Source of the DNA: Hoeflea prorocentri
GTDB taxonomy: Bacteria; Pseudomonadota; Alphaproteobacteria; Rhizobiales; Rhizobiaceae
Direction of reading: 5' to 3'
Length of the DNA: 64,000 nt
NCBI RefSeq assembly: GCF_027944115.1
Contig: NZ_JAPJZI010000002.1
Span: forward strand, 124,001 to 188,000
Part shown: positions 1 to 64,000 of the stretch, one piece after another
How the letters are laid out: each line of letters starts with the position of its first letter
Numbering within the stretch: the stretch's first letter is position 1
Notes under the pieces: model-generated
The model's input: only the letters and a program-made list of their open reading frames with translations
Told to the model about the DNA's origin: nothing
The model's database searches: none
Translations under genes and position numbers: made by a program

Positions 1-1005
1 GGCGCGACGTACTGTCTGGACCGGATTTATCAGGCGGGCGAGGCGCTGTGCATGCACAATGCCGCCACCGGCCGGGAACTCACGATGCCGCACGAGATCG
101 AGCCAGCGGAGACGAAGCGGAAGATCGTCATCGTCGGGGCCGGGCCGGGCGGGCTGGAAGCCGCTCGCGTTGCGGCCGAGCGTGGCCACGAGGTCGTCGT
201 TTTCGAGGCGGCGCCGGATCCCGGCGGGCAGGTCCGGCTGACCGCGCGATCGCCAAGACGGCGGGAGATGATCTCTATCATCGACTGGCGCATGGCCCAG
301 TGCTCCGCGCGGGGTGTCGTCTTCCATTTCAACACATGGGCCGAGGCCGATCACATCACCGCGGAAAACCCTGATGTCGTGATCATGGCCACCGGCGGTA
401 TGCCCAATACGCAGCTTTTCGAGCAGGCGGGTGAAAAGGCCAATGTCGTGACAAGCTGGGATTTGATTTCCGGCGATGTCAAACCGGCCGGCAGCGTTCT
501 GATTTATGATGAAAGCGGCGATCATCCGGGACTTCAGGCCGCCGAAATCGCCGCCGAGGCCGGGTCGACGGTCGAAATCATGACGCCGGACCGGGTGTTC
601 GCCCCCGATATTATGGGTATGAATCTCGTGCCCTATATGCGCGCCCTGCAGGACAAGGACGTGACATTCACGGTGACCCGCCGGCTTCTGGATGTGCGCC
701 GCGAGGGCAACAAGCTGACCGCGCTGATCGGTACGGATTATTCTGATCATACCGATGAGGCACTGTACGATCAGGTGGTGCTCAATTATGGCACGTTGCC
801 ACTGGACGAACTCTATTTTGAGCTCAAGCCGATGAGCTCGAACCTTGGTGCAGTGGACTATGACGCGCTGATCGGCGGGCGGCCGCAGGCGTTGCAACGC
901 AACAGGGATGGTGTCTTCCAGCTTTTCCGGATCGGCGATGCGGTGTCTGCCCGCAACACCCATGCCGCCATCTATGACGCCTTGCGGCTGGTGAAAGACC
1001 TTTGA
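1..1005 (+). CDS. C-terminal part of a trimethylamine-dehydrogenase-like Fe-S flavoprotein (5' end outside window)
   Basis: The reading frame is open from base 1, so the gene starts upstream. The visible 334 residues begin inside the cysteine cluster that binds the [4Fe-4S] centre (a Cys, 11 residues, then a Cys) in the NADH:flavin oxidoreductase/TMADH family. A Rossmann dinucleotide-binding fold follows (GAGPGG at about residues 44-49), then the second half of the NAD/FAD-like domain. The FMN-binding barrel lies outside the window. It overlaps the next gene by four bases (TTGA), so the two are translationally coupled and probably act on the same compound. Family members oxidatively demethylate tertiary or quaternary amines or reduce enoates. 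The substrate cannot be read from this fragment. An internal ATG at base 52 would leave out half of the cluster and is not the real start. Confidence 0.85.
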   Translation, partial: GATYCLDRIYQAGEALCMHNAATGRELTMPHEIEPAETKRKIVIVGAGPGGLEAARVAAERGHEVVVFEAAPDPGGQVRLTARSPRRREMISIIDWRMAQCSARGVVFHFNTWAEADHITAENPDVVIMATGGMPNTQLFEQAGEKANVVTSWDLISGDVKPAGSVLIYDESGDHPGLQAAEIAAEAGSTVEIMTPDRVFAPDIMGMNLVPYMRALQDKDVTFTVTRRLLDVRREGNKLTALIGTDYSDHTDEALYDQVVLNYGTLPLDELYFELKPMSSNLGAVDYDALIGGRPQALQRNRDGVFQLFRIGDAVSARNTHAAIYDALRLVKDL

Positions 1006-2984
1006 GCGCGTTCCGTCATATCTTCAAGCCGGCGCAACTGCGCCACAAGACTTTGCGCAACCGGATCGTCTTCGGCGCCCACACAACCAACATGGCTGAG
1101 GACGGCTACCCTGTGGCGCGGCATACAGAATATTATCGGGAGCGGGCGATCGGCGGGGCGGGGATGATCGTGGTCGAGCCGATGCCGGTGCATGCGGCAG
1201 CCGTTCTGACACGCGGCAATTTCCGTCACAGCGACGACAGTATCATTCCGCTTTTTCGCAAGGTGACCGAGGCGATCAAGGACAACGGGGCGGTCGCCAT
1301 CCAGCAGCTTTATCATGTCGGCCAGCATGGCGATGCCGACAATTCTTTTCACGCCAACTGGTCGCCGTCGGGACGGCCGAGCTACCATGACAGCGATGGC
1401 AGCCACACGATGACCGGGCTGGAAATCGAGGAAACCATCGACGGTTTTGTCCAGGCGGCCCGCCGTTGCAAGGAAGCCGGATTTGACGGTGTCGAGGTAT
1501 GGGCCGCTTATCATAGTTTCATCGATCAGTTCTGGACCCCCTGGTCGAACCGGCGTGACGATCGATGGGGCGGCAGCCTTGAAAACCGCACACGGATTTC
1601 GCGCGAAATCATCGACCGTATCCGCCGCCTGTGCGGAGAGGATTTCATTGTCGGTCTCGCCGTCAGCGACGAGCCCGACGTGGATGTGATGCTGTCGCGT
1701 GAATCGATTGCCGAGATCGTGGCGCTGCACGACCGGACGCAGGACGTTGACTATGTGACCTGCGGCGTCGGCGGTTATTTCGATTTCTACAAGCTGATGC
1801 CGACCTTCCTCTATCCGGAAAAGATGGGGACTGATCTGTCGCAAATCCTGAAGGCTTCGGTCAGCCATGCGCTGGTGACCGCCGAGGCCCATATCCGTAC
1901 GCCGGAAAATGCCGAAACCGTTTTGGGCGAAGGTCTGAGCGATCTCGTCTCTATCGTGCGCGGGCAGATCGCCGATCCGCATCTCGCCGCCAAGGCTGAA
2001 GAGGGTCGCCCGGAGGACATTCGCGGTTGTCTGTCCTGCAACCAGATGTGCTGGGGGCGGCGATCGCGCGACTACTGGATATCCTGCGTCGTCAACCCGT
2101 CTGCCGGGCGTGAATGGGAATGGGGCGGTGACCGGTTCAGCCCGACAGAAACACCGAAAAATGTGCTGGTTGTCGGCGGCGGCCCGGCGGGTCTCGAAGC
2201 CGCCCGCGTTGCCGCTGAGCGTGGCCACCAAGTTGTGCTTGCGGAGGCGGGTCACCGGCTCGGCGGTGCCTTCGCGCTTGCCGGGAAGCAACCGCGCCGG
2301 GCGCAGATCGCCGATCTGATCGCCTGGTATGAGCGGCAACTGGCGAAGCTTGGTGTTAATGTGCGCCTCAACAGCTTTGTCGAGGCAGATGACGTGGCCG
2401 CGCATGGAGCTGATACAGTCATTCTTGCCACGGGCTCGCTGCCCGCCGACACCGGTTTCCAGAAGGCACTGCCGCAGTTCGACGACCTGCCCGGCCTGGC
2501 AAGCGGCAATGTCTTTTCCGCCGAAGCCGTGATGGCCGGCGAGGCCCGGCCGGGCAAACGCGTCATCGTTCTCGACGAGGGCGGCAACTGGAAAGGTTGC
2601 GGTACGGCCTGGAAATTGGCTGAAGATGGTCATGACGTCACGATGGTCACGCCGGATGCGCTGATCGGCAAGGAGCTGCAGCGCACAGCCGCCGATTTCC
2701 CGCTGCGGCGCGCCTTGAGCCGTTTGGGCGCTGAGTTCATCGTCGAAAGCGCGATCCTTGAATGGACAGCGGGCGGCGCGCGGGTCGTGTCCCTGCTAAC
2801 CGGTGAAGAGCGGATGATCGAAGCGGACACCTTGGTCACCGCGACAACCAATGTGGCATTCGATTCGCTGGCGTGTGAGCTTGCAGAACGCGGCATTGCT
2901 TTCACGGCCATCGGCGATGGCGTTGCGGCCCGGCAGGCGCCCTATGCGATCCACGATGGGCGGCGGGTGGCGCTGGAGATATAG
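1002..2984 (+). CDS. NADH:flavin oxidoreductase, TMADH/StcD-like N-demethylase
   Basis: This 660-residue protein has the full TMADH-family architecture. An Old-Yellow-Enzyme FMN barrel (about 5-340) is followed by a four-cysteine [4Fe-4S] motif with the spacing C-x2-C-x3-C-x11-C (CLSCNQMC and on, about 345-364). A two-part dinucleotide-binding region follows (GGGPAGLEAA near 390). The start is TTG, overlapping the upstream paralogue by four bases; no ATG gives the full barrel. Relatives include trimethylamine and dimethylamine dehydrogenases and rhizobial stachydrine/N-methylproline demethylase, all of which remove N-methyl groups and pass electrons to a flavoprotein acceptor. The tandem arrangement with a second family member and an Ldh2-family dehydrogenase suggests a small catabolic operon. 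The family is secure, the substrate is inferred. Confidence 0.85.
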   Translation: MSAFRHIFKPAQLRHKTLRNRIVFGAHTTNMAEDGYPVARHTEYYRERAIGGAGMIVVEPMPVHAAAVLTRGNFRHSDDSIIPLFRKVTEAIKDNGAVAIQQLYHVGQHGDADNSFHANWSPSGRPSYHDSDGSHTMTGLEIEETIDGFVQAARRCKEAGFDGVEVWAAYHSFIDQFWTPWSNRRDDRWGGSLENRTRISREIIDRIRRLCGEDFIVGLAVSDEPDVDVMLSRESIAEIVALHDRTQDVDYVTCGVGGYFDFYKLMPTFLYPEKMGTDLSQILKASVSHALVTAEAHIRTPENAETVLGEGLSDLVSIVRGQIADPHLAAKAEEGRPEDIRGCLSCNQMCWGRRSRDYWISCVVNPSAGREWEWGGDRFSPTETPKNVLVVGGGPAGLEAARVAAERGHQVVLAEAGHRLGGAFALAGKQPRRAQIADLIAWYERQLAKLGVNVRLNSFVEADDVAAHGADTVILATGSLPADTGFQKALPQFDDLPGLASGNVFSAEAVMAGEARPGKRVIVLDEGGNWKGCGTAWKLAEDGHDVTMVTPDALIGKELQRTAADFPLRRALSRLGAEFIVESAILEWTAGGARVVSLLTGEERMIEADTLVTATTNVAFDSLACELAERGIAFTAIGDGVAARQAPYAIHDGRRVALEI

Positions 2985-2986
2985 AC

Positions 2987-3979
2987 ATGATGATGACGAC
3001 GGATGATTTGGAGCGCTTGCTCGTCGAAGTGCTGACCGCAGTGGGGTTTTCGCGCAAGGCTGCGGCTGCGCTTTCGCGCCAGACCGTGTTCAGCGAAGAG
3101 CTTGGCCAGCACAGCGTCGGCGTTGCGCATGTCTTTGATTATATTGACGGTCTTGAAGCAGGCCGCATCGACGGCGCGGCCGAGCCGGAGATAAGCGACC
3201 CGGCTCCGACTATGATCCGTATCGACGGCAAGGGCGGCCTGCCGCAGACGGGTTTCGATATGGTCATTGACCGTCTGGTGTCGCGGGCAAAGGAGCTCGG
3301 CATGTGCGCCGTGCTGCAGAACAACGCGACGACGTGCGGTTCGCTCGGCACCTATGCATTGCGGCTTTCGAATGCCGGTCTGGTCTGTCTTGCCGCCACC
3401 AACGGACCGCCGCTGCTCGCCGGGTCCGGCTCGACCAAGCCGGTCTTTTGCACCAATCCGATGGCGTTTTCGACACCACAGGCTGACGGGCCGCCTTTGT
3501 TAATCGATCAATCCTCCAGCGCCACGGCCTATGTTAATATTCGCGAGGCTGCCGAACGGGGCGAGGCAATCCCCGCCGGCTGGGCTCTCGACAGGGACGG
3601 CAAGCCGACGACGGACCCTAAGGCTGCGCTTATGGGCACGCTGCTTTCCTATGGTGGTTCGCGGGGCGCGAATATGGCGCTGATGGTAGAGGTTCTGGCG
3701 GCAGGTCTGACCGGCGCCAACTGGTCGCTCGATGCGCCGTCCGTGTTTGAAGGTGATCAGTGCCCGGCATCGGGCCTGTTTGTTCTTGCGATTGATCCGG
3801 CCGTAATCGATCCGGATTTTCCCAAGCGGATGAGCGTGCAGATCCAGCGCCTCGGGAAGGATTACGGCGTTCATATACCGGGCCTCGCCAAGGCTGAAAA
3901 CAGGGCACACACGCTCTGCGGCGGAATTGAAGTCGATGACCGCGCGATCGAGCGCCTTCGTGCGCTTACGGCAGATTAG
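2987..3979 (+). CDS. Ldh2-family (malate/L-lactate or imino-acid) NAD(P)H dehydrogenase
   Basis: The 330-residue product belongs to the Ldh/Mdh2 family, a fold unrelated to the classical lactate dehydrogenase fold. It shows the family signatures NNATTCGSLGTYALR, CTNPMAFSTP and IPAGWALDRDGKPTTDP, and ends in the usual helical segment. Characterised members include malate and sulfolactate dehydrogenases and DpkA, which reduces cyclic imino acids and makes N-methyl amino acids. The gene begins three bases after the stop of the demethylase-like gene, so it is almost surely co-transcribed. Next to two N-demethylase-like proteins, an imino-acid or N-methyl-amino-acid reductase role fits best, but this is inference from context. 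Its stop codon overlaps the stop of the convergent thiD gene by four bases. Confidence 0.82.
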   Translation: MMMTTDDLERLLVEVLTAVGFSRKAAAALSRQTVFSEELGQHSVGVAHVFDYIDGLEAGRIDGAAEPEISDPAPTMIRIDGKGGLPQTGFDMVIDRLVSRAKELGMCAVLQNNATTCGSLGTYALRLSNAGLVCLAATNGPPLLAGSGSTKPVFCTNPMAFSTPQADGPPLLIDQSSSATAYVNIREAAERGEAIPAGWALDRDGKPTTDPKAALMGTLLSYGGSRGANMALMVEVLAAGLTGANWSLDAPSVFEGDQCPASGLFVLAIDPAVIDPDFPKRMSVQIQRLGKDYGVHIPGLAKAENRAHTLCGGIEVDDRAIERLRALTAD

Positions 3980-4818
3980 GCATCTTCAGTGCTTGCGGCG
4001 TCATGCGTGTCTCCTGACTGTCGCTGCCGCCAACCGTGACAAACCGGGCCATGGCCTCGGCCGACGGATAGCATATGGCCGTGCATGATTGCGCCGCGAA
4101 GATAGTCCCGGGCCGCGCCCACGGCTTCCGACAGGGCTGTCTTGACCGGAAGCTGCGTTGCAATTGCGGACGACAGGGTGCAGCCGGTTCCGTGGGTGTT
4201 TGGCGTGGCGATCCGTGCGTCTTCGAACCAGGAAAGACCTTCCGAGCCGGCGAGAACATCGCTGCAGATGTTTCCCTTGAGATGGCCGCCTTTCAGCAAC
4301 ACCGCGTTTGGCCCGAGTTTCAAAAGCCGTTTTGCCGCTTGCTCCATGTCGTTCCGGTCTCGCGGCGCGATGCGGTTCAAAAGTTCTCCGGCCTCCGGGA
4401 TATTCGGCGTCAGAATGTCTGCCTTCGGCAAAAGCTCTGTTTTCATTGCGTCGATGGCGTCAGGGGCAATCAATCTCGCACCGCTTGTGGCGACACAAAC
4501 AGGATCAAGGACAACCGGCACGCCGGTCAGGTGGTCGAGACATCCGGCGACCGCGCGGATGATGTCGGCTTTTGCCAGCATGCCGATCTTGATCGCGTCG
4601 ATACGGATATCCTTGAGGATGGTCATGATTTGCTGTTCGACGAAAGCGGCGGGAACCTCGTGAATGCCGGAAACGCCCTTTGTGTTCTGGGCCGTGAGCG
4701 CCGTGATGACGGCCATGCCGTAGCCGCCATTGGCCTGAATTGTCTTCAGGTCGGCCTGGATGCCGGCGCCGCCGGACGGATCGGAGCCGGCAATAGCCAG
4801 AATATTCGCAACAGTCAT
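3976..4818 (-). CDS. thiD: Hydroxymethylpyrimidine/phosphomethylpyrimidine kinase ThiD
   Basis: ThiD phosphorylates HMP and then HMP-phosphate to give the pyrimidine half of thiamine. The 280-residue protein opens with ILAIAGSDPSGGAGIQADLKT, the typical N-terminal HMP-binding and glycine-rich segment. It carries DPVCVATSGARL and the ATP-site/catalytic loop NTHGTGCTLSSAIA near residues 210-225. I chose the ATG at 4818 because family similarity begins exactly there. The frame stays open upstream only because it runs through the TPP riboswitch. A purine-rich ribosome site (AAGGGAG) sits 11 bases upstream, at the 3' edge of the riboswitch. The last ~30 residues (with HGPVCHGWRQRQ) go beyond the normal family end. 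Confidence 0.93.
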   Translation of the reverse strand: MTVANILAIAGSDPSGGAGIQADLKTIQANGGYGMAVITALTAQNTKGVSGIHEVPAAFVEQQIMTILKDIRIDAIKIGMLAKADIIRAVAGCLDHLTGVPVVLDPVCVATSGARLIAPDAIDAMKTELLPKADILTPNIPEAGELLNRIAPRDRNDMEQAAKRLLKLGPNAVLLKGGHLKGNICSDVLAGSEGLSWFEDARIATPNTHGTGCTLSSAIATQLPVKTALSEAVGAARDYLRGAIMHGHMLSVGRGHGPVCHGWRQRQSGDTHDAASTEDA

Positions 4819-4820
4819 GG

Positions 4821-4900
4821 GCGGTTCAACTCCCTTCGCCGGCATTATCCGAAGCAGGTTCAACGGGTTTGATCTCAGCCTTGCGGCACCCCGGTTCCAT
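4821..4900 (-). promoter_or_regulatory. TPP (THI-box) riboswitch upstream of thiD
   Basis: Read on the minus strand, the leader holds the conserved TPP aptamer blocks in order. These are GGGGTGCC, then GGCTGAGATC, then CCCGTTGAACCTG, then GGATAATGCCGGCGAAGGGA. This order and spacing identify the thiamine pyrophosphate riboswitch. The ribosome-binding purines of thiD are the last block of the aptamer itself, and no oligo-U terminator lies between aptamer and ATG. Control is therefore likely at translation initiation: bound TPP would hide the ribosome site, as in many Gram-negative bacteria. Confidence 0.93.
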
Positions 4901-5018
4901 TTCAATCCACCCTGCCGCGGCCGCGATGTCAAGGAAGAAGGGCTTTCTTCGTTCGCCTGTCTTGAAATCTTCGCAGTTTCCTGCGTTGGTTGCAGAACAT
5001 CCTTGATGGGAGAGTGAG

Positions 5019-8000
5019 ATGTTCAAGCGCCTTGGAACCATTGCCGTTCTTATTGCCGGCATCGCGGTCGCGGGAACCGCGCTGGCGTCGGATACACGCC
5101 GGATCGAGACGGTCGATAATGCCGACTATTACGGGTTCGATTTGCGGGCCGAAAAGGATGTGACGCTGGATGAGTGCAAATCCATCTGTCTTTCCGACGG
5201 CGATTGCCGTGCTTTCACTTTCAACACCAAGGCGCAGTGGTGTTTCCTGAAATCCGATTTCAATCGGCTTGAGCCCTTTGAAGGCGCAGTCGCGGGCAAG
5301 GTTGTCACAGGGACCGACGGCGCTGACCTTGGCGCGCCTTCCGATCTTTCTTTCCTTGGCCGGGGCCTTTACACGGAAGCGTCTCAGAAGAAATCGGAGC
5401 TGACGGCGCGGCGCGACGGGGAAACCGGTCTGGCGGCCACTGTTGCGGCGGGTCGGAACGCGCTTGCAGCCGGCGATCCGGCTTTCGCGGTTGATGCGTT
5501 TGGCCGCGCGATAGGCATCGATCCGGGCGATGTCGATCTCTGGCTGAACCTTTCCCACGCGGCGCTCAATACGCTCTATGCCGGCAGTCAGAATGACTAT
5601 TCCATGCAGCGCACCGCATCGTCAGCGGCGCTGAATGCCTATGAGCTGTCGCGCACGGCGCCGCAGCGGGCTCAGGCGCTTGATCTGCTCGCCAAGGCGC
5701 TTGAGGTTCGGCAGCAGTTCCGGCCCGCGCTTGAGGCCTACAAGGAGAGCCTTGCGCTGGTGGATTCGCCGCGTGTGCGGGCTGATTTTCAGGACCTGCG
5801 TTCGAGAAAGGGCTTCCGCGTCGTTGAGCATACGGTTGATGCCGATAGCGCCACAGCGCGGCTTTGCGTGCGCTTTTCCGACCCCTTGATGCCGACCGGC
5901 GTCGACTACGCGTCCTATGTGAGCATTGATGGACGTGCGGCCGGTGACGTGACGGCCAAGGGTCAGGAAATCTGCGCCGGCGGCCTCGAACACGGCAAAA
6001 CCTACCGGCTGACCCTGCGGTCCGGACTGCCGGCGGAAATCGGCGAGATTCTCGAGGCGCCGGTGACCATCAGCGCCTATGTGCGCGACCGCTCGCCGAG
6101 CGTGCGGTTTGATGGCGACCGGTTCGTTCTTCCGGGCGCCGGGCGCAAGGGGGTTCCGGTGGTCAGCATCAATGCGGACGCGGTGGAGCTTGAACTTTAC
6201 CGCATCGGTGACCGCTCGCTTGCGCCCGTCATGGCCAAGTCACGGTTCCTGCGCCAACTCGACGCCTATGACGAGGACACGATCCGCGACGAACTCGGAG
6301 AGAAGGTCTGGCAGGGCACGCTGGAGACCGGAAACGAACTTAACCGCGAAACGATAACGAGCTTCCCGGTCGACGAGGCGCTGCCGGAGCGTAAGCCGGG
6401 TGTCTACGTGATAACGGCGCGTGTCGCGGGTGAACGTCTCGATAATTGGCAAAGCCGCGCCACCCAATGGCTGGTGGTGTCCGATATCGGCCTTTCGACC
6501 TTTTCCGGAAGTGACGGACTGCATGTCTTTGCCCGCTCGCTCGACACGGCGAAACCACGCGCGAATGCGGAACTGACGCTTCTGGCGCGCAACAACGAGA
6601 TATTGGGGCAGGCTACAACGGACAGTGACGGGCGGGCGCATTTTGCCGCCGGTCTCATGCGCGGCAAGGCGGGGTTGGAGCCGGCTGTCGTGACCGTTAC
6701 CGGCGAGGATGGCGACTTTGTCTTCCTCGACCTTTCGCGTGCCGGGTTTGACCTGTCCGACCGCGGAGTCTCGGGACGCGCCGCGCCCGGGCCGCTGGAT
6801 GTCTATGCATGGCTGGATCGCGGCATTTACCGCGCCGGCGAGACGGTGCACCTGTCGGCGCTGTTGCGCGATGATGCGGCGCTCGCGGTCGCTAACCTGC
6901 CGCTGACCTTCACCGTCGTGCGGCCTGACGGCAAGGAGGACCGGCGCAGTGTGCGAACCGGCGGCCCGGCGGGCGGCTATCAGCTCGATCTCGATTTGCC
7001 GGCCAATGCCATGCAGGGCGCCTGGACCATCCGCTCCGTTGCGGGGAACGGCGGCGCGGCGCTGAGCGAAACGCGGTTTCTGGTTGAGGATTTCCGGCCT
7101 GACCGGATCGCTGTCGATCTTGTGCTGCCCAAGGCTCCGCTGGCGGTCGGTGGAACCGAGCAGGCGGAAATCGATGGCCGTTTCCTCTACGGTGCGCCGG
7201 CAGCCGGATTGTCCGCCGATGCGGAGCTGAAACTGAAATCGGTGCGCACCCGGCCTTCTTTCCCGGGCTATGTGTTCGGTCTCGCGGATGAAGCGGCGGT
7301 GGAGAGCCAACTCGACATTGCGAGCGTTCCGCTGCTCAATGCACAAGGCAAGAGCACGGTTGATCTCTCCCTACGCACCTTGCCGGCGACAACCCATCCA
7401 CTGGAAGCCGACCTGACGGTGCGGCTACGCGAGGGTGGCGGCCGGGCGGTTGAGAAAACCGGTACGATGCGTGTCAGGCCCGAAGGCCTGATGATCGGTA
7501 TCAGGCCGGGTTTTGAAGGCGGTCAGGTAGGTGAGAACGCCACGGCCCGCTTCCAGGTGATTGCCGCCGGCGCCGACGGCAAGGCGGTTGCCGGTACCGA
7601 CCTCAAATGGTCACTGCTGCAGATCGAGCGGGATTATCAGTGGTACCGTGAAGGCAATAGCTGGCGCTATGAGCCGGTCGAGTATACGAAACAGATTCGC
7701 GACGGTGTTGTCTCCTCAACCCCCGAAACGCCGGGCGAAATCGACGTGACTGTCGATTGGGGCCGCTACAGGCTGATTGTCGAGACGGACAGTCCGGGTG
7801 GACCGGCTTCCAGCATCGAGTTCGATTCCGGATGGCACGTGAGCACGGCCTCGACCGAGTCGCCCGACGGGCTTGAGATTGCCCTTGACCGGCAGAGCTA
7901 TAGCGCCGGTGAGACGGCCAGGCTGAAAATCACGCCGCGCTTTGCCGGTGAAGCCCTGATTGCGGTTTCAAACGAGCGGCTGCATGAGGTGTTCAACGTG

Positions 8001-10475
8001 ACCGTTCCAGGCGAAGGAACGGTGCTTGATATTCCGGTCAAGGATGGCTGGGGGGCAGGCGCCTATGTGACGGCGACACTGATCATGCCCGGCGACCGGG
8101 CCGAAAGCCGGCTTCCGGCGCGCGCTGTCGGGGTGAAATGGCTGGCGGTTGATCCGGGTGACCGCGCCCTTGCTGTTTCTCTTCAGGTGCCCGACAAAAT
8201 TCAACCGAACACGCGGCTCGATATTCCGATCACTGTCTCCGGAGCAGGCAAGACGGCGCGCATCACGCTGGCGGCTGTGGATGTCGGCATTCTTAATCTC
8301 ACAGCCTACCGCGCGCCTGACCCTCAGGACTGGTATTTCGGCCAGCGGCGTATGGGTGTCGAACTGCGTGATCTCTATGGCCGGCTGATCGATGGATCGC
8401 AGGGCGTCACCGGGCGCTTGCGAACCGGCGGAGACGGCCCGGGCATGGCGATCAAGGGCAGCCCGCCGCGCGAAAAGCTGGTGGCCCTTTTCTCAGGCAT
8501 CGTCGAAACCGATGCCGATGGAAAGGCGACGGTTTCCTTCGATATCCCTCAGTTCAACGGCACGCTGAAACTGATGGCAGTTGCCTGGACTGATGAGGGC
8601 GTCGGGCAGGCGCAAAAGGATCTGATCGTGCGCGATCCGGTGGTCGTGACAGCCAGCCTGCCGCAGTTTCTGGCTCCCGGCGACGTTTCGCTTCTGCGTT
8701 TTGATATTGCCAATACCGACGGGCCGGATGGTGCCTATGCCGTCACGCTCGATACCGGAGAGGCGCTATCGGTTTCGTCACCGGACCTGCCCGCCACCAT
8801 CAATCTGACAAAGGGTGCGAAGACGGCTTTGACCGTCGGCGTCCAGGCCGGGCAACCGACGCAGGCGGAGGTCGCCTTGCGCCTTGTCGGGCCGGACGGC
8901 ACGACGGTCGAAAACCGGCAGAGCGTTGATGTCCGGCCGGCGACGCTTCCGGTCACGACACGGCTCGAACTGCCGCTGGCCGCGAATGGCGGGTCGGCTG
9001 TGGTCGATGCGGAACTGCTTGCCGCCAACTATCTGGACGGCGCCAGCGTGACGGTCGGCGTTTCGAAGTCGGATTTCGATGTCCCCGGACTTTTGATGTC
9101 GCTCGACCGCTATCCCTATGGCTGCGCAGAACAGACGACAAGCCGGGCCTTGCCGTTGCTTTATCTCAGCGAACTCGATGCACCGGCATCGCTTATCGGC
9201 GAGACAGGTCTGCGCGGTAAAATCGAGGCCTCCATCGCCCGTGTCCTGTCCTATCAGTCGGCAGCCGGCAGTTTCGGACTGTGGGGGCCGGGAGGCGGCG
9301 ACCTGTGGCTCGATGCCTATGTCACAGACTTTCTGACCCGTGCGCGCGAACGCGAATATGCGGTTCCGCAGCAATCGATGCGTGTCGCGCTCGATAATCT
9401 GCAGAGCGTGCTCTCATACACAAACAGCGTTGCCGACGATGGCGACGGCATTGCCTATGCGCTCTACGTTCTGGCACGCAACAAGCGGGCCTCGGCGGGT
9501 GATCTGCGTTACTATGCCGATGCCCAGCTCGATGCGTTCCGCACGCCGATGGCGCGTGCCCAGATCGCGGCGGCGCTGGCGCTCTATGGCGATGTGGAAC
9601 GGGCTCAGCGGGCCTTCGCATCCGCTTATCAACTTGCCGATGGCAGTGCAGCCGCGGATTTACGGCGTACCGATTACGGCTCGCCCCTGCGTGACGATGC
9701 GGCGCTGCTTGCGCTGGCCGGTGAAAGCCGTCCGGCCTCGCCTCTCTTTGGCGATATGGTGCGGCTTGTTTCAAGCCGGCAGATGCAAAGCCCGGCGCGC
9801 ACCACGCAGGAACAGGCCTGGATGCTGCTCGCAGCCCGGGCGGTGCAGGATCAGGAAAACACGCTTCGCCTGGAGCTGAATGGCGAGACCATTGACGGTG
9901 CACTCAGCCGCTCGGTCAGCGGTGCGTCTCTTACATCCGATCCGCTTCGCCTGCGCAATAATGGGTCCGAAGCACTGACGGCGATCGTTACGACGGTGGC
10001 GGCACCGGTTCAGCCGCCCGAGGCCGGCGGAAAGGGTTTTGCCATCTCCCGTGCCTACTACGATATGAGCGGCAACGAGATATCGATCGACACTGTTGAC
10101 CAGAACACCCGCTTTGTTGTGGTGCTGACGGTGCAACAGACAACCGACCTGCCGGCACAGATCGTCATCACCGATCTTTTGCCGGCCGGTGTCGAGATCG
10201 ACAATCCGCGCATTGTCCAAAGTGCGGCGCTTTCGGCCTTTTCCTGGCTGGGCGACACGGCACCTGCCCACACGGAATTCCATAGTGACCGGTTTGCAGC
10301 GGCCTTTAAGACCAGCGGGTCGAACCGAGATCCCATGCGGGTTGCCTATGTGGCGCGGGCGGCGATCCCCGGAACCTATGCGCTTCCGGCAGCGCAGGTG
10401 GAAGATATGTACCGGCCTGAATTTGCCGCCCGCACGGGCGCACGTTTCATGACCGTGCGCGGCGCAAACCAGTAA
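5019..10475 (+). CDS. Bacterial alpha-2-macroglobulin with N-terminal PAN domain
   Basis: This 1818-residue periplasmic protein has a Sec signal peptide (residues 1-24, ending ALAS) without a lipobox Cys. A PAN/Apple-type module follows with Cys53, Cys57, Cys63 and Cys75, then a short helical repeat region (about 130-240). The rest is the long macroglobulin-domain chain. The thioester motif CAEQ is intact at Cys1369 (YPYGCAEQTTSR), and the alpha-helical thioester domain and receptor-binding-like end follow. Bacterial A2Ms trap proteases by covalent capture after bait cleavage. Many are paired, as here, with the peptidoglycan synthase PbpC, whose start overlaps this stop by one base. The pairing suggests protection of the periplasm when the wall is breached. 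No lipobox means it is probably soluble. Confidence 0.93.
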   Translation: MFKRLGTIAVLIAGIAVAGTALASDTRRIETVDNADYYGFDLRAEKDVTLDECKSICLSDGDCRAFTFNTKAQWCFLKSDFNRLEPFEGAVAGKVVTGTDGADLGAPSDLSFLGRGLYTEASQKKSELTARRDGETGLAATVAAGRNALAAGDPAFAVDAFGRAIGIDPGDVDLWLNLSHAALNTLYAGSQNDYSMQRTASSAALNAYELSRTAPQRAQALDLLAKALEVRQQFRPALEAYKESLALVDSPRVRADFQDLRSRKGFRVVEHTVDADSATARLCVRFSDPLMPTGVDYASYVSIDGRAAGDVTAKGQEICAGGLEHGKTYRLTLRSGLPAEIGEILEAPVTISAYVRDRSPSVRFDGDRFVLPGAGRKGVPVVSINADAVELELYRIGDRSLAPVMAKSRFLRQLDAYDEDTIRDELGEKVWQGTLETGNELNRETITSFPVDEALPERKPGVYVITARVAGERLDNWQSRATQWLVVSDIGLSTFSGSDGLHVFARSLDTAKPRANAELTLLARNNEILGQATTDSDGRAHFAAGLMRGKAGLEPAVVTVTGEDGDFVFLDLSRAGFDLSDRGVSGRAAPGPLDVYAWLDRGIYRAGETVHLSALLRDDAALAVANLPLTFTVVRPDGKEDRRSVRTGGPAGGYQLDLDLPANAMQGAWTIRSVAGNGGAALSETRFLVEDFRPDRIAVDLVLPKAPLAVGGTEQAEIDGRFLYGAPAAGLSADAELKLKSVRTRPSFPGYVFGLADEAAVESQLDIASVPLLNAQGKSTVDLSLRTLPATTHPLEADLTVRLREGGGRAVEKTGTMRVRPEGLMIGIRPGFEGGQVGENATARFQVIAAGADGKAVAGTDLKWSLLQIERDYQWYREGNSWRYEPVEYTKQIRDGVVSSTPETPGEIDVTVDWGRYRLIVETDSPGGPASSIEFDSGWHVSTASTESPDGLEIALDRQSYSAGETARLKITPRFAGEALIAVSNERLHEVFNVTVPGEGTVLDIPVKDGWGAGAYVTATLIMPGDRAESRLPARAVGVKWLAVDPGDRALAVSLQVPDKIQPNTRLDIPITVSGAGKTARITLAAVDVGILNLTAYRAPDPQDWYFGQRRMGVELRDLYGRLIDGSQGVTGRLRTGGDGPGMAIKGSPPREKLVALFSGIVETDADGKATVSFDIPQFNGTLKLMAVAWTDEGVGQAQKDLIVRDPVVVTASLPQFLAPGDVSLLRFDIANTDGPDGAYAVTLDTGEALSVSSPDLPATINLTKGAKTALTVGVQAGQPTQAEVALRLVGPDGTTVENRQSVDVRPATLPVTTRLELPLAANGGSAVVDAELLAANYLDGASVTVGVSKSDFDVPGLLMSLDRYPYGCAEQTTSRALPLLYLSELDAPASLIGETGLRGKIEASIARVLSYQSAAGSFGLWGPGGGDLWLDAYVTDFLTRAREREYAVPQQSMRVALDNLQSVLSYTNSVADDGDGIAYALYVLARNKRASAGDLRYYADAQLDAFRTPMARAQIAAALALYGDVERAQRAFASAYQLADGSAAADLRRTDYGSPLRDDAALLALAGESRPASPLFGDMVRLVSSRQMQSPARTTQEQAWMLLAARAVQDQENTLRLELNGETIDGALSRSVSGASLTSDPLRLRNNGSEALTAIVTTVAAPVQPPEAGGKGFAISRAYYDMSGNEISIDTVDQNTRFVVVLTVQQTTDLPAQIVITDLLPAGVEIDNPRIVQSAALSAFSWLGDTAPAHTEFHSDRFAAAFKTSGSNRDPMRVAYVARAAIPGTYALPAAQVEDMYRPEFAARTGARFMTVRGANQ

Positions 10476-12562
10476 TGGGTCGCTGGCGCATATTCGGCTT
10501 TGCGGCAGGCGGTTTTGCTTGCCTGCTAATGCTTGCCATTGCGCTGGCTGCAACGCTTGACCGCTTCTATCCGCCTCCGCTTCCGGATGCACGAACCCTG
10601 TCGGTCGAAGTTGTCGACCGCAACGGCGCCCTGCTTCGCGTCTTCGCTGCCGAGGATGGCCGCTGGCGCATGCAACCCCGGCTTGACCGGCTTGATGCCG
10701 AATTTCTCGATCTGCTGATTGCCTACGAGGACAAACGCTTCTGGTCGCATCATGGCGTCGACCCCCTGGCGATGATGCGGGCGGCCGGGCAGATGGTTGT
10801 GCATGGCCGCATTGTTTCCGGTGCGTCGACGATCACGATGCAACTTGCCCGTCTTTTGGAGCCGAGGCCATCGCGCACCATCGGGGCAAAACTGCTGCAA
10901 ATGGCACGGGCGGTGCAGCTGGAGCAGCGGCTCTCCAAAGAGGAGATTCTTGCCTGGTATCTGACCCTGGCGCCCTATGGCGGCAATCTGGAGGGCGTTC
11001 GTGCGGCGAGCCTTGCCTATTTCGGCATGGAGCCCGGCGCGCTTCGTCTCGATCAGGCGGCGCTGCTCGTTGCCTTGCCGCAGTCTCCCGAAACGAGACG
11101 GCCCGACCGGCATCCGGACGCAGCCCGCCGGGCGAGCCTCCGGGTTCTTCAGCGCGCGGCGGACAAGAACCTGATTGACGGGAACGAGGTCCGCCGTGTC
11201 GCGAATTTGAGATTTTCCGCTGAACGCCGTCCCTTGCCGGCGCTTGCCGCACATCTGGCGCAGCGGGCGCGAGCGGGCAATCCGCTAACAAAGCGGCATG
11301 AGACGCAGTTGCTGAGCAGTGTGCAGGCCCGCCTTGAAAAGGTGGCGGCGGAGGCCGCAGAGCGCCTCGGTCAGCGTCTCTCGGTGGCAATTGTCATGGC
11401 CGATGGCCGGGATGGAAGCATTGTCGCCCAGGTTGGCTCCGCAGGGTTCTTCGGCAGTGAGCGGGCCGGCTGGATCGACATGACCCAGGCCCAGCGTTCG
11501 CCCGGTTCAACGCTCAAGCCCTTTATCTACGGGCTGGCCTTTCAGGAAGGCGTTGTGCTGCCCGAAACGCTGATTTCGGATCGTCCGGCGGATTTTGCCG
11601 GATACCGCCCGCAGAATTTTGATCTTCAGTTTCAAGGTGATGTCAGCGTAAGGCGCGCGCTGCAACTGTCGTTGAATGTTCCGGCAGTCCGGTTACTTTC
11701 TGCTGTTGGGCCTGCGCGCCTCGCCTCATTGCTGCGGCGGGCGGGCATGCACTATGCGCTGCCGCAGGGCGACCGGCCGGGCCTTTCGATCGGGCTCGGT
11801 GGCATCGGCACGCGGCTTGTAGATCTCGTGCAGATCTACAGCCTGTTCGTTACAGGGAACGGGCAGGCGGCCATACTTTCCAACGGCATCGACAGACCGG
11901 CGCAAGGCAACGGAAACGGACCCGTTTTGAGCGATGTATCGCTCTGGCATGTGCGCGATATTCTGAGCGGCGCTGCGGCGCCCGCCGGTTCGCCGCAACT
12001 GCCAATCGCCTATAAGACCGGCACCAGCTACGGCTATCGCGATGCATGGTCGATCGGGTTTGATGGCCGCTATGTCATCGGCGTTTGGATCGGACGTGCC
12101 GACAACAGCGCCGTGCCCGGACTGACCGGACTGAACTCTGCCGCCCCGGTTCTCTTCGAAGCGTTTGCAAGGTCGGGGGTGGATATCGTTCCTTTCGCTC
12201 CGCCGCCTGTCGGTGCGGTGCGCATTGCGCGCCACGATTTGCCGGGACCGATGCGCCGATACCGTTCGGCGCAGGAGCGGCTGCAAAACGCGCCAAGTGG
12301 GGAGGCCGCGCCGCACATCGCCTACCCGCCGGCCGGTGCCCGCATAGCGCTCAGCCGGGGGCAGACGGGCTGCTTTCGGCCGCTCGTCGTCAAGCTACAG
12401 GGCGGGCGTCCGCCTTTCCGGTGGCTGGCAAACGGAAAACCGGCCGGCGCGCCGGTGCGCGACCGCCAATGGCAATGGATGCCGGACGGGCCGGGAAGCA
12501 CGCGGCTGGCGGTTATCGATGCCGCCGGGCGCAGCGTCGATGTCGATGTGGTGATTGAATAG
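10475..12562 (+). CDS. pbpC: Penicillin-binding protein 1C (bifunctional transglycosylase/transpeptidase)
   Basis: PBP1C is an inner-membrane enzyme with a glycosyltransferase and a transpeptidase-type domain. An N-terminal membrane anchor (about 5-28) is followed by the GT51 domain. Its catalytic Glu85 lies in AYEDKRFWSHHGVD, and GASTITMQLARLL follows. The transpeptidase domain has SxxK at Ser345 (SPGSTLKP), the SLN motif (QLSLNVPAVRL) and KTGTSYGYRDAWSIGF. The C-terminal BiPBP_C domain (about 610-695) is typical of PbpC. The length of 695 residues is slightly short for the family, which runs about 700-800. The start codon overlaps the A2M stop (TAATG), so the two genes are coupled. This is the standard companion of bacterial alpha-2-macroglobulin. 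Confidence 0.95.
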   Translation: MGRWRIFGFAAGGFACLLMLAIALAATLDRFYPPPLPDARTLSVEVVDRNGALLRVFAAEDGRWRMQPRLDRLDAEFLDLLIAYEDKRFWSHHGVDPLAMMRAAGQMVVHGRIVSGASTITMQLARLLEPRPSRTIGAKLLQMARAVQLEQRLSKEEILAWYLTLAPYGGNLEGVRAASLAYFGMEPGALRLDQAALLVALPQSPETRRPDRHPDAARRASLRVLQRAADKNLIDGNEVRRVANLRFSAERRPLPALAAHLAQRARAGNPLTKRHETQLLSSVQARLEKVAAEAAERLGQRLSVAIVMADGRDGSIVAQVGSAGFFGSERAGWIDMTQAQRSPGSTLKPFIYGLAFQEGVVLPETLISDRPADFAGYRPQNFDLQFQGDVSVRRALQLSLNVPAVRLLSAVGPARLASLLRRAGMHYALPQGDRPGLSIGLGGIGTRLVDLVQIYSLFVTGNGQAAILSNGIDRPAQGNGNGPVLSDVSLWHVRDILSGAAAPAGSPQLPIAYKTGTSYGYRDAWSIGFDGRYVIGVWIGRADNSAVPGLTGLNSAAPVLFEAFARSGVDIVPFAPPPVGAVRIARHDLPGPMRRYRSAQERLQNAPSGEAAPHIAYPPAGARIALSRGQTGCFRPLVVKLQGGRPPFRWLANGKPAGAPVRDRQWQWMPDGPGSTRLAVIDAAGRSVDVDVVIE

Positions 12563-12575
12563 ATATATCAGCCGG

Positions 12576-13772
12576 CTATTGCGCCATCACTGATTTGTGG
12601 ACATCCACGTCCGCATGGCCGTCAGGCGTCATGCCGTTGCGGGCCTGATAGTTGCGGATGACAGCCCGCATCTCCAGGCCGATGCGTCCGTCCGTTCTGG
12701 GCACCTTGTAACCGAGGGACTGCATTTTCTTCTGCATCTCGACGCGCTCTTTCTTGTTGAGCGGCCGCTCGACATTCCAGTTGCCGGCAAGCGGCGAATG
12801 CCGGTTTGCAATCCGGTCCGCCAGATGACCGACAGCCAAGGCGTAGGCATCGGAGAAATTATAGGATTTCAGGACCATGAAGTTGTCGGTAGCGAGAAAA
12901 GCCAGGCCTTCAACGCCGCTCGGGAACAGGAGCGTTGCAGAACCTTTGTCAGGCAGGCTGCCGCCATCGGTGCGCACGACGCCGCGTTTGACCCAATTGC
13001 GATAGGTGTCGTCAGCCTTGGTCAGATCAATGCCTTTCGGCAGGCTGACCTGATAGCCCCAGTTCTCATTTGTGCTCCAGCCATAGCCTTTCAGATAGTT
13101 GGCGGCCGAGGCCAGCGCATCCGGGGCGCTGCGCCACAGGTCGCGCTTGCCGTCGCCATTATGGTCAACGGCGTATTTCAGAAAGCTGGACGGCATGAAC
13201 TGTGTATGTCCGACTGCCCCTGCCCAGGACCCGCGCATCTGGTTGCGGGCCAGCTTTTCCTGCTGCATTACAAGCAGCGCGTTGATGAACTCTTTTTTGA
13301 AATAATCGCCGCGGTAACCGGCATGGGCAAGCGTCGCCAGCGACCGCAATGTGTCGCTGTTGCCGATGTAACCGCCATAGTTGGTCTCCATGCCCCATAT
13401 CGCCAGAACCACATAGCGGTCGACGCCGTATTTGCGCTCGATTGCCTTAAGGGTGCGGTCATATTTTTTCGCCATGGCCCGCCCGTTCTTGACGATGCCG
13501 GAGGTGACCCGCTTGCCGACATACTGGCCGATGCTTCGCTTGAATTCGGGCTGGCTCTTGGTGAACTTCAGGATTTTGGTATTTGCCGTTAGGCCGTTTG
13601 TCGCCGCCTCGAAGGTTTCCCACGTGACGCCGGCGTCGGCGGCTTCTGGATAAAGTGAATCCACGTAATTCTTGAAGCTTGGGCCGGCCTCGGCCGGCGG
13701 CGGCGCGGGTAGCAGCAAAAGGACGCCTGAGAAGGCCAAAAAGACGAAAAAGAAGGTGCTTCGGGTGAACAT
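12576..13772 (-). CDS. Lytic murein transglycosylase, MltB-like, with peptidoglycan-binding domain
   Basis: The 398-residue protein begins with a clear signal peptide (MFTRSTFFFVFLAF to PPAEA). I chose this ATG because the in-frame extension of 38 residues upstream is Cys-rich and unlike a leader. An SLT_2/MltB catalytic domain follows, with the catalytic Glu in IWGMETNYGGYIGNSDT and the family motifs GAVGHTQFMPSSFLKYAVD and DGDGKRDLWRSAPDALASAANYL (the last given here as a family signature). A C-terminal PG_binding_1 domain ends the protein (about 330-395). It cleaves glycan strands in the periplasm to give 1,6-anhydromuropeptides. It converges on pbpC with a 13-base gap and is transcribed on its own. 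Confidence 0.92.
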   Translation of the reverse strand: MFTRSTFFFVFLAFSGVLLLLPAPPPAEAGPSFKNYVDSLYPEAADAGVTWETFEAATNGLTANTKILKFTKSQPEFKRSIGQYVGKRVTSGIVKNGRAMAKKYDRTLKAIERKYGVDRYVVLAIWGMETNYGGYIGNSDTLRSLATLAHAGYRGDYFKKEFINALLVMQQEKLARNQMRGSWAGAVGHTQFMPSSFLKYAVDHNGDGKRDLWRSAPDALASAANYLKGYGWSTNENWGYQVSLPKGIDLTKADDTYRNWVKRGVVRTDGGSLPDKGSATLLFPSGVEGLAFLATDNFMVLKSYNFSDAYALAVGHLADRIANRHSPLAGNWNVERPLNKKERVEMQKKMQSLGYKVPRTDGRIGLEMRAVIRNYQARNGMTPDGHADVDVHKSVMAQ

Positions 13773-13951
13773 GGCCGGAGCATAGCAAGAACACGCGCCG
13801 TGGCAAGGAGTCCGGCTGTACTCGTCCGGCGGGTATACAGAACAGCACAGCAAAGAAAATGATTGATTACTTTTACCACTTCGCATTAAACGCTATGGTT
13901 GATTTGGATGCGTGTCATCCGTGGTTGGGGGATGAGCCGAACCGATAGAAA

Positions 13952-14054
13952 GTCCGGCGTGTAGAGCTCGCCGCGGACAGCAGGGCGGCCGTTCAAAACA
14001 GGAATAGAAGGCGACAAACCGGCGCAAGCCGGTGAGAGCCGCACACGATTCCTG
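13952..14054 (+). promoter_or_regulatory. Structured leader RNA candidate upstream of the LuxR-type gene
   Basis: Two compact folds lie in the 100 bases before the regulator gene. The first is a hairpin, with 13952-13959 pairing with 13969-13978 across a two-base bulge and a nine-base loop. The second is a three-tier stem: CAGGAAT (13999-14005) with ATTCCTG (14048-14054), GGC (14010-14012) with GCC (14038-14040), and ACCGGC (14018-14023) with GCCGGT (14028-14033) capped by a GCAA tetraloop. Purine-rich internal loops separate the tiers. It matches no riboswitch class that I recognise. The fold is visible, the function is inferred. Confidence 0.45.
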
Positions 14055-14077
14055 CGATGCGACGAGAGGGTATCCGA

Positions 14078-14818
14078 TTGGAAACGGCGGTCATTATCGA
14101 ATTTCTTGAAATCATTGATCAAATGGATTCGCAGGCTGAGGTCATCGAACGGCTCGAATCAATCCTCGTCAAGTATGGTTTCGAGTATTACGGACTTGTC
14201 CGTCGGCCAATGGTACTAGACGACCCGCTCAGTCTTATTCTGGCCAGCCGCTGGCCCGAGGGCTGGCCAAGGCGATATCTGCGCAAGAAATACAGCCTGA
14301 TCGACCCGACCGTCAGATATCTCGGTCACGCGCGCAGGGGTTTCAATTGGAAGCAGGCCATTCCCGCCTTTGAAGCTGATCCACACTGGAACCGCATGCA
14401 GCGTATGATGGCAGATGCTCGAAACCACGGCCTGGAGGGCGGTTACAATTTTCCGGTGCATGGCCGCCAGGGGCTTTTGGGATGTCTCTCGGTTGGCGGC
14501 AAACCGGTCGATCTGAGTGTCGGCGATATGATCGAGTTTGAGGCATTGGCCAAGGCCGTATTCTGGCGCATTCTCGAACTTGTCGATCCGAAAACCCATG
14601 AGGATCTGTCCTCAGCAGTTGAAGTCAGCCTGACACAGCGCGAGATGGAGGCGCTTCTTTATCTTGCCGATGGCCTGACATCGATCGAGATCGCGCAGGT
14701 TCTTGAGCTTTCGAACCATACGGTTGATTGGTATATGAACGCCTTGCAACAGAAGCTGAAGGCTAAAAACCGCCAGCATGCAGTCGCAATTGGATTCCGG
14801 CTCGGCCTGCTCTCATGA
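14078..14818 (+). CDS. LuxR-family regulator with autoinducer-binding domain (solo)
   Basis: The 246-residue protein has the N-terminal autoinducer-binding domain (about 10-165) with the usual aromatic and Asp-Pro landmarks (GWPRRYLRKKYSLIDP, RRGFNW, HGLEGGYNFPVHG). The C-terminal GerE/LuxR helix-turn-helix is LTQREMEALLYLADGLTS through NHTVDWYMNALQQKLKAKNR. It should sense an acyl-homoserine lactone or similar ligand. No luxI synthase gene is in the window, so locally it is a solo receptor. I prefer the TTG at 14078 because GAGAGG sits eight bases upstream. An ATG at 14057 is in frame but has no ribosome site and falls right at the end of the folded leader. pyc follows on the same strand 150 bases later. 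Confidence 0.88.
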   Translation: METAVIIEFLEIIDQMDSQAEVIERLESILVKYGFEYYGLVRRPMVLDDPLSLILASRWPEGWPRRYLRKKYSLIDPTVRYLGHARRGFNWKQAIPAFEADPHWNRMQRMMADARNHGLEGGYNFPVHGRQGLLGCLSVGGKPVDLSVGDMIEFEALAKAVFWRILELVDPKTHEDLSSAVEVSLTQREMEALLYLADGLTSIEIAQVLELSNHTVDWYMNALQQKLKAKNRQHAVAIGFRLGLLS

Positions 14819-14968
14819 TGTGCTAGTACATTTTGGTGCAATGCACACAAAGAGCCCGCAGCCGCAGGTTCTTGGCGCATGGAGCTTCAAATAGTTTTTG
14901 AAACAGTCTAATAGATTGCGCGATAGCGTGTGGTTTGCTGCGCTGCACAGCCAGTGGAGACTTTCATC

Positions 14969-17900
14969 TTGCCGATTTCGAAAATTCTTGTCGCCAACCG
15001 ATCCGAAATTGCAATCCGCGTTTTTCGCGCCGCCAACGAGCTGGGGCTGAAGACCGTTGCCGTCTGGGCAGAGGAAGACAAGCTGGCCCTGCACCGGTTC
15101 AAGGCCGATGAATCCTACCAGGTCGGGCGCGGGCCGCATCTGCCGGCGGATCTCGGTCCCATCGAGAGTTATCTGTCCATCGACGAGATGATCCGTGTCG
15201 CCAAGCTCTCCGGGGCCGACGCCATCCATCCCGGATACGGGCTGCTTTCCGAAAGCCCGGAATTTGCCGAGGCCTGCGCCGACAACGGTATCGTCTTTAT
15301 CGGCCCGAAACCTGAAACCATGCGCCGCCTCGGCAACAAGGTCGCGGCGCGCAATCTTGCCGTCGAGGTCGGTGTTCCGGTCGTGCCGGCCACCGAGCCG
15401 CTGCCCGATGATATGGAAGAGACGGCCCGTATGGCACGCGAGATCGGTTTTCCGGTCATGCTGAAGGCCTCCTGGGGCGGCGGTGGGCGCGGCATGCGTG
15501 TAATCCGCTCCGAAGACGAGCTGGAGCGGGAAGTCACCGAGGCCAAGCGTGAAGCACGGGCGGCTTTCGGCAAGGACGAGGTTTATCTGGAAAAGCTGGT
15601 CGAGCGGGCGCGGCATGTGGAAGTCCAGATGCTGGGCGACACCCATGGCAATGTGGTTCACCTTTATGAACGCGATTGCTCCATTCAGCGGCGAAACCAG
15701 AAGGTCGTTGAACGCGCGCCCGCGCCTTACCTTGATGATGCAAAACGAATGGAGCTGGCGTCCTATGCCATCAAGATCGGCGAGGCGACCAACTATATCG
15801 GCGCCGGAACCGTCGAATTCCTGATGGATGCCGATACGGGCGAATTCTATTTTATCGAGGTCAATCCGCGCATTCAGGTCGAGCACACCGTGACCGAGGA
15901 AGTCACGGGCATCGATATTGTCAAGGCGCAAATCCATATTCTGGACGGCTTTGCCATCGGTACGGACGCATCGGGCGTCCCGGCGCAGGGCGATATCCGG
16001 CTTAACGGCCATGCCTTGCAGTGTCGCATTACAACCGAGGATCCCGAGCAGAATTTCATCCCGGACTATGGCCGGATCACCGCCTATCGCGGTGCGACCG
16101 GGTTCGGAATACGGCTCGATGGCGGCACCGCCTACTCAGGTGCTGTCATTACTCGCTTTTACGATCCGCTTCTGGAAAAGGTGACCGCCTGGGCACCGAC
16201 GCCCGAAGAGGCGATCAACCGTATGGACCGGGCGCTGCGCGAATTCCGTATCCGCGGCGTTGCGACCAATCTGACCTTCCTCGAGGCCATCATCGGTCAC
16301 GCGCATTTCCGCAACAACAGCTATACGACCAAGTTCATCGACGACACGCCGGAGCTGTTCGAACAGGTTCGCCGCAAGGACAGGGCGACGCGTCTTTTGA
16401 CCTATCTCGCGGACGTCACGGTCAATGGGCATCCCGAAACCCGCGGCCGGATCATGCCGGATCAGGATTTAAGCGCGCCGATCGTTCCGTTTATCGACGC
16501 AGCGATCAAGGACGGCAGCAAGCAGACCTTTGATGCTCTGGGGCCTGAAAAATTCGCTTCATGGATGCGCGGGCAAAAGCGTGTGCTGATGACGGATACG
16601 ACGATGCGCGACGGGCACCAATCGCTGCTCGCCACCCGTATGCGTACGCATGACATCGTGCGGATTGCAGACACCTACGCCAAGGCGCTTCCCGATTTGT
16701 TTTCGCTTGAGTGCTGGGGCGGCGCGACGTTCGACGTGTCCATGCGGTTTTTGACCGAAGACCCGTGGGAGCGGCTGGCGCAAATCCGGGAAGGTGCGCC
16801 GAACATCCTGCTTCAGATGCTGCTGAGGGGTGCGAACGGCGTTGGCTACAAGAACTATCCCGATAATGTGGTGAAGTTCTTCGTGCGTCAGGCGGCAGCA
16901 GGCGGCATCGACCTTTTCCGCGTCTTCGATTGCCTCAACTGGGTCGAAAACATGCGCGTCGCAATGGACGCAGTGTGCGAAGAAGAGCGGCTGTGCGAGG
17001 CGACGATCTGTTATACCGGCGACATCCTCAATTCCGCCCGGCCCAAATATGATCTGAAATATTATGAGGGCCTGGCGCGCGAACTGACCGATGCCGGCGC
17101 GCATATTATCGCCCTTAAGGATATGGCCGGGCTGTTGAAGCCGACTGCTGCAACCATGCTTTTCAAGGCGCTGCGCGAGGCAACGGATCTGCCGATTCAT
17201 TTCCATACGCACGATACGTCCGGCATTTCAGCCGCCACAGTTCTGGCTGCCGTCGATGCCGGGGTCGATGCGGTCGACGGGGCGATGGACGCGCTTTCCG
17301 GCAATACGTCGCAGCCCTGCCTCGGCTCGATCGTCGAAGCATTGCGGGGCGGCGAGCGCGACCCGGGTCTCGATCCGGAGTGGATCCGCCGCATTTCCTT
17401 CTACTGGGAGGCCGTACGGGCGCAATATGTGGCCTTCGAGAGTGATCTCAAAGGGCCGGCGTCGGAGGTTTATCTGCATGAAATGCCCGGCGGGCAGTTC
17501 ACCAATCTGAAGGAGCAGGCGCGCTCGCTTGGTCTTGAAACACGCTGGCATGAAGTGGCGCAGGCCTATGCGGACGCCAACCAGATGTTCGGCGATATCG
17601 TCAAGGTGACGCCGTCTTCAAAGGTTGTTGGCGACATGGCGTTGATGATGGTGTCGCAGGATCTGTCCGTTGCTGATGTGGAAGACCCGGATCGCGATGT
17701 GTCCTTTCCCGATTCCGTCGTGTCGATGATGCGCGGCGATCTCGGACAGTCGCCGGGTGGATGGCCGGAAGCGCTGCAAAAGAAGGTCCTGAAGGGCGAC
17801 GATGCCTATGCGGTGCGGCCCGGTTCGCTTTTGAAAGATGCCGATCTCGAGGCCGAGAGAGCCGATATCGAAACGGCCATCGACCGGAGCGTCAACGATT

Positions 17901-18427
17901 TCGAGCTGGCCTCTTACCTGATGTATCCCAAGGTTTTCACCGATTACGCCATGGCGCAGGAAACCTACGGCCCCGTTTCCACCCTGCCCACACCGGCCTA
18001 TTTTTACGGCCTGCCGGCCGGCGATGAACTTTTTGTGGATCTGGAAAAGGGCGTGACGCTGGTGATCCGCAATCTTGCCATCGGGGAGGCCAATGACAAG
18101 GGCATGGTGACCGTGTTCTTCGAACTGAACGGTCAGCCGCGGCGCATCAAGGTTCCGGACCGGGCGCATGGCGCCTCCGCCGCTGCACAGCGCCGCAAGG
18201 CGGATGCGGCAGATGAAGCCCATGTGGGTGCGCCGATGCCGGGCGTGGTCTCGACCGTTGCGGTTGCGGCCGGGCAGGAGGTGCAGGCCGGAGACGTCCT
18301 GCTTTCCATCGAAGCGATGAAAATGGAGACGGCGATCCACGCAGAAAGGGATGGCGTCATTGCTGAGGTGCTGGTAAAAGCCGGCGATCAGATTGACGCA
18401 AAAGATCTTTTGGTCGTCTACACATAA
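14969..18427 (+). CDS. pyc: Pyruvate carboxylase
   Basis: Pyruvate carboxylase makes oxaloacetate from pyruvate, bicarbonate and ATP (anaplerosis). The 1152-residue protein contains the biotin carboxylase domain (ATP-grasp ASWGGGGRGMRV, FIEVNPRIQVEHTVTE). The carboxyltransferase barrel follows (TDTTMRDGHQSLLATRMRT, ECWGGATFDVSMRFL, FHTHDTSG), with its biotinyl Lys-containing end in SIEAMKMETA near the C-terminus. It agrees closely with the rhizobial enzyme along its whole length. I chose the TTG start at 14969: the preceding GGAG is nine bases away and the N-terminus LPISKILVANRSEIAIRVFR then matches the rhizobial start. An upstream ATG at 14930 would add a Cys-rich stretch not seen in the family. 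Confidence 0.97.
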   Translation: MPISKILVANRSEIAIRVFRAANELGLKTVAVWAEEDKLALHRFKADESYQVGRGPHLPADLGPIESYLSIDEMIRVAKLSGADAIHPGYGLLSESPEFAEACADNGIVFIGPKPETMRRLGNKVAARNLAVEVGVPVVPATEPLPDDMEETARMAREIGFPVMLKASWGGGGRGMRVIRSEDELEREVTEAKREARAAFGKDEVYLEKLVERARHVEVQMLGDTHGNVVHLYERDCSIQRRNQKVVERAPAPYLDDAKRMELASYAIKIGEATNYIGAGTVEFLMDADTGEFYFIEVNPRIQVEHTVTEEVTGIDIVKAQIHILDGFAIGTDASGVPAQGDIRLNGHALQCRITTEDPEQNFIPDYGRITAYRGATGFGIRLDGGTAYSGAVITRFYDPLLEKVTAWAPTPEEAINRMDRALREFRIRGVATNLTFLEAIIGHAHFRNNSYTTKFIDDTPELFEQVRRKDRATRLLTYLADVTVNGHPETRGRIMPDQDLSAPIVPFIDAAIKDGSKQTFDALGPEKFASWMRGQKRVLMTDTTMRDGHQSLLATRMRTHDIVRIADTYAKALPDLFSLECWGGATFDVSMRFLTEDPWERLAQIREGAPNILLQMLLRGANGVGYKNYPDNVVKFFVRQAAAGGIDLFRVFDCLNWVENMRVAMDAVCEEERLCEATICYTGDILNSARPKYDLKYYEGLARELTDAGAHIIALKDMAGLLKPTAATMLFKALREATDLPIHFHTHDTSGISAATVLAAVDAGVDAVDGAMDALSGNTSQPCLGSIVEALRGGERDPGLDPEWIRRISFYWEAVRAQYVAFESDLKGPASEVYLHEMPGGQFTNLKEQARSLGLETRWHEVAQAYADANQMFGDIVKVTPSSKVVGDMALMMVSQDLSVADVEDPDRDVSFPDSVVSMMRGDLGQSPGGWPEALQKKVLKGDDAYAVRPGSLLKDADLEAERADIETAIDRSVNDFELASYLMYPKVFTDYAMAQETYGPVSTLPTPAYFYGLPAGDELFVDLEKGVTLVIRNLAIGEANDKGMVTVFFELNGQPRRIKVPDRAHGASAAAQRRKADAADEAHVGAPMPGVVSTVAVAAGQEVQAGDVLLSIEAMKMETAIHAERDGVIAEVLVKAGDQIDAKDLLVVYT

Positions 18428-18496
18428 TTTGAAACGGTTCCGCCGGCCGGCGGCCGGAAGCAAGCCAGTTCTGGACTGCTGTGGGGGGCAACGGAC

Positions 18497-19642
18497 ATGC
18501 GCGCAGCAGTCTCCGCGATGTTCCTGATGAACGGATTTGTGGTCGGAAGCTGGGCGCCGCTGGTTCCCGAGCTTGCAGCCCGGCATGCGCTGAGCGAGTC
18601 GAGGGTCGGCTTTTTGATCCTCGCGCTCGGTCTCGGGTCGATCCTGATCATGCCGCTGTCCGGCGCGCTCATTGCCCGCATCGGAGCGCGGCCCGTTCTT
18701 AGAGTGACCAGCATTGCCTGCTGCTTCGTGCTGCTCCCGCTGGTTTTTGCCCCGGCGGTTCCGGTGCTCGTTGCCGTGCTTTTTGTCTTCGGCGGCGTGA
18801 TCGGCTCCATGGATATCGGCATGAACGCCAATGCCGTCGTTGTGGAACGGCGGCTTAAACGGGCGATCATGTCCTCCTGTCACGGCTTCTGGAGCCTTGG
18901 CGGCCTCATCGGCGCAGCGTCCGGTGGGTTTCTTATCAATTGGTTCGGCGCAAACATGCATGCGGCCATCGTTGCCGCCGTCGCATTTCTTATCGTTCTT
19001 TGCGCTATCACCCGGCTTGCACCCGATCTTCCAGTTTCACCGGATGTGAAACCCAGGTTTCGCCTCACCCTTGCGCCCATGCCTTATGTGGTGGGTCTGG
19101 TGGCGCTGTTTTCCATGGTGCCGGAGGGTGCGATTCTCGATTGGGGGGCGCTTTACCTGAGGCAGGACCTCGGCGCTGACGTCAGCTATTCCGGTCTTGC
19201 CTTCGGCGCCGTGGCCGCGACGATGGCCACCGTGCGGTTCGTGGGCGATGCGGTGCGGCGCAAATTCGGCGCGGTGCGGACTGTCCGGTACTCGGCGCTG
19301 ATTGCGGCCGCCGGCCTTTTTGTAGCGGCTATCGCCGGGTCACCGGCAGCGGCCATCGCCGGGTTCGCACTGTCGGGCATCGGCATCGCCAATCTGGTAC
19401 CCGTCGCGCTTTCGGCGGCCGGCAATCTGCCTGGCCTACCGGCCGGGGTCGGCATCAGCATTGCAACGAGCATGGGCTATTCAGGCATCCTGATGGCGCC
19501 GGCGCTGATCGGGTTTATCGCCGAGCACAACAGCTTTTCTGTCGCCTTCATGAGCCTTGCGGCGCTTTTCGCCGTGGTGCTCGCCCTCTCATCGGTGGCG
19601 CGGCACGCGGATATCGGCGAGCCTGCCACCGCCGGCCATTAA
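18497..19642 (+). CDS. MFS transporter (YbjJ/FucP-like)
   Basis: The 381-residue protein has about twelve hydrophobic helices and the MFS loop signature between helices 2 and 3 (LSGALIARIGARPVL). Other MFS landmarks are SMDIGMNANAVVVERRLKR and a short central cytoplasmic loop (LAPDLPVSPDVKPRF). The sequence style resembles the E. coli YbjJ and fucose-permease branch. The substrate is not evident. It starts 70 bases after pyc and ends 12 bases from the convergent nodT-like gene, so it is transcribed independently of the exporter. Confidence 0.82.
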   Translation: MRAAVSAMFLMNGFVVGSWAPLVPELAARHALSESRVGFLILALGLGSILIMPLSGALIARIGARPVLRVTSIACCFVLLPLVFAPAVPVLVAVLFVFGGVIGSMDIGMNANAVVVERRLKRAIMSSCHGFWSLGGLIGAASGGFLINWFGANMHAAIVAAVAFLIVLCAITRLAPDLPVSPDVKPRFRLTLAPMPYVVGLVALFSMVPEGAILDWGALYLRQDLGADVSYSGLAFGAVAATMATVRFVGDAVRRKFGAVRTVRYSALIAAAGLFVAAIAGSPAAAIAGFALSGIGIANLVPVALSAAGNLPGLPAGVGISIATSMGYSGILMAPALIGFIAEHNSFSVAFMSLAALFAVVLALSSVARHADIGEPATAGH

Positions 19643-19654
19643 GTGCGTTTGGTC

Positions 19655-21235
19655 TCACTGTGCCGGCAGGACCGGTTTTTCCAGCAACTCACCCCAATTG
19701 GTCCGGTTTTCCATCTGCTGGCGTGTCTTGGCGTTGACAAAACCCTTCACATTGGGGGGCACCCATCCGCCTGCCAGTCCCTTGTAGACTGCGATCAGAT
19801 TCGTCAGCACGTCGGCACGCGCGGCCAGAAGGCGGGCTTCTGCATCAAGCAGCGACCTTTGAGCGTCAAGGACGCGGTCATAACTTGCCGTGCCGTCCTG
19901 GTATTGGACCAGCACCTCGCCCTCGGCGCGTTTGGATGCAGCGACGCTGCGTGACAGATAGACGGTCTGCTGCTTCGAGCGCACAAAGGCGACAAGCGCC
20001 GTCTCGACTTCGGCATAGGCGTTGAGAACTGTGTTTTTGTATTGCTCCAGTGCTTCCTGGAGTTCGGCGTCCTGCACGCGGACATTGTTCTGGATACGGC
20101 CATAATTGAGCACGTTCCAGGAGAAGGACGGATTGATGAAGCCTTCAAAGCTGCGCGTGTTGAAGAGACCTTTGAAATCGCTGGCCTTCAGGCCGATGGC
20201 GCCGGATATGGTGAAGGCGGGATAAAGGTCTGCCTTGGCGACGCCGATCTGCCCGGATTGTGCGGCGGCAAGATATTCGGCAGCGCGGATGTCCGGACGC
20301 CGGCGCAACATATCGGCCGGCACGCCGACGGCCACTGTCGCCGGAACGCGTGGCAGCCGTGAATATTTCTTCAAGCGGGGTGCGACATTGCCGGGCGGCT
20401 CGCTCAGCAACACGCTCAAGGCGTTCGTGGCCTGGGCGAGATCCGCCTGGTAACCCGGCAGGGTAGCAAGGGTGCTGTTATAGGCCGCCGTTGCCTCATC
20501 GACGTCAAGGCGGGTTGTCGTGCCGCCTTCCAGCTTGACCTTGGCAATGTCGAGGCTCTTTTTCTGAAGGGCAAGGTTGCGCCGGGTCAGGGCAATCAGA
20601 CCCTGAAGCTCGCGGATCGTGACATAGGTCGCGGCGATGTCGCCGGTCAGCGTGACAAGCGCGTCGTCATAGCTGGCGATCTGATATAGCAGATTGGCGC
20701 GCGCCGACTGCACGTCGCGGCGGATCTTGCCCCAGAGATCGATTTCCCAGCCGGCATCAAACCCGGTGCTGTAGCGGGTGAACTCGGGATCGAGCGGAAT
20801 GAATTGCTGGATGTCGCGCACCAGCGGCTCGTTGTCACTCAGCCGGACGCTTTGAACACCGCCCTTGGCCTGCTGCTGCTGGGGAAAAAGTTCGCCCTTT
20901 GCGACACCCAGCTGGGCACGCGCCTGATAAACGCGCGCACCGGCAGCCTCCAGAACGACATTCTGGCGGTAGGCTTCTTCTATCAGCGCGGTGAGGGTCG
21001 GATCCTTAAACAGCGTCCACCAGTTGTTGACCGCCTCGCTTCGCGTGGTGAAGCCGGTCTTGGCATCGATTTCAAGTCCTGCTCCCTTGCTCCAGCTTCC
21101 AAGATAGGGCGCTTCGGGGCGCTCGAAATCCGGGCCCACCATGCAGCCGGCAAGCAGCATTCCGGTCAGCGCCAGCACTACATGTTTTCGGCCGCGCTTT
21201 GCGTATCGGCTGAATGTCTCCATCGTGACCGCCAT
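19655..21235 (-). CDS. NodT/TolC-family outer-membrane efflux lipoprotein
   Basis: The 526-residue protein has a lipoprotein signal peptide ending in the lipobox LLAGC. Two repeats of the OEP/TolC coiled-coil and beta domain follow. They include GPDFERPEAPYL at the mature N-terminus and VPADMLRRRPDIRAAEYLAAAQSGQIGVAKADLYPAF, the hallmark of the RND outer-membrane NodT family (quoted in pieces: VPADMLRRRPDIRAAE, then IGVAKADLYPAF). It should form the trimeric outer-membrane channel for the adjacent membrane-fusion protein. It is the last gene of the DUF3302-HlyD-NodT operon, two bases after the fusion protein gene. Confidence 0.92.
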   Translation of the reverse strand: MAVTMETFSRYAKRGRKHVVLALTGMLLAGCMVGPDFERPEAPYLGSWSKGAGLEIDAKTGFTTRSEAVNNWWTLFKDPTLTALIEEAYRQNVVLEAAGARVYQARAQLGVAKGELFPQQQQAKGGVQSVRLSDNEPLVRDIQQFIPLDPEFTRYSTGFDAGWEIDLWGKIRRDVQSARANLLYQIASYDDALVTLTGDIAATYVTIRELQGLIALTRRNLALQKKSLDIAKVKLEGGTTTRLDVDEATAAYNSTLATLPGYQADLAQATNALSVLLSEPPGNVAPRLKKYSRLPRVPATVAVGVPADMLRRRPDIRAAEYLAAAQSGQIGVAKADLYPAFTISGAIGLKASDFKGLFNTRSFEGFINPSFSWNVLNYGRIQNNVRVQDAELQEALEQYKNTVLNAYAEVETALVAFVRSKQQTVYLSRSVAASKRAEGEVLVQYQDGTASYDRVLDAQRSLLDAEARLLAARADVLTNLIAVYKGLAGGWVPPNVKGFVNAKTRQQMENRTNWGELLEKPVLPAQ

Positions 21236-21237
21236 GG

Positions 21238-22383
21238 TTAGAAACTCAACGGGAACAGGAAGTTGGCCCAGGAGTAGAGCCGGATATTGATGCGCCGCAG
21301 CGGTTCAAAGCCCTTGCCGAGCCCGGTATAGATCGCAACCGCTCCGTGGGCGCCGGCCGGAAACCGCTTCAGGGACGGATCGGTCACCTTAATCTGGACC
21401 GCGATGCGGCCTTGCAGTTTGGGGAAGCGGAATGTCGGTACATTGCCGCTCGGCTTGATCTGGCCCTGACCGGTTCCCCACCAGACCGATTCCACTTCGC
21501 CCTTGAAGATCTGCCCCGGGAAAATGTCGAGCGCCACCTCAACTTCCTGGCCGGGTTCAACGAATTTGAGATGCTCCTGATAGAAGGTTGCCAGCAGATA
21601 AGGATCGGCATCGGCGACAAGCACGGCGAGCGCTGCGATGCGCCGGTTGCCGACAACGAGGCCGGGCCGGGCCTGTTGGGTGACGATCATGCCGTCCTCT
21701 GGCGCGCGGATTGTCGTCTGATCGAGATAGTATTGCGACTTCGACAGATCGGCCTCGGCTGCAACGACCTGGGCGTTGACGCCGTCGATCTTGGCATCGC
21801 GGGCCAGTTCTGCCTTGGTCACGTTGGCCTTGGCTTCGGCGACCTGTGCATCGGCAGCCGCAAGTTGCTGTGTCCACTTGTCCAGCGTTTCCTGACGTGC
21901 GCCGCCTTTCGGCACGAGATCGGAATATCTCTTTACCTCTTCCTGGGCATAGGTCTGGTTGGCCACCGCCTCGTCGAGCGCATCATTGGCCTGATCGACA
22001 TTGATCTCCAGGATCTTGGCGTTCTGCTGCGCCTCGACAAGTTTAGCCCGGTTGGTTTCCAGATTGGCCTCGTAGACCGTCTTGTCGAACTGATACATCA
22101 CGTCGCCGGCCTTGACCTGCTGGTTTGCGGTCACGAGCACCTCTTCAAGCAGGGTGGGTTGCGGCAGGCGCGGGACCAGCTGAATGGTCGGCCGGATCAC
22201 ATGGCTGTCCATGGAATAGGGCTGGAAGAAGCGCAGGGCGATCAGGAAGATCAGCAGCAGGTGGACACCGACCCAGAAGCCGACAATACCCCAGACGATA
22301 TTGAACTTTAAGAGCCTGAACCGGAAGAACACCAGCCAGACAAAGACGATGTACGCAACAACAATGCCAACGGCTACAAACAT
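21238..22383 (-). CDS. HlyD-family membrane fusion protein (YiaV/YibH-like)
   Basis: The 381-residue periplasmic adaptor has one long hydrophobic N-terminal stretch (about 5-62, two helices) and a biotinyl-lipoyl-like half (LEEVLVTANQQVKAGDVMYQFDKTVYE split across the hairpin). An alpha-helical hairpin (about 110-215) and the second lipoyl/beta-barrel half follow (TTIRAPEDGMIVTQQARPG, PGQEVEVALDIFPGQIFKG). It would bridge an inner-membrane transporter and the NodT channel. No RND, ABC or MFS pump gene is in this operon. The gene starts 12 bases after the DUF3302 gene, as in the E. coli pairs yiaW-yiaV and yibI-yibH. Confidence 0.9.
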   Translation of the reverse strand: MFVAVGIVVAYIVFVWLVFFRFRLLKFNIVWGIVGFWVGVHLLLIFLIALRFFQPYSMDSHVIRPTIQLVPRLPQPTLLEEVLVTANQQVKAGDVMYQFDKTVYEANLETNRAKLVEAQQNAKILEINVDQANDALDEAVANQTYAQEEVKRYSDLVPKGGARQETLDKWTQQLAAADAQVAEAKANVTKAELARDAKIDGVNAQVVAAEADLSKSQYYLDQTTIRAPEDGMIVTQQARPGLVVGNRRIAALAVLVADADPYLLATFYQEHLKFVEPGQEVEVALDIFPGQIFKGEVESVWWGTGQGQIKPSGNVPTFRFPKLQGRIAVQIKVTDPSLKRFPAGAHGAVAIYTGLGKGFEPLRRINIRLYSWANFLFPLSF

Positions 22384-22395
22384 TCATCCATCCCG

Positions 22396-22836
22396 TCAGG
22401 CTGTCTTGTCCGGTTCATTGTCTTTTGCCGGGTTTTGCGCAGGCATGGTTTGCTCGTCAGCGTCTGCCGGCGCCTGGGCTTCCGTCACGCGGTGCGCCCC
22501 CGCCCCCGTTTCCGGTCCGGCCGGCAGCGGAATGCCGTAGACGGATGCCGGTTGCGCTTCCAGGTCAACGTCGCTGTCGGGCATCGTCCTGATGTCGACG
22601 AGGGTCGCCTCATGCATTGCCCAGATAATCGCGTGCACCCAGGGAAACACGGTGAAGAGGCCGATCCAGCCAATGATCTTCACCGCGCCGGCATGCGGGT
22701 GGTTGCGCCGTTCCGCGATCTTGCCCGGCAGGCTGCCGATCTGGATCAGAATGTAGAAGAAAGCGATGATGAGAATCAGAATAAACAGGAATGTCAGGTA
22801 GTCATAGCCGGTCAGCTGCCAGTCAATCAGATGCAT
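22396..22836 (-). CDS. DUF3302 inner-membrane protein (YiaW/YibI-like)
   Basis: This 146-residue protein carries two membrane segments (about 10-32, YLTFLFILILIIAFFYILIQ, and about 52-72, IGWIGLFTVFPWVHAIIWAM). A conserved cytoplasmic link between them contains PGKIAERRNHPHA. This is the DUF3302 pattern seen in E. coli YiaW and YibI, which are always next to an HlyD-type protein, as here. The C-terminal ~50 residues are a Pro/Glu-rich tail. Its role is unknown. It may anchor or stabilise the fusion protein in the inner membrane. Confidence 0.85.
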   Translation of the reverse strand: MHLIDWQLTGYDYLTFLFILILIIAFFYILIQIGSLPGKIAERRNHPHAGAVKIIGWIGLFTVFPWVHAIIWAMHEATLVDIRTMPDSDVDLEAQPASVYGIPLPAGPETGAGAHRVTEAQAPADADEQTMPAQNPAKDNEPDKTA

Positions 22837-22941
22837 TGAGCCGCCTCCACCGTTTTGCTGTCCCCATTGCCCGCGGTATCCGTCAAGCTTCGGCGCAGTG
22901 TCGCCCGACGACGCAAATATTGCAACACTGCAGGCAATTCT

Positions 22942-23826
22942 TCATGTCTCATTCAGTGGCAACAGCCTGATGTGTTCATAAAGAAAATCCATCGTGCGGC
23001 GGATGCGGCGGCTGGTTCGCAATTCGCTGTGGGATGCCAGCCAGATCGGCAGGGGCGGGATGGTGACATCCGGCAGGATGCGCTGCAGGCCGGGGCTGCC
23101 GGCAGCAAGGATATGGGCTATGAAGCCAATCCCGGCACCTGCCTTGACCAATTCGAAATAGGCGACCTGATCGTCCGTTCGCACCGCGAAGGAACCGCGC
23201 TGGGCGTGAATTCCCAAATCGGCCATTCCTTCCAGGATCAGATTGGAACGGTCCATGCCGATCAAACGGTGCTGGAAAAGTTCCTCGACGGTTTTCGGTG
23301 CTTTGAAGCGGGCGAGGTAACGTTCGTCCGCATAGGTGCCCATGCCGACATCGTTGGTCTTTCTGGCGATGAGATCGTTCTGGGTCGGCCGTATCATGCG
23401 TACGGCAATATCGGCGTCCCGGCTTAGAAGGTTTTCAACAGTGTCGCTGGGAACCAGCTCGATCTCGATGTCGGGTTCTTCCCTGCCAAGGGCAGACAGG
23501 ATCGGCGGCAGAACGTAGGTGGAAACCACCTTGCTGGCTGTTATCCGCACCGTTCCCCGGACCGTCTGAGAGCGTCCTGCGGCCTTGAGCGAAAGCCTGT
23601 CGGCTTCCGCCGACATGGCGCGTGCATCGTCAACAATCGATAAGCCTGCTTCCGTCAGCGCCATGCCCTGCCGGCCGCGTTTAAACAGTGTCAGGCCGAG
23701 AGACGCCTCAAGCGCGTCGATATGCCGGCCAAGGGTTGGTTGGCTGAGCCCCAGATCATCCGCAGCCCGGCCCAATGCGCCATGATCGGCGACGGCCAGA
23801 AAGCTGCGAATGAGGTTCCAATCCAT
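22942..23826 (-). CDS. LysR-family transcriptional regulator
   Basis: The 294-residue protein opens with the LysR helix-turn-helix (WNLIRSFLAVADHGALGRAADDLG, then LSQPTLGRHIDALEASLG). An effector domain with the periplasmic-binding fold follows. It lies back-to-back with the epimerase-like gene at 23935, with a 108-base AT-rich gap. This is the classical LysR arrangement, in which the regulator controls both itself and its divergent neighbour. The inducer is unknown. I could not identify a convincing operator by eye. Confidence 0.92.
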   Translation of the reverse strand: MDWNLIRSFLAVADHGALGRAADDLGLSQPTLGRHIDALEASLGLTLFKRGRQGMALTEAGLSIVDDARAMSAEADRLSLKAAGRSQTVRGTVRITASKVVSTYVLPPILSALGREEPDIEIELVPSDTVENLLSRDADIAVRMIRPTQNDLIARKTNDVGMGTYADERYLARFKAPKTVEELFQHRLIGMDRSNLILEGMADLGIHAQRGSFAVRTDDQVAYFELVKAGAGIGFIAHILAAGSPGLQRILPDVTIPPLPIWLASHSELRTSRRIRRTMDFLYEHIRLLPLNET

Positions 23827-23934
23827 TTTTACGATACAAATTTGAATGGTGAGTATCAGTTTTTCGACGTTAAAAATACGAAAATAGATGGATATTGTCT
23901 ACCCATACCCCCACAATCCAATGGAGATTAAGCC

Positions 23935-24906
23935 ATGCAGACGATTGCCGTTATCGGTGCCAATGGCCGGCTCGGAAACCAGATTGCCCTGGCATTTCAT
24001 TCGGCGGGCTATCGCGTTATCGCCATCACGCGCTCCGGCATTGCCGCTCATCTTCCGGCGCAGATCGAGCGCCGCACGGCCGATGCCACCGACCGTCAGG
24101 CTCTGATCCGCGCCACCGAAGGCGCGCAGTTCATATTCAACGGGCTCAACCCGCTCTACACACAGTGGGCAAAACTGGTGCTTCCGCTTGGGGCCAATGT
24201 GATGGCGGCGGCGCGGGCGCACGGTGCCGTCCATCTGTTCCCAGGCAATGTTTATAATCACGGCGAAACGATCCCTCCGGTCCTGAAGGATGACAGCCCG
24301 CAGGAAGCGCGAACCCGGAAGGGGGCCATACGCATAGAGCTCGAGCGGCGGTTTCGCGAGGAAAGCTCCCGTAGCGGGACCCAGACCATTTTGCTGCGGG
24401 CCGGCGACTTCTTCGGCGGCCGGGTGGCAGGCACATGGTTTGATCTTGTTATCGCGAAGAAAATCGCGAACGGCATTTTCACATATCCGGGGCCAATGGA
24501 TATACCTCATGCATGGGCTTACCTTCCCGACCTGGCGAAGGCCTTTGTCAGATTGGCGGATGAGGCGGGCAACCTGCAGCCCTTCGAGACATTCCAATTT
24601 CCCGGTCACACGATGACCGGAACGGAGCTTAAAAACCATTGCGAAGCGGCTATCGGGCAGACGTTGAAACAACGGGGCATGCCCTGGCCACTGCTGAGGC
24701 TTGGCGGGCTTGTCGTGCCGATGCTCAGGGAGGTGAGCGAGATGGCCTATCTTTGGCGTGTTGCTCACAGCCTGGACGGATCAAAACTGGAAGCGCTGAT
24801 CGGGCCTGTGCCGAAGGCCGACCCACAGGCGGCCGTCGCAACGGCCCTTTCTGATTTTGGCATCGACACGTCCGCCGCTAAGTCCGCCTTGCCGGCGGCT
24901 GTTTAG
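23935..24906 (+). CDS. NAD(P)-binding epimerase/dehydratase-family protein
   Basis: The 323-residue protein starts with a Rossmann glycine motif, VIGANGRLGNQIALAFHSAGY, and continues with the extended short-chain dehydrogenase fold (NGLNPLYTQW, FPGNVYNHGETI). The Tyr-x3-Lys catalytic pair of classical epimerases is not obvious: the matching region reads YNHGETIPPVLKDD. It may therefore be a non-catalytic or NmrA-like redox sensor rather than a sugar epimerase. The start follows GGAG at a spacing of seven. It is divergent from the LysR gene, which probably controls it. Confidence 0.78.
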   Translation: MQTIAVIGANGRLGNQIALAFHSAGYRVIAITRSGIAAHLPAQIERRTADATDRQALIRATEGAQFIFNGLNPLYTQWAKLVLPLGANVMAAARAHGAVHLFPGNVYNHGETIPPVLKDDSPQEARTRKGAIRIELERRFREESSRSGTQTILLRAGDFFGGRVAGTWFDLVIAKKIANGIFTYPGPMDIPHAWAYLPDLAKAFVRLADEAGNLQPFETFQFPGHTMTGTELKNHCEAAIGQTLKQRGMPWPLLRLGGLVVPMLREVSEMAYLWRVAHSLDGSKLEALIGPVPKADPQAAVATALSDFGIDTSAAKSALPAAV

Positions 24907-24964
24907 AGGCAGCACTCACCAACACGGCCAAACGCCGCGTTGCAAAGTGGCGCAACTTGCGTCT

Positions 24965-24992
24965 CCCCGGTGTCATCATATTGACATCGGGG
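24965..24992 (+). terminator. Strong hairpin between the epimerase-like gene and ispG
   Basis: CCCCGGTGTCA (24965-24975) pairs with TGACATCGGGG (24982-24992) over eleven base pairs with one G-U, closed by a six-base loop. No T-run follows on either strand, so it is not a canonical intrinsic terminator. A second small hairpin, TCCGGC/GCCGGA, lies at 25023-25038 just before ispG. The stem could be a weak terminator or part of the ispG leader. Confidence 0.4.
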
Positions 24993-25056
24993 GCTGATTG
25001 TACCACCTCACGAGCCATGGGGTCCGGCATTTGCCGGATGGCGAGCAGAGGTTTGA

Positions 25057-26316
25057 ATGTCCAGCTACTATTCGCAGGTGTTTGACCGGCGTCCTTCCGT
25101 TGGCGTCGATGTCGGCGGCGTCAAGATCGGCGGAAGCGCGCCCATTGTGGTCCAGTCGATGACCAACACCGACACGGCCGATATCGATGCAACGGTCGCC
25201 CAGGTTGCGGCCCTTCACCAGGCTGGATCCGAGATCGTTCGCATTACCGTCGACCGCGATGAAAGCGCCGCCGCCGTTCCCAAGATCCGCGAACGCCTGG
25301 AACGGCTTGGGCTGGACGTGCCGCTTGTCGGCGATTTTCACTATATCGGCCACAAGCTGCTCGCCGATCACCCGGCCTGCGCCGAAGCGCTGGCAAAGTA
25401 TCGCATCAATCCGGGCAATGTCGGCTTCAAGGACAAGAAGGACAAGCAGTTCGCACAGATCATCGAAATGGCGATCCGCAACGACAAGCCGGTGCGCATC
25501 GGTGTGAACTGGGGTTCGCTCGATCAAGTGCTTCTGACACGTCTGATGGACGAGAACCACGACAAGGGCGGACCGTTGAGCGCGCAGGAGGTGATGCAGG
25601 AAGCCATAGTCCAGTCAGCGCTTCTTTCGGCTGACCTTGCCGAGGAGATCGGCCTGCCGAGGGAACGCATCATCCTGTCGGCCAAGGTCAGCCAGGTGCA
25701 GGATCTGATTGCCGTTTACACGGAGCTTGCGCGCCGCTCGGATCATGCGCTGCATCTGGGACTTACGGAAGCCGGGATGGGCAGCAAGGGTATTGTCGCC
25801 TCGTCGGCTGCCCTGAGCATCGTCCTGCAGCAGGGCATTGGCGATACGATCCGCATCTCGCTGACGCCGGAGCCGGGCGGCGACCGTACCCGCGAGGTGC
25901 AGGTTGCCCAGGAACTTCTGCAGGTTATGGGATTTCGCCAGTTCGTTCCCGTGGTTGCCGCCTGCCCCGGGTGCGGGCGCACCACGTCTACCGTCTTTCA
26001 GGAACTTGCACAGAAAATCGAAGATGACCTGCGGCGCAATATGCCGGTATGGCGGGATAAATATCCAGGTGTCGAAACACTGAACGTCGCCGTGATGGGA
26101 TGCATCGTCAACGGGCCGGGCGAATCCAAACATGCTGATATCGGCATTTCACTGCCCGGAACCGGTGAGAGCCCGGCGGCGCCGGTCTTTGTTGACGGCA
26201 AGAAGGTGAAGACCTTGCGTGGGCCGAACATTGCCTCCGACTTCGAGGCCATGGTGGATGCCTATATCGCCAACAGGTTCGGAAACACCGGTCAGGAAGA
26301 CCCGAACGCTGCCTGA
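25057..26316 (+). CDS. ispG: 4-hydroxy-3-methylbut-2-en-1-yl diphosphate synthase (flavodoxin type)
   Basis: IspG (GcpE) carries out the penultimate step of the MEP isoprenoid pathway, turning MEcPP into HMBPP with a [4Fe-4S] cluster. The 419-residue protein has the TIM-barrel N-terminal half ([42 protein letters not shown]). The C-terminal iron-sulfur domain has [12 protein letters not shown] and [18 protein letters not shown], giving the three cysteines and the glutamate that bind the cluster. It starts downstream of a hairpin-rich gap. Its end is only eight bases from the end of the convergent histidine kinase. The farnesyl diphosphate synthase gene, which uses its product, lies 2.6 kb away. 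Confidence 0.97.
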
Positions 26317-26324
26317 AACCGGAT

Positions 26325-28727
26325 CTAAGAGGATTGCTGCCGGTTGTTTTCCGCGCCGCGGAGCCAGATATCAATCTTCTGCGACAGCTTTTCCGGTGAG
26401 ATCGGTTTGGGCATATAGTCGTCCATACCGGCATTCAGGCAACGGGCGCGGTCGTCCTTGAGTGCGTGCGCTGTTACTCCGACAATTGGAGTGTGCTGGC
26501 CGAGTTTTGCCTCATGATCGCGGATGTGAGCTGTCGCCTGATAGCCGTTCATCCTGGGCATGGAGACGTCCATGAGGATGAGGCGTGGCTTGAGCTTGCG
26601 CCAGAGTTGCACGGCCTCTTCGCCGTCGCCTGCAATACGATAGGAATATCCGCTATCGCCCAGCATGTGGTTAAACACCATCTGATTGACGTCGTTGTCC
26701 TCTGCGACCAGGATATCGACAGAACCTGATGCGGCCTTGTCCTTTCCCGGAAGCGGGTGCACGGCAGGGGCCGAGCTATCTCGGACCGCCTTGCCGGCTT
26801 CTTGCATCGCCGGGCTTTCATTCGCTGCCTTTTCCCCGCGCACCGGCAATTGCGCCAATACGGAGGTAATCGTCTCCAGCAGCAGGGACGCCCGCACCGG
26901 CTTCGTCAAATGGGCATTGACATTATTGCGGTCGCAAAGCTCGGCCGTTCCCTCCTGGTCGACAGCGGTCGTCAGGAGCACCGGTATGCCGGCGGTGGCG
27001 TTCTGCGACGACAGTTCGGTCCGCAGGGCTGGTACGGACAGTTCCGGTGTCGATGTGTCAATCATGATGAGATTGGTGGGCAGCCCGATTTCAGTTGCCC
27101 GGCGAGCCAGCGCAACAGCGAGATCAATGGACTCCACCGCAGCGCAATCGAACGACCAGCTTTGAAGCTGTTCGCGGGCGACCCGTCGTCCGATCTCGTT
27201 TTCGTCGATGACGATAATGCGGGCTCCGGCGAAACTCTCCCCAAGAGCCGGTGCGGCCTGTTTGAGTTCTTCGCTGATCGGCAGCCGCAGCTTGATCTGG
27301 AAAACCGATCCTTTTCCGACCGTGCTTTCGACGGCGATCTGACCGCCCATCAGTTCGACCAGGCCGGCGGCAATGGCAAGTCCCAGCCCGGTGCCCTCGT
27401 ATTTGCGGGTTGATGAGGTGTCGACCTGGCTGAATTTGTCGAAGATTATGCTCAGCTTGTCTGCCGGAATGCCCGGGCCGGTATCCTCTATGGTCATTCG
27501 GATATTCGCTTCCGTGCCCCAGACAGCGCCGTCGACATTGATCATAACCCGGCCGTGCTCGGTGAATTTCACCGCGTTGCCGACAATGTTGGTCAAAACC
27601 TGACGAAGACGGCCCACATCGCCAACAAACGCATCCGGCAGGTTCGGATCGTAACGCAGGATCATTTCCAGATCCTTCTTGGCAACACTGCCGGCCAGAA
27701 GAGTGGCAATGTCCTCGACGGTTTCGCGCAGATTGAAGGGCACTGCAGCGAGTTGCATCTGGCGGGCGTCGATTTTTGAGAAATCGAGAATATCGTTGAT
27801 GATCGTCAGAAGTGCGTGCCCCGATTTTACGATGATATCGATAAATGTGTGCTGCTTGGTGTCGAGTTCCGTGCGCGAGAGCAGCTCCGCCATACCGAGC
27901 ACACCGTTCATCGGCGTCCTGATCTCATGGCTCATATTTGCAAGGAATTGCGATTTGGCCCTTTCTGCCGCCCTGGCTCTTTTGCTATCGCGCCGGGCCT
28001 GGGCAACAGCTTCGTCGAGGTTGCGGATCGAGCGCCAAAGCAGAACGTCGATGGGTATGAACACGAACAAACCAAGTGCGAGCAGGACCCCCAATATGGT
28101 CAGCAGAAACATCTCCATCCGCTTGCCTTGGACAATGGTTGCGCCCTTAAGAGACAAGAGGATGCTCTGGGTGATTTTTGCATCGGTACGGCTTAGAAAG
28201 CTGGCATATACGGAATACAGAACCTTGGCTTCCCAGCGCAGATCGTCAACAGTTTTTGCCTGCTCCACCGATTGCGTGTCGACCATACGGTCATAATGCT
28301 CGAACGGGTCATCAGCCCGCATGTAACGGTCCGCTGCATAAACACTTTGTCTCAGCGATTGAGGCGTTTGTGGTGAAAACCACAACTGGCGAAATTGCGA
28401 TAACTCGTCGCCGACTGCCTGCTGGCGAAAGATCAAGCCCTTCCTGACCGATTCAACGCTGGAATCGTCAGGCAGAGTTTCCATTCGCGCGGCACGGTCC
28501 GCCAAAGAAATGAGAGCTATGTCAAGCTTGTGCAGTGACTGGACCATCTGTCCCAGATGGCTGATCGTTTCATTCTGTTCGCGTTGCTGGCCATAGAAAA
28601 CAACGCTTATTGTGGCGATGAGCAAAAGGGTCGCCGCATAGCTGGTGCGCAAAAAGATCGATATCTTTTTACGGCTGCGGCGGTTTTCGCTCCACTCTTG
28701 CATGCCCACACCAGTCAACAAGCTCAA
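26325..28727 (-). CDS. Hybrid sensor histidine kinase with two receiver domains
   Basis: This 800-residue membrane kinase has two transmembrane helices (about 23-45 and 205-228) around a 160-residue periplasmic sensor that I cannot assign. A short coiled-coil follows, then HisKA with His267 (FLANMSHEIRTPMNGVLG), HATPase_c (NAVKFTE, DTGPGI, GTGLGL), and two receivers. REC1 (about 502-628) keeps Asp557 and Lys609, with an acid pair near Asp508. REC2 (about 670-790) has Asp720 (LILMDVSMPRMNGY) and a PKP near the end. It is a phosphorelay protein whose partner is not in the window. A perfect TTAA-N7-TTAA CtrA-type site lies about 130 bases upstream. An alternative start is the ATG at 28703. Confidence 0.93.
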   Translation of the reverse strand: MSLLTGVGMQEWSENRRSRKKISIFLRTSYAATLLLIATISVVFYGQQREQNETISHLGQMVQSLHKLDIALISLADRAARMETLPDDSSVESVRKGLIFRQQAVGDELSQFRQLWFSPQTPQSLRQSVYAADRYMRADDPFEHYDRMVDTQSVEQAKTVDDLRWEAKVLYSVYASFLSRTDAKITQSILLSLKGATIVQGKRMEMFLLTILGVLLALGLFVFIPIDVLLWRSIRNLDEAVAQARRDSKRARAAERAKSQFLANMSHEIRTPMNGVLGMAELLSRTELDTKQHTFIDIIVKSGHALLTIINDILDFSKIDARQMQLAAVPFNLRETVEDIATLLAGSVAKKDLEMILRYDPNLPDAFVGDVGRLRQVLTNIVGNAVKFTEHGRVMINVDGAVWGTEANIRMTIEDTGPGIPADKLSIIFDKFSQVDTSSTRKYEGTGLGLAIAAGLVELMGGQIAVESTVGKGSVFQIKLRLPISEELKQAAPALGESFAGARIIVIDENEIGRRVAREQLQSWSFDCAAVESIDLAVALARRATEIGLPTNLIMIDTSTPELSVPALRTELSSQNATAGIPVLLTTAVDQEGTAELCDRNNVNAHLTKPVRASLLLETITSVLAQLPVRGEKAANESPAMQEAGKAVRDSSAPAVHPLPGKDKAASGSVDILVAEDNDVNQMVFNHMLGDSGYSYRIAGDGEEAVQLWRKLKPRLILMDVSMPRMNGYQATAHIRDHEAKLGQHTPIVGVTAHALKDDRARCLNAGMDDYMPKPISPEKLSQKIDIWLRGAENNRQQSS

Positions 28728-28857
28728 TAATCAACATTTTTCGGGTAATCGCACATCCGGGATACCCATGGCGACAGAACCCGACAACATCCCGTTACGC
28801 GCGCAAACGGCTTGCGCAATATATCGTCATGATTGCAGGCATCTTTTCAGGCAAGAG

Positions 28858-28872
28858 TTAACGGGTACTTAA
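28858..28872. promoter_or_regulatory. CtrA-type full site TTAA-N7-TTAA
   Basis: The sequence TTAACGGGTACTTAA fits the alphaproteobacterial CtrA consensus of two TTAA halves separated by seven bases, the first half being TTAAC within a GTTAAC palindrome. It lies between ispA and the hybrid kinase gene (both on the minus strand), about 130 bases upstream of the kinase start codon, so a promoter there could be cell-cycle controlled. Confidence 0.5.
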
Positions 28873-28910
28873 GGCGATGCCTTGATTGCGCGCTGCCTGC
28901 CCTGCCGTGT

Positions 28911-29825
28911 TCAGCGGTCCCGTTCGGCGATAAAACGCGCCGCGAGCTTGAGATATTGTGCCGACTGGCCAAACGGCTCCAGTAATTGTGTGGCCTCCTG
29001 CACAAGGCCCGACAATTGCTTTTGCGCCCATTGCTCTCCGTGAAGACCGACGAGTGTGGCCTTTCCATGCGCCGCATCCTTGCCGGTCGCCTTGCCAACC
29101 GCATCAGCATTGCCGGTTACATCCAGCAGATCGTCGGCGAGCTGGAAGGCCAATCCGATGGCTTCGCCAAAGCGCCTTAGTCTTTCCCTGTCGCTTGCTG
29201 CCGCGCCCGCAAGTATCGCGCCGGCCTCGCAGGAATAACGTATAAGAGCCCCTGTTTTCATGGCCTGAAGCCTGATGATGCCGGCTTCATCGGGCGGTGT
29301 CGTTTCAGCGGCAAGATCCAGCGCCTGACCGCCTGCCATTCCACCGATGCCCGAGGCCTTCGTCAACTCGTAAATGAGCTCGATGCGGCGTTCGCCGTCG
29401 GCCTGTGTTTGCGGCGAGGCAATAATCTCGAACGCCAGTGTCAGCAAGGTATCGCCGGCCAGGATGGCCGTTGCTTCATCGAACGCCACATGCACCGTTG
29501 GCTGACCGCGGCGCATGTCGTCATCATCCATGGCCGGCAGGTCGTCATGGATAAGCGAATAGCAGTGCAGGCACTCAATGGCAGCGCCGACCCGGGCCGC
29601 CGCGGACCGGTCGGCTCCGAGAAGCGCCGCCGTTTCCATCACCAGGAACGGCCGCATCCGTTTCCCACCATTCAGCACGCCGTAGCGCATGGCTGCCAGC
29701 AGATTGGCCGGGCGGGCAATCTCCTCCTCGCCTACATCTGCTGTGAGGATCGTATCGAGCACGGATTCGATTTCGGCGGCGCGTTCCGCCAGCCGATCGA
29801 CAAGGGACATGGATTCACTGGTCAT
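28911..29825 (-). CDS. ispA: Polyprenyl synthetase, farnesyl diphosphate synthase type
   Basis: IspA condenses dimethylallyl or geranyl diphosphate with isopentenyl diphosphate to make farnesyl diphosphate. The 304-residue length is right. The first aspartate-rich motif is HDDLPAMDDDDMRRG, and the second is LADDLLDV. The GGKRMRPFL substrate-binding motif and Gln/Lys-containing strand (FQLADDLL) are present. It is divergent from mtgA (143-base gap) and sits upstream of the histidine kinase on the same strand. The usual xseB neighbour is absent. The MEP-pathway gene ispG is close by on the other strand. Confidence 0.95.
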   Translation of the reverse strand: MTSESMSLVDRLAERAAEIESVLDTILTADVGEEEIARPANLLAAMRYGVLNGGKRMRPFLVMETAALLGADRSAAARVGAAIECLHCYSLIHDDLPAMDDDDMRRGQPTVHVAFDEATAILAGDTLLTLAFEIIASPQTQADGERRIELIYELTKASGIGGMAGGQALDLAAETTPPDEAGIIRLQAMKTGALIRYSCEAGAILAGAAASDRERLRRFGEAIGLAFQLADDLLDVTGNADAVGKATGKDAAHGKATLVGLHGEQWAQKQLSGLVQEATQLLEPFGQSAQYLKLAARFIAERDR

Positions 29826-29968
29826 GAGGCCGTCTTCGCATGAAGCACCATTTGCAGCAATGCTTTCTTTGCCAATGCAAGTTCAAAACTCGATTGGACA
29901 TGAAGCGGTTCAAATCCTCCTTGGCTTGCACTAAGGAAGTGAAACAAAGACGCTGACACGGGGTAGCC

Positions 29969-30682
29969 TTGGCCAAGAAGAGAAAAAAGAGCAAGCAGCG
30001 CTCGAGCGGCTATTCCCTCAGGCGTATCGTCATGCGCGCGATCCTGGTGATCGTTCTGCTGCCTCTGGTCCTGACCGTTGCCTACAAGCCGTCCTTTGTG
30101 CACCCGGTTTCGACCCTGATGATCCGCGATCTGGTCTTTGCGCACGGTTATGCGCGGAGCTGGGTGCCGTTTGACGAGATCGCTCCGGCCCTGGTGCAGT
30201 CGGTTCTGATGTCGGAGGACGGCCGGTTCTGCGCGCATCATGGTGTCGACTGGGATGCGGTGAACACGGTCATTGACGGCGCTCTGGATGGAGAGCGTCC
30301 GCGCGGCGCGAGCACAATCGCCATGCAAACCGTCAAGAACCTCTTTTTGTGGTCCAGCCGGTCCTATCTGCGCAAGGGGCTTGAAGTTCCGCTGGCGCTC
30401 TTTGCCGATGCTGTCTGGTCGAAGCGGCGATTGATGGAAATTTATCTCAACATCGCCGAGTGGGGTCCCGGCATCTACGGTATTGAGGCAGCTTCCTATT
30501 ATTATTACGGCATTTCCGCCTCGCGCCTGTCGCGCAGGCAGGCGGCCTATCTGGCGGTGGCGCTGCCAAACCCCAATGTGAGAAGCCCGGTCAAGCCTTC
30601 CCGGGGATTGACCAGGCTGGCGAGACTGGCAGAGCGTCGCGCCCACCAATCCGGCGCATACATCAAATGCCTTTATGAATAG
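29969..30682 (+). CDS. mtgA: Monofunctional biosynthetic peptidoglycan transglycosylase MtgA
   Basis: MtgA polymerises lipid II into glycan strands but cannot cross-link. The 237-residue protein has a basic N-terminus ([12 protein letters not shown]), one membrane helix (about 21-43) and only a GT51 domain. The catalytic Glu is in [18 protein letters not shown], and [37 protein letters not shown] and [11 protein letters not shown] follow. The start is TTG at 29969. The ribosome site in front is weak (GGGTAG), and a later ATG at residue 22 would remove the membrane-anchoring basic region. Confidence 0.94.
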
Positions 30683-30761
30683 GTCAGGGCAATTTGATAG
30701 TGCCCGTCACACTGTCGCGCTAGAAGGGCAATAGAGCGGCTCGTGCATGGAGACCTGACAG

Positions 30762-31409
30762 ATGAGCGAAATCGTCCTTTACATCGGCAACAAGAACTAT
30801 TCGTCCTGGTCCTTGCGGCCATGGATTGCGATGCGGATACTGGACATCGAGTTTCGCGAGGAGCTTGTTCCATTCGACATGGCAGCCGGAAATCCCGCTT
30901 TTGCCGATTTTTCGCCAACCAACAAGGTACCGGTTCTCGAGCACGGAACGGTGCGTGTTTGGGAGTCGCTGGCAATCATGGAATATCTGAATGACCTGTT
31001 TTACACCAAGCGGATCTGGCCGCATGAGCATGACAGGCGCGCCCATGCAAGGGCGATCAGCTGCGAGATGCTCAGCGGGTTTTCAGCCCTGCGGTCCGCG
31101 TGCCCCATGAACATGCGGCGTGAGCCGGCGGAGCTTGCCGTGTCCCAGGCCGCACGTGATGACGTCAAGCGCATCGTCGCGATCTGGAAAGAGTGTCTTG
31201 AACAGAGCGGAGGTCCGTTTCTTTTCGGTCATTTTTCGGCGGCCGATGCGATGTTCGCGCCGGTGGTCAACCGGTTTGATATCTATCGTCTGACAGCGGA
31301 TCCGACTGCCCTTTCCTATATGGAGCACATGAAGTCGCTTCCGGCATGGCAGGAATGGGAGAGCGCGGGAAGAGCCGAAAGCTGGGTCATTGAAGAGGAC
31401 GAGGTTTGA
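30762..31409 (+). CDS. Glutathione S-transferase family protein
   Basis: The 215-residue protein has the GST thioredoxin-like N-domain with an LYIGNKNYSSWSLRPWIAM opening, in which Ser-13/14 or a neighbouring Ser/Tyr could activate glutathione. The cis-proline glutathione-binding loop follows (NKVPVLEHGTVRVWESLAIMEYL), then the helical C-domain with the N-capping box (FLFGHFSAADAMFAPV). This family in proteobacteria resembles the YfcF/maleylacetoacetate-isomerase-like branch. The substrate is unknown. It stands alone between mtgA and rpmF, all on the plus strand. Confidence 0.87.
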   Translation: MSEIVLYIGNKNYSSWSLRPWIAMRILDIEFREELVPFDMAAGNPAFADFSPTNKVPVLEHGTVRVWESLAIMEYLNDLFYTKRIWPHEHDRRAHARAISCEMLSGFSALRSACPMNMRREPAELAVSQAARDDVKRIVAIWKECLEQSGGPFLFGHFSAADAMFAPVVNRFDIYRLTADPTALSYMEHMKSLPAWQEWESAGRAESWVIEEDEV

Positions 31410-31582
31410 AAAGCCGAACGGTGCCTTGCCGCCATTGACCCCAAATGCCAAAAAAAAGCCCGCAGGTGCTGGCCAAACGGCCATTTGCAATGTATAAGCC
31501 CGCGCAATTTCCGAAATTGACACGTGTCGTTTCGGCCCGGACCAGGCCGATGAACACGTATTGTCCGCGAGTGGAGTAGAAA

Positions 31583-31768
31583 ATGGCCGTACCTAAAAGT
31601 AAAGTGACCCGCTCGAAGCGCGGCATGCGCCGCGCCACCGATGCGCTCAAGACACCGACTTATGTGGAAGACAAGGATTCGGGCGAACTGCGCCGTCCTC
31701 ACCATATCGATCTGAAGACCGGTATGTACCGGGGCCGTCAGGTTCTGACCAACAAAGACAACGCCTAA
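31583..31768 (+). CDS. rpmF: 50S ribosomal protein L32
   Basis: The 61-residue protein begins [20 protein letters not shown], the conserved L32 N-terminus. It is basic throughout, as expected of a large-subunit protein, and lacks the zinc-binding cysteines found in some bacterial L32 proteins, so it is the zinc-independent form common in alphaproteobacteria. A GGAG sits eight bases before the ATG. An intrinsic terminator follows 27 bases after the stop. Confidence 0.97.
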
Positions 31769-31794
31769 GTTTCAGGGCAAGCCCTGATCGAGAC

Positions 31795-31823
31795 AAAAGG
31801 CCGGCAAATGCCGGCCTTTTTTT
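31795..31823 (+). terminator. Intrinsic terminator after rpmF
   Basis: AAAAGGCCGGC pairs perfectly with GCCGGCCTTTT around an AAAT loop, and seven T bases end the element. This is a textbook rho-independent terminator for rpmF. Confidence 0.93.
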
Positions 31824-31948
31824 GTCCGGCCGTTGCCATGATTTTGCCGGTAACCCTGTTTTACGTTTCTCCAGCCATGCCGGCACGCAGCTTTGTAAAC
31901 TGTGATAGAGCTTGGTCCTGTCTTTTCGAACCGGGGCGATCCGACACG

Positions 31949-32356
31949 ATGATTGCGGCTATTCCACTGATGATCTTTCCGTTGATCGCCTACAACGCGC
32001 TGGTCTTCGGGCCGTTCGAGGGTGCGGGGCTGGATATTCTGTCTATGGATATGGTCAGCATTTCCATGATCTCAGGCGCGCAGTGGTCAATGCAGCTCGG
32101 CGACCTGGTTATCGTCGGTGCGCTTGTTCTTCTGTTCCTGGAGATCCTCAAGGCGACACGCAGCGGAAGCTGGTCCGTCATTGACCATCTTTTGTCCGCC
32201 GTCGTTTTCGTGGCGTTCCTGATTGAGTTTCTGACCGTCGGCGAAGCGGCCACGGACATCTTCTTTATCCTGACGGTGATTGCGTTCGTCGACCTGATCG
32301 CCGGCTTTTCCGTATCGATCAAATCCGCCGGGCGGGACGTTTCCATCGGACTATAG
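31949..32356 (+). CDS. Small inner-membrane protein of unknown function
   Basis: This 135-residue protein has about four hydrophobic helices (residues 3-20, 45-65, 75-97 and 100-122) and no motif that I recognise. I chose the ATG at 31949 because the first helix begins there. The in-frame extension upstream overlaps the rpmF terminator region and has cysteine-rich, leader-unlike sequence. A middle segment rich in serine and threonine (KATRSGSWS) lies on one side of the membrane. It sits between rpmF and the convergent M20 hydrolase gene, so it is probably monocistronic. Confidence 0.7.
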   Translation: MIAAIPLMIFPLIAYNALVFGPFEGAGLDILSMDMVSISMISGAQWSMQLGDLVIVGALVLLFLEILKATRSGSWSVIDHLLSAVVFVAFLIEFLTVGEAATDIFFILTVIAFVDLIAGFSVSIKSAGRDVSIGL

Positions 32357-32379
32357 AACGTCCGCGCCAGACAGTTTTG

Positions 32380-33549
32380 TCAATTGCGGATCAAGGCCGA
32401 TTCGGCGAGTTTGACCCAGTAGGAAATTCCGTACGGAATAACCTCGTCGTTGAAATCGAATTCGGGATGGTGCAGCGCTGCTGTATCCCCATTGCCGATG
32501 AAGATGAAGGATCCGGGCCGCGCTTCCAGCATATAGGAGAAGTCCTCGCCGCCCATCGTCGGCGATGCATTCTGGTTGACCTTGCCCTCGCCCGCGATTT
32601 CCTCTGCGACCGTAACCGAGAAATCCGTCTGATCGGCATGGTTGAAAGTCACGGGATAGCCGCGCTTGTATTGAACCGTTGCCTCGGCGTTATGTGCGTC
32701 GGCTACGCTGCGGACAATCTGCTCGATGCGCCTTTCAGCCATGGCGCGCACTTCGGGGTCGAGTGTGCGGACTGTTCCCGCAATCTCGGCTTCTTCCGGT
32801 ATGACGTTATAGGCATTGCCGGCGTTGAATTTTGTTACCGATACGACAATCGATTCCAGCGGGTTCGCATTGCGCGAGGCAATGAGCTGAAGTCCGGAGA
32901 CGATCTGTGCCGTAATGGTGATGGGATCGACGGTCTGATAAGGCATGGCGGCGTGTCCGCCGCGGCCTTTGACCGTCACGGTGAACTCGTCGGTTGCGGC
33001 CATGATGGCGCCGCTGCGTGTGGCGAACTCGCCGACCGCGAGGCCGGGCATATTATGCATGCCGAACACCTCTTCGATGGCAAAACGTTCCATCATGCCG
33101 TCCTTGACCATCTCGTTGCCGCCGCCGCCGCCTTCTTCGGCAGGCTGAAAAATGACCGCGACCGACCCGTCAAAATTGCGGGTTTCCGTCAGATATTTGG
33201 CTGCGCCGAGGAGCATGGCAGTATGACCGTCATGGCCGCAGGCATGCATCTTGCCATCGACGGTTGATGCCCATGGCTTGTCCGTTGCCTCGGTGATTGG
33301 CAATGCATCCATGTCGGCGCGAAGGCCGACGACGCGGCCTTCGCCGCCATTGCGCCCCTTGATCAATGCGACGACGCCTGTTCGCCCGATGCCGGTGACG
33401 ACCTCATCGCAGCCGAATTCTTCCAGCTTTTCTTTCACAAAGGCTGCGGTTTCGTGAACGTCGAAAAGAAGTTCAGGACGTGTATGAAGGTGCCTGCGCC
33501 ATTCCGTCACTTCGGATTGGAGTTCGGCGGCGCGGTTAAGTATCGGCAT
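32380..33549 (-). CDS. M20-family amidohydrolase (hippurate/N-acyl amino acid hydrolase-like)
   Basis: The 389-residue metallopeptidase has the M20D landmarks. These are LHTRPELLFDVHETAAFV, HACGHDGHTAMLLGAA (metal-binding His/Asp), FQPAEEGGGGGNEMV (the catalytic Glu-Glu pair), and HNMPGLAVGEFATRSGAIMAATDEF with PTMGGEDFSYML at the end. Members remove acyl groups from amino acids such as hippurate, N-acetyl-L-diaminopimelate or indole-acetyl conjugates. No substrate is indicated here. It converges with the small membrane-protein gene (23-base gap) and is divergent from dacC across 111 bases of AT-rich sequence. Confidence 0.9.
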   Translation of the reverse strand: MPILNRAAELQSEVTEWRRHLHTRPELLFDVHETAAFVKEKLEEFGCDEVVTGIGRTGVVALIKGRNGGEGRVVGLRADMDALPITEATDKPWASTVDGKMHACGHDGHTAMLLGAAKYLTETRNFDGSVAVIFQPAEEGGGGGNEMVKDGMMERFAIEEVFGMHNMPGLAVGEFATRSGAIMAATDEFTVTVKGRGGHAAMPYQTVDPITITAQIVSGLQLIASRNANPLESIVVSVTKFNAGNAYNVIPEEAEIAGTVRTLDPEVRAMAERRIEQIVRSVADAHNAEATVQYKRGYPVTFNHADQTDFSVTVAEEIAGEGKVNQNASPTMGGEDFSYMLEARPGSFIFIGNGDTAALHHPEFDFNDEVIPYGISYWVKLAESALIRN

Positions 33550-33660
33550 GAAATATACCCTTGTTGCTGAATTTATACCTAACGGATGTATGGCATATAG
33601 AGCAGGTTTGCGTTACATACAATTCGTGCCCCGATCATCTGTTGGAGTCCGGTCCCGCCC

Positions 33661-34815
33661 ATGCATCGAGTATCGAGTGTGCCCGTCATATGTCTCATCG
33701 CACTGGTGATTGCCGCTGTCTTGACAGCAGGCGCGAAAGCCGCAGGACCGACGATCGTGGTCGACGTGAAAAGCGGCAAGGTGCTTGAACACAAAGATGC
33801 TTTCCAGCGCTGGTACCCGGCTTCACTGACCAAGCTGATGACCGCCTACGTGGTTTTCCGCCAGGTGCAGGCCGGTGCGGTGTCCATGGACGGCAAGGTG
33901 ACGATCAGCAACGCGGCGGCGAAGGCGCCGCCGAGCAAGATGTACTTCAAACCCGGCTCGCAGTTGACGCTCGACAACGCGATCAAGATTATCATGGTCA
34001 AGTCGGCTAATGATGTTTCAGTGGCGATCGGGGAGACAATAGCCGGTAGCCGTGATGCCTTCGTGGCGATGATGAATGCCGAAGCAAGGCGCATCGGCAT
34101 GACCGATACACGGTTTGTCAATGCAAGCGGTTTGCCGGGTAAAGGCCAGCGCACGACGGCCCGCGACATGGCTGTCCTTGGCGTGGCGCTTCTGCGCGAA
34201 TTCCCCCAATACAGCCACTATTTCGCCCTGGAAGCGATCAGCACCGGGAAAAAAACCTATACAAACTACAATATTCTGATCGGGCGTTTTGCCGGTGCGA
34301 ACGGCATGAAAACGGGCTTTATCTGTTCTTCCGGCTTCAATCAGGTCTCATCGGCGACCCGTAAAGGCCGGACCGTGGTCTCGGTTGTTCTCGGCGCCAA
34401 GGATCAGGAAGAACGGGCTGTGGAATCGGCACGCCTGTTGCAAAAGGGACTGACGACGCCCGGTCTTGCCAAGCCAACGCTCAAGGGGCTTCGTCCCTAT
34501 GGCCAGAACCGGCTGCAGATTGTTGATCTCAGGCCGGTTGTGTGTTCGCAAGAGGCGCGAAAGGCACGCTATGGGGGCCGTGACGTCGAGGGGCGAATGA
34601 CGCTCAGCTCGGCCTATATTTCGCCGCTCGGCCGCAAGGCTCGCGCCGTGCCTGTCGGGCTGACCGGCCGTGTGCCGGCAGCTTTGACAGCGGGGCGGAT
34701 TCCCGTGCCGAAAGCAAGACCGGTCCGCATTGGCGGAAGTGACAGTCCGGTGACCGCATCGCAGGCCAAACCCGCAAGCAATGTTCCGGTGCCGCAGACC
34801 CGCCCCAGTCTCTGA
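33661..34815 (+). CDS. D-alanyl-D-alanine carboxypeptidase (PBP5/6 family)
   Basis: DD-carboxypeptidases trim the terminal D-alanine from peptidoglycan stem peptides. The 384-residue protein has a Sec signal peptide (MHRVSSVPVICLIALVIAAV, cut near GAKAA). The transpeptidase-type motifs are SLTKLM (SxxK), SANDVSVAIGE (SxN) and NGMKTGFICSSGFN (KTG). The C-terminal extension (about 285-384) is proline/arginine-rich with repeated PxxxxRP-like pieces, and has no recognisable PBP5_C amphipathic anchor. The gene is followed after 13 bases by a COG0523 GTPase gene, which suggests a shared transcript. Confidence 0.92.
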   Translation: MHRVSSVPVICLIALVIAAVLTAGAKAAGPTIVVDVKSGKVLEHKDAFQRWYPASLTKLMTAYVVFRQVQAGAVSMDGKVTISNAAAKAPPSKMYFKPGSQLTLDNAIKIIMVKSANDVSVAIGETIAGSRDAFVAMMNAEARRIGMTDTRFVNASGLPGKGQRTTARDMAVLGVALLREFPQYSHYFALEAISTGKKTYTNYNILIGRFAGANGMKTGFICSSGFNQVSSATRKGRTVVSVVLGAKDQEERAVESARLLQKGLTTPGLAKPTLKGLRPYGQNRLQIVDLRPVVCSQEARKARYGGRDVEGRMTLSSAYISPLGRKARAVPVGLTGRVPAALTAGRIPVPKARPVRIGGSDSPVTASQAKPASNVPVPQTRPSL

Positions 34816-34828
34816 TCGGGCTGCGTGT

Positions 34829-35923
34829 ATGAACCGGCCCGACCCAATTCCTGTTTCCGTATTGACCGGCTTTCTCGGGTCGGGAAAGACGACGCTGCTT
34901 AACCGGCTTTTGAAGGATCCGGACCTGCGCGATACGGCAGTGATCATCAACGAGTTCGGCGATGTGGGCATAGATCATCTTCTGGTGGAACAATCGAGCG
35001 ATGGCGTCATAGAGTTGTCGGACGGATGCCTGTGCTGCACGGTCCGCGGCGAACTCGTCGACACGCTGGCCGATCTTGTCGACCGCCTTCACACCGGACG
35101 CATCAAGGCGCTTGGCCGGGTGATTGTCGAGACAACGGGACTGGCGGACCCGGCGCCGGTGCTTCACGCCATCATGGGCCATCCGGTTCTGGTGCAGAAC
35201 TACCGTCTCGACGGCGTTATCACGGCGGTTGATGCGGTCAATGGCGATGCCACGCTCAACGCCCATGAAGAGGCTGTCAAACAGGTCGCCGTAGCGGACC
35301 GGATCGTTCTGACCAAGACCGATCTCATCGATCCGGCTTCGCCGGAGTTTGCACGGTTCACGTCGCGGCTCATGCATCTCAATCCGGGTGCGCCGCAGCT
35401 TTCGTCAAACGATGACGAGGCGAAAGCGGTCGCGCTGTTTGATTGCGGTCTTTACGACCCGGCGACAAAGACGGCTGATGTCAGCCGCTGGTTGCGGGAC
35501 GAGGCCTATCGGCACGATCACGATCACGTCCATGACGTCAACCGGCACGATGCACGCATCCGTGCGTTCACGCTGACCGAAGACAAGCCGATCGAGCCGG
35601 ATGCGCTGGAGATGTTCGTTGATCTTTTGCGTTCCAGCCAAAGTGACAAGCTGCTGCGCATGAAGGGGATTGTAGGTCTTGCCGACGATCCGGACAGGCC
35701 GGTCGTGCTGCATGGCGTGCAGTCCATTTTCCATCCGCCGGTGCGGCTTGCCGGCTGGCCGGACGATGACCGGCGAACCCGGCTTGTGGTGATCACCCGC
35801 GATCTCGAAGAAGCTTTTGTCGCGAGGCTTTTTGCAGCCTTTACCGGAACGCCCCAGATCGACACGCCCGACCTGCAGGCCATGGAAAGCAATCCGCTTT
35901 CGATACCAGGTTTCAAACCCTGA
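34829..35923 (+). CDS. COG0523 (CobW/ZigA-like) GTP-binding metal chaperone
   Basis: The 364-residue P-loop GTPase has Walker A GFLGSGKTTLLN, the metal site GCLCC (DGCLCCTVRGELVDTL) typical of COG0523, Walker B-like VETTGLADPAPVL and the NKTD-like specificity box TKTD. A histidine-rich loop HDHDHVHDVNRHD sits at about residue 230-245, between the GTPase domain and the CobW_C domain. Such proteins insert or allocate zinc, cobalt or iron into target enzymes. The start at 34829 was chosen because family similarity begins there. The ORF extends 16 codons upstream into dacC. No B12 gene is next to it, so a zinc-homeostasis role is more likely than cobalamin. Confidence 0.88.
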   Translation: MNRPDPIPVSVLTGFLGSGKTTLLNRLLKDPDLRDTAVIINEFGDVGIDHLLVEQSSDGVIELSDGCLCCTVRGELVDTLADLVDRLHTGRIKALGRVIVETTGLADPAPVLHAIMGHPVLVQNYRLDGVITAVDAVNGDATLNAHEEAVKQVAVADRIVLTKTDLIDPASPEFARFTSRLMHLNPGAPQLSSNDDEAKAVALFDCGLYDPATKTADVSRWLRDEAYRHDHDHVHDVNRHDARIRAFTLTEDKPIEPDALEMFVDLLRSSQSDKLLRMKGIVGLADDPDRPVVLHGVQSIFHPPVRLAGWPDDDRRTRLVVITRDLEEAFVARLFAAFTGTPQIDTPDLQAMESNPLSIPGFKP

Positions 35924-35930
35924 TTTAAGG

Positions 35931-36182
35931 TCAGCCTGTCTTCTCGATCAGGAAGCGGTGACCGCCATCGACGGTCTGCGTCTCAAGGAGGCGATGTCCG
36001 AATTCAGAGCAGAAATGCGGGATATCCACGACCGCAAGCGGATCGGTGGTTTCGACCCATATGCGGGTGCCACCAGCCAGCGGCGCCATGCGTTTTTTTG
36101 TTTTCAGGACAGGCAATGGACATTTCAAACCGCGCAGGTCGTAATGTTCAGTGCCTGTCTCGTCATCTACCAAACGCGCCAC
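35931..36182 (-). CDS. TusA-like sulfur carrier protein
   Basis: The 83-residue protein has the TusA/SirA/YedF signature LRGLKCPLPVLKTKK with the active-site Cys in CPLP, then WVETTDPLAVVDIPHFC. TusA-family proteins carry sulfur for tRNA thiolation or other sulfur transfer. Its start overlaps the end of the upstream L,D-transpeptidase-like gene by 16 bases, so it is translated from that transcript. It ends seven bases from the convergent COG0523 gene. Confidence 0.88.
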   Translation of the reverse strand: MARLVDDETGTEHYDLRGLKCPLPVLKTKKRMAPLAGGTRIWVETTDPLAVVDIPHFCSEFGHRLLETQTVDGGHRFLIEKTG

Positions 36183-37261
36183 CAGGATTTCTTCTTCTTG
36201 GACGGTTGTGGTGCAGCGGCGGTCGCCGGCGACGGAGTTGGGACTGCCGGAACGGCCGCGACACTGCCCACATCGGTTGCCGGAGGCAGAGGGGCGATTG
36301 CGGCATTGCTGCCGGCCACCGGTGTCGATTGCTGAATCGTTGCGGTCTGTTCGTTGCTGGTTCGTCCGGGCGACAGCAATGTGGCAATTGCAGGGGTTTT
36401 GGTGCGGTCGTTCAGCTCTTTGATCGCCGCAGCGAACTCCTGGTCATATTTCTTCGTATGGGCCGCATAGGCCAGGGCAAGCGATTGCGGCGGAGCTGAA
36501 ACCGGGCAGGCGCGCTGCGGGTGGAATTCATCACCCTCTTCGGCGACCTGGTTGAAGACATACTGCCCGTCACACACATCGACCTTAGGAGGCCGCTTGG
36601 TCAATTCGAAATGATCATAGCCGACCTTGATCATCTCCCAGTATTCATAATGCCGGTGGTTGCGATGTCGAGCCATGTTCTCGGCGGTCATGCGGAACGG
36701 ATAGGCCTGCACCTGGAAAGCCTGCTGACCGCCGCGATGGGCCTCGCGGGCGAAGGCGTAGATCTCGATCATCAGCTCGTCGGTCATCGAGTAACAGCCG
36801 GCGGACGAGCAGGCGCCATGGACCATCAAATGCGAACCGGTGCGCCCGTGTGCTCTGTCATAGGCGTTGGGAAAGCCCATGTTGAACGACAGGTAGTAGC
36901 TGGAATTGGGATTCATCTGGTGGGGCTTGACGTGATAGTAGCCTTCCGGCGCCTGGCGGTCGCCTTCCTTGAACTTCGGTCCGAGTTCACCCGACCACTT
37001 GCAGATCTCATATTCCTTGACCATCGCGTAGCGGCCGTTACCCTTGGCCTTCCAGACCTCGAGCATGCCTTCTTCCTTGAAGATACGCATCATGATGGGC
37101 GCGCGGACCCGCTGGTCATGCGCCTTCATCTTGTTGACGAGTTTCTTGGGAAGCTCGTATTCGGCCTTGTTGTCGACGGATTCCAGGACATCCTGGCATC
37201 CCGCAATGGCAAGGCTCATACCCGCAACGGCGATTGCCGATTTCCAGCCAGTCAGACGCAC
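36167..37261 (-). CDS. YafK-like L,D-transpeptidase family lipoprotein
   Basis: The 364-residue product starts with a lipoprotein signal peptide (WKSAIAVAGMSLAIAGC). The YkuD-type L,D-transpeptidase domain shows the catalytic motif HGACSSAGCYSM (His, then the S-x-G-C nucleophile). YafK-like enzymes in E. coli hydrolyse the link between Braun lipoprotein and peptidoglycan, but transferase activity elsewhere is possible. The tail (from about 290) is low-complexity (TPA, PAVP-rich) and ends KKKKSWWRVW. I chose the GTG at 37261: AAAGGGG precedes it and it gives a clean signal peptide. An ATG at 37327 would add 22 residues. Confidence 0.85.
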   Translation of the reverse strand: MRLTGWKSAIAVAGMSLAIAGCQDVLESVDNKAEYELPKKLVNKMKAHDQRVRAPIMMRIFKEEGMLEVWKAKGNGRYAMVKEYEICKWSGELGPKFKEGDRQAPEGYYHVKPHQMNPNSSYYLSFNMGFPNAYDRAHGRTGSHLMVHGACSSAGCYSMTDELMIEIYAFAREAHRGGQQAFQVQAYPFRMTAENMARHRNHRHYEYWEMIKVGYDHFELTKRPPKVDVCDGQYVFNQVAEEGDEFHPQRACPVSAPPQSLALAYAAHTKKYDQEFAAAIKELNDRTKTPAIATLLSPGRTSNEQTATIQQSTPVAGSNAAIAPLPPATDVGSVAAVPAVPTPSPATAAAPQPSKKKKSWWRVW

Positions 37262-37492
37262 TGTGCCCCTTTCCCATCCGTTTGACGCCAAGACCTCTCG
37301 TGGCCCCATGCGCCGTCCGAATTTCATTACCGGTCTACGGCCCGCCGCTTCCGATTGTCGGCAGCGGACTCAATCATCCTATGTCGCCCAAAGTATGACC
37401 GATATGTTTCCGGAATCTTTACCACAATCGATAAACGAGTGACTTCACAAATATGTAATTGGTTGCCGTCGCCGTTTGCGTGCCGTTTCGGG

Positions 37493-38446
37493 CTAAAGAT
37501 TGCGGCCCATGTCGAGGAACTTCTGACGCCGGTTACGGCGCAGCATGTCGCCGTCGAGCGAACTGAGATCGTCAAGACCGCCGGCGATTGCATCTCCGGT
37601 TGCGGCGATGACCGCGGCGGGGTCGCGATGGGCCCCGCCGACCGGTTCTTCGATAATGTCGTCTATAACGCCGAGCTGCTTCAGATCCTGGGCGGTGATC
37701 TTCATATTGGCGGCGGCGTCCTTGGCGCGCGCCGCATCGCGCCACAGGATCGAGGCTGCACCTTCGGGCGAAATGACGCTGTAGATCGCATGTTCGAGCA
37801 TATAGATCCGATTGCCGGTCGCGATGGCGATGGCTCCGCCGGAACCACCTTCGCCTATGACGACGGAGATAATCGGAACCTTGACGTTGAGGCACATTTC
37901 CGTTGAACGGGCGATGGCTTCCGCCTGGCCGCGTTCCTCGGCCCCAACGCCCGGATAGGCGCCTGATGTGTCGATCAGCGTAATCACCGGCAGGCCGAAC
38001 CGGTTCGCCATCTCCAGGACACGGACAGCCTTGCGATAACCTTCGGGCCGGGCACTGCCGAAATTATGCCGGATACGGGATTTTGTATCATTGCCCTTTT
38101 CCTGGCCAATGATCGCCACACCCTGTCCCCGGAAACGTCCGAGACCGGCCTGGATTGCTTCATCGTTCGAGAATTTGCGGTCGCCGGCAAGAGGCGTGAA
38201 TTCTTCAAAAAGAGCTTCGGCATAGTCGCGGAAATGCGGACGGGCGGGGTGCCGTGCGACCTGTGTCTTCTGCCATGGGGTCAGCTTGGTATAGAGATCA
38301 GCCAGAACATCCTTGGCGCGCGCTTCGAGTTTTTCGATTTCGGCGGCGGTGTCGATGATTTCGTCGTCCCCGGCAAGCCTGCGTAGCTCGTGAATCTTGC
38401 CTTCGATGTCTGACAACGGTTTTTCGAAGTCGAGATAGTTGATCAT
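37493..38446 (-). CDS. accA: Acetyl-CoA carboxylase carboxyltransferase subunit alpha
   Basis: AccA, with AccD, transfers carboxyl from biotin to acetyl-CoA, the first committed step of fatty acid synthesis. The 317-residue protein has the family hallmarks: [18 protein letters not shown] at the start, [39 protein letters not shown] and [15 protein letters not shown] with [12 protein letters not shown]. It is a single gene upstream of nothing obvious on its strand; xerD lies 93 bases further upstream in the same direction. The region between the YafK gene and accA (37262-37492) carries no coding sequence that I can support. Confidence 0.97.
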
Positions 38447-38539
38447 CTATGTCCGATCTCAGCCTGTTTTCTGGCGCGTTGTGTTTTCTGGCTAAGAGCC
38501 ATTGCGTCGCAAAGCAAGCAAAAACGAAAACCGCGCGCT

Positions 38540-39493
38540 CTATGTGCTGTTTTTATCCGCAATTGCAAGGGGATGATTCTCGCTGACCAGGCGGTGCAGC
38601 CGCTCCTCCAATATGTGCGTGTAGATCTGTGTGGTCGAAATATCCGAATGGCCGAGCAGTTCCTGGACCACGCGCAGATCGGCGCCGTTCTGCAAGAGGT
38701 GACTGGCGAAAGCATGCCGCAAAACGTGTGGCGACAGGGCCTTGGCGGGCAGGCCGCTGCGAATGCCGAGCGCCTTCAATTCGCGGGCAAAGACCTGTCG
38801 TGGCAGATGTCCACCGGCCGAGCGCGAGGGAAACAGAAATGGCGATCCAGCGCCCTCGTCGCGCGCTCGCAGCGCCTTGGCATAGCGCATCAACGCATCT
38901 CTGGATGCCGAGGACAGCGGAACAAGACGCTCCTTGCCGCCCTTTCCCCGGACGATCAGGAAGCGCTTGTCTTGCTGGGTTGCCACCGATGCTGGAAGCC
39001 CCACGAGTTCTGTCACCCGCAGACCGGTGGCATAGAGCAGTTCGATCAACGCAAGCCGACGCAGCCGGATCAGCCGCTCGGGATCATCAATGGCTGTTTC
39101 GTCGGCTTCGCTTCTGGCCTGTTCGATCAGAGCCGTGACATTTTCCATGCTCAAGCTCTTGGGTAACGGCTGTCTTTTTTTCGGCGAATCCAGAATTCCG
39201 GTCGGGTCGTCCGTTCGCAGGCCTTCGGTGTAGAGGAACCGGTAGAATTGCCTGAGTGCCGAGAGGCGCCGTGCCTGAGAACTGGCGGCGAAACCTCGGT
39301 CCGCGATGTCCGATAAGTAGCGCTGCAGGTCTTCGCTTCGTGCCGAGGCAAGACTTGAGCCGCCGCCGCTCATGAAAGCGTGCGCGTCTTCAAGGTCGTT
39401 TCTGTAGGAAGAAAGCGTGTTGCCTGCCGCGCCGCGCTCGGCGCTCATCATCTCCAGAAAGGCTTCGAGATGCGCCAGGCTCAGATCAGCCAT
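38540..39493 (-). CDS. xerD: Site-specific tyrosine recombinase XerD
   Basis: XerD, with XerC, resolves chromosome dimers at dif. The 317-residue protein has the N-terminal SAM-like DNA-binding domain ([23 protein letters not shown] given here in pieces: [17 protein letters not shown]). The catalytic domain has the first Arg in [12 protein letters not shown], the Lys in [13 protein letters not shown], HxxR in [18 protein letters not shown], and the nucleophilic Tyr in [10 protein letters not shown]. The size and neighbourhood (aroK-aroB, accA) match the chromosomal housekeeping copy, so this is not an integrase of a mobile element. Confidence 0.95.
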
Positions 39494-39513
39494 GACGCCC
39501 CGCCATTGGGGTG

Positions 39514-39672
39514 TCAGTTCGGATTGACCTTCTCGGTCGGCACGCGAATTTCAATCTGACGCGGTTTGGGGTCAACATAAATGGTCAGCGCATACATGGC
39601 GCCATACACCAGGCCGGCAATAACTGCGCAAAAGACAAGAAACCGGATGAGTGACGGCATGCCTCGTTCCAT
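39514..39672 (-). CDS. Small 52-residue membrane-anchored protein
   Basis: Reading the minus strand from the ATG at 39672 gives 52 residues. A hydrophobic helix at about 8-30 ([20 protein letters not shown]) is followed by a short polar tail, [21 protein letters not shown] (a tail of about 20 residues). The stop is 20 bases before the xerD start, so the two genes are in the same transcript. I recall small single-helix proteins of this type beside xerD/aroK in rhizobia, but I cannot name a family. No function is suggested by the sequence. The short helix and acidic-to-neutral tail fit a small inner-membrane protein with a periplasmic tail. Confidence 0.6.
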
Positions 39673-39822
39673 GGATTCGAATAGGACTGCTCCTTTATGG
39701 TCGAGGCGATGATCCGTTGCAAGACCGGAATCAGGTGGCTGTGTCTTATCGCGGCGGCTGCGTTGCTTGACGCCGTGCGAACATTTGCCGATACCGGTGT
39801 AACAGAAGATGGAACCTGGCGA

Positions 39823-40425
39823 ATGATGACCCGTGCATCCGAATCAGCGCACCCGCAGGCCGACGAGGCGCGCGCCTGTCTGGGCAGTCGGGCCGTGGCG
39901 TTTGTCGGGCTTATGGGCGCAGGCAAATCGGTGATCGGCCGCATGTCCGCGCAGGCCATGCGGATCCCATTTGTCGATTCCGATCACGAGATCGAGCAGG
40001 TCTCACGCATGTCAATCTCGGACCTTTTCGCCCAATATGGCGAGGCCGAGTTCAGGGCGCTTGAAGCACGGGTCATCAAAAGGTTGCTTCAGGAAGGGCC
40101 GATGGTGCTTTCGACCGGCGGCGGTGCGTTCATGCAGGCGCCGGTTCGTGACTATATCGGGCAGTCCGGCTTGTCGTTGTGGCTGAAGGCGGATCTGGAT
40201 GTCCTGTGGGAGCGGGTGAAACGCCGCAGTCACAGGCCGCTTTTGCAGACGGACAACCCGGAGGCAACGCTTTCGGCGTTGCTTGACGAGCGTTACCCGG
40301 TCTACGCAATGGCCGATCTCGTTGTCCAGTCGCGTGACGCGCCGAAGGAAACGATCGTGGACGAGGTTCTCGACGCGATTATCAAAAACGGACCGCAAGA
40401 AGCCGGTGACAGAAAAGATGGTTGA
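39823..40425 (+). CDS. aroK: Shikimate kinase
   Basis: AroK phosphorylates shikimate at position 3, the fifth step of the shikimate pathway. The P-loop is GLMGAGKSVIG. The shikimate-binding residues follow: DSDHEIEQ with EAEFRALE, and STGGGAFMQ. The lid Arg lies in WERVKRRSHRPLLQT. The frame is open to an ATG at 39697, but that adds a hydrophobic 42-residue stretch not seen in the family. The ATG at 39823 gives a 200-residue protein. aroB overlaps its end by eight bases, so the two are co-translated. Confidence 0.92.
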   Translation: MMTRASESAHPQADEARACLGSRAVAFVGLMGAGKSVIGRMSAQAMRIPFVDSDHEIEQVSRMSISDLFAQYGEAEFRALEARVIKRLLQEGPMVLSTGGGAFMQAPVRDYIGQSGLSLWLKADLDVLWERVKRRSHRPLLQTDNPEATLSALLDERYPVYAMADLVVQSRDAPKETIVDEVLDAIIKNGPQEAGDRKDG

Positions 40426-41563
40426 TCACATGAAATCGAACGCCGGGCCGGGTGAAGAGGCGAGGGTACGGGTAGATCTGGGCGCGCGCTCCTATGACAT
40501 CCTGATCGGACCCGGGCGCATTGCCGAGGCCGGCGCTCAGATTGCACAGCGATTGCCGGACGCCCAAGTCGCCATCATCACGGATGAGACGGTTGCCGGG
40601 CTTCATCTCGACACTTTGGGCGAAAGCCTGTCAGCAGCCGGGATCAAGGCCGTGCCGATCATCCTGCCGGCCGGCGAACGGACCAAGAGCTTCGAACATC
40701 TGATGCAGGCCTGCGACGCGGTGCTTGACGCCCGGCTCGAGCGCGGCGACGCCGTGGTGGCGCTCGGAGGCGGGGTGATCGGCGATCTCACCGGCTTTGT
40801 CGCCGGGATCGTGCGCCGGGGCATGCATTATGTGCAGGTGCCGACGTCGCTGTTGGCGCAGGTCGATTCCTCCGTCGGAGGCAAGACCGGCATCAACACC
40901 GGCCACGGCAAGAACCTGGTTGGAGTCTTTCACCAGCCAGAGCTGGTGCTGGCCGATACCGATGTTCTCGACACGTTGAGCGAGCGGGAGTTTCGTGCCG
41001 GTTATGCGGAGGTTGCCAAATACGGCCTCATTGACAGGCCGGAGTTTTTCGCCTGGCTGGAGGACAATTGGCGAGAGGTCTTTTCCGGCGGTGCCGCCCG
41101 CGTTGAAGCCATCGCCACGAGCTGTCAGGCAAAGGCCGATGTGGTGGCGGCGGATGAGCGCGAAAGCGGTCACCGCGCATTGCTCAATCTCGGTCACACA
41201 TTCGGCCATGCGCTTGAGGCGGCGACGGGTTATGACAGCCGGCGCCTGGTGCATGGCGAGGGCGTCGCCATCGGTGTGGTGCTCGCGCACGAGTTTTCGG
41301 CACGCATGAACCATGCGAGCCCGGATGACGCCAGGCGTGTTGCGGAGCATTTGCGCGCCGTTGGTTTGCCGACAAGCATTCACGATATTGACGGAGAGCT
41401 GCCGCCACCTGATATATTGATGGAGCACATCGCCCAGGACAAAAAGGTCAAAAGGGGCAAACTGACCTTCATCCTCACTCGGGGAATAGGCCAGTCCTTT
41501 ATCGCCGATGATGTGCCGCAATCCGAAGTTCTCGGTTTCTTGAAGGAAAAATACACACAATGA
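40418..41563 (+). CDS. aroB: 3-dehydroquinate synthase
   Basis: AroB converts DAHP to 3-dehydroquinate with NAD and a divalent metal, the second step of the shikimate pathway. The 381-residue protein has the nucleotide-binding and metal-binding signatures: GGGVIGDLTGFVAGIV, VPTSLLAQVDSSVGGKTGIN and LVGVFHQPELVL, with HRALLNLGHTFGHALE and HGEGVAIGVVLA. Two starts are possible, ATG at 40418 or 40430, both near the aroK stop. The gene overlaps the CNNM gene downstream by four bases (ATGA). Confidence 0.95.
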   Translation: MVDHMKSNAGPGEEARVRVDLGARSYDILIGPGRIAEAGAQIAQRLPDAQVAIITDETVAGLHLDTLGESLSAAGIKAVPIILPAGERTKSFEHLMQACDAVLDARLERGDAVVALGGGVIGDLTGFVAGIVRRGMHYVQVPTSLLAQVDSSVGGKTGINTGHGKNLVGVFHQPELVLADTDVLDTLSEREFRAGYAEVAKYGLIDRPEFFAWLEDNWREVFSGGAARVEAIATSCQAKADVVAADERESGHRALLNLGHTFGHALEAATGYDSRRLVHGEGVAIGVVLAHEFSARMNHASPDDARRVAEHLRAVGLPTSIHDIDGELPPPDILMEHIAQDKKVKRGKLTFILTRGIGQSFIADDVPQSEVLGFLKEKYTQ

Positions 41564-42840
41564 TTGCCGAATATTGGCTGGTCATCCTTATCATCATCGC
41601 CCTTATTGCCGTTTCGGGGTTCTTTTCCGGTTCGGAAACGGCGCTGACCGCCGCCTCGCGTGCCCGCATGCACCAGCTCGAGGCCAACGGGCAGCACAGC
41701 GCCGGTATCGTCGTGCGGCTGATCCAACGCCGCGACAGGCTGATCGGAGCGCTGCTGATCGGCAACAACCTTGTCAACATTCTTGCTTCCGCGCTGGCGA
41801 CCAGCCTGTTTCTAAGCCTCTTCGGCGAAGCGGGTGTGGCCTATGCGACGCTGGCGATGACCATTCTTCTGGTGATCTTCGCAGAAGTCCTGCCGAAGAG
41901 CTGGGCGATTTCTTCAACCGACCGTTTTGCCATGACGGTCGCGCCGTTTGTGCGCGTGTTCGTAGCTGTTGCCGGCCCGCTCTCAAGCGTCGTCAATGCG
42001 ATTGTTCGACGTCTGCTCGGTCTTCTTGGCGTGACCTTGTCGACCGAGACATCGATGCTATCCGCCCAGGAGGAACTGCGCGGGGCCGTGGCGCTGCTGC
42101 ACCGGGAAGGCTCGGTGGTCAAGGCCGACCGAGACCGGCTTGGCGGCGTTCTCGATCTTGGCGAACTGGAAGTCTCCGACGTCATGGTACACCGCACGTC
42201 CATGCGCATGATCAATGCCGATGAGGAGCCGGAAACCGCCGTTCGGCAGGTGCTTGAAAGCCCCTATACCCGTATGCCGGTCTGGCGCGGAGAGACGGAC
42301 AATATTATCGGTGTGATCCACGCCAAGGATGTGTTGCGCGCACTTGCCGGCACGGGCGGCGACCGCAAGACGGTCGATATCGTCAAGACGGCGCAAAAAC
42401 CGTGGTTTGTGCCCGATACAACCAATGTGAAGGATCAGCTCAGTGCATTTTTGCGGCGCAAGGCCCATTTTGCCATCGTGGTCGATGAATATGGCGAGGT
42501 GGAAGGTCTGGTGACGCTTGAGGATATCCTTGAGGAGATCGTCGGCGATATAGCCGACGAGCACGATCTTGAAATGCAGGGTGTGCGGCAGGAGGCTGAC
42601 GGTTCGGTTGTGGTGGATGGCAATGTGCCGATCCGCGATCTTAACCGGGCGCTGGACTGGAACCTACCGGACGAGGAGGCGACCACAGTTGCCGGTCTCG
42701 TCATCCATGAATCGCAGATCATTCCGGAAGAGCGCCAGGCGTTTACCTATCACGGCATGCGGTTCATCGTGATGAAACGCGTCAAAAACCGGATCACGAA
42801 ACTGCGTATCCGGCCGGTGGCCTCGGAGAGCGGAAGCTAG
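41560..42840 (+). CDS. CNNM/CorC-family HlyC-CorC transporter (DUF21-CBS)
   Basis: The 426-residue protein starts with a four-helix DUF21 domain (about 1-175, with SGFFSGSETALTAASRAR and NNLVNILASALATSLF). Two CBS domains follow (VMVHRTSMRMINADEEPE and FLRRKAHFAIVVDEYGEVEGLVTLEDILEEIVGDIAD, split in pieces), and a C-terminal CorC_HlyC domain (VDGNVPIRDLNRAL to the end). Members export magnesium or help cobalt/magnesium homeostasis. It is the last gene of the overlapping aroK-aroB unit, which is a common arrangement in alphaproteobacteria. Confidence 0.93.
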   Translation: MIAEYWLVILIIIALIAVSGFFSGSETALTAASRARMHQLEANGQHSAGIVVRLIQRRDRLIGALLIGNNLVNILASALATSLFLSLFGEAGVAYATLAMTILLVIFAEVLPKSWAISSTDRFAMTVAPFVRVFVAVAGPLSSVVNAIVRRLLGLLGVTLSTETSMLSAQEELRGAVALLHREGSVVKADRDRLGGVLDLGELEVSDVMVHRTSMRMINADEEPETAVRQVLESPYTRMPVWRGETDNIIGVIHAKDVLRALAGTGGDRKTVDIVKTAQKPWFVPDTTNVKDQLSAFLRRKAHFAIVVDEYGEVEGLVTLEDILEEIVGDIADEHDLEMQGVRQEADGSVVVDGNVPIRDLNRALDWNLPDEEATTVAGLVIHESQIIPEERQAFTYHGMRFIVMKRVKNRITKLRIRPVASESGS

Positions 42841-42843
42841 CTC

Positions 42844-43140
42844 TTACCAGCGGACCGTTTCGTCGGGGGCTGCCGGCTCGATCGCAAGGGCGTGGACGCC
42901 TGCTTCCAGCTCTTCATTCAGCAATTCGTTGACTGCCCTGTGCCGCGCGATGCGGGGCATGCCGGCAAATGTGTCGGAAACGATACGGATTCGGAAATGG
43001 GTTTCGCCGGTGCCATCGAAGCTTTCCTGATGGCCGGCGTGCTGATGACTTTCGTTGATGACATAAAGGCGCTGCGGCGCGAATGCATCACGAAGTTTTT
43101 TTGTCATACGCGTCTCAATTGGTCCGTTTTGTCCTGTCAT
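42844..43140 (-). CDS. bolA: BolA-family protein
   Basis: The 98-residue protein has the BolA fold: HQHAGHQ with the conserved FDGTGETHFRIRIVSDTF stretch, RIARHRAVNELL and HALAIEPAAP at the end. BolA proteins bind monothiol glutaredoxins through a shared [2Fe-2S] cluster and help in iron signalling and stress morphology. The gene is divergent from the J-domain protein gene at 43278. It converges on the CNNM gene with a three-base gap. Confidence 0.95.
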   Translation of the reverse strand: MTGQNGPIETRMTKKLRDAFAPQRLYVINESHQHAGHQESFDGTGETHFRIRIVSDTFAGMPRIARHRAVNELLNEELEAGVHALAIEPAAPDETVRW

Positions 43141-43277
43141 GACAGCTTATTCCTGCTATGATATTGCGCCCCGGTCTGGTGCGGAGTGATTCAGCCCGCG
43201 CGTCCGATCCGATAATAGGGCAAACCGCGGCAAGTCAATGCTTGTTCGCACAGGCGGCACACATTGTAATTGAGCAC

Positions 43278-43916
43278 ATGAAACTGGATTCAAAATATTT
43301 TGACAGCATCCGCTCGTCCAAAAAGAAGGGCAAGAAGGGCGCAAAAAAGGCAACTGAAGCGCCAACCTGCCAGTGGGACGGGTGTGAGAAGAAGGGTGAA
43401 TTCAAGGCGCCGGTCGGCCGCGATGCCGAGGGCGAATATTTTATGTTCTGCGCCGAACACGTGCGCGAGTACAACAAGGGCTATAATTATTTCTCCGGCC
43501 TGTCGGATGGCGAGATTGCCCGATACCAGAAAGAAGCCCTGACCGGTCACAGGCCGACCTGGACGGTCGGCGTCAACAAAACATCGGGCGGTGCGCAGGC
43601 CAATCCGCAGCATGCGCAGGCGCGCTCGGGCAGCGCCGCGGCCTATGCCAATATGCGTGATCCGTTCCGCCTTTTCGAAGAGCGGGGTTCGGCCCGGGCG
43701 CAACCGCGCAAACGAAAGCTCAAGACACTGGAGGCCAAGGCCTTCGACACGATGGGCCTTGCCGCAAATGCGACATCTGACGACATCAAAACCCGCTACA
43801 AGGAACTGGTGAAACAGCACCACCCCGATGCCAATGGCGGCGACCGGGGGTCGGAGGAGCGGTTTCGCGAAGTAATTCAGGCCTATCAATTGTTAAAACA
43901 GTCTGGTTTCTGCTAG
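43278..43916 (+). CDS. J-domain (DnaJ-like) protein
   Basis: The 212-residue protein has a lysine-rich N-terminus (SKKKGKKGAKKATEAP) and a small Cys-containing central segment (CQWDGCEKKGEF and MFCAEH, suggestive of metal binding). The J-domain at the C-terminus has the HPD motif (KQHHPDANGGDRGSEERF). It should stimulate an Hsp70, probably DnaK. The start at 43278 follows the first in-frame ATG consistent with conserved sequence. The frame stays open upstream. It precedes cobS by 87 bases and may share its promoter. This neighbour pair with CobS is widely seen in rhizobia. Confidence 0.88.
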   Translation: MKLDSKYFDSIRSSKKKGKKGAKKATEAPTCQWDGCEKKGEFKAPVGRDAEGEYFMFCAEHVREYNKGYNYFSGLSDGEIARYQKEALTGHRPTWTVGVNKTSGGAQANPQHAQARSGSAAAYANMRDPFRLFEERGSARAQPRKRKLKTLEAKAFDTMGLAANATSDDIKTRYKELVKQHHPDANGGDRGSEERFREVIQAYQLLKQSGFC

Positions 43917-44003
43917 ACGATGCCTGCAGACAAAAAGTTCACGGACAATTCGGTTTCTGTGACGCGTAAAACGGCCGACAAGGACGGCCGTGGTGGAGAC
44001 ATG

Positions 44004-44993
44004 ATGAACAAGATTGACCTCGATATTACCAATCTGCCGGACACAACCGTGCAGGTCAGGGAAACCTTTGATATCGATACCGATCTCAAGGTGCCGGCCT
44101 ATTCTCAGGCTGATGCCTATGTGCCGGATCTGGACCCGGATTACCTGTTCGACCGGGAGACGACGCTGGCGATCCTTGCCGGCTTTGCCCACAACCGCAG
44201 GGTGATGGTCTCCGGCTATCACGGCACCGGCAAATCGACCCATATCGAACAGGTCGCCGCGCGGCTCAACTGGCCATGCGTGCGCGTCAATCTCGACAGC
44301 CATGTCAGCCGTATCGACCTTGTCGGCAAGGACGCCATCGTGCTTCAGGATGGCCAGCAGGTTACCGAATTCCGCGACGGTATTTTGCCTTGGGCCTATC
44401 AACACAATGTGGCGCTGGTCTTTGACGAATACGATGCCGGCCGCCCCGATGTGATGTTCGTTATTCAGCGGGTGCTGGAATCGTCAGGCCGCCTGACGCT
44501 TCTGGACCAGAGCCGTGTGATCCGACCGCACCCCGCCTTCCGCCTGTTTGCGACGGCAAACACGGTTGGCCTCGGCGATACGACCGGCCTTTATCATGGT
44601 ACCCAGCAGATCAACCAGGCACAGATGGACCGCTGGTCGATCGTGACGACACTCAACTATCTGCCGCACGACAACGAGGTCAATATCGTACTGGCCAAGG
44701 TCAAGAGTTTCGATACCGAAGAGGGTCGCGACAAGGTTTCCAAGATGGTCCGGGTCGCGGATATGACACGTGCTGCCTTCATCAACGGCGATCTTTCGAC
44801 CGTGATGAGCCCGCGTACCGTCATCACCTGGGCGGAAAATGCCGAAATCTTTGGCGACCTCGCTTTTGCCTTCCAGCTCACCTTCCTGAACAAATGTGAT
44901 GAGCTCGAGCGCTCGCTGGTGGCTGAACAATATCAGCGTGCCTTCGGCGAAGAGCTCAAGGACAGCGCAGCCAATATCGTTCTGGATTCCTAG
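44004..44993 (+). CDS. cobS: Cobaltochelatase subunit CobS
   Basis: CobS is the AAA+ ATPase subunit of the aerobic cobaltochelatase, which with CobN and CobT inserts cobalt into hydrogenobyrinic acid a,c-diamide. The 329-residue protein begins [18 protein letters not shown], has Walker [17 protein letters not shown] and Walker [16 protein letters not shown], and the arginine-finger region [21 protein letters not shown] chose ATG 44004, as the P. denitrificans CobS starts the same way; GGTGGAG lies just before. An upstream in-frame ATG at 43920 would add 28 polar residues. cobT follows after five bases. Confidence 0.97.
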
Positions 44994-44998
44994 GATCG

Positions 44999-46891
44999 AT
45001 GGCCGGCCGCGGTGACAATTCCCGGGCGACTGCCCGTCCGCCGGTCGATTCGGAACCGTTCAAGCGTGCCTTGACCGGTTGCGTGCGCTCGATTGCCAAC
45101 GACCATGAACTTGAGGTGGTGTTTGCCAATGACCGGCCCGGACTTGCCGGCGAACGGGCACGGCTGCCAGATCTTCCCAAGCGCCCGTCGCGCAGCGATG
45201 TCAGCCTGACGCGTGGTGTCGGGGATTCGCTGGCGCTGCGCAAGGCCTGTCACGATACGGCTGTTCACACGGCCATGGCGCCGCAGGGGGACGACGCCCG
45301 TGAGATATTCGACGCTGTGGAACAGGCCCGGATCGAGGCAATCGGGTCAAAACGTATGGCCGGTGTTGCGGACAATCTGACAGCCGTGCTGTCGGACCGC
45401 TGCAACAAGGCCGGCTACCGCAATATCACCGACAGGGCGCAGGCACCGCTGCATGACGCGCTGGCACTTCTGGTGCGGGAAAAACTCACCGGACAGGCGC
45501 CGCCCGAGACCGCCGGTCCGGTTCTTGATCTGTGGCGCGACTGGATCGAGGAAAAAGCCGGCGCCGATATGGAGCATCTTGGCGAAGCGCTGGAAGATCA
45601 GCAGGCATTTGCCCGGCTTGTTCGCGATATGCTGGCTCATATGGATGTCGCCGAGGAATATGGCGAAGATCCCGATCAGCAGGATCAGCAGGACGAGACG
45701 ACCGACGACGATCAGCCCCGCTCCGATGAGGAGAATGACGAGAGCGCGCAGGATGAAGCCGGATCGGAATCCGCGCCTGCCGAGGAGAACGAATCCGCTG
45801 ACGAACAGATGGAAGACGGCGAGATGGACGGCGCCGAGGTCACCGAGGACGATATGCTCGATGACCAGGACGACGATGCCGAGACGCCGGGAGAGACACG
45901 GCGGCCGAATACGCCGTTCGACGATCTTAGCCAGAAGGTCGACTATGGCGTGTTCACCGAACAGTTCGACGAAACGGTGGCCGCCGAGGAGTTGTGTGAA
46001 GAGGCCGAGCTGGAGCGGTTGCGGGCCTTTCTCGACAAACAGCTTTCGAACCTGCAGGGCGTCGTCGGGCGTCTTGCCAACCGGTTGCAGCGGCGGCTGA
46101 TGGCTCAGCAGAACCGGGCATGGGAATTCGACCTTGAGGAAGGTTATCTCGATTCCGCGCGGCTCGTGCGCATGGTGATCGATCCAATGCAGTCGCTCTC
46201 TTTCAAGATGGAACGCGATACCAATTTCCGCGACACCGTTGTCACGCTCCTGATCGATAATTCCGGATCGATGCGCGGCCGGCCGATCACGGTTGCAGCC
46301 ACCTGTGCGGATATTCTTGCCCGCACGTTGGAACGCTGCGGGGTCAAGGTCGAGATCCTCGGCTTTACCACCAAGGCCTGGAAGGGCGGACAGGCCCGCG
46401 AAAAGTGGCTGGGCGAAGGAAAGCCTGCCAATCCGGGCCGGCTCAACGATTTGCGTCACATTATCTACAAATCCGCGGATGCGCCATGGCGGCGGGCGCG
46501 GCGCAATCTTGGTCTGATGATGCGCGAGGGTCTGCTGAAGGAAAACATTGATGGCGAGGCGCTGATCTGGGCGCATAACCGCCTGTTGGGGCGGCCAGAA
46601 CAGCGGCGTATCCTGATGATGATTTCCGACGGCGCACCGGTTGACGATTCAACCCTGTCGGTCAATCCAGGCAATTATCTCGAGCGTCATTTGAGGGCGG
46701 TGATCGAGGAGATCGAGACGCGGTCTCCGATCGAGTTGCTTGCCATCGGCATCGGGCACGACGTGACGCGCTACTATCGCCGCGCGGTGACTATTGTCGA
46801 TGCCGAGGAACTCGCCGGTGCGATGACCGAGCAGTTGGCTTCGCTCTTCGAGGAAGAGCAAGGCGGGCCGGCAATGCGGCGCGCGGGCTGA
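44999..46891 (+). CDS. cobT: Cobaltochelatase subunit CobT
   Basis: CobT partners CobS in the cobaltochelatase; together they form the ATPase complex that drives CobN. The 630-residue protein has an N-terminal part (1-210) and a long acidic region (about 215-300) dominated by Asp, Glu and Gln. The C-terminal von Willebrand A domain has the MIDAS motif [15 protein letters not shown] and [13 protein letters not shown]. The acidic segment is typical for CobT. No cobN or other corrin gene is within the window, so the pathway lies elsewhere. Confidence 0.96.
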
Positions 46892-46896
46892 TCATC

Positions 46897-47910
46897 ATGA
46901 AGATCCTGCTGCGCCTTGCGCTGGCTCTGGGCCTTGCCGCGGTTCCGGTCACTGCTGTTGCGCGCGATGACGGTGTGAGCCGGATCGAGGTTGAAGCGCA
47001 GCAAATCCCGCGGTTCCGCGTCCGCTCTGACAAAACGCGCTTCGGAGACCTCGACTATCTTGGCGGTATTGAGATTACGTCGCCCAACGCTCTGCTGGGT
47101 GGGATCTCCGGCTTCCGGCTAATGCCGGACGGCGTCCGGTTTATTGGTGTGCTGGACACGGGCCACTGGATGACCGGCCGCATCGAGCGCGGTGCGGATG
47201 GCCGTTTGGCGGGGCTTGCCGATGTCGATATCGCGGCAATGCGCGATCGTGGCGGCGATGTTGTTCAGCAGCGTTACTATGTCGATGCGGAAGGCCTCGC
47301 GATAGACGGTGACACGGTCTATGTCAGTTTCGAGCGCGAGCACAGGATTGAGCAGCACCGTCTTGAGGACGTGCCGCAATCGTCCCCGGTGCGCCAGGTT
47401 CCGCAACCGATTCCGCTTTACGAGTTCCGGAACAATCGCGGCCTAGAAGCTCTGGCTGTTGCTCCGCTGGGAACACCGCTTGACGGCGCGCTTGTCGCGG
47501 TGAGTGAAAAGAGCCTCAACAAGAAGGGCGACATTTTTGCTGCGATTGTGACCGGTCCGAAAAAGGGCGTTTTCTTTGTGCGCCGGCATCCGCCCTTTGA
47601 CGTGACGGATGGCGACTTCCTGCCGAATGGCGATCTGCTGCTGCTGGAGCGCCGGTTTTCACTTGCCGAAGGTGTCGGCATGCGCATTCGGCGCATTGCG
47701 GCGGCCGATATCAAACCGGGCGCAACGGTGGATGGCGATATTCTTATCGAGGCGGATCTTGGTTTCCAGATCGACAATATGGAGAGCCTTGACGTCTTTG
47801 AAAGCGAGGACGGCAGTACGCGTATCCTGCTTGCATCCGACGACAATCACTCGCTCCTGCAGCGCAGCCTGCTGCTGGAGTTTGAACTTGCCGATCAGGA
47901 TACCAACTGA
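46897..47910 (+). CDS. Periplasmic esterase-like activity of phytase family protein
   Basis: The 337-residue protein has a signal peptide (MKILLRLALALGLAAVPVTAVA). It is built from a single esterase-like-of-phytase beta-propeller domain (PF13449 type) with GGISGFRLMPDGVRFIGVLDTG, YYVDAEGLAIDGDTVYVSFE, EALAVAPLGTP and NMESLDVFESEDG. Such domains are found in phytases and other exported phosphoesterases. No substrate is evident. The gene follows cobT after five bases and may be co-transcribed with it. Confidence 0.85.
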   Translation: MKILLRLALALGLAAVPVTAVARDDGVSRIEVEAQQIPRFRVRSDKTRFGDLDYLGGIEITSPNALLGGISGFRLMPDGVRFIGVLDTGHWMTGRIERGADGRLAGLADVDIAAMRDRGGDVVQQRYYVDAEGLAIDGDTVYVSFEREHRIEQHRLEDVPQSSPVRQVPQPIPLYEFRNNRGLEALAVAPLGTPLDGALVAVSEKSLNKKGDIFAAIVTGPKKGVFFVRRHPPFDVTDGDFLPNGDLLLLERRFSLAEGVGMRIRRIAAADIKPGATVDGDILIEADLGFQIDNMESLDVFESEDGSTRILLASDDNHSLLQRSLLLEFELADQDTN

Positions 47911-47916
47911 ATCGGT

Positions 47917-48582
47917 CTAAGAGTGCTGACCGGTGGGTTTGTGCAGGCGCAGAACCGTCAGAAATGCGCGGTAGGGCGCCAGCATCGCCAGTGAAACCAG
48001 CAGCTTGACCGCCAGATCGCCGATGGCCCAGGACATCCAGCGCGGCGTCTCAAAGGCAAAGAAGCCGAGCAGCGGCGCCGCCTCGATGGCAAAAGCGTCA
48101 TTGGCGCCGAGGATTGCAAAGCTTGCCGCGAAGGCGAGCGAGAAGAACAGCACCGTATCGATGATCGAACCCAGGACAGACGAAACCAGTGGCGCATGCC
48201 ACCAGCGGGAATGGCGCAGGCGTTCGAAAATCGAGACGTCCAGCAGTTGCGCAACAAGGAAGGCCGATCCGGAAGCAATCGCAATGCGCGGCGTCGCGAC
48301 ATAGATCGAAATGCCGACGGCCAGAACAAAGCCAACGGTGACAATAAGGCGAGCCTTTGCCGGCCCGAAATGCCGGTTTGACAGGTCGGTCACCAGGAAG
48401 GCGATCGGGTAGGTGAACGCGCCCCAGGTCAGGATATCGTCCAGAACAAACGGGCCGATCGTATACATGACCGGGAACTGGACGAGATAGTTGGACGCTA
48501 TCACCACTGCCGTCATCGCGAGCAGATAGGGATAGATGCGGGTGATCAGGCCAAAAGCCGAATATGCAGAGTCTTTGAGCAT
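47917..48582 (-). CDS. Queuosine precursor (preQ0/preQ1) transporter, YhhQ/VUT family
   Basis: The 221-residue integral membrane protein has about six helices and the VUT_1 signatures (VLDDILTWGAFTYPIAFLVTDL, then SNRHFGP, AFLVAQLLDVSIFERLR and SVLGSIIDTVLFFSLAF). YhhQ-family proteins import queuosine precursors for tRNA modification. The gene starts within a candidate preQ1-I riboswitch (48579-48608), which is a strong independent hint of this substrate. It lies between the convergent esterase gene and rpmB. Confidence 0.92.
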   Translation of the reverse strand: MLKDSAYSAFGLITRIYPYLLAMTAVVIASNYLVQFPVMYTIGPFVLDDILTWGAFTYPIAFLVTDLSNRHFGPAKARLIVTVGFVLAVGISIYVATPRIAIASGSAFLVAQLLDVSIFERLRHSRWWHAPLVSSVLGSIIDTVLFFSLAFAASFAILGANDAFAIEAAPLLGFFAFETPRWMSWAIGDLAVKLLVSLAMLAPYRAFLTVLRLHKPTGQHS

Positions 48583-48608
48583 TTTTTTATCCTGGGTTAT
48601 GCCACCAG
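48579..48608 (-). promoter_or_regulatory. Candidate preQ1-I riboswitch at the transporter start codon
   Basis: On the minus strand, CTGG (48608-48605) pairs with CCAG (48595-48592) around a nine-base loop TGGCATAAC. An A-rich tail (GATAAAAAAATGC) follows. The loop's GCAT can pair with ATGC of the tail, giving the H-type pseudoknot of the preQ1 class I fold. The closing loop ...TAAC-CCAG and A-run match the known Thermoanaerobacter preQ1 aptamer (CUGGGU..., GUAACCCCAG, AAAACAAGG) closely. The P2-like strand includes the AUG start codon, so binding would hide the start. The fold is seen; the ligand is inferred from the gene. Confidence 0.6.
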
Positions 48609-48694
48609 CGAAACCGGGCTGAAACAGATCCGGTCACAATAAAGCAGGCCGGTCAAGACGGCCCGCGACTACATTATTATGCTCGCAACGCCTA

Positions 48695-48988
48695 TCAGGC
48701 TGCTGCTTCAGCAGCCTTCTTGGCAATCTGCCGTTTCAGCAGACGGGCACGCATGGACAGTTCTTTTTCACTTGCCTTTGCCAGGAATGCGTCGAGACCG
48801 CCGCGATGCTCAACCGAACGCAGTGCGGCCGCGGAAACACGAAGCCGGTAGCTCTTGCCGAGCGCGTCGGAAATCAGTGTCACGTTGCAAAGGTTCGGGA
48901 GGAACTTGCGCCGCGTCTTGTTGTTGGCGTGGCTTACATTGTTGCCCGACTGGACGGCCTTGCCGGTCAATTCGCAACTGCGGGACAT
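48695..48988 (-). CDS. rpmB: 50S ribosomal protein L28
   Basis: The 97-residue protein starts [20 protein letters not shown], the classic L28 N-terminus, and continues with [20 protein letters not shown] and a basic C-terminus ending in an alanine-rich helix. The ATG at 48988 is preceded by GAAGGTG. An in-frame extension upstream to 49021 is not conserved. It lies 112 bases upstream of the transporter gene on the same strand, and the stretch between contains the preQ1-like element. Confidence 0.97.
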
Positions 48989-49195
48989 GGGTTTCACCTT
49001 CAGTCTGATGGCCTGTTGCAATGCGTGTGCGGTGCCGTGCTCCGACCGCAGCTTTCTGGCCTGTAATTGGAAAGTCGCGGTTCTATAGTCGGCGGTGGCG
49101 CGCGCGTCAAGTGAAAGCTGGCGCTGCAGTGGTGATTGGGTTAGACCTTGCGGCGCTTTTGCTGATCTTACATATTTTCGGAGAAAACGGCGTCC

Positions 49196-50077
49196 ATGCA
49201 GGCAACGCTTATCGGATTTAGCGCCATTGTCATGTGGTCGCTGCTTGCGCTGCTGACGGCGTCTTCAGGTAAGGTTCCGCCCTTTCAGCTCGCCGCCATG
49301 TGTTTTACCATCGGCACGGCCATTGGTCTTGCCGCTCTTGCAGCCCGGCCATCGGGATTTTGGACGATCCTGCGTCAGCCCTTGCCCGTCTGGTTGCTCG
49401 GGGTCGGCGGTCTGTTCGGCTATCATTTTCTGTATTTCACGGCCCTGCGGAACGCGCCGCCCGTTGAGGCCGGTCTGATTGCTTATCTCTGGCCGCTGCT
49501 GATTGTTGTCGGTTCGGCTCTTTTGCCCGGCGAACGGCTTGGATGGCAGCATGTGGCGGGTGCTCTTGCTGGGCTTTTGGGAACTGTTCTCATCGTTTCA
49601 AGGAACGGCCTTTCCTTCGACGACCGGTTTTTGTTCGGTTACGGCGCTGCGCTGCTTTGCGCCTTCACCTGGTCTGGATATTCGTTGCTTTCCAGGCGTT
49701 TCGGGGCGGTGCCGACGGATGTGGTGACAGGTTTCTGTGGGCTGACGGCACTCCTGTCGCTGCTTTGTCATCTGGCGCTGGAAGAAACGGTGTGGCCGGT
49801 CGGGGCCGTGCAATGGGCCGCCGTTGCCGGGCTGGGCCTCCTGCCCGTCGGCGCGGCTTTTTACGCCTGGGACTACGGGGTCAAGCGCGGCAATATCCAA
49901 ATTCTTGGAACGGCAAGCTATGCGGCACCGCTGCTGTCCACGCTGATCCTGATCGCAGCCGGCGCGGGGCAAGCCGACTGGCACATCGCAGTGGCCTGCG
50001 TTCTGATCACCGGAGGAGCGGTGCTGGCGGCAAAGGATTTGCTGTTTGCGCGCGGCCGCAAGGGAGAGCGGGTATGA
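49196..50077 (+). CDS. EamA/DMT transporter (YddG-like aromatic amino acid exporter)
   Basis: The 293-residue protein has ten hydrophobic helices in two EamA repeats ([23 protein letters not shown] and [20 protein letters not shown] as signature pieces). The overall shape and motifs fit E. coli YddG, an exporter of aromatic amino acids and other metabolites. The substrate is inferred. The next gene (lysoplasmalogenase) starts within its stop codon (ATGA). Confidence 0.86.
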
Positions 50078-50736
50078 GCCTTTTTGAGTACGGTCTCGAT
50101 ACCCCGCTTCCGGGCACGTTGCTGTTTTCGGCTGTGGCGGCGTTTCTTTATCTGTTGATGGTTTCAAGGCCGCCCTCGGCGCGCCGTACCGGCGTCAAAA
50201 CGCTGGCTATCGCTCTCCTTGCCGTCCTTTCGGTGTTGGCAAACGGGCCGGTTCTTCTAACCGCCGGGCTGCTTGCCTGCGCCATCGGCGATGCACTTTT
50301 GGCGCAGGACGACGACCGGGCATTCCAACTTGGCATTGGGGCGTTTTTACTCGGCCATGTGGCCTATATCGCGTTGTTTGTTACTGAAGGACGTATCGAC
50401 CTTTTCTCAGAGCAGCCGCTTCGCATCATCATTGCCATTGCAATCATCGGTTTTTGCGCGGTGGTTGCGCGCAGGCTCTTGCCGGCCACCGGTGCGCTTA
50501 AAGCGGCTGTGAGCGCCTATGTGGTGGTTATCGCCCTGATGGCGCTCTTTTCGCTCATGATGTCCGGTTGGGGTGTTGTTGCGGGCGCCCTATTGTTCGT
50601 GGCGTCCGACACGGTTCTGGCGCTTCAGCGTTTCCTCATGCCGGCCGAAGAAGGAACGCCCTGGCGCGCGCTCTTCGTCTGGGCGAGTTATTACCTCGCC
50701 CAGCTTCTCATCACGCTGGCAGTTCTGGGATTTTAG
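50074..50736 (+). CDS. Lysoplasmalogenase (YhhN family)
   Basis: The 220-residue integral membrane protein has eight hydrophobic segments and the YhhN signature, LLACAIGDALLAQDDDRAFQLGIGAFLLGHVAYI (shown in two pieces: LLACAIGDALLA and QLGIGAFLLGHVAYI) with VASDTVLALQRF. Members hydrolyse the vinyl-ether bond of lysoplasmalogens or act in lipid turnover. It starts inside the EamA stop codon, following AGGGAGAG, and its stop overlaps that of the convergent gloB gene by four bases. Confidence 0.88.
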   Translation: MSLFEYGLDTPLPGTLLFSAVAAFLYLLMVSRPPSARRTGVKTLAIALLAVLSVLANGPVLLTAGLLACAIGDALLAQDDDRAFQLGIGAFLLGHVAYIALFVTEGRIDLFSEQPLRIIIAIAIIGFCAVVARRLLPATGALKAAVSAYVVVIALMALFSLMMSGWGVVAGALLFVASDTVLALQRFLMPAEEGTPWRALFVWASYYLAQLLITLAVLGF

Positions 50737-51503
50737 AAACTGTCCTTGCGGCGGCGTATCTCGGCAAAAACTTCCGCATCGCTTGCCTCGCCCATGGCGA
50801 GCAGGTCGCGGATGGCTGTCTCGCCGGTGCGAAGAAACGGGTTGGTGGCTCTTTCGAGGCCGATGGTCGTCGGCAGTGTCGGACGGTGCGCGTCCCTCAG
50901 CCTGGCGATCTCCTCAGCGCGCCGCTCCAGTGCCTTGTTTCCCGGCTCGATCGTCACCGCAAAAGCAGCGTTCGACATGGTGTATTCATGACCGCAATAG
51001 ACGGTCGTGTCGTCGGGGAGCGCGGCAAGTTTCTGCAGCGATGTGTGCATCTGTTCGGGTGTTCCCTCGAAAACCCGCCCGCAGCCAAGGGCAAAAAGCG
51101 TGTCGGCGGCAAAAAGAACGGATGCGCCGGGGATATAGTAACAGATGTGACCCAGCGTATGCCCCGGGGTTTCGATCACCTGAACCTCGAACCCACCGAA
51201 ATGGAAACGGTCGCCTTCCGATACTGTTTCATCGATACCCGGTATTTTTTTTGCTTCCGCGGCAGGTCCGATGATGTTGGCGCCGTAGCGTTGCTTTAAA
51301 GCGGCATTCGCCTCGACATGATCAGTATGGTGATGGGTGACGAGGATATGGTTGAGTGACCAGCCTCTGCTCTCCAGCGCCTCGACAATGGGCGCTTCCT
51401 CAGGGGCGTCGATCGAACCGGTGACACCCGTCTGCGGGTCATGGATCAGGACGCCGTAATTGTCCTGCCGACATGGAAATTGTTCGATCACCAATTCAGA
51501 CAT
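50733..51503 (-). CDS. gloB: Hydroxyacylglutathione hydrolase (glyoxalase II)
   Basis: Glyoxalase II splits S-lactoylglutathione into lactate and glutathione, finishing methylglyoxal detoxification. The 256-residue metallo-beta-lactamase-fold protein has the metal motif THHHTDHVEANAALK and further ligands ETPGHTLGHICYYIPGASVLFAADTLF (in pieces: TPGHTLGHI, FAADTLF). CGHEYTMSNAAFA supplies the last His. It is divergent from the methyltransferase gene at 51630 (126-base gap). Confidence 0.95.
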   Translation of the reverse strand: MSELVIEQFPCRQDNYGVLIHDPQTGVTGSIDAPEEAPIVEALESRGWSLNHILVTHHHTDHVEANAALKQRYGANIIGPAAEAKKIPGIDETVSEGDRFHFGGFEVQVIETPGHTLGHICYYIPGASVLFAADTLFALGCGRVFEGTPEQMHTSLQKLAALPDDTTVYCGHEYTMSNAAFAVTIEPGNKALERRAEEIARLRDAHRPTLPTTIGLERATNPFLRTGETAIRDLLAMGEASDAEVFAEIRRRKDSF

Positions 51504-51629
51504 TGCTGTCTCCCAGAAATAATATTGCGACTATCGTCGGCATGCGCTTGCCGCCGGCGTTAACGTCAAGTTGGATCGGCAGGACCGGCACGGTTCAATT
51601 TAGTCCTGTCACGCATTAGGTTTATAGAC

Positions 51630-52385
51630 ATGCATACCGATATCGTCGATTTGCGGCAGTTTTACCATACCCGGCTCGGAAAGCTTGCCGAGGATGCCAT
51701 TGCCATGGCCCTGTCATCGCTCTGGGCAAAACTGCCTGGCGAGCGGCTGATGGGGCTGGGATATGCCGTCCCCTATCTCGACCGTTTCAGGGCCGATGCG
51801 GAACGCGCCTTTGCCTTCATGCCCGCCGGGCAGGGCGCGATAAATTGGCCGACCCTTGAGGTGTCGGCGACGGCACTGGTCTTCGACGAGGAATTGCCTC
51901 TTGCCGATGCATCGGTTGACCGGATCCTGATGATCCATGCGCTGGAATACGCCGAAAACCCGCGTGAGACCCTGATGGAAGCCTGGCGGGTTCTGGCGCC
52001 CGGCGGCCGTTTGGTGATTGTGGTGCCGAACCGCCGCGGCATGTGGGCACGTCTTGATCATACGCCCTTCGGCTCGGGCACACCCTATTCGCGCAACCAG
52101 ATTACCGGCCTTTTGCGCGATGCGAGCTTTACGCCCGGCGCGTTTGCCGAGGCACTGTTTTTTCCGCCGTCGCGGCACAAGGCTATTCAAAGCATGGCGC
52201 GGACGACCGAACGCCTCGGCAGGCGTTACTGGCCGCTCTTCAGCGGCCTCGTGGTCGTCGAAGCGCAAAAACGTCTTTATCAGGGTTTGCCGGTAGCCGA
52301 ACGCGCGTCCCGGCGGGTCTTCGTGCCGGTGCTTGCGCCTCAGGGCGCCTCGCGGGCCAGCCGATGCGGCATCGGCAGGACCTGA
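51630..52385 (+). CDS. Class I SAM-dependent methyltransferase
   Basis: The 251-residue protein has a Methyltransf_11-like core with ILMIHALEYAENPRETLMEAWRVLAPGGRLVIVVPNRRGMWARLDHTPFGSG (signature pieces ALEYAENP, LAPGGRLVIVVPN). The motif I glycine region is weak: LPLADASVDRILM is the acidic strand. The N-terminus (residues 1-60) is unusual for the family, since the usual GCGxG loop is absent. The same gene is typically next to gloB in rhizobia. The substrate is unknown. Its stop abuts the phaR stop on the other strand. Confidence 0.85.
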   Translation: MHTDIVDLRQFYHTRLGKLAEDAIAMALSSLWAKLPGERLMGLGYAVPYLDRFRADAERAFAFMPAGQGAINWPTLEVSATALVFDEELPLADASVDRILMIHALEYAENPRETLMEAWRVLAPGGRLVIVVPNRRGMWARLDHTPFGSGTPYSRNQITGLLRDASFTPGAFAEALFFPPSRHKAIQSMARTTERLGRRYWPLFSGLVVVEAQKRLYQGLPVAERASRRVFVPVLAPQGASRASRCGIGRT

Positions 52386-52982
52386 TCAGCCGTCCATGGA
52401 ATCGAGCTTGTCCTGCAGGGCTCTCAGCTGATCCTTCAGCTCCTTGAGGTCGGCATTGTCGGATTTTGCCTTGTCCTCGGTGGCCGGGGCTTCCGTGCCC
52501 TGTGCGCCGGCAAAGGGCGAAAACATCTGCATGGCCTGCTGGAACATCTCGGTGTTGCGGCGCACCTGCTCTTCCATCACCTGCATGGGCATCTGCATAT
52601 TGCGCGCCATCTGCGTTTCACCGAACGCCTTTGTCATCTGCTCGCGCATCTGATCCTGCTGTGCGGTAAAGGCGCTCATCGAGTGTTCCAGATAACTTGG
52701 AACAAGCATCTGCATCTGGTCGCCATAATAGGAAATGAGCTGGCGAAGAAAGGAGACGGGCAGGAGCGTGTTGCCGGTCTTGGATTCCTGCTCGAAAATG
52801 ATCTGGGTCAGCACTGAGTGGGTAATGTCGTCGCCCGACTTGGCGTCCACAACCACAAAATCGTCGCCGTTCTTGACCATGACCGCCAGGTCGTCCAGCG
52901 TCACATAGGTGCTGGTGCCGGTATTGTAGAGCCGGCGATTGGCGTACTTCTTTATGACAATCTGCCCATCAGCCTTTGCCAT
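52386..52982 (-). CDS. phaR: Polyhydroxyalkanoate synthesis repressor PhaR
   Basis: PhaR represses phasin and PHA-metabolism genes and binds polyhydroxybutyrate granules. The 198-residue protein begins with the PHB_acc_N DNA-binding domain (IVIKKYANRRLYNTGTSTYVTLDDLAVMVKNG, given here as KKYANRRLYNT, STYVTLDDLA). A PHB_acc domain follows (SFLRQLISYYGDQMQMLVPSYLE), then a coiled coil and a Lys/Asp tail. The start at 52982 follows GGGAGG; an extension upstream is not conserved. It faces phaA-phaB across a 346-base gap. Confidence 0.96.
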   Translation of the reverse strand: MAKADGQIVIKKYANRRLYNTGTSTYVTLDDLAVMVKNGDDFVVVDAKSGDDITHSVLTQIIFEQESKTGNTLLPVSFLRQLISYYGDQMQMLVPSYLEHSMSAFTAQQDQMREQMTKAFGETQMARNMQMPMQVMEEQVRRNTEMFQQAMQMFSPFAGAQGTEAPATEDKAKSDNADLKELKDQLRALQDKLDSMDG

Positions 52983-53328
52983 ACATGCTACCTCCCTGCC
53001 GGCGGATGCCCGATGACTGCCCCGTTTCGAGGCGGTCTCTTGATGATTGCGCGTGGCAAAAATCAGTTCTTTTTGCGCCGGTCGGCACCCCCGAAAAGGG
53101 TGCAAAATTCAACAATGACAACCACATGATCATGAGTTCCGGAAAAAGTATAGCATTATTTCAAATGGTTTGTGCAATGCGGCGAGTATGACGTGCCGAT
53201 CCGGCCGGAAACGAAAGGATGCAAGGATTAGCGCAAATGCTGCAGGTGCGTTTGACTTCCGCATCAACCTGCTTCACTTTCACCGGTGACACGATCCTGG
53301 ACGACAATCCAACCTTCGGGGAAATTCT
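52983..53328. promoter_or_regulatory. phaR-phaA intergenic region
   Basis: This 346-base gap separates the divergent phaR and phaA genes and contains both promoters. The stretch 53216-53251 is rich in TGC/GCA words (GATGCAAGGATTAGCGCAAA, then TGCTGCAGGTGCG), which resemble known PhaR-binding TGC-rich sequence. I see no gene or clear terminator. The PhaR-site assignment is by eye only. Confidence 0.4.
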
Positions 53329-54510
53329 ATGACACAACCTTCAATCGTAATCGCCAGCGCGGCTCGAACGGCCGTGGGATCCTTCAACGGCGCCTTTGCG
53401 ACGGTCCCTGCCCATGAGCTTGGCGCCTGCGCCATCTCCGGCGCCCTTGAGCGGGCCGGCGTGGACCCCTCCGATGTCGACGAAGTGATCATGGGCCAGA
53501 TACTGCAGGCCGGCGAAGGCCAGAACCCCGCCCGCCAGGCGGCCATGAGCGCCGGCATTCCGCATGAAGCAACGGCCTGGGGTCTGAACCAGCTTTGCGG
53601 ATCCGGATTGCGCGCGGTTGCGGTCGGCATGCAGCAGATCGCCACGGGCGATGCGTCGATTGTCGTCGCCGGCGGCCAGGAATCCATGTCCATGGCGCCG
53701 CATTGCGCCCATTTGCGCTCCGGTCAGAAGATGGGCGATCTCAAAATGATCGACACGATGATCAAGGACGGCCTGACGGATGCGTTTTACGGCTACCATA
53801 TGGGCAACACGGCCGAGAATGTCGCCGAGCGCTGGCAGCTCACGCGCGAAGACCAGGACACCTTTGCCGTCGCCTCGCAGAACAAGGCCGAAGCGGCGCA
53901 GAAAGCCGGTCGGTTCAAGGACGAGATCGTGCCGTTCACCGTCAAGACCCGCAAGGGCGACATAATCGTCGAAGATGACGAGTATATCCGTCACGGTGCA
54001 TCGATCGAACAGATGGCAAAGCTGCGCCCGGCGTTCTCGAAAGACGGCACGGTGACGGCGGCCAATGCGTCCGGCATTAATGACGGCGCGGCGGCGACCG
54101 TGCTGATGAGTGAAGAAGAAGCGGCCAAGCGCGGCATCAAGCCGATGGCCAAGATCGTATCCTGGGCAACGGCGGGCGTTGATCCGCAGATCATGGGAAC
54201 CGGGCCGATCCCGGCTTCCAAGAAGGCGCTGGAACGCGCCGGCTGGACAATCGCCGACCTGGAGCTGGTCGAAGCCAATGAAGCGTTTGCCGCCCAGGCC
54301 TGTGCGGTAAACAAGGATCTCGGCTGGGATCCAGAGATCGTCAATGTGAATGGCGGTGCGATTGCCATCGGCCACCCGATCGGCGCGTCCGGTGCGCGGG
54401 TGCTCAATACGCTGCTTTTCGAAATGCAGCGCCGGGATGCCAAGAAGGGCCTTGCCACGCTGTGCATCGGCGGCGGAATGGGTGTCGCGATGTGCATTGA
54501 GCGCAGCTAG
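53329..54510 (+). CDS. phaA: Acetyl-CoA C-acetyltransferase (PhaA)
   Basis: PhaA condenses two acetyl-CoA into acetoacetyl-CoA, the first step of polyhydroxybutyrate synthesis. The 393-residue thiolase has the N-terminal active-site Cys in [14 protein letters not shown], the C-terminal [15 protein letters not shown] and the second Cys in [13 protein letters not shown]. The NEAF motif ([10 protein letters not shown]) is present. It is followed after 55 bases by phaB, with a hairpin between the two genes. Confidence 0.96.
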
Positions 54511-54519
54511 GAAAACCAG

Positions 54520-54542
54520 CGCGTGCCATCATTGGGCACGCG
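54520..54542 (+). repeat. Intercistronic hairpin between phaA and phaB
   Basis: CGCGTGCC (54520-54527) pairs perfectly with GGCACGCG (54535-54542) across a seven-base loop. No T-run follows, so it is not a terminator. It could stabilise the phaA transcript or attenuate phaB relative to phaA. Confidence 0.6.
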
Positions 54543-54565
54543 CATAGAAACCTCCGGGAGGTGTT

Positions 54566-55291
54566 ATGAGTAAAGTTGCAGTTGTCACGGGCGGAACGCG
54601 AGGCATCGGCGCCGCGATTTCGGTTGCCCTCAAGGAAGCCGGCTACAGCGTCGCCGCCAACTATGCGGGCAATGACGAAAAGGCCAATGCCTTCAAGGAA
54701 GAGACGGGAATTCCCGTCTATAAGTGGGACGTTTCGGACTACCAGTCCTGCGCCGACGGGATTGCCAAGGTGGAAGCCGATCTCGGGCCGGTTGCGATCC
54801 TGGTCAACAATGCCGGCATCACGCGCGATGCCATGTTCCACAAGATGACACCGGAAAACTGGAACGATGTGATCAGCACCAACCTGACGGGTCTGTTCAA
54901 CATGACGCACCCCGTCTGGCCCGGCATGCGTGAGCGCGGCTTCGGACGCGTAATCAACATCTCTTCCATCAACGGTCAGAAGGGTCAGATGGGGCAGGCA
55001 AACTATTCCGCCGCCAAGGCCGGTGATATCGGCCTGACCAAGACATTGGCTCAGGAAGGCGCCGCCAAGGGCATCACCGTGAATGCCATTTGCCCTGGCT
55101 ATATCGGCACCGAGATGGTGCGGGCCGTGCCCGAGAAGGTTCTCAACGAGCGCATTCTGCCGCTGATCCCGGTCGGCCGTCTGGGCGAGCCTGAAGAGAT
55201 TGCGCGCTGTGTCGTCTTCCTGGCATCGGATGATGCCGGTTTCATAACCGGCTCGACCATATCAGCCAATGGTGGGCAATATTTCGCCTGA
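54566..55291 (+). CDS. phaB: Acetoacetyl-CoA reductase (PhaB)
   Basis: PhaB reduces acetoacetyl-CoA to (R)-3-hydroxybutyryl-CoA with NADPH. The 241-residue short-chain dehydrogenase has TGGTRGIGAAISVAL, NNAGIT, and the catalytic Ser-Tyr-Lys (ISSINGQKGQMGQANYSAAKAG) with PGYIGTEMV. It has a strong ribosome site, GGGAGG, six bases before the ATG. The PHB synthase gene phaC is not in this window. An intrinsic terminator follows. Confidence 0.96.
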   Translation: MSKVAVVTGGTRGIGAAISVALKEAGYSVAANYAGNDEKANAFKEETGIPVYKWDVSDYQSCADGIAKVEADLGPVAILVNNAGITRDAMFHKMTPENWNDVISTNLTGLFNMTHPVWPGMRERGFGRVINISSINGQKGQMGQANYSAAKAGDIGLTKTLAQEGAAKGITVNAICPGYIGTEMVRAVPEKVLNERILPLIPVGRLGEPEEIARCVVFLASDDAGFITGSTISANGGQYFA

Positions 55292-55308
55292 TAACGCATA
55301 TTTTTCAT

Positions 55309-55341
55309 AAAAAGGCGGCGTCCGATGGGCGCCGCCTTTTT
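55309..55341 (+). terminator. Intrinsic terminator after phaB
   Basis: AAAAAGGCGGCG (55309-55320) pairs with CGCCGCCTTTTT (55330-55341) around a nine-base loop and ends in a T-run. It is a strong rho-independent terminator closing the phaA-phaB unit. Confidence 0.92.
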
Positions 55342-55540
55342 GTTTTCCGATTCGTTTTTCGTCGTCGGCCCCTTGGCGCCGGTCAGTGCGTATTAACTTT
55401 TTTCATGACGTGACAGCGTCTGTTGTTAACGATTGGCCCTGCCCGGCACGTCATACGAGGGCCTCCAGCCGTCCTGACTTGTGGCTGAGCCGTTGCGGCG
55501 GGATAGATGTTGTGTGGACAAAACAGGAACGTGTGCCGGT

Positions 55541-55589
55541 CAGCGATTCGTCGCCGTTTCGTTCCGCCTTTGATCGTATTGTTAACGCA
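55541..55589. repeat. Direct repeat, copy 1 (GATTC... GTTAAC)
   Basis: The 28 bases from 55541 match those from 55825 at 27 of 28 positions. Nine variable bases follow, and both copies then read ATTGTTAAC. The two copies lie 284 bases apart in the same direction. Each copy begins with a GATTC CcrM-type site and ends with a GTTAAC palindrome. Confidence 0.85.
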
Positions 55590-55824
55590 TATCGCGAAAA
55601 TTCGGTATTTTCCCGTTTAGGAACCGTTAAGTTTTTGCGAGCGTTTACAGGCTGTTAACCATAATGTTCGGATCGGTCAGGCACCTTGAGGCAAATCGTT
55701 AACGCTGACAGTCCAAATTCGGCATTATCTGCAATTCGGGGTCGACAGCCGATTCAGCATCTAGTGGTGGCTTTGTCGCGCAGGCGCAGATTTTGCCGTG
55801 AACAAACCCTGAATCTTGATGAGT

Positions 55825-55874
55825 CAGTGATTCGTCGCCGTTTCGTTCCGCCCCTGTTCCAATTGTTAACCGCA
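55825..55874. repeat. Direct repeat, copy 2
   Basis: This is the second copy of the 49-50 base repeat, with the same GATTC start, the shared GTCGCCGTTTCGTTCCGCC core and the ATTGTTAAC end. It lies about 80 bases before the helicase start codon. Confidence 0.85.
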
Positions 55875-55951
55875 GAGATGAAATTTGCCGTGTGCAGCAC
55901 CATTTGCCGTGGTAAGAACCCCGCAATCCAATCGCAGATGTTTCACGTTTG

Positions 55952-58900
55952 ATGCTCCAATCCACACAGCAAGACAACAGGGCGGCCGTCCACAGCGGAC
56001 GCGGGGTAACCGCGGTGCTCGGGCCGACAAATACCGGCAAGACCCACTATGCCATCGAGCGCATGGTGGCGCATGGCAGCGGGGTGATCGGCCTGCCTTT
56101 GCGGCTGCTTGCCCGCGAGGTCTATGAGCGCATCTGCGAAAAGGCGGGGCGGGCCAATGTTGCGCTCATTACCGGCGAAGAAAAGATCAGCCCGCAGGGC
56201 GCGCGGTATTCCGTCTGCACCGTCGAAGCGATGCCGAAGGAAACGGACGTCGAGTTTGTCGCCATCGACGAGGTGCAACTGGCCGGCGACCTGGAGCGCG
56301 GGCATGTCTTTACGGACCGGCTCCTCAATCTGAGGGGCCGCGAGGAAACGTTGCTTCTGGGCGCGGCAACAATGCGGCCCATCCTTGAAAGCTTGCTGCC
56401 CGGCCTGACCGTGGTCTCGCGGCCGCGGCTCTCGCATCTTGCCTATTCGGGATCCAAGAAGATCACCCGGCTGCCGCGCCGTTCGGCCGTCGTGGCCTTT
56501 TCGGCCGACGAGGTTTATGCCATCGCCGAACTGATCCGCCGCCAGCGCGGTGGCGCCGCTGTTGTGCTAGGCGCCTTGAGCCCTCGAACCCGCAATGCGC
56601 AGGTGGCGCTCTATCAGCAGGGCGACGTCGAATATCTGGTGGCAACCGATGCCATCGGCATGGGGCTCAATCTCGACGTTGATCATGTCGCCTTTGCCCA
56701 GGACAGAAAGTTCGACGGCTACCAGTTCCGCAATCTGAATCCGACCGAACTCGGCCAGATCGCCGGCCGCGCCGGCCGCTATATGCGGGACGGGACCTTT
56801 GGCGTGACCGGGCGGGTCGACCCTTTCCCCGACGAGGTTGTCGAACGGATAGAGAGTCACGATTTCGAGCCGCTCAAGGTACTGCAGTGGCGCAGCAAGA
56901 TGTTCGACTTCTCATCGCTCAACGATCTTTGCGCCAGTCTGGACGAAGCGCCGACACGGCAGGGGCTTACACGGGCGCTGCCCGCGGTCGACAGGCAGGC
57001 ACTCGATTATCTGTCCCGCGATAGCGATGTGGTGCGGATGGCCAGGGGACCTGAGGCGGTTGAGCGGCTTTGGGATGTGTGCGCACTGCCCGATTACCGC
57101 AAAATCGCGCCGGCACAGCATGCCGATCTGATTGCCACAATTTTTTGCGACATTGTCGAACAGGGCCATGTGCGCGAGGATTATGTTGCCGAACAGGTGC
57201 GGCGGGCGGACCGGACCGACGGGGAAATCGACACGCTGTCGGCGCGCATTTCGCAAATCAGAACCTGGACATACGCGGCAAACAGGCCCGGTTGGCTTGC
57301 GAATCCGTCACACTGGCAAGAAAAGACGCGCGAAATCGAGGATCGGTTGTCGGATGCGTTGCATGAAAGGTTGACGAAACGCTTTGTTGACCGCAGGACA
57401 TCTGTGCTCATGAAGCGGTTAAGAGAGAACGCTATGCTTGAAGCTGAAATCGGCGTCGATGGGGACGTTTTTGTCGAGGGACACCATGTCGGACAGTTGA
57501 ACGGATTCCGGTTCACGCCCGATTCCAGTGCCGAGGGTCCGGACGCCAAGGCGGTGCTTGCGGCGGCCCAAAAATCTCTGGCGCTGGAGTTCGAGGCGCG
57601 CGCGGCGCGGCTGCACGCATCCGGTAACAATGATTTTGCATTGTCTTCCGACGGGTTCGTCCGTTGGATGGGTGATCCGATTGCGCGCCTTGCCGAGAGC
57701 GACAATATCTTGCGTCCGCGGGCAGTCCTGTTAGCCGACGAACAATTGACGCAGCAAGCACGTGACGTGGTCTCGGCGCGTATCGAGCGTTTTGTCGGAC
57801 ATCACATCGGGACCGTCCTCAAGCCGCTTGATGACCTGGCTGCCGCCGAAGACCTTGAGGGCCTTTCCAAGGGGTTGGCTTTTCGTCTGGTGGAAGCCTT
57901 CGGAATTTTGTTCCGGCGGGATGTCGCCGCCGATGTAAAAGCGCTCGATCAGGATGCGCGCGGCACGCTGCGCCGTTACGGCATTCGCTTCGGTGCCTAT
58001 CACGTGTTCATGCCGGCGCTGCTGAAACCGGCTCCTGCGGAGATGATCACACTCTTGTGGTCACTGCGAAATGATGGATTTGACAAGCCGGGATATGGCG
58101 AAATCACATCAGCGCTGGCGGCCGGCCGGACATCGGTTGTTACGGATCCCTCCTATGAACGGGAATTTTACCGGCTTGCCGGATTCCGCTTCCTGGGCAA
58201 GCGCGCGGTGCGGATCGATATTCTTGAGCGGCTCGCGGATATCATCAGGCCGCTTTTGCAATGGAAAGAGGATGCGGGGCCGCGGCCGGAGGGCGCCTAT
58301 GACGGTCGCCGGTTCGTCACGACCCCGGCCATGCTCTCCATACTCGGCGCCACCGCGGATGATATCGAGGAGATTCTCAAGGGCCTTGGCTATCGGTCGG
58401 AGCAGGTCAGTGCAGAAGAAGCGGAGGCCCACCTGGTAGCGCTGGATGCAAAGGCCGCAGAGGCTGGCGCGAAACCTGACGCGACTGTGGCAACAGATGG
58501 GGCAGCGAAAGACGTCAAGGCCGAGGCCGAACCGTCGGCAAAGCCAGAAGAAACTGCCGGTGCCGATGAGGCGGAAGCGCAAAAGGCCGAAACGGAAATC
58601 GTGGTCACTGAAAATGCAGTGGCGAATTCGCCACCGGAAGAGGCGGCTTCGCCCGATGCAAATGCGCCAGAGGCAGAAGAGGCTGACGATGGTGCCGTTT
58701 CTGCAAAGACTGACGAAGGGGAAGCCGAGCCACCCAAGCCTGTCCTCCTGTGGCGCCCGGCCGGACGTACCGATGGTCAGCGTGGCCGTGGCCGCCATCA
58801 TAATCAGCGCAAGGGAGCCGGTCCGGGAAAGCAGCAGGGCAGGCACCGCGATGGCGAACGCGGACCCAAAAAGGGCAAGGGCAATTTCAAAGGCAAGTCG

Positions 58901-59014
58901 GGCAAGGGCAAGCCGGGAGGCTTCTCGTCCCGTCCGCCGCGCACGAATAAGCCGATCGATCCGGATTCGCCCTTTGCCAAGCTGGCGGCTCTCAAAGAGC
59001 AACTCAACAAGTGA
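55952..59014 (+). CDS. Suv3/MgpS-like DExH-box helicase with basic C-terminal tail
   Basis: The 1020-residue protein has Walker A GPTNTGKTHYAIERM, the DEVQ box (AIDEVQLAGDLERGHVFTDRLL) and the helicase motif VI region QIAGRAGRYMRDGTF, all in a Suv3-type RNA helicase core (1-400). The middle resembles the helicase-associated domains of this family. From about residue 810 the sequence is low-complexity: a Glu/Ala/Lys-rich stretch and then a Gly/Arg/Lys-rich tail (RGRGRHHNQRKGAG, KGKGNFKGKSGKGK) that should bind RNA. The start is ATG 55952; a TTG directly upstream is less likely. The S4-domain gene follows after 17 bases, so both are likely RNA-processing partners. Confidence 0.92.
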   Translation: MLQSTQQDNRAAVHSGRGVTAVLGPTNTGKTHYAIERMVAHGSGVIGLPLRLLAREVYERICEKAGRANVALITGEEKISPQGARYSVCTVEAMPKETDVEFVAIDEVQLAGDLERGHVFTDRLLNLRGREETLLLGAATMRPILESLLPGLTVVSRPRLSHLAYSGSKKITRLPRRSAVVAFSADEVYAIAELIRRQRGGAAVVLGALSPRTRNAQVALYQQGDVEYLVATDAIGMGLNLDVDHVAFAQDRKFDGYQFRNLNPTELGQIAGRAGRYMRDGTFGVTGRVDPFPDEVVERIESHDFEPLKVLQWRSKMFDFSSLNDLCASLDEAPTRQGLTRALPAVDRQALDYLSRDSDVVRMARGPEAVERLWDVCALPDYRKIAPAQHADLIATIFCDIVEQGHVREDYVAEQVRRADRTDGEIDTLSARISQIRTWTYAANRPGWLANPSHWQEKTREIEDRLSDALHERLTKRFVDRRTSVLMKRLRENAMLEAEIGVDGDVFVEGHHVGQLNGFRFTPDSSAEGPDAKAVLAAAQKSLALEFEARAARLHASGNNDFALSSDGFVRWMGDPIARLAESDNILRPRAVLLADEQLTQQARDVVSARIERFVGHHIGTVLKPLDDLAAAEDLEGLSKGLAFRLVEAFGILFRRDVAADVKALDQDARGTLRRYGIRFGAYHVFMPALLKPAPAEMITLLWSLRNDGFDKPGYGEITSALAAGRTSVVTDPSYEREFYRLAGFRFLGKRAVRIDILERLADIIRPLLQWKEDAGPRPEGAYDGRRFVTTPAMLSILGATADDIEEILKGLGYRSEQVSAEEAEAHLVALDAKAAEAGAKPDATVATDGAAKDVKAEAEPSAKPEETAGADEAEAQKAETEIVVTENAVANSPPEEAASPDANAPEAEEADDGAVSAKTDEGEAEPPKPVLLWRPAGRTDGQRGRGRHHNQRKGAGPGKQQGRHRDGERGPKKGKGNFKGKSGKGKPGGFSSRPPRTNKPIDPDSPFAKLAALKEQLNK

Positions 59015-59031
59015 GGGCCGGCTGACACGCC

Positions 59032-59421
59032 ATGACCAGCGAAGCCAGGCAGCGGATTGACAAATGGCTCTATTTCGCACGTGTCGTAAAATCCCGCTCG
59101 CTTGCCGCCAAGCTCGCACAATCGGGCCGCGTCAGGCTCAATGGTGACAAGATCGATCAGCCCAGCAGGCAGGTGGGATGCGAGGATGTGCTCACCGTCA
59201 CGCTTGATCGCAAGATTCTGGTTCTCAAAATCGTCGGGTTTGCAGAACGGCGAGGCCCCTATTCGGAAGCCAAGATGCTCTACGAAGATATAAGTCCACC
59301 CCCCGTTGCCCGCGACCGCACGGCAACGCCCGCGCTTGCCCCGTACCGGGAGGCAGGCAGCGGACGCCCGACCAAGCGTGAGCGAAGGCAGTTGGATAAA
59401 TTGAAGTCTTCGGACGAGTAG
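59032..59421 (+). CDS. S4-domain RNA-binding protein (HslR-like)
   Basis: The 129-residue protein has an S4 domain at residues 7-60 (QRIDKWLYFARVVKSRSLAAKLAQSG, given as RIDKWLYFARVVKSRS and LAAKLAQSGRV) and the GDKIDQPSRQV hairpin. The remaining basic Arg/Lys/Pro-rich tail (RPTKRERRQLDKLK) resembles HslR, which binds stalled ribosomes under heat stress. It is encoded just after the helicase and in the same direction, typical for rhizobia. Confidence 0.9.
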   Translation: MTSEARQRIDKWLYFARVVKSRSLAAKLAQSGRVRLNGDKIDQPSRQVGCEDVLTVTLDRKILVLKIVGFAERRGPYSEAKMLYEDISPPPVARDRTATPALAPYREAGSGRPTKRERRQLDKLKSSDE

Positions 59422-59660
59422 CCGCGCCGCCGCGTGTGGATGCGACAAATTGTACCAGACGCAATCCCGCTTTCCGATTCCGGCATCAAGTTGGCGCATT
59501 TGTTCGGCGATACAGGCAAATTTGGAATGCGGTTTCTGGAGCTTCCGCGCCTGAGGGCCACACTGCGTCTCCAGGCGTAACCATGGTCTTGCCAAGGCAA
59601 ATCAAAGCCGCTACCTGAACGATTGTTCAACACTCGCGCATGCCGAAACCGGAGCCGTTC

Positions 59661-59999
59661 ATGACATATATCGTCAACGACAATTGCATCAAATGCAAAT
59701 ACACCGATTGCGTGGAAGTGTGTCCGGTTGACTGTTTCTACGAGGGCGAGAACATGCTCGTGATCCACCCGGACGAATGTATCGATTGCGGTGTGTGCGA
59801 ACCGGAATGCCCGGCGGAAGCCATCAAGCCGGACACGGAGCCCGGTCTCGAGAAATGGCTGCAGATCAACACGGAATATGCCGAAAAGTGGCCCAATATC
59901 ACCATGAAGAAAGACCCGCTTCCCGATGCGGATGCGCACGACGGCATGGAAGGAAAGTTTGAAAAGTTCTTTTCCGCCGAGCCAGGTGAAGGTGACTGA
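59661..59999 (+). CDS. fdxA: 7Fe ferredoxin FdxA
   Basis: FdxA is a soluble electron carrier with [3Fe-4S] and [4Fe-4S] clusters. The 112-residue protein has the cluster motifs [19 protein letters not shown] and [17 protein letters not shown] at the N-terminal half. The acidic C-terminal half ([18 protein letters not shown]) is characteristic of the Azotobacter-type 7Fe ferredoxins. The start at 59661 gives MTYIVNDNC, the conserved start. An upstream ATG in frame is at 59640. The gap 59422-59660 carries no gene that I support. Confidence 0.96.
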
Positions 60000-60407
60000 A
60001 CGCCACCTGGCGCCGTGCATCGTGCCACGCGGCCAACGGAGTTCATCTTGAAAACGGGCGTAAGTTAACCAATATAATGGATTGAGCCGGCCGCGCGTGT
60101 GTGCAAGTGCGGCAAATTATTGATTTGCGCGGATTTTTGTGATAGTTGTGTCAAACTGATCACAGGCAGGTCCAGGGGCCTGCCGTAAATGCCACGCTCA
60201 CGGAAGAAAAACATCCCCGCGAACCTGAGTTCATCTGACAGCAGCTTGCTTGGACGGCTGTCACGTATGGCCGGATGTGTTGATTGTCCACGTGTGCGAT
60301 TGAAGGCGAAAGGCAACAGGCCGACATTCCCGTCAGCTCTGCCTGCGGTGCGGATCGGTACCTAACCCGGCGTTCTCCGGGGCTGTAATAGGGAGTAAAA
60401 AGAACGC
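60000..60407 (+). promoter_or_regulatory. Long leader region before the CarD-type gene
   Basis: This 408-base stretch has no supported gene. It holds GTTAACCAATATAATGG at 60064-60080, which includes a CtrA-like GTTAACC half-site and a TATAAT-like -10 word, and a hairpin GGCAGG/CCTGCC (60165-60170 with 60179-60184). The ribosome site GGGAG precedes carD by 11 bases. The length suggests a multi-signal promoter or structured 5' leader. Confidence 0.4.
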
Positions 60408-60989
60408 ATGACAACCCAGAAAAAGTCTTCTCAGCGTCAGGGTTTCAAGACGAACGAGTACATTGTCTATCCAGCCCATGGGGTCGGTCAGATTGTTGCA
60501 ATCGAAGAGCAGGAAGTTGCCGGTCACAAGCTTGAGCTTTTTGTTATCGATTTCGAAAAGGACAAAATGCGGCTCAAGGTTCCGGTTGCCAAGGCATCCT
60601 CAATCGGCATGCGCAAGCTTGCCGAAACGGACTTTGTCGACCGTTCTCTGAAAGTGGTGCAGGGCCGCGCGCGCATCAAGCGCACCATGTGGTCGCGCCG
60701 CGCGCAGGAATATGACGCCAAGATCAATTCCGGCGACCTGATTTCGATCGCCGAGGTTGTTCGCGATCTCTATCGAGCTGAAAACCAGCCGGAGCAGTCC
60801 TATTCGGAGCGCCAGCTTTATGAGGCGGCACTTGACCGGATGGCGCGGGAGATTGCTGCCGTCAACAAGCTCTCGGAAACCGAGGCTGTGCGTCTGATCG
60901 AGACCAATCTGAACAAGGGTCCGAAGCGCGGCAAGGCCGCTTCCGAAGACGGCGTCAATGATGGCGAAACGCAGGAAGCAGCAGCTTAA
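60408..60989 (+). CDS. CarD-family transcriptional regulator
   Basis: CarD/CdnL proteins bind the RNA polymerase beta subunit and stabilise open promoter complexes, mainly for rRNA and housekeeping genes. The 193-residue protein has the N-terminal CarD_CdnL_TRCF Tudor-like domain (FKTNEYIVYPAHGVGQIVAIEEQEVAGHKLE given as NEYIVYPAHGVGQIV, EVAGHKLELFVIDF). The C-terminal helical domain with the conserved MWSRRAQEYDAKINSGD stretch follows. It is followed by an intrinsic terminator and then rpoH2. In rhizobia the order fdxA, carD, rpoH is conserved. Confidence 0.93.
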   Translation: MTTQKKSSQRQGFKTNEYIVYPAHGVGQIVAIEEQEVAGHKLELFVIDFEKDKMRLKVPVAKASSIGMRKLAETDFVDRSLKVVQGRARIKRTMWSRRAQEYDAKINSGDLISIAEVVRDLYRAENQPEQSYSERQLYEAALDRMAREIAAVNKLSETEAVRLIETNLNKGPKRGKAASEDGVNDGETQEAAA

Positions 60990-61061
60990 GTGTTGATTTT
61001 GTAAAGTTCACCGGAATGTGAACGCGCGATCGCGACACAAGATTATTCGCTGGAAATGAGC

Positions 61062-61089
61062 AAAAACCCGGTCATCGACCGGGTTTTTT
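61062..61089 (+). terminator. Intrinsic terminator after the CarD-type gene
   Basis: AAAAACCCGGTC (61062-61073) pairs with GACCGGGTTTTT (61077-61088) around an ATC loop, with a T-run at the end. It separates carD from rpoH2. Confidence 0.92.
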
Positions 61090-61114
61090 GCATCTTTTAC
61101 TCAAGTTTTAGGAG

Positions 61115-61136
61115 TTTGGGATCGATTGGTCCCAAA
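61115..61136 (+). promoter_or_regulatory. Inverted repeat upstream of rpoH2
   Basis: TTTGGGA (61115-61121) and TCCCAAA (61130-61136) form a seven-base inverted repeat with an eight-base spacer. It may be an operator or a small hairpin in the rpoH2 promoter region. A second, weaker terminator-like fold (ACCGG with CCGGT and a run of five T) lies at 61225-61250. Confidence 0.4.
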
Positions 61137-61296
61137 TGGTGAACACTGCGTTTCATTGCAATTGTAGTGATCCACACACACGATTGTGACGTAACAACCG
61201 TGCGTTTGCCCGTAAGAATAGGGTACCGGGTTCAGACCCGACCGGTTTTTGAAACCTCAAGCGAAAGCTACGAAGGCTTTCATTTTGGAGTGCATC

Positions 61297-62157
61297 ATGA
61301 GCGGAGTTCGTGCCGGAAATGACATGATCAAGGCAGCCATGGCTGCTCCATATCTCGACCGTGAGGAAGAGCACGAGCTTGCGGTGAGCTGGAAAGAACA
61401 CAAGGACCAGGAGGCGCTCCACAAGATTGCCACCGCCCATATGCGACTGGTCATCTCGATGGCTGCCAAGTTTCGAAATTTCGGTTTGCCGATGAACGAC
61501 CTCATTCAGGAGGGCCATGTCGGCTTGCTTGAAGCGGCGGCAAGGTTCGAACCCGAACGCGATGTGCGGTTCTCCACCTATGCGACGTGGTGGATACGGG
61601 CGTCCATCCAGGACTATATCCTGCGCAACTGGTCGATTGTTCGCGGCGGGACAAGCTCTGCGCAAAAGGCGCTGTTTTTCAATCTCAGGCGTCTGCGCGC
61701 CAAGCTCTGGCGCAGCAACGAGAACATGGGCGATAGCGCGATCCATCAGGAGATAGCGCTGGCCGTTGGCGTCAACGTCAAGGATGTTGCCGTCATGGAT
61801 GCGCGCCTGTCGGGATCCGATACATCGCTCAATGCGCCGGTATCTGACTCTGAATCGCCGGGCTCGGACCGGATCGAGTTCCTCAAGAGCGAGGACCCGC
61901 TTCCCGATGAACAGGTCAGCATCATGATCGATCAGGAACGCCGGTCGGAGTGGATCAAATCTGCGCTTGATAAACTCAACCCGCGCGAAATGAAGATCAT
62001 CAAAGAGCGCCGGCTCAGCGAGAACGGGGCGACCCTGGAAGCGCTTGGGACAAGTCTCGGCATTTCCAAGGAACGCGTGCGCCAGATAGAGAACCGTGCG
62101 CTGGAGAAGCTCAAGGTTGCTCTTGAGAAGGATTCCCCGGCCATCACCAGCATGTAG
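61297..62157 (+). CDS. rpoH: RNA polymerase heat-shock sigma factor RpoH (RpoH2-like)
   Basis: RpoH directs transcription of heat-shock and stress genes. The 286-residue protein has sigma-70 region 2 (LIQEGHVGLLEAAARFEPERDVRFSTYATWWIRASIQDYILRNWSIVR given in pieces: LIQEGHVGLLEAAARF, TYATWWIRASIQDYIL). The RpoH box (QKALFFNLRRLR) follows, then region 4 with LGISKERVRQIENRALEKLK. I chose ATG 61297: GGAG is six bases before it. The ORF extends 16 codons upstream. In rhizobia one of two RpoH copies sits beside fdxA/carD, and this is that copy. Confidence 0.95.
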   Translation: MSGVRAGNDMIKAAMAAPYLDREEEHELAVSWKEHKDQEALHKIATAHMRLVISMAAKFRNFGLPMNDLIQEGHVGLLEAAARFEPERDVRFSTYATWWIRASIQDYILRNWSIVRGGTSSAQKALFFNLRRLRAKLWRSNENMGDSAIHQEIALAVGVNVKDVAVMDARLSGSDTSLNAPVSDSESPGSDRIEFLKSEDPLPDEQVSIMIDQERRSEWIKSALDKLNPREMKIIKERRLSENGATLEALGTSLGISKERVRQIENRALEKLKVALEKDSPAITSM

Positions 62158-62169
62158 ACCGGAACCGCC

Positions 62170-63627
62170 CTACCGGTCGGTCACGATCTTGACATCCTGG
62201 CCGACCGACAAGCTGCTGCCCCGTGGCAGTGCATTGAGCAATCTGAACAGTTCCAGGCGCCGATTGGTGCCGCGCATTTTTCCGGCAAGGCTCGTGACGG
62301 TATCGCCCGCTTTGACGGTTTCCGTGCGAATGCGCAGCGGTTTCAAAGCGGCAACCTCCGCCAAGGACAGTTTGCGGAACGAATCGCGCACAAGCCGGGC
62401 TGTGGTTTCAAGGGATCTGCTCCCCTTCGGCGCAGCGGTCAAAAGCCGATAGATACGGTTTTTGACACGAATAACCGTGACATCGAAATCCCACTTGTCC
62501 GCCGAAGCGCGCGCCGTTGCGGCGTCGAGGCCGTTGATTTTCGCCGAACGTACGGTTGAAGGAATAAGCCCGCTCACCCAGCCGCTTGTGATGTAGTTGG
62601 TCAGTGCGGTGCGCCGGCGGTCCGTGACACCGTCGAACCGGATGGCCACATCGCCGGGACCGGTGGCCAGGACGGCCTGCGCGGTGTTGTCGATCTGGAA
62701 GCCTTCCGGCACGCTGAAGCGGATGCCGAGATTTGGATGCAGGAAGGTCAGGCCTCTGACATAGCCTTCATTCGGGCTATCCCCGTAAAGCAGCCCGTTG
62801 ATGCCTTTCAGATACATGTCGCGGTCGCGCGTGCCTGTTCCCGGCGGCCCGAACGCACGGGCATGTCGATTTGCCAGCTCAAGCCTTTTTGGGGCATCGG
62901 GGTGGGTGGACAGAAAGTCCAGGCTCTGGTCCGAGGCGTCGGCGTCTCCGGCCCGGAAACGGCTGTAGGCTTCCATGGATTGCAGGAACCGGGCGGCGGC
63001 GTAGGGATCAAAGCCGGCTTCACCAAGCATGCGCACGCCAATGACGTCGGCCTGCAATTCCTGTTGGCGGGAGAAAGCGGCAAGGCGCAGTTTGCTGCGG
63101 GCCGTCACCTGACGCCCGTCGATCTCATCCGACAGGATTTCGTTGGCAACGCGGCCGGCAATCGCCTCGGCTTCCTCGGCACGTTGCCTTTGCAGGCCGT
63201 GATTGGCCGTAACATGGGCCATTTCATGCGCTATGACCGCCGCGACCTCGGAGGAATCATTGGCGAGCGCCAGCAGGCCGCGTGTCACATAGAGGTATCC
63301 GCCCGGCAAGGCGAAGGCATTGACCGATGGCGAGTTGAGGATCGTGATGCGGTAGGTCTGTTTCGGGTTTTCCGAAGCCAGTGTCAGCGCGCCGACGATG
63401 CGGGCAAGCAGCCGCTCGACCTGGGGATCGCTGTATTCACCGCCATAACTTGCCACAATCCGGGGATGTTCGCGGGCGCCAAGGCGGGCACGCGGATCGT
63501 TCTTTTCCAGACGGCCGACCGTTTGCGGGTTGTCGGAAGGACCCACCGGGGAGGAATAGGTTTCATTGAGAAGCGATTGGCAGCCGGCCAGCAACAGGCA
63601 CAGCCCGGCGATGCAGGCGGCCCGCAC
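62170..63627 (-). CDS. M48-family metalloprotease lipoprotein with LysM-like C-terminus
   Basis: The 485-residue protein has a lipoprotein signal peptide (GLCLLLAGC lipobox) and a zinc-binding HEMAH motif (VIAHEMAHVTANHGLQRQRAEE in pieces: IAHEMAHVTANH, LQRQRAEE) with the third ligand in RQQELQADVIG. The rest of the M48/Ste24-like domain follows. A C-terminal LysM-like segment (TVKAGDTVTSLAGKMRG) would bind peptidoglycan. It resembles BepA/YfgC and other outer-membrane quality-control proteases. The gene converges on rpoH2 with a 12-base gap. Confidence 0.9.
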   Translation of the reverse strand: MRAACIAGLCLLLAGCQSLLNETYSSPVGPSDNPQTVGRLEKNDPRARLGAREHPRIVASYGGEYSDPQVERLLARIVGALTLASENPKQTYRITILNSPSVNAFALPGGYLYVTRGLLALANDSSEVAAVIAHEMAHVTANHGLQRQRAEEAEAIAGRVANEILSDEIDGRQVTARSKLRLAAFSRQQELQADVIGVRMLGEAGFDPYAAARFLQSMEAYSRFRAGDADASDQSLDFLSTHPDAPKRLELANRHARAFGPPGTGTRDRDMYLKGINGLLYGDSPNEGYVRGLTFLHPNLGIRFSVPEGFQIDNTAQAVLATGPGDVAIRFDGVTDRRRTALTNYITSGWVSGLIPSTVRSAKINGLDAATARASADKWDFDVTVIRVKNRIYRLLTAAPKGSRSLETTARLVRDSFRKLSLAEVAALKPLRIRTETVKAGDTVTSLAGKMRGTNRRLELFRLLNALPRGSSLSVGQDVKIVTDR

Positions 63628-63775
63628 TGCAAGCCGCCCACGCGACTGGCGCCTCGGCGTTGTGCTCGAAGATCCTTCTATTTGAGACAGGTATGCGATC
63701 GGATCAGCGCCTCATGGGTTCATGGAGCATAACCAATGCCCCAATTTGAATGCTGGTGCCATAGTGTCGATACCA

Positions 63776-64000
63776 TCATTCTCCGTGGCCAAGATAGTCG
63801 GACAGTCCGGGAATGTCCTTGCGCTTGAAAAAACCTTCCGCCGGGCCCGCCGCAACGGATTTGCCTGCGTCCAGAAATATGATTTCATCTGCAATGTCGG
63901 CCGCCTCTTGCGGCTGGTGGGTAACAATCAAAACGGTCATCCCGGTTTCGATCTGCAATTGTTTCACCAATAGCAGCATATCGCGGCGTAATCGAGGCCC
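63776..64000 (-). CDS. thiQ: C-terminal part of ABC transporter ATPase (ThiQ-like, truncated by window edge)
   Basis: The minus-strand frame is open beyond base 64000, so only the last 74 residues are visible: GPRLRRDMLLLVKQL, the D-loop region, then ETGMTVLIVTHQPQEAADIADEIIFLDAGK with the H-switch His in VTHQ (given in pieces: MTVLIVTHQ, DEIIFLDAG). The pattern ALGPxLRxxML before the switch and the short C-terminus (PGLSDYLG) fit the thiamine importer ATPase ThiQ. Other importer ATPases cannot be ruled out from this fragment. Confidence 0.62.
   Translation of the reverse strand, partial: GPRLRRDMLLLVKQLQIETGMTVLIVTHQPQEAADIADEIIFLDAGKSVAAGPAEGFFKRKDIPGLSDYLGHGE

Follow-up and report, generated by a model that had tools for sequence, protein, structure and literature searches.

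A tandemly repeated composite unit upstream of a Suv3-like helicase gene in Hoeflea prorocentri, a candidate stress-responsive operator

CtrA boxes have the form TTAA-N7-TTAA, and the word recognised through CcrM methylation and GcrA lies within a sigma-70 promoter; beyond the passages cited below, the roles given here to named regulators are general background. The alphaproteobacterial LexA target is described in a passage of PMC7987155 as GTTC-N7-GTTC, a sequence that can easily overlap GANTC, and part of the same source gives YGAKTCG as the extended GcrA motif. For NrdR, a passage of PMC9110341 places the conserved C/G of the two boxes at 9/18 and 40/49, a separation of 31 bp or about three helix turns, and reports an approximately 50-fold weaker NrdR binding upon inversion of such conserved base pairs. 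An excerpt of PMC12051234 reports NrdR binding with spacers of 14-17 bp and 24-27 bp.

Here we describe DNA in which boxes of LexA, NrdR and GcrA type stand together before a single helicase gene. It lies within the window, the whole 64,000-nucleotide stretch that we analysed (G000:C2:124001-188000), in a genome of 5.04 Mb assembled in two contigs, C1 and C2.

Two tandem copies of a composite unit

The gap between the end of phaB (55291) and the ATG of the helicase gene (55952) measures 660 bp and contains no supported gene (Table 1). We take the helicase to be a relative of mitochondrial Suv3. The gap carries two tandem copies of a composite unit of ~120 bp, with cores at 55545 and 55829. The unit was recognised because of a 48-bp direct repeat, 88% identical (55539-55586 and 55823-55870) and absent from the first-pass annotation, which takes in the GTTAAC at 55581/55865 and the GATTC at 55545/55829. 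In its general form, read from 5' to 3', the unit begins with NrdR-type boxes 1 and 2 (10-base C...G cores, 31 bp apart). GAAC-N7-GAA follows, then GAGTCAGYGATTCG after some 5 bp and TTYGTTC-N7-GTTC after some 6 bp more; a closing TTAAC occurs mainly in the family.

Table 1. Features of the gap between phaB and the helicase gene, in window coordinates.
Feature	Position	Strand	Basis
phaB-like short-chain dehydrogenase, left-hand boundary of the gap	54566..55291	+	Pfam adh_short_C2
Hairpin and T run directly 3' of phaB, probable phaB terminator	55309..55341	+	inverted repeat I1
GTTAAC, 120 bp 5' of unit 1 core	55425..55430	.	word search
Unit 1, distal copy	55503..55586	+	repeat D1; model R1 match 55504-55586, E=2.5e-12
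Unit 1 NrdR-type box ATAGATGTTG, first C lost	55503..55512	+	comparison with relatives
Unit 1 left LexA-type box GGAC-N7-GAAC, one mismatch	55516..55530	.	
Unit 1 central word GTCAGCGATTCG, contains YGATTCG and one GANTC	55539..55550	+	
Unit 1 right LexA-type box GTTC-N7-GATC, second half degenerate (like 33/34 distal units)	55561..55575	.	
GTTAAC closing unit 1	55581..55586	.	
CtrA-type box TTTA-N7-TTAA	55616..55630	.	
CtrA-type box TTTA-N7-TTAACC, includes GTTAAC at 55654 and TTAACCAT at 55655	55644..55660	.	
GTTAAC in spacer 5' of unit 2	55698..55703	.	
Unit 2, proximal copy	55755..55870	+	repeat D1; model R1 match 55787-55870, E=3.1e-20
Unit 2 left NrdR-type box CAGCATCTAG	55755..55764	+	
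Unit 2 right NrdR-type box GCAGATTTTG, 31 bp from left; first C changed to G	55786..55795	+	
Unit 2 left LexA-type box GAAC-N7-GAAT	55800..55814	.	
Unit 2 central word GAGTCAGTGATTCG, contains YGATTCG and two GANTC	55821..55834	+	
Unit 2 right LexA-type box GTTC-N7-GTTC, exact	55845..55859	.	
GTTAAC closing unit 2	55865..55870	.	
Suv3-like helicase gene, presumed target; ATG at 55952	55952..59014	+	DEXQc_Suv3 E=2.3e-28, Helicase_C

The first-pass annotation had drawn attention to short words in this gap. The five GTTAAC (55425, 55581, 55654, 55698 and 55865), the six GANTC (55349, 55545, 55751, 55811, 55821 and 55829) and TTAACCAT at 55655 are all present as it had stated. The two GTTAAC that it had noted elsewhere in the window, at 28857 and 60064, are also present, but they are not the only ones: a third copy occupies 51559-51564, between two longer ORFs. 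Five GTTAAC in 660 bp were reached by none of 3000 order-1 and none of 3000 order-2 Markov sequences modelled on the region, and in 14% of trials under an order-3 model, which carries TTAA words over. Against the region's own composition, at least six GANTC have P = 0.026 (order 1), 0.030 (order 2) and 0.090 (order 3). Window-wide, GANTC is strongly depleted: dinucleotide shuffles average 297 sites, whereas the window has 90.

In 10/10 genus-level loci, the first core is preceded by a GTTAAC at a distance of 119-122 bp. In two-copy loci, GTTAA is found 112-136 bp 5' of the proximal core in 25 of 26 cases, and the full GTTAAC in 21 of 26. The terminal TTAA is kept in 10/10 genus-level, 24/30 family, 5/24 order and 7/14 class units: being seldom kept at the order level, it falls outside the old core. 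Where proximal units have their second GTTC, distal units mostly end differently (CTTTGG-like), so the two copies probably have distinct roles. Just 5' of the helicase start, at 55939-55948, we noticed TGTTTCACGT, identical to one half of the chromosomal parS site; the other half is missing and it does not occur in the aligned genus relatives, so that it is probably there by chance.

Conservation and position before the helicase

The unit keeps its anatomy, its place and its orientation before the helicase gene well beyond the genus. Eight genomes of the genus and two other named relatives carry 2-4 units per gap (four cores each in G005 and G006), the two cores nearest the helicase being 281-284 bp apart in all of them; Hoeflea poritis E7-10 and Nitratireductor sp. 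XY-223 are among the named genus-level relatives. Within the genome of H. prorocentri, the core is found at this locus only (up to 3 mismatches in 24 bases).

A 19-base core pattern with two free positions occurs in 149 of 297 family genomes and 64 of 109 genera, and its reversed control gave 0 in every row shown. In all 30 family loci fetched with this pattern (L038-L067), in which conservation of the core is given by construction, the helicase gene comes next on the same strand, even where phaB is not seen. A near-identical exact expression recovers one core only in 14 of these 30 loci; more degenerate second units are often visible. Alignment A1 comprises 39 units out of 65 that were collected, hand-picked to thin near-identical ones. 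A GAAC/GTTC expression served in part to select its rows, so the invariance of GAAC and GTTC in it is circular.

Model R1, a sequence-only model built from 39 units, matches 91 of 121 genomes of the order and leaves 30 without a match; the helicase is present in 118 of the 121. Matches are listed for 88 of the 91 genomes, and in 87 of these 88 a unit lies upstream of the same Suv3-like helicase, on the same strand. Among the 150 matches listed, 135 share the strand of the helicase gene and lie no more than 2.5 kb upstream of it. The gap that separates the matched part of the helicase from the closest unit has a median of 173 bp (n=87; range 41-826).

When loci were retrieved with nothing but the helicase protein as query, the unit was present in 3/3 further family and 24/26 other-family order cases, against a unit call in 8 of 545 shuffled upstream regions; each helicase search took its best 30 matches, so that these loci lean to close relatives. 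At the class level, R1 matches 18 of 142 genomes, and in the R1 loci examined besides our own the helicase follows in 10 of 11. The class-search loci fetched by helicase alone have the unit in 10 of 29 cases and lack it in 19 of 29, thus the element is not class-wide: it belongs to much of the order and to some further lineages. Chance clustering of short words, for which one could cite the five GTTAAC and six GANTC reached in 14% and 9% of order-3 trials, is already refuted because the unit is conserved, with at least two cores in 10/10 genus-level loci besides its presence across the order; we grant it next to no probability. By the first-pass annotation's own criterion, relatives with the same gene order but no array would refute it. 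We found the opposite, the array being conserved in the relatives examined, and this conservation supports its view of the region as regulatory DNA.

The other 15 of the 150 listed matches lie elsewhere. Thirteen of them, inspected in 10 regions through ORF translations read by eye, have no neighbour gene common to different genera; the remaining two (G345) are on a different contig from the helicase and may be only cut apart from it. In one genus, an extra unit away from the helicase is placed 3' of an ORF that by eye resembles a glutathione S-transferase (L159 and L160; G333:C1:2910780 and G408:C121:38588). G325 has three further units at C3:68585-69202.

Tandem copies and their spacing could also point to a structural DNA site, such as an array serving replication, segregation or methylation sensing, that stands before the helicase by chance. 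There are 2-4 tandem copies in the genus, most family pairs are 271-273 or 281-284 bp apart, and the 13 secondary copies inspected share no neighbour gene between genera. In three order relatives (L145, L146 and L151), GANTC sites 5' of the helicase follow one another at ~21-bp steps and other helix-turn multiples over a stretch of ~200 bp ahead of the unit, a spacing that resembles a phased methylation array. Against such a site stand the orientation and position before one gene, kept in 87 of the 88 genomes with listed matches, the copy distances, which are without helical phasing across the order (R = 0.15 at 10.5 bp), and a contig that has neither a skew switch nor an exact DnaA box. We consider a structural site unlikely.

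Helical phasing of the copies was tried and rejected. In the family, the distances group around ~272 and ~282 bp, which differ by one turn, and any period from 10 to 11 fits them alike (R 0.69-0.72; 49 distances, some of them from own-genus pairs, with 238, 244, 373, 408 and those above 1.6 kb omitted). The order distances show little phasing at any of these periods (R 0.02-0.17). Since both hold, a single old indel explains the spacing equally well.

The suggestion of origin-type DNA, also made in the first pass, is not supported. GC skew is positive across the whole window, and positive in 9 of 10 other samples of C2 (the tenth is -0.001). The C1 samples have positive skew between 0 and 1.84 Mb (with 0.000 at 0.23 Mb), negative skew between 2.07 and 4.14 Mb, and positive skew once more at 4.37 Mb; the sign thus changes between 1.84 and 2.07 Mb and between 4.14 and 4.37 Mb. 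By the usual skew convention, the origin is placed near 4.2-4.4 Mb of C1. Exact TTATCCACA DnaA boxes number four in the genome, with none on C2. The DnaA-box-like word is indeed there, as TTGTGTGGACAAA at 55510-55522, but it is not a consensus DnaA box and overlaps parts of unit 1. The lack of a skew switch at the site and of an exact DnaA box on its contig speaks against an origin of replication here.

Boxes of LexA, GcrA and NrdR type

GTTC-N7-GTTC stands exact in proximal units of 24/24 order, 28/30 family, 10/10 genus-level and 4/14 class loci, including our own, and its N7 varies. These counts rest on the second GTTC, which is not a criterion of the unit caller. In the two-copy loci of family and genus, the second GTTC is present in 27/27 proximal units versus 1/34 distal ones; single units have it in 11 of 13 cases. 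From the start of GAAC to the start of GTTC the distance is 45-46 bp in 78 of 81 called proximal units. The left box is rarely exact (0/24 order and 3/30 family proximal units); with at most one mismatch it is found in 15/24 and 28/30, respectively.

Taken alone, GAAC-N7-GAAC is little enriched in the genome of H. prorocentri (74+108 matches versus 64+58 in the control). The fuller pattern GAACANANNNNGAAC has 23 matches there, 10 forward and 13 reverse, versus one in the reversed control; by Pfam identities, some of these sites precede lexA and dinB or stand between ssb and uvrA. Eleven of the 23 fall within ~63 kb of C1 (G000:C1:2000785-2064027; loci L098-L100, L102 and L106-L116), near the GC-skew switch that resembles a terminus. 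This stretch contains near-identical tandem ORFs of unknown function (L100) and an ORF that by eye is a phage-like repressor (L102): it looks like a prophage or an SOS-controlled island.

At the centre of the units, CGATTCG (55544-55550) and TGATTCG (55828-55834) both fit YGAKTCG. Within 90 bp, GANTC occurs 39 times in the 10 genus-level proximal units and 129 times in the 30 family ones. A GcrA site would not require the central GTCAGYGATTCG to be as constant as it is, so this word may be bound by another factor. A consensus scan, whose scope excludes divergent promoters, recorded 0 sigma-70-like sites in the region. A promoter inside the unit is a weak candidate that we set aside: a -10-like CTATAT, within box 2, is found in 7/30 family proximal units, with TTGTGG upstream in only 2/30.

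CtrA-type boxes are present in the spacer of 8/10 genus-level loci (10/10 under a looser rule) versus 0/16 other two-copy family loci, so that conservation of TTAA-N7-TTAA does not extend beyond the genus level. The first-pass idea of cell-cycle-type DNA therefore stands in part: the YGATTCG words, the concentration of GANTC in the unit and the two CtrA-type boxes between the units agree with it, but the latter are confined to the genus level.

These words could by themselves make up a cell-cycle promoter that responds to CcrM methylation, GcrA and CtrA, in which the LexA- and NrdR-like words would be incidental overlaps. GATTCG is invariant in A1, where this word played no part in choosing the order-level rows; GANTC clusters in the units, CtrA-type boxes recur in most genus-level spacers, and the overlap of LexA boxes with GANTC comes easily according to the passage in PMC7987155. 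However, several units of other orders retain a single GANTC, the CtrA boxes are missing from all 16 other two-copy family spacers, and such a promoter would leave the 31-bp box pair and a GTTC-N7-GTTC of variable N7 unexplained. We judge it improbable.

The length and depth of the conservation would also suit an RNA made from the units, either a leader RNA or the product of a small RNA gene, and a UUCG-capped hairpin can be drawn, by inspection, in Rhizobiaceae units. The order-level units, however, do not keep its 3' arm; the consensus fold is worth -0.03 kcal/mol, with compensatory change in 0/4 pairs. At the gathering threshold, Rfam gave no match in the window region and one tRNA as its sole match across 8 loci. 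An RNA element was rejected because neither covariation nor an Rfam family was found, and an RNA gene seems very improbable. Two coding candidates were rejected as well. The ORFs of the gap (88-113 aa) meet the repeat in a different frame in each copy, and by inspection the Y=T variant creates a stop in one frame. A short leader peptide starting from GTGAACAAA would depend on a GTG that is not kept in the order.

The nrdJ promoter of H. prorocentri has CTATCTTTAG and CAAGATATAG, 31 bp apart. We built an NrdR weight matrix from 18 boxes of 9 nrdJ promoters, taking in each a seed box and the position 31 bp away; the scan of spacings on the helicase side is independent of how these boxes were taken. 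Applied to the helicase units, the matrix finds its best spacing at 31 among 16-60 (mean -4.65; next -11.99), peaks at one position in 32/40 units and reaches p<=0.05 against shuffles in 34/40 proximal units. Of loosely defined box pairs, 28/41 have a spacing of 31. Raw scores are mostly negative, so the boxes of the helicase units differ from those of nrdJ, and the score of our own locus is weak (p = 0.035).

All four C/G positions are kept in 22/30 family, 3/3 further family, 9/24 order, 0/14 class and 0/10 genus-level proximal units, compared with 0.6% of random positions. In the window's genus, three of the four are left in 10/10 genus-level loci. By these counts, support for the NrdR part is good across the family and weak at the window's own locus.

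A candidate operator and the closest known systems

We lean towards reading the region as cis-regulatory DNA of the Suv3-like helicase gene. Judged from its motifs, it would be a multi-input, stress-responsive operator in two tandem copies, most likely repressed jointly by LexA and, ancestrally, by NrdR, with a centre read through methylation. With plentiful dATP, an NrdR tetramer would occupy the box pair spaced at 31 bp, and as long as the cell is undamaged LexA dimers would sit on the two opposed boxes; the helicase gene would be released when DNA is damaged or dNTPs run short. GcrA may read the methylation that CcrM places on the central GATTC and so tie expression to the passage of the replication fork. 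The likely main switch is the proximal unit, which has the exact LexA-type box, with the distal unit in an auxiliary role. Because the window's genus has a degenerate NrdR pair, control by LexA and GcrA, with CtrA locally, may dominate there.

A wider and more tentative reading, possible although we find it doubtful, is that one undescribed composite operator couples LexA, NrdR and CcrM/GcrA signals to a single Suv3-like helicase in much of the order and in some other alphaproteobacterial lineages. If so, the helicase would belong to the core of the alphaproteobacterial replication-stress response without having been recognised there, and a further, unknown factor might bind GTCAGYGATTCG, the constant word that separates the LexA boxes. 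We found no report of a Suv3-like helicase gene as an SOS member in the open-access papers searched. About 100 bp of non-coding DNA kept so deeply, before one gene and often in tandem, is unusual. Should the operator reading hold, an uncharacterised helicase would be assigned to the replication-stress response, and one promoter region would read both SOS and NrdR signals. The unit would then lend itself to testing how damage and dNTP signals combine, and model R1 gives annotation a concrete handle.

Among known systems, GcrA/CcrM-dependent promoters share with the unit the YGATTCG word and the additional GANTC packed around it; they differ in that K is T in the called units, where it is the caller's rule, and in the A1 rows, and in that no -10/-35 is recognised here. 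The two CtrA-type boxes in our spacer resemble TTAA-N7-TTAA, but they are a trait of genus-level loci only. The NrdR operators of ribonucleotide reductase genes, as described in part of PMC9110341 and as seen in nrdJ promoters of the same genus, likewise have two palindromic 10-base C...G cores with an AT centre, 31 bp apart; in contrast, the unit precedes a Suv3-like helicase gene, comes in repeated copies, has LexA-type boxes fused to it and, in the window's genus, is degenerate. With the alphaproteobacterial LexA (SOS) boxes, the unit shares the exact right box of its proximal copy, and the same motif precedes lexA, ssb/uvrA and dinB in this genome; what sets the unit apart is its two opposed boxes, offset by 45-46 bp and flanking GTCAGYGATTCG.
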